Below are positions 1-12,357 of a stretch of DNA of 12,357 nt, in pieces (the stretch's first letter is position 1; every line of letters starts with the position of its first letter). Where the stretch lies: assembly GCA_003193925.1 (NCBI GenBank), contig PSPG01000017.1, forward strand, positions 1 to 12,357, given 5' to 3'. Under the pieces are notes generated by a model. The model ran no database searches. It saw nothing but the letters and a program-made list of their open reading frames with translations, and had not been told where the DNA came from. The stretch comes from Candidatus Thalassarchaeum betae (GTDB lineage Archaea; Thermoplasmatota; Poseidoniia; Poseidoniales; Thalassarchaeaceae). Made by a program: the position numbers and the translations under genes.

Positions 1-3000
1 TCGGGAGACTCGGAGGGAGGGGGTGGAGTTGGTGGCTTTCCGTCGGCGATGTCCCACAGGTCATCGATAGACGTCTCCGAGGGCGCGCTCTCAAGCTCCT
101 CTAAGATTTCCTCTGCGCGCTCGGTTTCGCCCGGGCCTGAGTCTGGGGGTTCCGGTTCGTCGGCGGCTGGCTTGGTCGGTTTGGCAGTCTTGGGATGCGC
201 CTTCCGACTCCTACTCTTTGGTGGGGCCGGATCCTTCTCATCCAGCAGCGCCCACGACTCGTTGGGTAGCTGGGGTCTGGGCTTGCGCTTGCGGCCCTTC
301 AACAGCGAGCCATCCCCAGAGGCTCCTCCGGATTTCGACAGGGCCAGCAATGCCAACATAACGATTGCAGCCACGAACAGCATCGTCAGTGCGGTGCTGC
401 TGCGGATGGTCTCGAGAATGTTAAACGGCACGTCGTCGTCTTCCAGCGCGTCGTTGCAGCCGTCTGCGTCCCTGTCATTAGAGGAGTCAGAGACCCATCC
501 GACCACTCCGGTGGGGCACAAGTCGAGTTCGTCCGGGACGCCGTCGTTGTCGTCGTCGTCATCCTCCGAGAAATCCATGCATCCGTCGTTGTCGTAATCG
601 GGCTCAATCCCGGGCAGGGGACTGAGGGGGCAGGGGTCGAGGTCGTCGGGTATGCCGTCGTTGTCGTCGTCATCGTCTGCGAGGTCGTCGGCGCAGCCAT
701 CGCCGTCGCGGTCGTTGAACGGAGTCGACACCCAGTTCGTGAGCGGGCTGTCCTCACATGAGTCCAAGTCGGAGATGATGCCGTCGTTATCGAGGTCGTC
801 ATCCTCGAGCCTGTCATCGCAGCCGTCCCTGTCGAGGTCGACGCTGGCCGCGGTGACCTCTGGGCTCCGGATACAATCGTCGTCCACGTCTAGATGGCCG
901 TCGTTGTCGTCGTCCCCGTCCTCGCTGATGTCTCGGCAGCCGTCGCCGTCCCAGTCGTTGAAGGGCGAGGAGACCCATCCCACCTCGCCGTGGGGACACT
1001 CGTCGAGGTCGTTGTGCACTCCATCGTTGTCGATGTCCTCGTCCTCCACGAAGTCCTTGCAGCCGTCGCCGTCCCAGTCCAAGGCGTCTGAGGAGACCCA
1101 GTCGATGGCCCCTACAGGGCACAGATCGTCGGCGTCGCTCACGCCATCGTTGTCGTCGTCATCATCCTCCTGCAGGTCGTGGCAGCCGTCGCCGTCGTAG
1201 TCGAAGCTTGGATCATCCCACCAGGTCACGCCTGACGGGCAGTCGTCCTCGTCGTCGAGGTACGGGTCGCCGTCGTCGTTGTCGTCCTCGTCCCAGTCTC
1301 GGCAGCCGTCGCCGTCGTGGTCCTCGGACGAGTCCCAGTGCATGGCCCCGTCTGGGCAGTCGTCGAGGTGGTTCTCCACGCCGTCGCCGTCGTTGTCGGA
1401 ATCCTCGTAGCGGTCGTCGCAGCCGTCGCCGTCGCGGTCAACCGTGTCGTTGCCCATGTAGCCGGTGGGGCACAAGTCGAGCTCGTCCGGGACGCCGTCG
1501 TTGTCGTCGTCATCGTCCTCGGTGGAGTCCCTGCAGCCGTCGCCGTCATGGTCGGTCGTCTCATCGGAGAACCAGTCGGAGTTGCCCCACTGGCAGTCGT
1601 CCTCGGCATCCGGGACGCCGTCGGCGTCGTCATCGTCCCAATCGCCCTGGTTGACCATTTCCACGTGCAACAATATGCTGGTAATGGCCAGCTCGAAGCT
1701 GGCCGATGACACTGTCACCCAGAGGTCGAACGACTGGTTCTCGTTGACCTGCCTGAGGTTGGGCGCGCGCAGGAACAGGCTGATCGAGACGGATTCGCCT
1801 TCCATCAGGCTGACTGACGGTTGGTACGTGAAGCCGTGGCCGACCGTCGACACCCAGTAATCGGGGGTCTCGCTGGCGCTGAGATGGACGGTGTCGCCAC
1901 CTCCGGGGAGGGTGACTCCGATCAGTGTCATCGCCACATTCGCAGAGGCGTCGGGAGCGAGCGTCAAGTTGTCCGTTTGGCCGGGCTCGAGGACCAGATC
2001 TATCGAATAATCGGTCTGGGTCCAGAAGCAGAGCTGGGTCTCGAGATCGTTGTCTGGATAGGAGGTGGAGCAGTCTTCCGAGGTCCACAGGACGCTCCGG
2101 TACGGCCAGTCGAAGCCCACGATGGGCGGGGCCCCTGACCTAGTCTCGCCTGAATCGACGCCCATCAGGCTGGAGGCCCCGGAGGCAAGGACCTGGGTCT
2201 CGACCAACCCGTATGCCTGGTTGAGGGTCTGATCCAGGTCCAGATCGCCGTTGGAATCGCGCTGTGGCAACTGCAAACGGGTCCATCTGAGGTCGTTGCG
2301 GTAGTTGTCGGTCTCGAACCAGGTCATATGCACCGAGTCGTCCGAGTCAGAGGTGACCGTGGGGTACGCTCCCCACGTTAGATTTGAGTCGGCAATAGCC
2401 GTGTTGAGGACAGTGGTGGTCAGGTCGAGGTCGAGGCCGTCGAACTCGCCGTCGAGGTCGCCTTCGCGGTCCAGATCGATCTGCATGTAGTGGAGCTGGG
2501 ACGGGCCCTGGCGTTCTGTGACACCGAAGCGCCCGTCCGCCCAGACTACGTGCACGTTTCCGTAGTCGTCGATGTCGACGTCTGGGCTGGAGCTCCAGCC
2601 ATCTCCGTTCGTCAGACGGGTGTCGTTGGCGATTACGAGGTTGCCGTATCCCGAGAATGGGTCTATGGACGGGCCGATGTACTCGGCATACTGGTCATTG
2701 GTCGTGTCGGTGATGCTGCCAGGGGCGCCCAGCTCCCAGGTGACGGGGGGGTTGTTGATGAACGAGTACGGGTCCATCACAGTCAGGAATATCTCGGTGG
2801 AGCCCCCTGTTGAGAGATGCAACAAGCCGGAGACCATCAACTCCAACTCGGCCGAGTTCGATGCCGATGTCGGGAAACTGTACATCTGGCCCCCCGCGTC
2901 GGTGAGTCTTGTAGTCGAGCCGTTGCAGGTCCTGATGTTCAGGCCGGTGCCGTTCGGGCACTGGGCGAGGTCCATCATGTGCGATCCGACATCGGTGGAG

Positions 3001-4421
3001 CCGGAGCCGAAGCCAGCAGCCAGGAGGGGGACTGGGATGATGCCGGCGATGACGCAGGCGTCGTGGGCCTCGTTGATGCTCTGTGTGTCGTCCGACTGCT
3101 GGGCGGGGTCGCCGCCGTAGGGGCCCTCGTCAGAGATCGGGATCATGAATTTTAGTGCGCTTGAGTTCCAGTGGTGGTCAAGCTGAGTGGGTGGGTCGCC
3201 CGGGCTGATGCCGCTGCTGTCGTGCCACGACAGGCAGGCCCATGTCGAGCCCGGGCCCCACATCTCGCTGTAGTAGCCACCGTCCATAGGCAGGTCGATT
3301 GCGCCGCCGTCGTACATTACCTCGGTGAGTTCCCTGATGCCGCCCGAATCGTCTCCGGCTGAGAGGGGGGTGGTCCGGGGCCCTTGGCTGCCGGAGCCAC
3401 CGGTCTGGTAGGCCTCTGCGCAGTTGCCGCTTGTCGCAGCGCTGGGCCAGTTGCCGCTGAGCGCGTAAAGGGTCTCCATAACGGTGATGTCGGGATACTG
3501 CAGCAGCGGCTTCAGTCCGGCGAAGTAGCCACCGCTAGAGAAATAGCCGCCATAGAAGACTACGCACATGTCGGCCCACTCCGTGTCCATCGATCCGGAG
3601 GTGTCGATTGGCATGACCATCTCGATCGCGCTGCCTCGAGTGTCCTCCCACACCACCACGACGGTGTCGTCATCTCCCACTGAGATTGCCGGATGGCCCG
3701 CTTGGGAAATGATGGGTGTCACCAGTGTATGGCCTATCATCGTCATGAACCCGGAGGAGGTGTCGAATGCAACCATGGTGTAGTAGAGGTTAGGGGTGCT
3801 GTAGTACATGTCCAGCGAATCGTAGGTGTCGACCCAGACGATGTGCGCCGCGTCGTAGGAGTCCACTGCGATATCGGGGTCGGTTCTCGTGCCTGCTCCG
3901 TCCGCCAGCACGGTGGAGGGTTGGAGCGTCATGTTGGTGATGTCGCCCGCAGAGCCGTCATGGTCGTCTAAACCGGGGTCAATCAGGACGTACCTGATCT
4001 CCGTGCCGATGGACTCCCAGACGATGTGCGCCTTGGCTTGCGAGTCGACCACCATGACCGGATTGGTGATTGTCAGAGACGAGTTCGCGGGTATTTCGGT
4101 GGTGGATATCAGTGGATGCCCCGCGAGATTGAACAGGGCGTAGTTCAACGAGCCTGAGTAGGCGTCCTCCACCCACACCACGTGCACCCTGTTCAGGTGG
4201 TCAACGGCCCCCGTGACCTCGGCCGGGTCATCCATGTTGAGATTAGAGATCAGGGTCTGTATGGTGCTGTCGTTCGCGGTGTTGTTTGCCGTGAAATGGC
4301 GCTCGCCGGGGGTGTCAAGGACGGTATGCTGAGTGATGTGAATAGGGGCTGCGATGGAAAACAGGAGAATTGCTACCAGTATCACCGATTGGCGGTACGA
4401 ATTGAATGGCCCCCTAGTCAT
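1..4421 (-). CDS. Giant secreted/anchored surface protein with propeller blades, VWA domain and TSP3 repeats (3' end outside window)
   Basis: The frame is open without a stop from the ATG at 4421 to the window edge, giving at least 1473 residues. Residues 1-26 look like a signal peptide (SVILVAILLFSIAAP core). Six blade-like motifs of the type HxVWxD lie near residues 79, 131, 191, 253, 623 and 696, suggesting a beta-propeller. Between the fourth and fifth lies a von Willebrand A-like domain with MIDAS motif DTSGS at residues 273-277. A beta-sandwich-like stretch (about 800-920) precedes ten Asp-rich TSP3 units (926-1330). A transmembrane helix at about 1343-1363 is followed by a basic, then Pro/Glu-rich tail that is probably cytoplasmic. 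TSP3 repeats bind calcium and VWA domains bind proteins through a metal, so a role in cell-surface adhesion or as a stalk is likely, but the ligand is unknown. The ATG is chosen because it places the signal peptide at the N-terminus. The C-terminus is not visible. Confidence 0.92.
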   Translation of the reverse strand, partial: MTRGPFNSYRQSVILVAILLFSIAAPIHITQHTVLDTPGERHFTANNTANDSTIQTLISNLNMDDPAEVTGAVDHLNRVHVVWVEDAYSGSLNYALFNLAGHPLISTTEIPANSSLTITNPVMVVDSQAKAHIVWESIGTEIRYVLIDPGLDDHDGSAGDITNMTLQPSTVLADGAGTRTDPDIAVDSYDAAHIVWVDTYDSLDMYYSTPNLYYTMVAFDTSSGFMTMIGHTLVTPIISQAGHPAISVGDDDTVVVVWEDTRGSAIEMVMPIDTSGSMDTEWADMCVVFYGGYFSSGGYFAGLKPLLQYPDITVMETLYALSGNWPSAATSGNCAEAYQTGGSGSQGPRTTPLSAGDDSGGIRELTEVMYDGGAIDLPMDGGYYSEMWGPGSTWACLSWHDSSGISPGDPPTQLDHHWNSSALKFMIPISDEGPYGGDPAQQSDDTQSINEAHDACVIAGIIPVPLLAAGFGSGSTDVGSHMMDLAQCPNGTGLNIRTCNGSTTRLTDAGGQMYSFPTSASNSAELELMVSGLLHLSTGGSTEIFLTVMDPYSFINNPPVTWELGAPGSITDTTNDQYAEYIGPSIDPFSGYGNLVIANDTRLTNGDGWSSSPDVDIDDYGNVHVVWADGRFGVTERQGPSQLHYMQIDLDREGDLDGEFDGLDLDLTTTVLNTAIADSNLTWGAYPTVTSDSDDSVHMTWFETDNYRNDLRWTRLQLPQRDSNGDLDLDQTLNQAYGLVETQVLASGASSLMGVDSGETRSGAPPIVGFDWPYRSVLWTSEDCSTSYPDNDLETQLCFWTQTDYSIDLVLEPGQTDNLTLAPDASANVAMTLIGVTLPGGGDTVHLSASETPDYWVSTVGHGFTYQPSVSLMEGESVSISLFLRAPNLRQVNENQSFDLWVTVSSASFELAITSILLHVEMVNQGDWDDDDADGVPDAEDDCQWGNSDWFSDETTDHDGDGCRDSTEDDDDDNDGVPDELDLCPTGYMGNDTVDRDGDGCDDRYEDSDNDGDGVENHLDDCPDGAMHWDSSEDHDGDGCRDWDEDDNDDGDPYLDDEDDCPSGVTWWDDPSFDYDGDGCHDLQEDDDDDNDGVSDADDLCPVGAIDWVSSDALDWDGDGCKDFVEDEDIDNDGVHNDLDECPHGEVGWVSSPFNDWDGDGCRDISEDGDDDNDGHLDVDDDCIRSPEVTAASVDLDRDGCDDRLEDDDLDNDGIISDLDSCEDSPLTNWVSTPFNDRDGDGCADDLADDDDDNDGIPDDLDPCPLSPLPGIEPDYDNDGCMDFSEDDDDDNDGVPDELDLCPTGVVGWVSDSSNDRDADGCNDALEDDDVPFNILETIRSSTALTMLFVAAIVMLALLALSKSGGASGDGSLLKGRKRKPRPQLPNESWALLDEKDPAPPKSRSRKAHPKTAKPTKPAADEPEPPDSGPGETERAEEILEELESAPSETSIDDLWDIADGKPPTPPPPSESP
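432..1646 (-). repeat. Ten tandem TSP3-type calcium-binding units within the surface protein
   Basis: Residues 926-1330 hold ten units of about 36-42 residues. Each begins with an acidic run of the type DDDDDNDGVPD, continues LDxCP, then a variable spacer often containing GWVS, and ends with DxDGDGCxDxxE. Each full unit carries two cysteines, one after each acidic loop, which could form a disulfide between consecutive loops. Units 2 and 10 share an identical stretch from the acidic run through DELDLCPTG, which suggests recent duplication or gene conversion. At the DNA level the plus strand reads as long gtcgtc-rich stretches, because Asp is almost always GAC. Confidence 0.93.
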
Positions 4422-4440
4422 CGGTAGCCTACCAGCGTAT

Positions 4441-4450
4441 TTCTCTAAAG
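4441..4450 (-). promoter_or_regulatory. Possible TATA box of the surface-protein gene
   Basis: On the minus strand CTTTAGAGAA lies about 25 bases before the ATG at 4421, and no Shine-Dalgarno-like motif lies between them. That spacing fits an archaeal TATA box driving a leaderless transcript. The match is by eye only; transcript 5'-end data would settle it. Confidence 0.33.
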
Positions 4451-4642
4451 ATTGATTCGGTTTCAGGTCAGAACCCGTATTAGCAGTATCGCTTACCTAC
4501 GGTTCCTACAATCAATCGCATGGGGGCCCCTTCCGCTCGTATATGGTCGGATGGGTACCCTCTGATTCGGTTTGGATCCTCGTGAGTCCACTCTCTGGAG
4601 TTGTCCGGTTGGTTTTTGACCACCGAACCTCTACTCATCCCG

Positions 4643-5104
4643 ATGAGAATCGAGCGACTCTCCCCCAATGAGTGGGAGCGACTCCAATCCATCCGACTGC
4701 GTTCGTTGCTAGAATCGCCTGAGTCATTTAGCACCACGCACGAGCAGGCATCGCTATTCCCACATGAGTCCTGGGTAAAGCAACTCGAAGACCTTCCTAC
4801 ATTCGTGGCCGTCCTCGATGGCGGGGACGCAGGAATTGTACGCGGGGAGCATGATGAGGAAAAGGACGAGGTTTGGCTAATCTCGCTTTGGGTGGCCCCC
4901 GAGGCACGCGGACTTGGCATAGGTGAAACCCTTGCCAGAGAGGTCATCGACTGGGTGAAATCGATAGGAAATCAAACTCTCGTGCTCGAAGTCCGCGAGG
5001 GAAATAAGCATGCTCGAGATCTATACGCTAGGATGGGATTCCTACCCAACGGTGCAGTGCCTACAGACTGCTGTGAGATTCAACTAGAGCTGGTTCTGGA
5101 ATGA
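4643..5104 (+). CDS. GNAT-family N-acetyltransferase
   Basis: This 153-residue protein has the length and pattern of single-domain GNAT acetyltransferases, which move an acetyl group from acetyl-CoA to an amine. The acetyl-CoA pyrophosphate-binding loop (motif A) is seen as VAPEARGLGIG, with R89-G90-x-G92-x-G94. Motif B follows, with N121, A124, the LY pair near 127-128 and MGF at 131-133. The N-terminal MRIERLSPNEWERLQSIR is the usual first strand and helix of the fold, so the ATG at 4643 is preferred over an in-frame TTG at 4601 that would add 14 unrelated residues. No clear ribosome-binding site precedes it. The substrate (small molecule, antibiotic or protein N-terminus) cannot be told from sequence. 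It is divergent from the surface-protein gene and is followed 16 bases later by dispersed repeat copy A. Confidence 0.92.
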   Translation: MRIERLSPNEWERLQSIRLRSLLESPESFSTTHEQASLFPHESWVKQLEDLPTFVAVLDGGDAGIVRGEHDEEKDEVWLISLWVAPEARGLGIGETLAREVIDWVKSIGNQTLVLEVREGNKHARDLYARMGFLPNGAVPTDCCEIQLELVLE

Positions 5105-5120
5105 GCCTCCGATGACCATG

Positions 5121-5167
5121 TCCTCGTGGATCTAAACCCCTGAGCTTCCGGACTCAAGAGGATTTAC
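5121..5167 (+). repeat. Dispersed intergenic repeat, copy A (most complete)
   Basis: This element of about 47 bases starts 16 bases after the acetyltransferase stop. Its core is TAAACCCCTGAGCTTCCG (5133-5150). Its ends form an imperfect inverted repeat: TCCTCGTG at 5121-5128 against CAAGAGGA at 5155-5162, with one mismatch that is repaired to CACGAGGA in copy D. It shares 33 consecutive bases with copy B (5122-5154) and 23 with copy C. It lies between two plus-strand genes in the same orientation as both. Confidence 0.85.
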
Positions 5168-5180
5168 TCTGCACATATGC

Positions 5181-5190
5181 CAATTAAATT
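5181..5190 (+). promoter_or_regulatory. Possible TATA box of the TauE/SafE gene
   Basis: CAATTAAATT is the most AT-rich stretch before this gene. It would place a transcript start around 5210-5215 and a short leader carrying GGTGA before the ATG at 5232. Judged by eye. Confidence 0.35.
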
Positions 5191-5231
5191 CCATAGGAAT
5201 AACCATTGTTAGTTGGTGACTTCAGCGAATA

Positions 5232-5960
5232 ATGGAGCTCCTCCTCCTCGCTTGCCTCGGGGCATTCTTCGCTGCGGCTCTCACCGTGCCCGCAGGTTTC
5301 GGCCTCTCGACCATGCTGACTCCGATCGTCCTCCTCCTAATGGGCCCTCACGAAGCGGTGGCTGTCGTTGCAGTGGTGCACGGTGCACACAATGCGGGGA
5401 AATATCTGGCGTTGCGTGAGAGCGTCGATGTCTCCGCCTTCAAACACTACGGCATCTGGTTGGTCATCGGTGCCATCGTCGGTGCCTTATTGCAAAATCA
5501 GGTACCGCAGGACCCACTTCTTGCCATAATCGGCCTCTTCCTCGTTCTCCTACCACTCTTGTCTCTAAGCGAATCGTGGACAGGGCATAGGATTCCAGAG
5601 GCCAACGATCGAGTTGGGGGCTTCGCGTCCGGATTCATGGGGGGTCTCTCTGGGCATCAGGGTGCCCTGCGGGCAATGTTCCTTACCAGACGATTGACGG
5701 ACAAGATGGCCTACGCTGCAACAGCGAGCGTGCTCGCGCTGTGCGTGGACGCCTCGCGGATTCCAGTCTACCTCATTTTCCGTTTCGACGAAACCGTAGC
5801 ACATGCACAACTCACAGCGTTCCTCGTAGTTGCCGCCTTGCTTGGCGTTCGGGTGGGGAAGCGATGGTTGGAGTCCATGAAATCGGAATGGATACACAAC
5901 TTCGTGACCGTTGGAGTCGTTGCCAGTGGGATCTTCTATCTCTATGAGGCACTTACGTGA
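5232..5960 (+). CDS. TauE/SafE-family (DUF81) membrane transporter
   Basis: This 242-residue protein is hydrophobic throughout, with about seven to eight predicted membrane helices, and matches the usual size of TauE/SafE proteins. The family exports or takes up sulfite, sulfoacetate or other organosulfur anions across the cytoplasmic membrane. The conserved glycine-rich segment at the start of the second half is present as GFMGGLSGHQGALRAMFL; the first half begins with a comparable glycine/proline turn (TVPAGFGLS). The ATG at 5232 starts directly at the first helix. A GGTGA at 5215-5219 lies 12 bases upstream, rather far for a Shine-Dalgarno site, and an AT-rich CAATTAAATT at 5181-5190 could be its TATA box. 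It is a single gene lying between repeat copies A and B. The actual substrate is not determinable. Confidence 0.92.
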   Translation: MELLLLACLGAFFAAALTVPAGFGLSTMLTPIVLLLMGPHEAVAVVAVVHGAHNAGKYLALRESVDVSAFKHYGIWLVIGAIVGALLQNQVPQDPLLAIIGLFLVLLPLLSLSESWTGHRIPEANDRVGGFASGFMGGLSGHQGALRAMFLTRRLTDKMAYAATASVLALCVDASRIPVYLIFRFDETVAHAQLTAFLVVAALLGVRVGKRWLESMKSEWIHNFVTVGVVASGIFYLYEALT

Positions 5961-5972
5961 CAGTAGAATGGG

Positions 5973-5992
5973 ACGAGGGTCTGAACCCTCGT
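5973..5992 (+). terminator. Perfect 8-bp hairpin after the TauE/SafE gene
   Basis: ACGAGGGT (5973-5980) and ACCCTCGT (5985-5992) pair perfectly around a CTGA loop, starting 12 bases after the stop codon. The right arm overlaps the first bases of repeat copy B. A T-rich stretch (GTTTTCT) follows at about 6021-6027. It could aid transcript termination or stabilise the 3' end. Factor-independent archaeal termination depends mainly on T-runs, so the role is uncertain. Confidence 0.45.
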
Positions 5993-6019
5993 GGATCTAA
6001 ACCCCTGAGCTTCCGGACT
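5987..6019 (+). repeat. Dispersed intergenic repeat, copy B
   Basis: Thirty-three bases are identical to copy A, including the full 18-base core at 5998-6015. The copy starts 26 bases after the TauE/SafE stop, in the same orientation as that gene. Its 3' part beyond GGACT diverges from copies A and D, so the closing inverted arm is lost. Confidence 0.85.
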
Positions 6020-6056
6020 TGTTTTCTGAACTTTGAGAGATTCTACAGGTGAGCGA

Positions 6057-7275
6057 ATGACAACAGTGCAATTCAATGTCGACAATCGTCAAGCTAAGCG
6101 AAATGTCGCTGTCTTGTTCTACGCACAGGCGATTCTCGGCTCGCAACAATCGATCAATATCATCCTCGGCGGGCTAGCAGGATTCGCTCTCGCCGGCAAC
6201 AAAGCATTGGCGACATTGCCGATCTCGGTCATGCTTCTCGCTTCGATGCTTTCGGCAGGTCCAGTTTCGTTATTCATGGGACGGTTTGGACGTAGGGCAG
6301 GATTTCTGCTCGGAGCAGCAGCAGGACTGCTTGGAGGAGGTTGCAGTGCATTGGCATTGTATGTCGGGCGATTCGACTTGCTTTTGCTAGGAGCGGGCTT
6401 GACTGGAATCTTCCGCTCGACCCACGGGTATTTCCGCTTCGCGGCAGCCGATACGGCTTCTGAAGAATTCAAACCGAAGGCGATTTCTCTGGTTTTGGCC
6501 GGCGGATTGCTGAGTGCATGTTCGCTCGACAACCGATGCAATAGATTCAACCCCTTATGCTGGCGCTTATCTCGCAGTAATCGCAATCAATGTGATCGGC
6601 TCACTCGGACTATTATTCCTCGATATCCCAACACCACCACGAAAAAAGAAAGGAGAAAAATCAGGTCGAGATCTCAAAGAAATCTTCACTCAACCAAAAA
6701 CGGTTGTCGCAGTTATCTGCGCCATGGTTTCCTACGCGATGATGACGCTTGTGATGACTTCTACAACGCTGGCGATGACAGCGACTGGATTCACCACCGC
6801 GGGGGCTGCAGACGTGATTCGCTGGCATATCATCGCGATGTTCGCGCCGAGTTTCTTCACCGGCGCGATAATCTCTCGAATCGGTCAATTACGGGTGATC
6901 ATGATTGGCCTTACACTACTTGGAATCGCGGCGTTCATCAGTGTCAGTGGGGATGAGGTCGAAAACTTCTACTTTGCATTAATCGCATTGGGGCTCGGAT
7001 GGAATTTCGGTTTCATCGGAGCAACAAGTCTGCTGACGACGACACACACAAGTGAGGAACAGGCGAAGGTGCAAGGACTGAATGATGTGCTGGTGTCAGG
7101 CCTCGTGACGATTGCCTCATTTGGCTCGGGCGCTATCCTGCAAATTTACGGTTGGGAATATGTGCAATATGCGATGATCCCAGCTCTTTCCTTGGCTGCC
7201 CTGGCCATTCTCTGGTTGGCGATCAAAACCAGACGTGCACGGAGCATAGAACCGAACTTCGGAGGTATGCGGTGA
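6057..7275 (+). pseudogene. MFS transporter with a frameshift near 6519-6528
   Basis: Two overlapping frames make up one Major Facilitator Superfamily protein of about 405 residues, the usual size. The first part, from the ATG at 6057, covers the N-terminal helices, including the loop motif GRFGRRAG. It stays plausible through AGGLLSA, ending at 6518. The membrane-protein pattern then continues one frame over from about 6529 (TTDAIDSTPYAGAYLAVIA) to the TGA at 7273-7275. The shift fits one inserted base or a deletion of 2 (or 14/17) bases. Related MFS proteins seem to carry a few more residues here, which favours a deletion. The original frame stays open to 6956 but becomes polar and implausible. 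GGTGAG at 6048-6053 is a close Shine-Dalgarno site supporting the start. The gene looks more A/T-rich than the polymerase gene next to it, hinting at acquisition. Sequencing error is an alternative. The substrate is unknown. Confidence 0.82.
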
Positions 7276-7338
7276 TAGAAACAGTGAATGCAGTGGAATA
7301 GAGGTCTAGGAAATCCGTGGTCCCCCGTGAGCCTTGAA

Positions 7339-7362
7339 TCCTCGTGGATCTAAACCCCTGAG
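7339..7362 (+). repeat. Dispersed intergenic repeat, copy C (left half)
   Basis: Twenty-three bases (7340-7362) are identical to the left part of copies A and B, ending at CCCCTGAG. The sequence then diverges (TCTGAACC) and the right half is missing. It lies 63 bases after the MFS stop, in the same orientation as that gene. The rest of the gap 7276-7505 shows no gene, tRNA or strong hairpin. Confidence 0.82.
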
Positions 7363-7505
7363 TCTGAACCCACAGGAACCACTACCCTCACAGGAGGCAC
7401 ATCCCTTCCTCCGTTTCAGCTATGATGGCTACCTGAATTCAATTTCACGTTAGCCTCGCCCTGCCTGCAAAGTTCATCATACCCTCTCGGTAATCTCGGT
7501 CGCCC

Positions 7506-7757
7506 ATGGGCAGGACAGTAGCGACTTGGAGGAACCGGATTGAATGCCGGGTTGAGAGGTGGACGGGTTTCCGGCGCGTGTTGAGAATGGCGGAGCGTGC
7601 CGAGTTCGATCGCATGTTGAGAGCGGCTCGCGAGCGGGCGGCGGCATGTGGGATGGTCCCCTCCTCCGACGTCTTCGAGCCGGCTGTACTAGCGATGCTG
7701 GTCGATGTCAACTCTAGGCTGACTGCCTTGGAGACTCGCGGTGACGAGGATGATTGA
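7506..7757 (+). CDS. Small helical protein coupled to the PolB2-like gene
   Basis: This 83-residue protein is rich in Arg, Ala and Glu and appears almost wholly alpha-helical, with an Arg-rich N-terminal half and a helix near the C-terminus (VLAMLVDVNSRLTALETR). It has no motif that I recognise. Evidence that it is real: it starts with ATG, its stop overlaps the polymerase start by 8 bases (ATG at 7750, TGA at 7755-7757), and the GGTGA that probably serves the polymerase lies inside its last codons, the layout of a translationally coupled pair. As I recall, archaeal PolB2 genes are often preceded by a small helical protein, so it may be a cofactor of the polymerase. That function is inference; the coding call rests on the overlap and composition. 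Confidence 0.62.
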   Translation: MGRTVATWRNRIECRVERWTGFRRVLRMAERAEFDRMLRAARERAAACGMVPSSDVFEPAVLAMLVDVNSRLTALETRGDEDD

Positions 7758-10137
7758 AGGATGGGTTCTGGACACCCATCTGGACTACGCATCGGAGCGC
7801 ATGGTACTGTGGGTTAAGAATGACGATGGCAGCGTCTCCAGCCACTCGTTCGAATGGAGCCCAGTGCTGCACGTACACGGCCAGTCGCAGCACATGGAGG
7901 AGTTGCGAAACGCACTGCTCCGTCCCGAGTACCAAGTGCCGTTCGGCAACCTGATCATCGGCCAGGAGCGTCAGCGAATTCGTCATGAGGATGCGGGACC
8001 CGTCGAGGTCCTGACCGTGGGGGTCTCTCGCCCTTCGAAGATACTCAGAGTCGCCGAGATGCTCTCTGCGAATGGGGCCTGGAGGAACTTTGAGCTGTTC
8101 TCTGTCGACCCTAAGATCGCGCAGAGATTCCTGCTCGACCTCGGAACGTTCCCGTTCGGTCGAGTGCGTGTCGAGGGGGGTGGTATCGTGCCACTCGACT
8201 CACGCACCGACGTGGATTGCCCCCTGCCACCGCTTCGTCAGGTGAAGTTGCACGTGGCATGCCATGATCTGCATGGCAAGCGGTGCGCGGGAGCCGAGAT
8301 AACGAGCGTGACCCTAATCGACATCGGCTGCATGGGATCGGAGGCCGAAGACGAGGTCTGGCACGCACGCGCGGAAGACTACGAGGAACCCGCTGCCTTC
8401 CTCGAGGCATTCGCAAGCGAGTTCGACCGCTTGGACCCGGATGTCGTGATTACGGACTACGGCGACAGCGTGGACTTCCCCGCGCTGCGAACTCTCGCCG
8501 AGAAAGAGGGTAAGCCGCTGCAGTTGAGCCGAAACGCGCACGACTGCACCCCCCGCCGCGAGGCGACCACGTCCTGGAGTTACGGCAGACTGCTGCGCTC
8601 CGACGCATATCATGCCCTCCAAGGGCGGCTGCACATCGACATGGGCACTTCGTTCATGGGCAAGGAGGGTGGCATGGAGGGTTTGTGCGAGCTCGCTCGC
8701 GTCTCCGGGCTCCCCGCCCAGGATCTCTCTAGGCTCTCCCCCGGCTCGGCCATTTCGGCTATGCAAATCCGCCAGTCGATGGAGGACGGCGTGCTGATTC
8801 CATGGAAGAAGAACCGCCCCGAGGACATGAAAACCGCCACGCAGATGCTATTCGCCGATCGGGGCGGGCTCTATCTCGACCCAAGACCGGGTGTCCACGA
8901 AGACGTATACGAACTAGACTACGCGAGCCTGTTTCCGAGCATCATCGCGACTAGGAACATCAGCCCGGAGACAATGAGTTGCGAGTGCTGTAACCCCGCT
9001 GGCACGGAGGATCGGCGCGATGGGCGCCTGCCTCTGGAGGCCGAGCGTGCCGCGAGGGAGATCGAGCGACGGTCGGAGGAGGGCGAGGTGCGCAAGCTGG
9101 TGGTCCCGGAGCTTGGTCTGCACGTCTGCACGAGGAGACATGGGTTCCTCGGTCGGGTGGTGGCTCCTATAATAGAGAGGAGGACCTACCTTAAGTCGAA
9201 GCGTAAGGAGAAGGGGGATGTCTGGGACAGGCGCCAGAACGTGCTCAAGTGGATTCTGGTCTGCTGCTTCGGATACACTGGGTACCGCAACGCGCGCTTT
9301 GGCAGGATTGAGTGCCACGAGGCGATTTGCGCATGGTCACGCGACATACTGCTAGATACCATCGAGGAGGCCGAACTCGATGGCTGGGAGTGCCTGCACG
9401 CAATCGTCGACTCGATATGGATCGCCGACACGCGGGGCCGCAACGAGGAGGAGAGGGCAGAGTCAATCTCCCGCCTGATCTCACGCATCGAGGCGAGGAT
9501 CGGCATCCCGCTGGAGCTTGAGGAGGTCTACGAGTGGATCGCCTTCGTCCCAAACCGTACCACCGGCGTGGGCGCCCTAACGAAGTACTTCGCTTACGGG
9601 CGCGAGGGCTGGAAGGTGAGGGGGATCGAGCTGCGGCAGCACTCCACCTGCAATTGGGTCCGCGACCTGCAGGAGTCGATCATGGAGATCCTGCGACAGG
9701 ACCCGCCCGGAGAGGCCCCCGCGAGGGGCGTCGAGCACCTGCACTACGAGCTGGCCCGCCTCCGAGGGGGCAAGGTCCCCCTGGCTGACTTGGTGGTGGG
9801 GCGTCGCGTCAGGAACGAGGTCGGCACCCATCGCGTCCTCAACCTCACGGCCGCTGCACTGTTGCGAGAACGGAGCTTGGGGCAGCGCACGCCACCCGGG
9901 CGCAAGGTGCGCTTCGCCGTGGTCGGCTGGGAGCGTCCCGACGCTGCGGATAGAATCAGGATGGAGTCTGAGGTCGAGGCGAGGACCCCCCCGACCTCCG
10001 GGCAGAGTGGCGACTGCGACTTCTACGAGCCCCTCGCCATCCGAGCCGCAACGGCGCTTCTAGCGCCGTTCGGCTGGTCCGAGGATGGGATCAGGGGGGG
10101 CAGGTCAGTGCAGACCTCACTGACGATGTGGGCGTGA
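7750..10137 (+). CDS. PolB2-like divergent family B DNA polymerase
   Basis: This 795-residue protein has the family B polymerase order: N-terminal domain, exonuclease-like domain, palm, fingers and thumb. Motif A is clear as DYASLFPSII, with catalytic D390. Motif B is KWILVCCFGYTGY, with K500 and F507-G508. Motif C reads IVDSIW where replicative enzymes have DTDS: the second Asp (D554) is kept and the first is replaced by Ile. In the exonuclease domain the Exo I DxE is not visible (ACHDLHG near 170-176) and the Exo II Asn is replaced (YGDSVDF), so proofreading is probably lost. These changes place it with archaeal PolB2 (Dpo2-type), linked to damage-induced, error-prone synthesis, rather than with replicative PolB. 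A conserved-looking cysteine cluster (CECC near 411-414, C460) follows motif A. The ATG at 7750 is preferred to a GTG at 7741, because GGTGA at 7740-7744 then has normal spacing. The 3' end overlaps the opposing RadA-like gene. Confidence 0.85.
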   Translation: MIEGWVLDTHLDYASERMVLWVKNDDGSVSSHSFEWSPVLHVHGQSQHMEELRNALLRPEYQVPFGNLIIGQERQRIRHEDAGPVEVLTVGVSRPSKILRVAEMLSANGAWRNFELFSVDPKIAQRFLLDLGTFPFGRVRVEGGGIVPLDSRTDVDCPLPPLRQVKLHVACHDLHGKRCAGAEITSVTLIDIGCMGSEAEDEVWHARAEDYEEPAAFLEAFASEFDRLDPDVVITDYGDSVDFPALRTLAEKEGKPLQLSRNAHDCTPRREATTSWSYGRLLRSDAYHALQGRLHIDMGTSFMGKEGGMEGLCELARVSGLPAQDLSRLSPGSAISAMQIRQSMEDGVLIPWKKNRPEDMKTATQMLFADRGGLYLDPRPGVHEDVYELDYASLFPSIIATRNISPETMSCECCNPAGTEDRRDGRLPLEAERAAREIERRSEEGEVRKLVVPELGLHVCTRRHGFLGRVVAPIIERRTYLKSKRKEKGDVWDRRQNVLKWILVCCFGYTGYRNARFGRIECHEAICAWSRDILLDTIEEAELDGWECLHAIVDSIWIADTRGRNEEERAESISRLISRIEARIGIPLELEEVYEWIAFVPNRTTGVGALTKYFAYGREGWKVRGIELRQHSTCNWVRDLQESIMEILRQDPPGEAPARGVEHLHYELARLRGGKVPLADLVVGRRVRNEVGTHRVLNLTAAALLRERSLGQRTPPGRKVRFAVVGWERPDAADRIRMESEVEARTPPTSGQSGDCDFYEPLAIRAATALLAPFGWSEDGIRGGRSVQTSLTMWA

Positions 10138-10853
10138 GGCCGGAATTCAAGCAGGGAGGTCTGGCCCTCGGCGAGCTCCGCCCATGGGACTGTCAGGCCA
10201 ATCGAGGCCAGATGCAGTAGGGATGTCGACCTCCCCCCTCGCCTCCCGCCCCGTCCGGCTCTGAATGCCCTCAGACAATCGTCTGCGGCATGCTCTAGGT
10301 TCGCCCGCAGGGCTTTCGGCAGGATCGGAGAGGTTCGTCGGCGTGTGGTGATGACCACCAGCGAGTCGGACGTCTCGGCAGTCGTGCGCAGGCCCTCCAG
10401 TGTCTTGCGGAGGAGCGCTCTGCCCTCGGCCCGGTTGATCTGTGGGTCTGCGAACATCCGCGCTAGGTCGGAGGCTACGACGAGCCGTCCTCCGGAGAGG
10501 CGTTCTGGAGGTGATTCCTCCGTTGCCTCGGCTGCCAGTCGCTCGACGATGGCCGTGGTCTGGTGTGCCGTGAAACCCCTGCACGCGTGCAGTCTGTCCA
10601 TGGCATCGCCAGGGCAGTCGCGCCAGAGTAGGAGCGAGAGGATGTCGGAGGGGTCGAACCTCATCCCTCCGTCTATCCAGTGAACGGGCCTGCCCTCGGC
10701 CAGCTCGTCGCAGACCATGCCATGCACGAGTGGCATCATCTCCCTCCTCTCCTGCTCGAGCAGGAGCAGAGTCCCGGTCCTCGGGCGGGGGAGTTGCAGA
10801 TCCAACAAGCGGTCCCCCCACGATATCCCGTGTCGTTCGGAAGCGGTAGCCAC
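10023..10853 (-). CDS. RadA/RecA-fold protein with degenerate Walker A (PolB2-associated type)
   Basis: This 276-residue protein follows the outline of the RecA/RadA ATPase core. A strand-turn-helix sits where Walker A belongs (TGTLLLLEQERREMM, residues 26-40), then VHWIDGGMRFDP (57-68), a LHACRGF strand (88-94), a Walker B-like strand LVVASDL (124-130), and a helix plus strand ending SLVVITTRRR (164-173). The expected GxxxxGK(T/S) loop is absent, so ATP is probably not hydrolysed. That recalls the inactive RecA-family partner reported beside archaeal PolB2 and the ImuA/SulA-like partner in bacterial mutagenesis cassettes. The start is a GTG at 10853; a stop lies two codons upstream in frame and the next ATG would remove the first strand. 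Residues from about 239 to the end are encoded within the overlap with the polymerase gene. The fold call is by eye from motif order. Confidence 0.65.
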   Translation of the reverse strand: MATASERHGISWGDRLLDLQLPRPRTGTLLLLEQERREMMPLVHGMVCDELAEGRPVHWIDGGMRFDPSDILSLLLWRDCPGDAMDRLHACRGFTAHQTTAIVERLAAEATEESPPERLSGGRLVVASDLARMFADPQINRAEGRALLRKTLEGLRTTAETSDSLVVITTRRRTSPILPKALRANLEHAADDCLRAFRAGRGGRRGGRSTSLLHLASIGLTVPWAELAEGQTSLLEFRPHAHIVSEVCTDLPPLIPSSDQPNGARSAVAARMARGS

Positions 10854-10943
10854 GGGCTATCGACTCGGCTTTCCATTTAGAGTGAGTCCAAGAGGCGGGC
10901 AGGACGTCTGAAAGTGAAAATAGTGGGAGAAGCTTCGGGGAGC
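10854..10943. promoter_or_regulatory. Divergent promoter region between the RadA-like and SRAP genes
   Basis: These 90 bases separate two start codons on opposite strands, so both promoters must fit here or inside the genes. On the minus strand CTCTAAATGG (about 10873-10882) lies 20-30 bases before the GTG at 10853. On the plus strand GAAAATAG (about 10916-10923) lies about 25 bases before the ATG at 10944. Both spacings suit leaderless archaeal transcription. A short inverted pair, GACTC (10862-10866) and GAGTC (10884-10888), flanks the minus-strand box and could be an operator, but five bases is weak. Shared control of two damage-response genes is plausible. Confidence 0.38.
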
Positions 10944-11579
10944 ATGTGCGGGCGTTTTGCGTTGGGCGCTGACCCAGAGTTGGTCGCACTTGTCTTCGAT
11001 GCCAAACTCGTCGCCCTACCTGTCCGTCCTAGTTGGAACATCGCACCAACGGATCCCGCCAACATCGTATACGACGATGGCGAGGGGAAGGTAATCGGTC
11101 CGATGCGCTGGGGCTTCGACCTCAGCAGCAGCCGGAAGGCGTTCAACGCCCGTCTGGAGACGATTCTGGACAAGTGGCGCTTCAAGAGGTCCGCGCAGTG
11201 GCACAGGTGCTTAGTCCCGGCCACGGGTTGGTACGAGTGGACGAAGTCCGAGGACGGCGGCAGGGACCCTCACTTCCTCACTTCGCCCGAGTCCGACTTG
11301 ATTGCCCTCGGTGGTCTATGGGAGAAGGACGCCGACGATGCCCGATTCACCATCATCACGAGGCCCGCCCTCGACGGCTTGCAGCACCTTCACGATCGGA
11401 TGCCTTTGGTCCTCCCCTCTGATAAGTGGGATATCTGGCTCAACCCCGACGGTTCTGAGGTTGCCGGAGATGAAAGTGTAAAGGTGGCTACCGATCGAAT
11501 CAATTTCTCCTATCACAGGGTTTCAAGGGAGGTGAACAACTCTCTCTCCGAGGGACCTGAGCTCGTGGATTCAATCTGA
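10944..11579 (+). CDS. SRAP-family abasic-site crosslinking protein (HMCES/YedK type)
   Basis: This 211-residue protein is a SOS-response-associated peptidase (SRAP) family member. These proteins bind abasic sites in single-stranded DNA and form a stable thiazolidine crosslink through an N-terminal cysteine, shielding the lesion. All expected active-site residues are present: Cys2 (MCGRF), Asn68 and Arg70 in FNARLET, Glu98 in GWYEW, and His150 in HLHDRMP. The ATG at 10944 is fixed by the chemistry, because methionine removal must expose Cys2; the in-frame GTG at 10914 would bury it behind ten residues and would not work. The length is close to YedK (about 222). It is divergent from the RadA-like gene and convergent with the MarC-family gene. 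Its place next to a PolB2-type polymerase parallels bacterial SRAP genes near error-prone polymerases. Confidence 0.95.
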   Translation: MCGRFALGADPELVALVFDAKLVALPVRPSWNIAPTDPANIVYDDGEGKVIGPMRWGFDLSSSRKAFNARLETILDKWRFKRSAQWHRCLVPATGWYEWTKSEDGGRDPHFLTSPESDLIALGGLWEKDADDARFTIITRPALDGLQHLHDRMPLVLPSDKWDIWLNPDGSEVAGDESVKVATDRINFSYHRVSREVNNSLSEGPELVDSI

Positions 11580-11635
11580 TCCCGATTGGGCGTTGCCCTT
11601 GCCCTCACACTCAGCAAGGTGATACCACACTGAAG

Positions 11636-11670
11636 GTAAATCCTCGTGAGTACGGAAGCTCAGGGGTTTA
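11636..11670 (-). repeat. Dispersed intergenic repeat, copy D (inverted)
   Basis: On the minus strand this copy carries the same 18-base core (11670 down to 11653), followed by TACTCACGAGGATTTAC, which matches the right half of copy A with two differences. The left arm is missing. It begins 23 bases after the MarC-family stop in the same orientation as that gene, so relative to its upstream gene it sits like copies A-C. It lies in the tail-to-tail gap between the SRAP and MarC-family genes. Confidence 0.85.
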
Positions 11671-11693
11671 GGTTTCAGAATGGCGAAGCGGAA

Positions 11694-12323
11694 TCATGCG
11701 CCGAGAGTCGCGTGCCACACGGCCAATCCATCGAACAAATACTGGGCCGCAATGACGACGGTGAGCAGCCCCATGATTCGAGTGATGATGCGAACCACAT
11801 TGTCGCTGAGGAAGTTGGACATCGAGGAGACGAGTATGAATATCAGCAGCGAGAGGGTCATCACCGCAATGGTTGCCATGGCGACCATGTTTGTAGAGAA
11901 TTCGGGGTTCGTCCCAAGGAGAATCACCAGACTGATCGAGCCCGGCCCCGCCAACATCGGCATGCCCAATGGGACGAGAGAGAAATCGACTGGCGTTTCG
12001 TGAACGACAGATGGAATGAGTGCGGGCTCATAACTCGGCTTCTCGCCCTCTTTGAGCATACTCACCCCGATGAGCCCGAGCAGCAGGCCACCCGCGGCCT
12101 GGAGACTGTACATCTCGACGTGCATGAAAGTCAGCAGTGCTTCACCACTGAAGACAAAGAAGAGCAGTACCATTGTCGCGAATGCACACGCTCGAAAGGC
12201 GATTCTGCGAAGCGCAGCTGTGCTGCGCTCCGAGCCAAGGGTCAGGAAGAAGGCGATCGATGCAGGCGGGTCGACGACTACCAGCAGTGGGATGATTGCG
12301 AGTACCAGCGTACCAAGGTCCAT
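11694..12323 (-). CDS. MarC-family integral membrane protein (UPF0056)
   Basis: This 209-residue protein has about six hydrophobic helices and the recognisable MarC pattern: an N-terminal helix ending in VVVDPPASIAFFL, the central PLGMPMLAGPGSIS loop before the fourth helix, and a C-terminal RIMGLLTVVIAAQYLFDGL helix. Family members are about 200-215 residues, so it is complete. They are inner-membrane proteins of unsettled function; the name comes from an old link to multiple antibiotic resistance that was later questioned. The ATG at 12323 starts at the first helix, and no in-frame ATG lies upstream within the window. The gene is convergent with the SRAP gene and is followed by repeat copy D. 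No partner gene is visible before the window ends. Confidence 0.94.
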   Translation of the reverse strand: MDLGTLVLAIIPLLVVVDPPASIAFFLTLGSERSTAALRRIAFRACAFATMVLLFFVFSGEALLTFMHVEMYSLQAAGGLLLGLIGVSMLKEGEKPSYEPALIPSVVHETPVDFSLVPLGMPMLAGPGSISLVILLGTNPEFSTNMVAMATIAVMTLSLLIFILVSSMSNFLSDNVVRIITRIMGLLTVVIAAQYLFDGLAVWHATLGA

Positions 12324-12357
12324 AGAATGCGAGCGCCATGCGCCCCATATTTGAATC

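Follow-up and report, generated by a model that had tools for sequence, protein, structure and literature searches.

A rearranged PolB2 mutasome locus with SRAP and a shared putative operator in a Thalassarchaeaceae archaeon

The marine group II archaeon Candidatus Thalassarchaeum betae probably carries a PolB2 translesion-synthesis mutasome that is rearranged in the manner of the Poseidoniales and accompanied by SRAP, and that would act as a damage-induced bypass unit co-regulated through a common putative operator. The stretch that we analyzed (the window) is 12,357 nucleotides of contig PSPG01000017.1, from a 1.48 Mb, 92% complete genome of the family Thalassarchaeaceae, and its positions 7506 to 11579 hold four genes, all of which we confirmed: PPB2, PolB2, iRadA, which has a RadA fold without Walker A, and an intact SRAP (Table 1). 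A first-pass annotation of this DNA had described a small helical protein coupled to a divergent family B polymerase, a RecA-fold protein without Walker A and a complete SRAP protein, and Pfam, profile searches and structural models bear this description out. PPB2, PolB2 and iRadA here are the published PolB2 mutasome (PMC11791011), with SRAP alongside, and this core is not new. The relatives used for comparison were incomplete genomes (MAGs and single-cell genomes) of the Poseidoniales (marine group II), drawn from the window's own family, Thalassarchaeaceae, and from its sister family, Poseidoniaceae.

Table 1. Positions of genes, motifs and element copies in the window
Feature	Positions	Strand	Basis
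Degenerate element copy AATTTCACGTTAGCC upstream of PPB2; TTTCAC begins 63 nt before ATG	7441..7455	+	Position matches relatives' element
PPB2 (arCOG07300-like), small three-helix protein, MGRT start	7506..7757	+	Alignment with relatives; AF2 model
PolB2 DNA polymerase, motif A intact (DYASLFPSI), IVD for DxD in motif C	7750..10137	+	Pfam, alignment, trees
iRadA/polB2 tail-to-tail overlap, 115 nt	10023..10137		Comparison of Thalassarchaeaceae loci
iRadA, RadA fold without Walker A, 276 aa, convergent with polB2	10023..10853	-	Profiles, AF2 model
PIP-like C-terminus of PolB2, QTSLTMWA	10111..10134	+	Pattern count; Deep Vent polymerase alignment
PIP-like motif QTSLLEFR of iRadA, just ahead of the antisense tail	10140..10163	-	Conservation
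Perfect element copy TTTCACTTTCA, 66 nt upstream of iRadA start, 25 nt before SRAP ATG	10909..10919	-	p = 2.5e-4 per sequence window
SRAP, divergent from iRadA; Cys2, Asn68, Glu98, His150 present	10944..11579	+	Pfam; PDB YedK/HMCES chains

The text of PMC11791011 gives an MGRT N-terminus as the mark of PPB2. GRT is invariant in 15 aligned PPB2 rows, three of them from other Thermoplasmatota families, and the full MGRT start is kept in Thalassarchaeaceae relatives and other Thermoplasmatota, with MGRS in several Poseidoniaceae copies. The AF2 model of PPB2 consists of three helices (pLDDT 84.7), and a Foldseek search did not reproduce the sigma-factor-like match of PPB2 reported by PMC11791011. 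The frame of the polymerase could open as early as GTG 7741; its start is most likely ATG 7750, since relatives begin M-x-EGW. This ATG overlaps the PPB2 stop codon in ATGATTGA, and the two genes are coupled.

PolB2 matches Pfam DNA_pol_B (E 5e-18), and its motif C carries AIVD, invariant across 19 aligned rows, in which the first Asp of DxD is replaced; PolB3-like enzymes of the same family retain DTD. ExoII reads DYGDSVD versus YNGDSFD, with the Asn replaced and the Asp retained, and the alignment of ExoI and ExoIII is unreliable. In a tree made up of PolB2s and eight PolB3-like enzymes, the window's PolB2 joined the PolB2s of canonical mutasome operons, apart from the PolB3-like enzymes, with support of 100/100. 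The earlier reading of a PolB2-type damage-tolerance locus named two refuting outcomes, a grouping of the polymerase with replicative PolB and a co-occurrence of PolB2, the RadA-like gene and SRAP no greater than chance; it withstood both checks and is supported by this grouping and by the presence of PPB2, PolB2 and iRadA together in nearly every locus. According to the text of PMC11791011 and references therein, DNA damage induces Sulfolobus PolB2, which elongates primer ends that are mismatched or contain lesions.

As a single sequence, iRadA gave no Pfam match. Its profile matched RadA/Rad51 in the PDB at 1e-12, hhalign of iRadA with the genome's own RadA gave 97.5%, and its AF2 model (pLDDT 84.7) matched RadA/Rad51/RecA folds at about 1e-11. 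Inspection of the window's iRadA sequence found Walker A absent, leaving a RadA core without ATPase residues. Among Poseidoniaceae, iRadA with GxxxxGKS also occurs. The iRadA proteins of other Thermoplasmatota conserve a QxxLxxF motif at their extreme C-terminus; in the window this motif ends at the polB2 stop codon, and the final 38 residues are antisense to polB2. The PIP-like pattern is present in 22 of 34 Thalassarchaeaceae iRadA copies. Among Thalassarchaeaceae PolB2s, 28 of 34 have Q..[LIVM]..[FWY] in their last 25 residues, compared to 1.8% of 25-aa segments, and the C-terminus of the window's PolB2 aligns with the QTGLTAW end of the Deep Vent polymerase. PIP-like motifs are rare according to the text of PMC11791011, whereas the window has one in PolB2 and one in iRadA.

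As far as the texts of PMC11791011 and PMC4104785 describe the PolB2 mutasome (Sulfolobus Dpo2), the window shares with it the adjacency of PolB2, PPB2 and iRadA, the MGRT arm, the degraded DxD, the RadA-like partner without an ATPase site and the QxxLxx[FW] tails. That mutasome is described as a heteropentameric complex. In those texts it is also usually, though not necessarily, a single co-directional operon, whereas here and across the Poseidoniales iRadA is convergent and overlaps polB2. We found iRadA convergent to PPB2-PolB2 in all 81 Poseidoniales loci (36 Thalassarchaeaceae and 45 Poseidoniaceae), with iRadA 2 kb away in one Poseidoniaceae locus. We also sampled 20 loci in other families of the Thermoplasmatota: the order was mostly iRadA>PPB2>PolB2 and co-directional, one of the 20 (L166) has iRadA after PolB2, again co-directional, and iRadA was not found in a few. 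The co-directional operon would then be the ancestral order, kept elsewhere in the phylum, and the simplest reading is that a single inversion and move of iRadA took place in the Poseidoniales ancestor. The first-pass annotation had allowed that the convergent/divergent order may be specific to this lineage; the convergent order in fact extends to the Poseidoniales as a whole. It appears to be new relative to the text of PMC11791011, whose gene-order supplements may already list such an order.

The overlap of iRadA with polB2 is present in 36/36 Thalassarchaeaceae loci with a constant phase, and in most of them the iRadA stop codon faces an [FYH]-Y dipeptide of PolB2. We suggest that the iRadA frame of this family was extended into polB2 antisense, up to a stop forced by the dipeptide. 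A regulatory role for the overlap itself, in which convergent transcription, or else an iRadA tail with its own function, would set the PolB2/iRadA balance, might be read from its constancy within the family and strikes us as quite unlikely. Inspection of the phase indicates that the two genes pair at their wobble positions, so conservation of the iRadA tail follows PolB2 conservation, and the PolB2 dipeptide sets the stop. Furthermore, the tail is shorter by far in two relatives (L046 and L048), and the overlap in Poseidoniaceae is small or absent, with a median of 26 nt, and mostly in a different phase. Selection on the antisense tail was rejected on the argument, in place of a codon test, that reading phase and PolB2 conservation suffice.

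SRAP proteins crosslink abasic sites. The window's SRAP matches its Pfam family at 9e-49 across 199 aa and YedK and HMCES chains in the PDB, and like these proteins, it has a full-length domain with the Cys2, Asn, Glu and His residues, whose roles we take to be those known from YedK and HMCES. Judged from the sequences, its start is ATG 10944 and not GTG 10914, because Met1 has to be followed directly by Cys2 and the proteins of relatives open with MCGRF. The protein is ordinary, and its distinctive point is its context beside iRadA. We found SRAP in 6 of 118 Thalassarchaeaceae genomes, directly behind iRadA in all six and never elsewhere. A PolB2 relative, counted at E < 1e-60, is present in 31 of the 118, and the hypergeometric chance that all six SRAP genomes fall among these is about 2e-4 when kinship is ignored; the adjacency is additional. 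The SRAP-bearing loci belong to four genera and to deep branches of the family PolB2 tree, which fits one early gain of SRAP followed by repeated loss, and one origin is weakly supported by the SRAP tree.

The addition of SRAP, which the first-pass annotation had offered as a possible peculiarity of the lineage, is therefore not species-specific, and the link is not new in kind, since the text of PMC11791011 names SRAP as an enriched neighbour of the PolB2 mutasome. What is new is that SRAP, wherever this family carries it, occupies the slot behind iRadA, and that the same slot in Poseidoniaceae often holds a Y-family polymerase. In 23 Poseidoniaceae loci the slot contains members of one protein family, and the representative that we tested proved to be a Y-family polymerase. 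This occupancy of the slot by SRAP in one family and by a Y-family polymerase in the sister family points to a common damage-tolerance role. Y-family genes of Thalassarchaeaceae are confined to a genus without a full PolB2. We found no Y-family polymerase in the window's genome, which is 92% complete, so PolB2 is probably the main bypass polymerase of this genome.

A plain PolB2 mutasome to which SRAP is incidental, with an independent abasic-site role and a place beside iRadA reached through few rearrangements, is a possible reading that we hold in some doubt. It would account for SRAP being carried by only 6 of the 31 PolB2-bearing family genomes and for Poseidoniaceae SRAP sitting elsewhere, such as about 50 kb from PolB2 in one genome (G119). 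However, within Thalassarchaeaceae SRAP is never found off this locus and holds its slot across four genera and deep PolB2 branches, and it has in common with the predicted operator-bearing iRadA promoter a short intergene. We consider it highly improbable that SRAP is instead a structural part of the polymerase complex, like the proposed UmuD-like, SRAP-like partners of bacterial PolY, and not an abasic-site shield. For bacteria, SRAP-like subunits that bind PolY are proposed in PMC12926913, and the adjacency in all six carriers would suit such a subunit, but the crosslinking residues are intact, and most Thalassarchaeaceae PolB2 loci are without SRAP, which is therefore not an obligate subunit.

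The shared upstream element, the likely means of co-regulation, had not been seen in the first-pass annotation. In the sequences compared, the 11-bp TTTCACTTTCA appears as a new putative operator upstream of both convergent units, and this common operator and the fixed slot with SRAP or a Y-family polymerase set the locus apart from the known PolB2 mutasome. When the upstream regions of relatives were read, TTTCAC was repeated about 60-70 nt before the PPB2 start. Altogether, 990 kb of locus sequence holds 33 copies of TTTCACTTTCA versus about 0.5 expected at even base composition, and 31 of these copies lie at PPB2 (17) or at iRadA on its own strand (14); many of the loci are closely related, so the counts are non-independent. 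As a cross-check, a weight matrix trained on Poseidoniaceae was applied to Thalassarchaeaceae, where 88% of PPB2 genes exceeded the 95% level set by random windows, and 43% of iRadA genes had the element; a clear copy is present at fewer than half of the latter. The PPB2 copy in the window is weak (p = 0.09 per 110-nt window).

ANTTTC is the damage-response element of Sulfolobus and is bound by Orc1-2 (PMC9738581). This motif lies inside our element, likewise upstream of damage-tolerance genes, and occurs at -90 to -45 in 49 of 64 PPB2 upstream regions versus 4.5 expected from mononucleotide shuffles. By analogy, the element may belong to the same system as the Sulfolobus damage response, whereas the form here is longer and tandem, the phylum is another one and induction is predicted. 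We found no consistent tandem form ahead of the canonical operons of other Thermoplasmatota.

A genome holds 2-16 perfect copies, and the two in the window's genome lie in the iRadA/SRAP and radA/tRNA-Met intergenes, with a near-perfect tandem copy ahead of one small-protein gene. Among the sites inspected, intergenic copies lie 60-76 nt ahead of genes for a beta-propeller-like protein (six genomes), for small proteins, and for the Hel308 helicase and an SSB-like protein (one genome each for these two); in several genomes the element also adjoins radA, there reversed in orientation, and some copies fall within coding sequence, probably by chance. These sites, inspected after the element was discovered and not as a preset test, make up a candidate SOS-like regulon of the Poseidoniales that would act through TTTCACTTTCA and its ANTTTC core on the PolB2 mutasome, SRAP or the Y-family polymerase in the slot after iRadA, Hel308, the SSB-like protein, radA and conserved small proteins, and we regard the case for it as evenly balanced. 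An ordinary core-promoter feature, uninformative on the damage response, could also lie 60-76 nt before start codons, and a reversed-pattern control likewise yields a few matches per genome. We nevertheless think this unlikely, since the locus copies concentrate at PPB2 and iRadA and DNA-repair genes recur among the inspected intergenic sites; the low number of perfect copies per genome also disfavours a generic promoter.

In the damage-induced bypass unit that we favor, DNA damage would activate the element-bearing genes, possibly via an Orc1-2-like factor as a candidate. PPB2, iRadA and PolB2 would form the complex of the published model and contact PCNA through their C-terminal QxxLxx[FW] motifs. 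PolB2, with little or no proofreading, would carry synthesis beyond lesions, and SRAP would meanwhile trap abasic sites on the same single-stranded DNA. We infer this regulation and biochemistry of the unit, and likewise the way in which SRAP and the polymerase would share the work. Judging from the convergent layout, a mutasome may be co-regulated without forming a single operon. If our reading is true, a conserved element would link a bypass polymerase complex with genes of recombination, with a helicase and with ssDNA binding in abundant ocean archaea, and if the regulon is true, the Sulfolobus-type damage element would be a widespread archaeal device. In its working, the unit would be like bacterial Pol V (UmuD'2C-RecA) and ImuA-ImuB-DnaE2, which the text of PMC11791011 compares as a bypass polymerase with a RecA-family relative and a small subunit, but it is not homologous to them overall: the polymerase here is of the B family, there is no LexA and induction is predicted.

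Several other candidates were rejected. A viral origin was set aside on a single weak match in 2.9 million viral contigs, with Leptospira phage polymerases 30% identical. The MarC, TauE, GNAT and MFS neighbours are not members of the unit, as they occur in none of the related loci (for TauE and GNAT, in the comparison of Thalassarchaeaceae loci). MarC homologues of the genus are without an adjacent MFS gene, and no empty site is demonstrable. Because 12 other genomes of the genus are without PolB2, we suspected that the cassette had entered this species by horizontal transfer, and rejected this, as the window's PolB2 branches within the family tree; the same 12 genomes indicate that the unit is dispensable.

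Half of the Poseidoniaceae iRadAs depart from the published definition of iRadA as a protein whose ATPase site is missing (PMC11791011). Whereas the iRadA of the PolB2 mutasome has no ATPase site as published, Walker A (GxxxxGK[ST]) is retained at the RadA position in 22 of 44 Poseidoniaceae iRadAs. The Walker B-like Asp is present in nearly all of these 44 proteins, while the RadA catalytic Glu has been lost. The sister family also differs in the slot right behind iRadA, which holds SRAP in the window but is filled by a single protein family in 23 Poseidoniaceae loci (L146 and 22 further loci among L112-L158); the tested representative is a Y-family polymerase with the domains IMS and IMS_C. 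Another Thermoplasmatota family has SRAP immediately 3' of PolB2, where the operon is canonical and co-directional.

Full PolB2 and SRAP are both missing from all 12 other genomes of the same genus (G009, G020, G030 and nine more), and the window copy of PolB2 branches vertically in the tree. The absence in these 12 genomes likely reflects repeated loss. In genome G036 (contig C1, loci L045 and L094), PolB2 is split into two frames; either the copy is decaying or the sequence contains an error. Outside the archaea, the window PolB2 was matched by the family B polymerase in four Leptospira phage records (KF114879.1, KX656785.1, KF114880.1 and KF114878.1), with 28-30% identity across 96% of PolB2 length.

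Elsewhere in the window, an MFS transporter gene lies in two frames, with a frameshift near 6514; it is either a pseudogene or split by an error in the sequence. The contig end truncates a protein longer than 1473 aa, which has a membrane segment and numerous DxDGDG repeats rich in Asp.

Copies of the operator were also observed upstream of other genes. A tandem copy precedes a conserved small protein of ~90-103 aa with the motif YRKR..P.RIV.L..LR.TN, a pairing also found in a genome without PolB2. A perfect copy precedes a beta-propeller-like protein of ~189 aa (L222, L223, L237, L241, L243 and L247), and this pairing occurs in both Thalassarchaeaceae and Poseidoniaceae.

Locations of features in the window, in compared loci (L) and in genome G000 (contig C16)
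Feature	Location	Strand
Poseidoniaceae iRadA	L119:8389-9138	
Poseidoniaceae iRadA	L136:8468-9241	
Poseidoniaceae iRadA	L112:8429-9253	
Slot family behind iRadA	L146:9295-10434	
SRAP 3' of PolB2	L164:8873-9652	
Split MFS transporter gene	window 6033-7275	
DxDGDG-repeat protein	window 3-4421	-
Tandem operator with small protein	G000 C16:48168-48184 (L275, L276)	
Small protein with tandem operator	L213, L217, L219, L220
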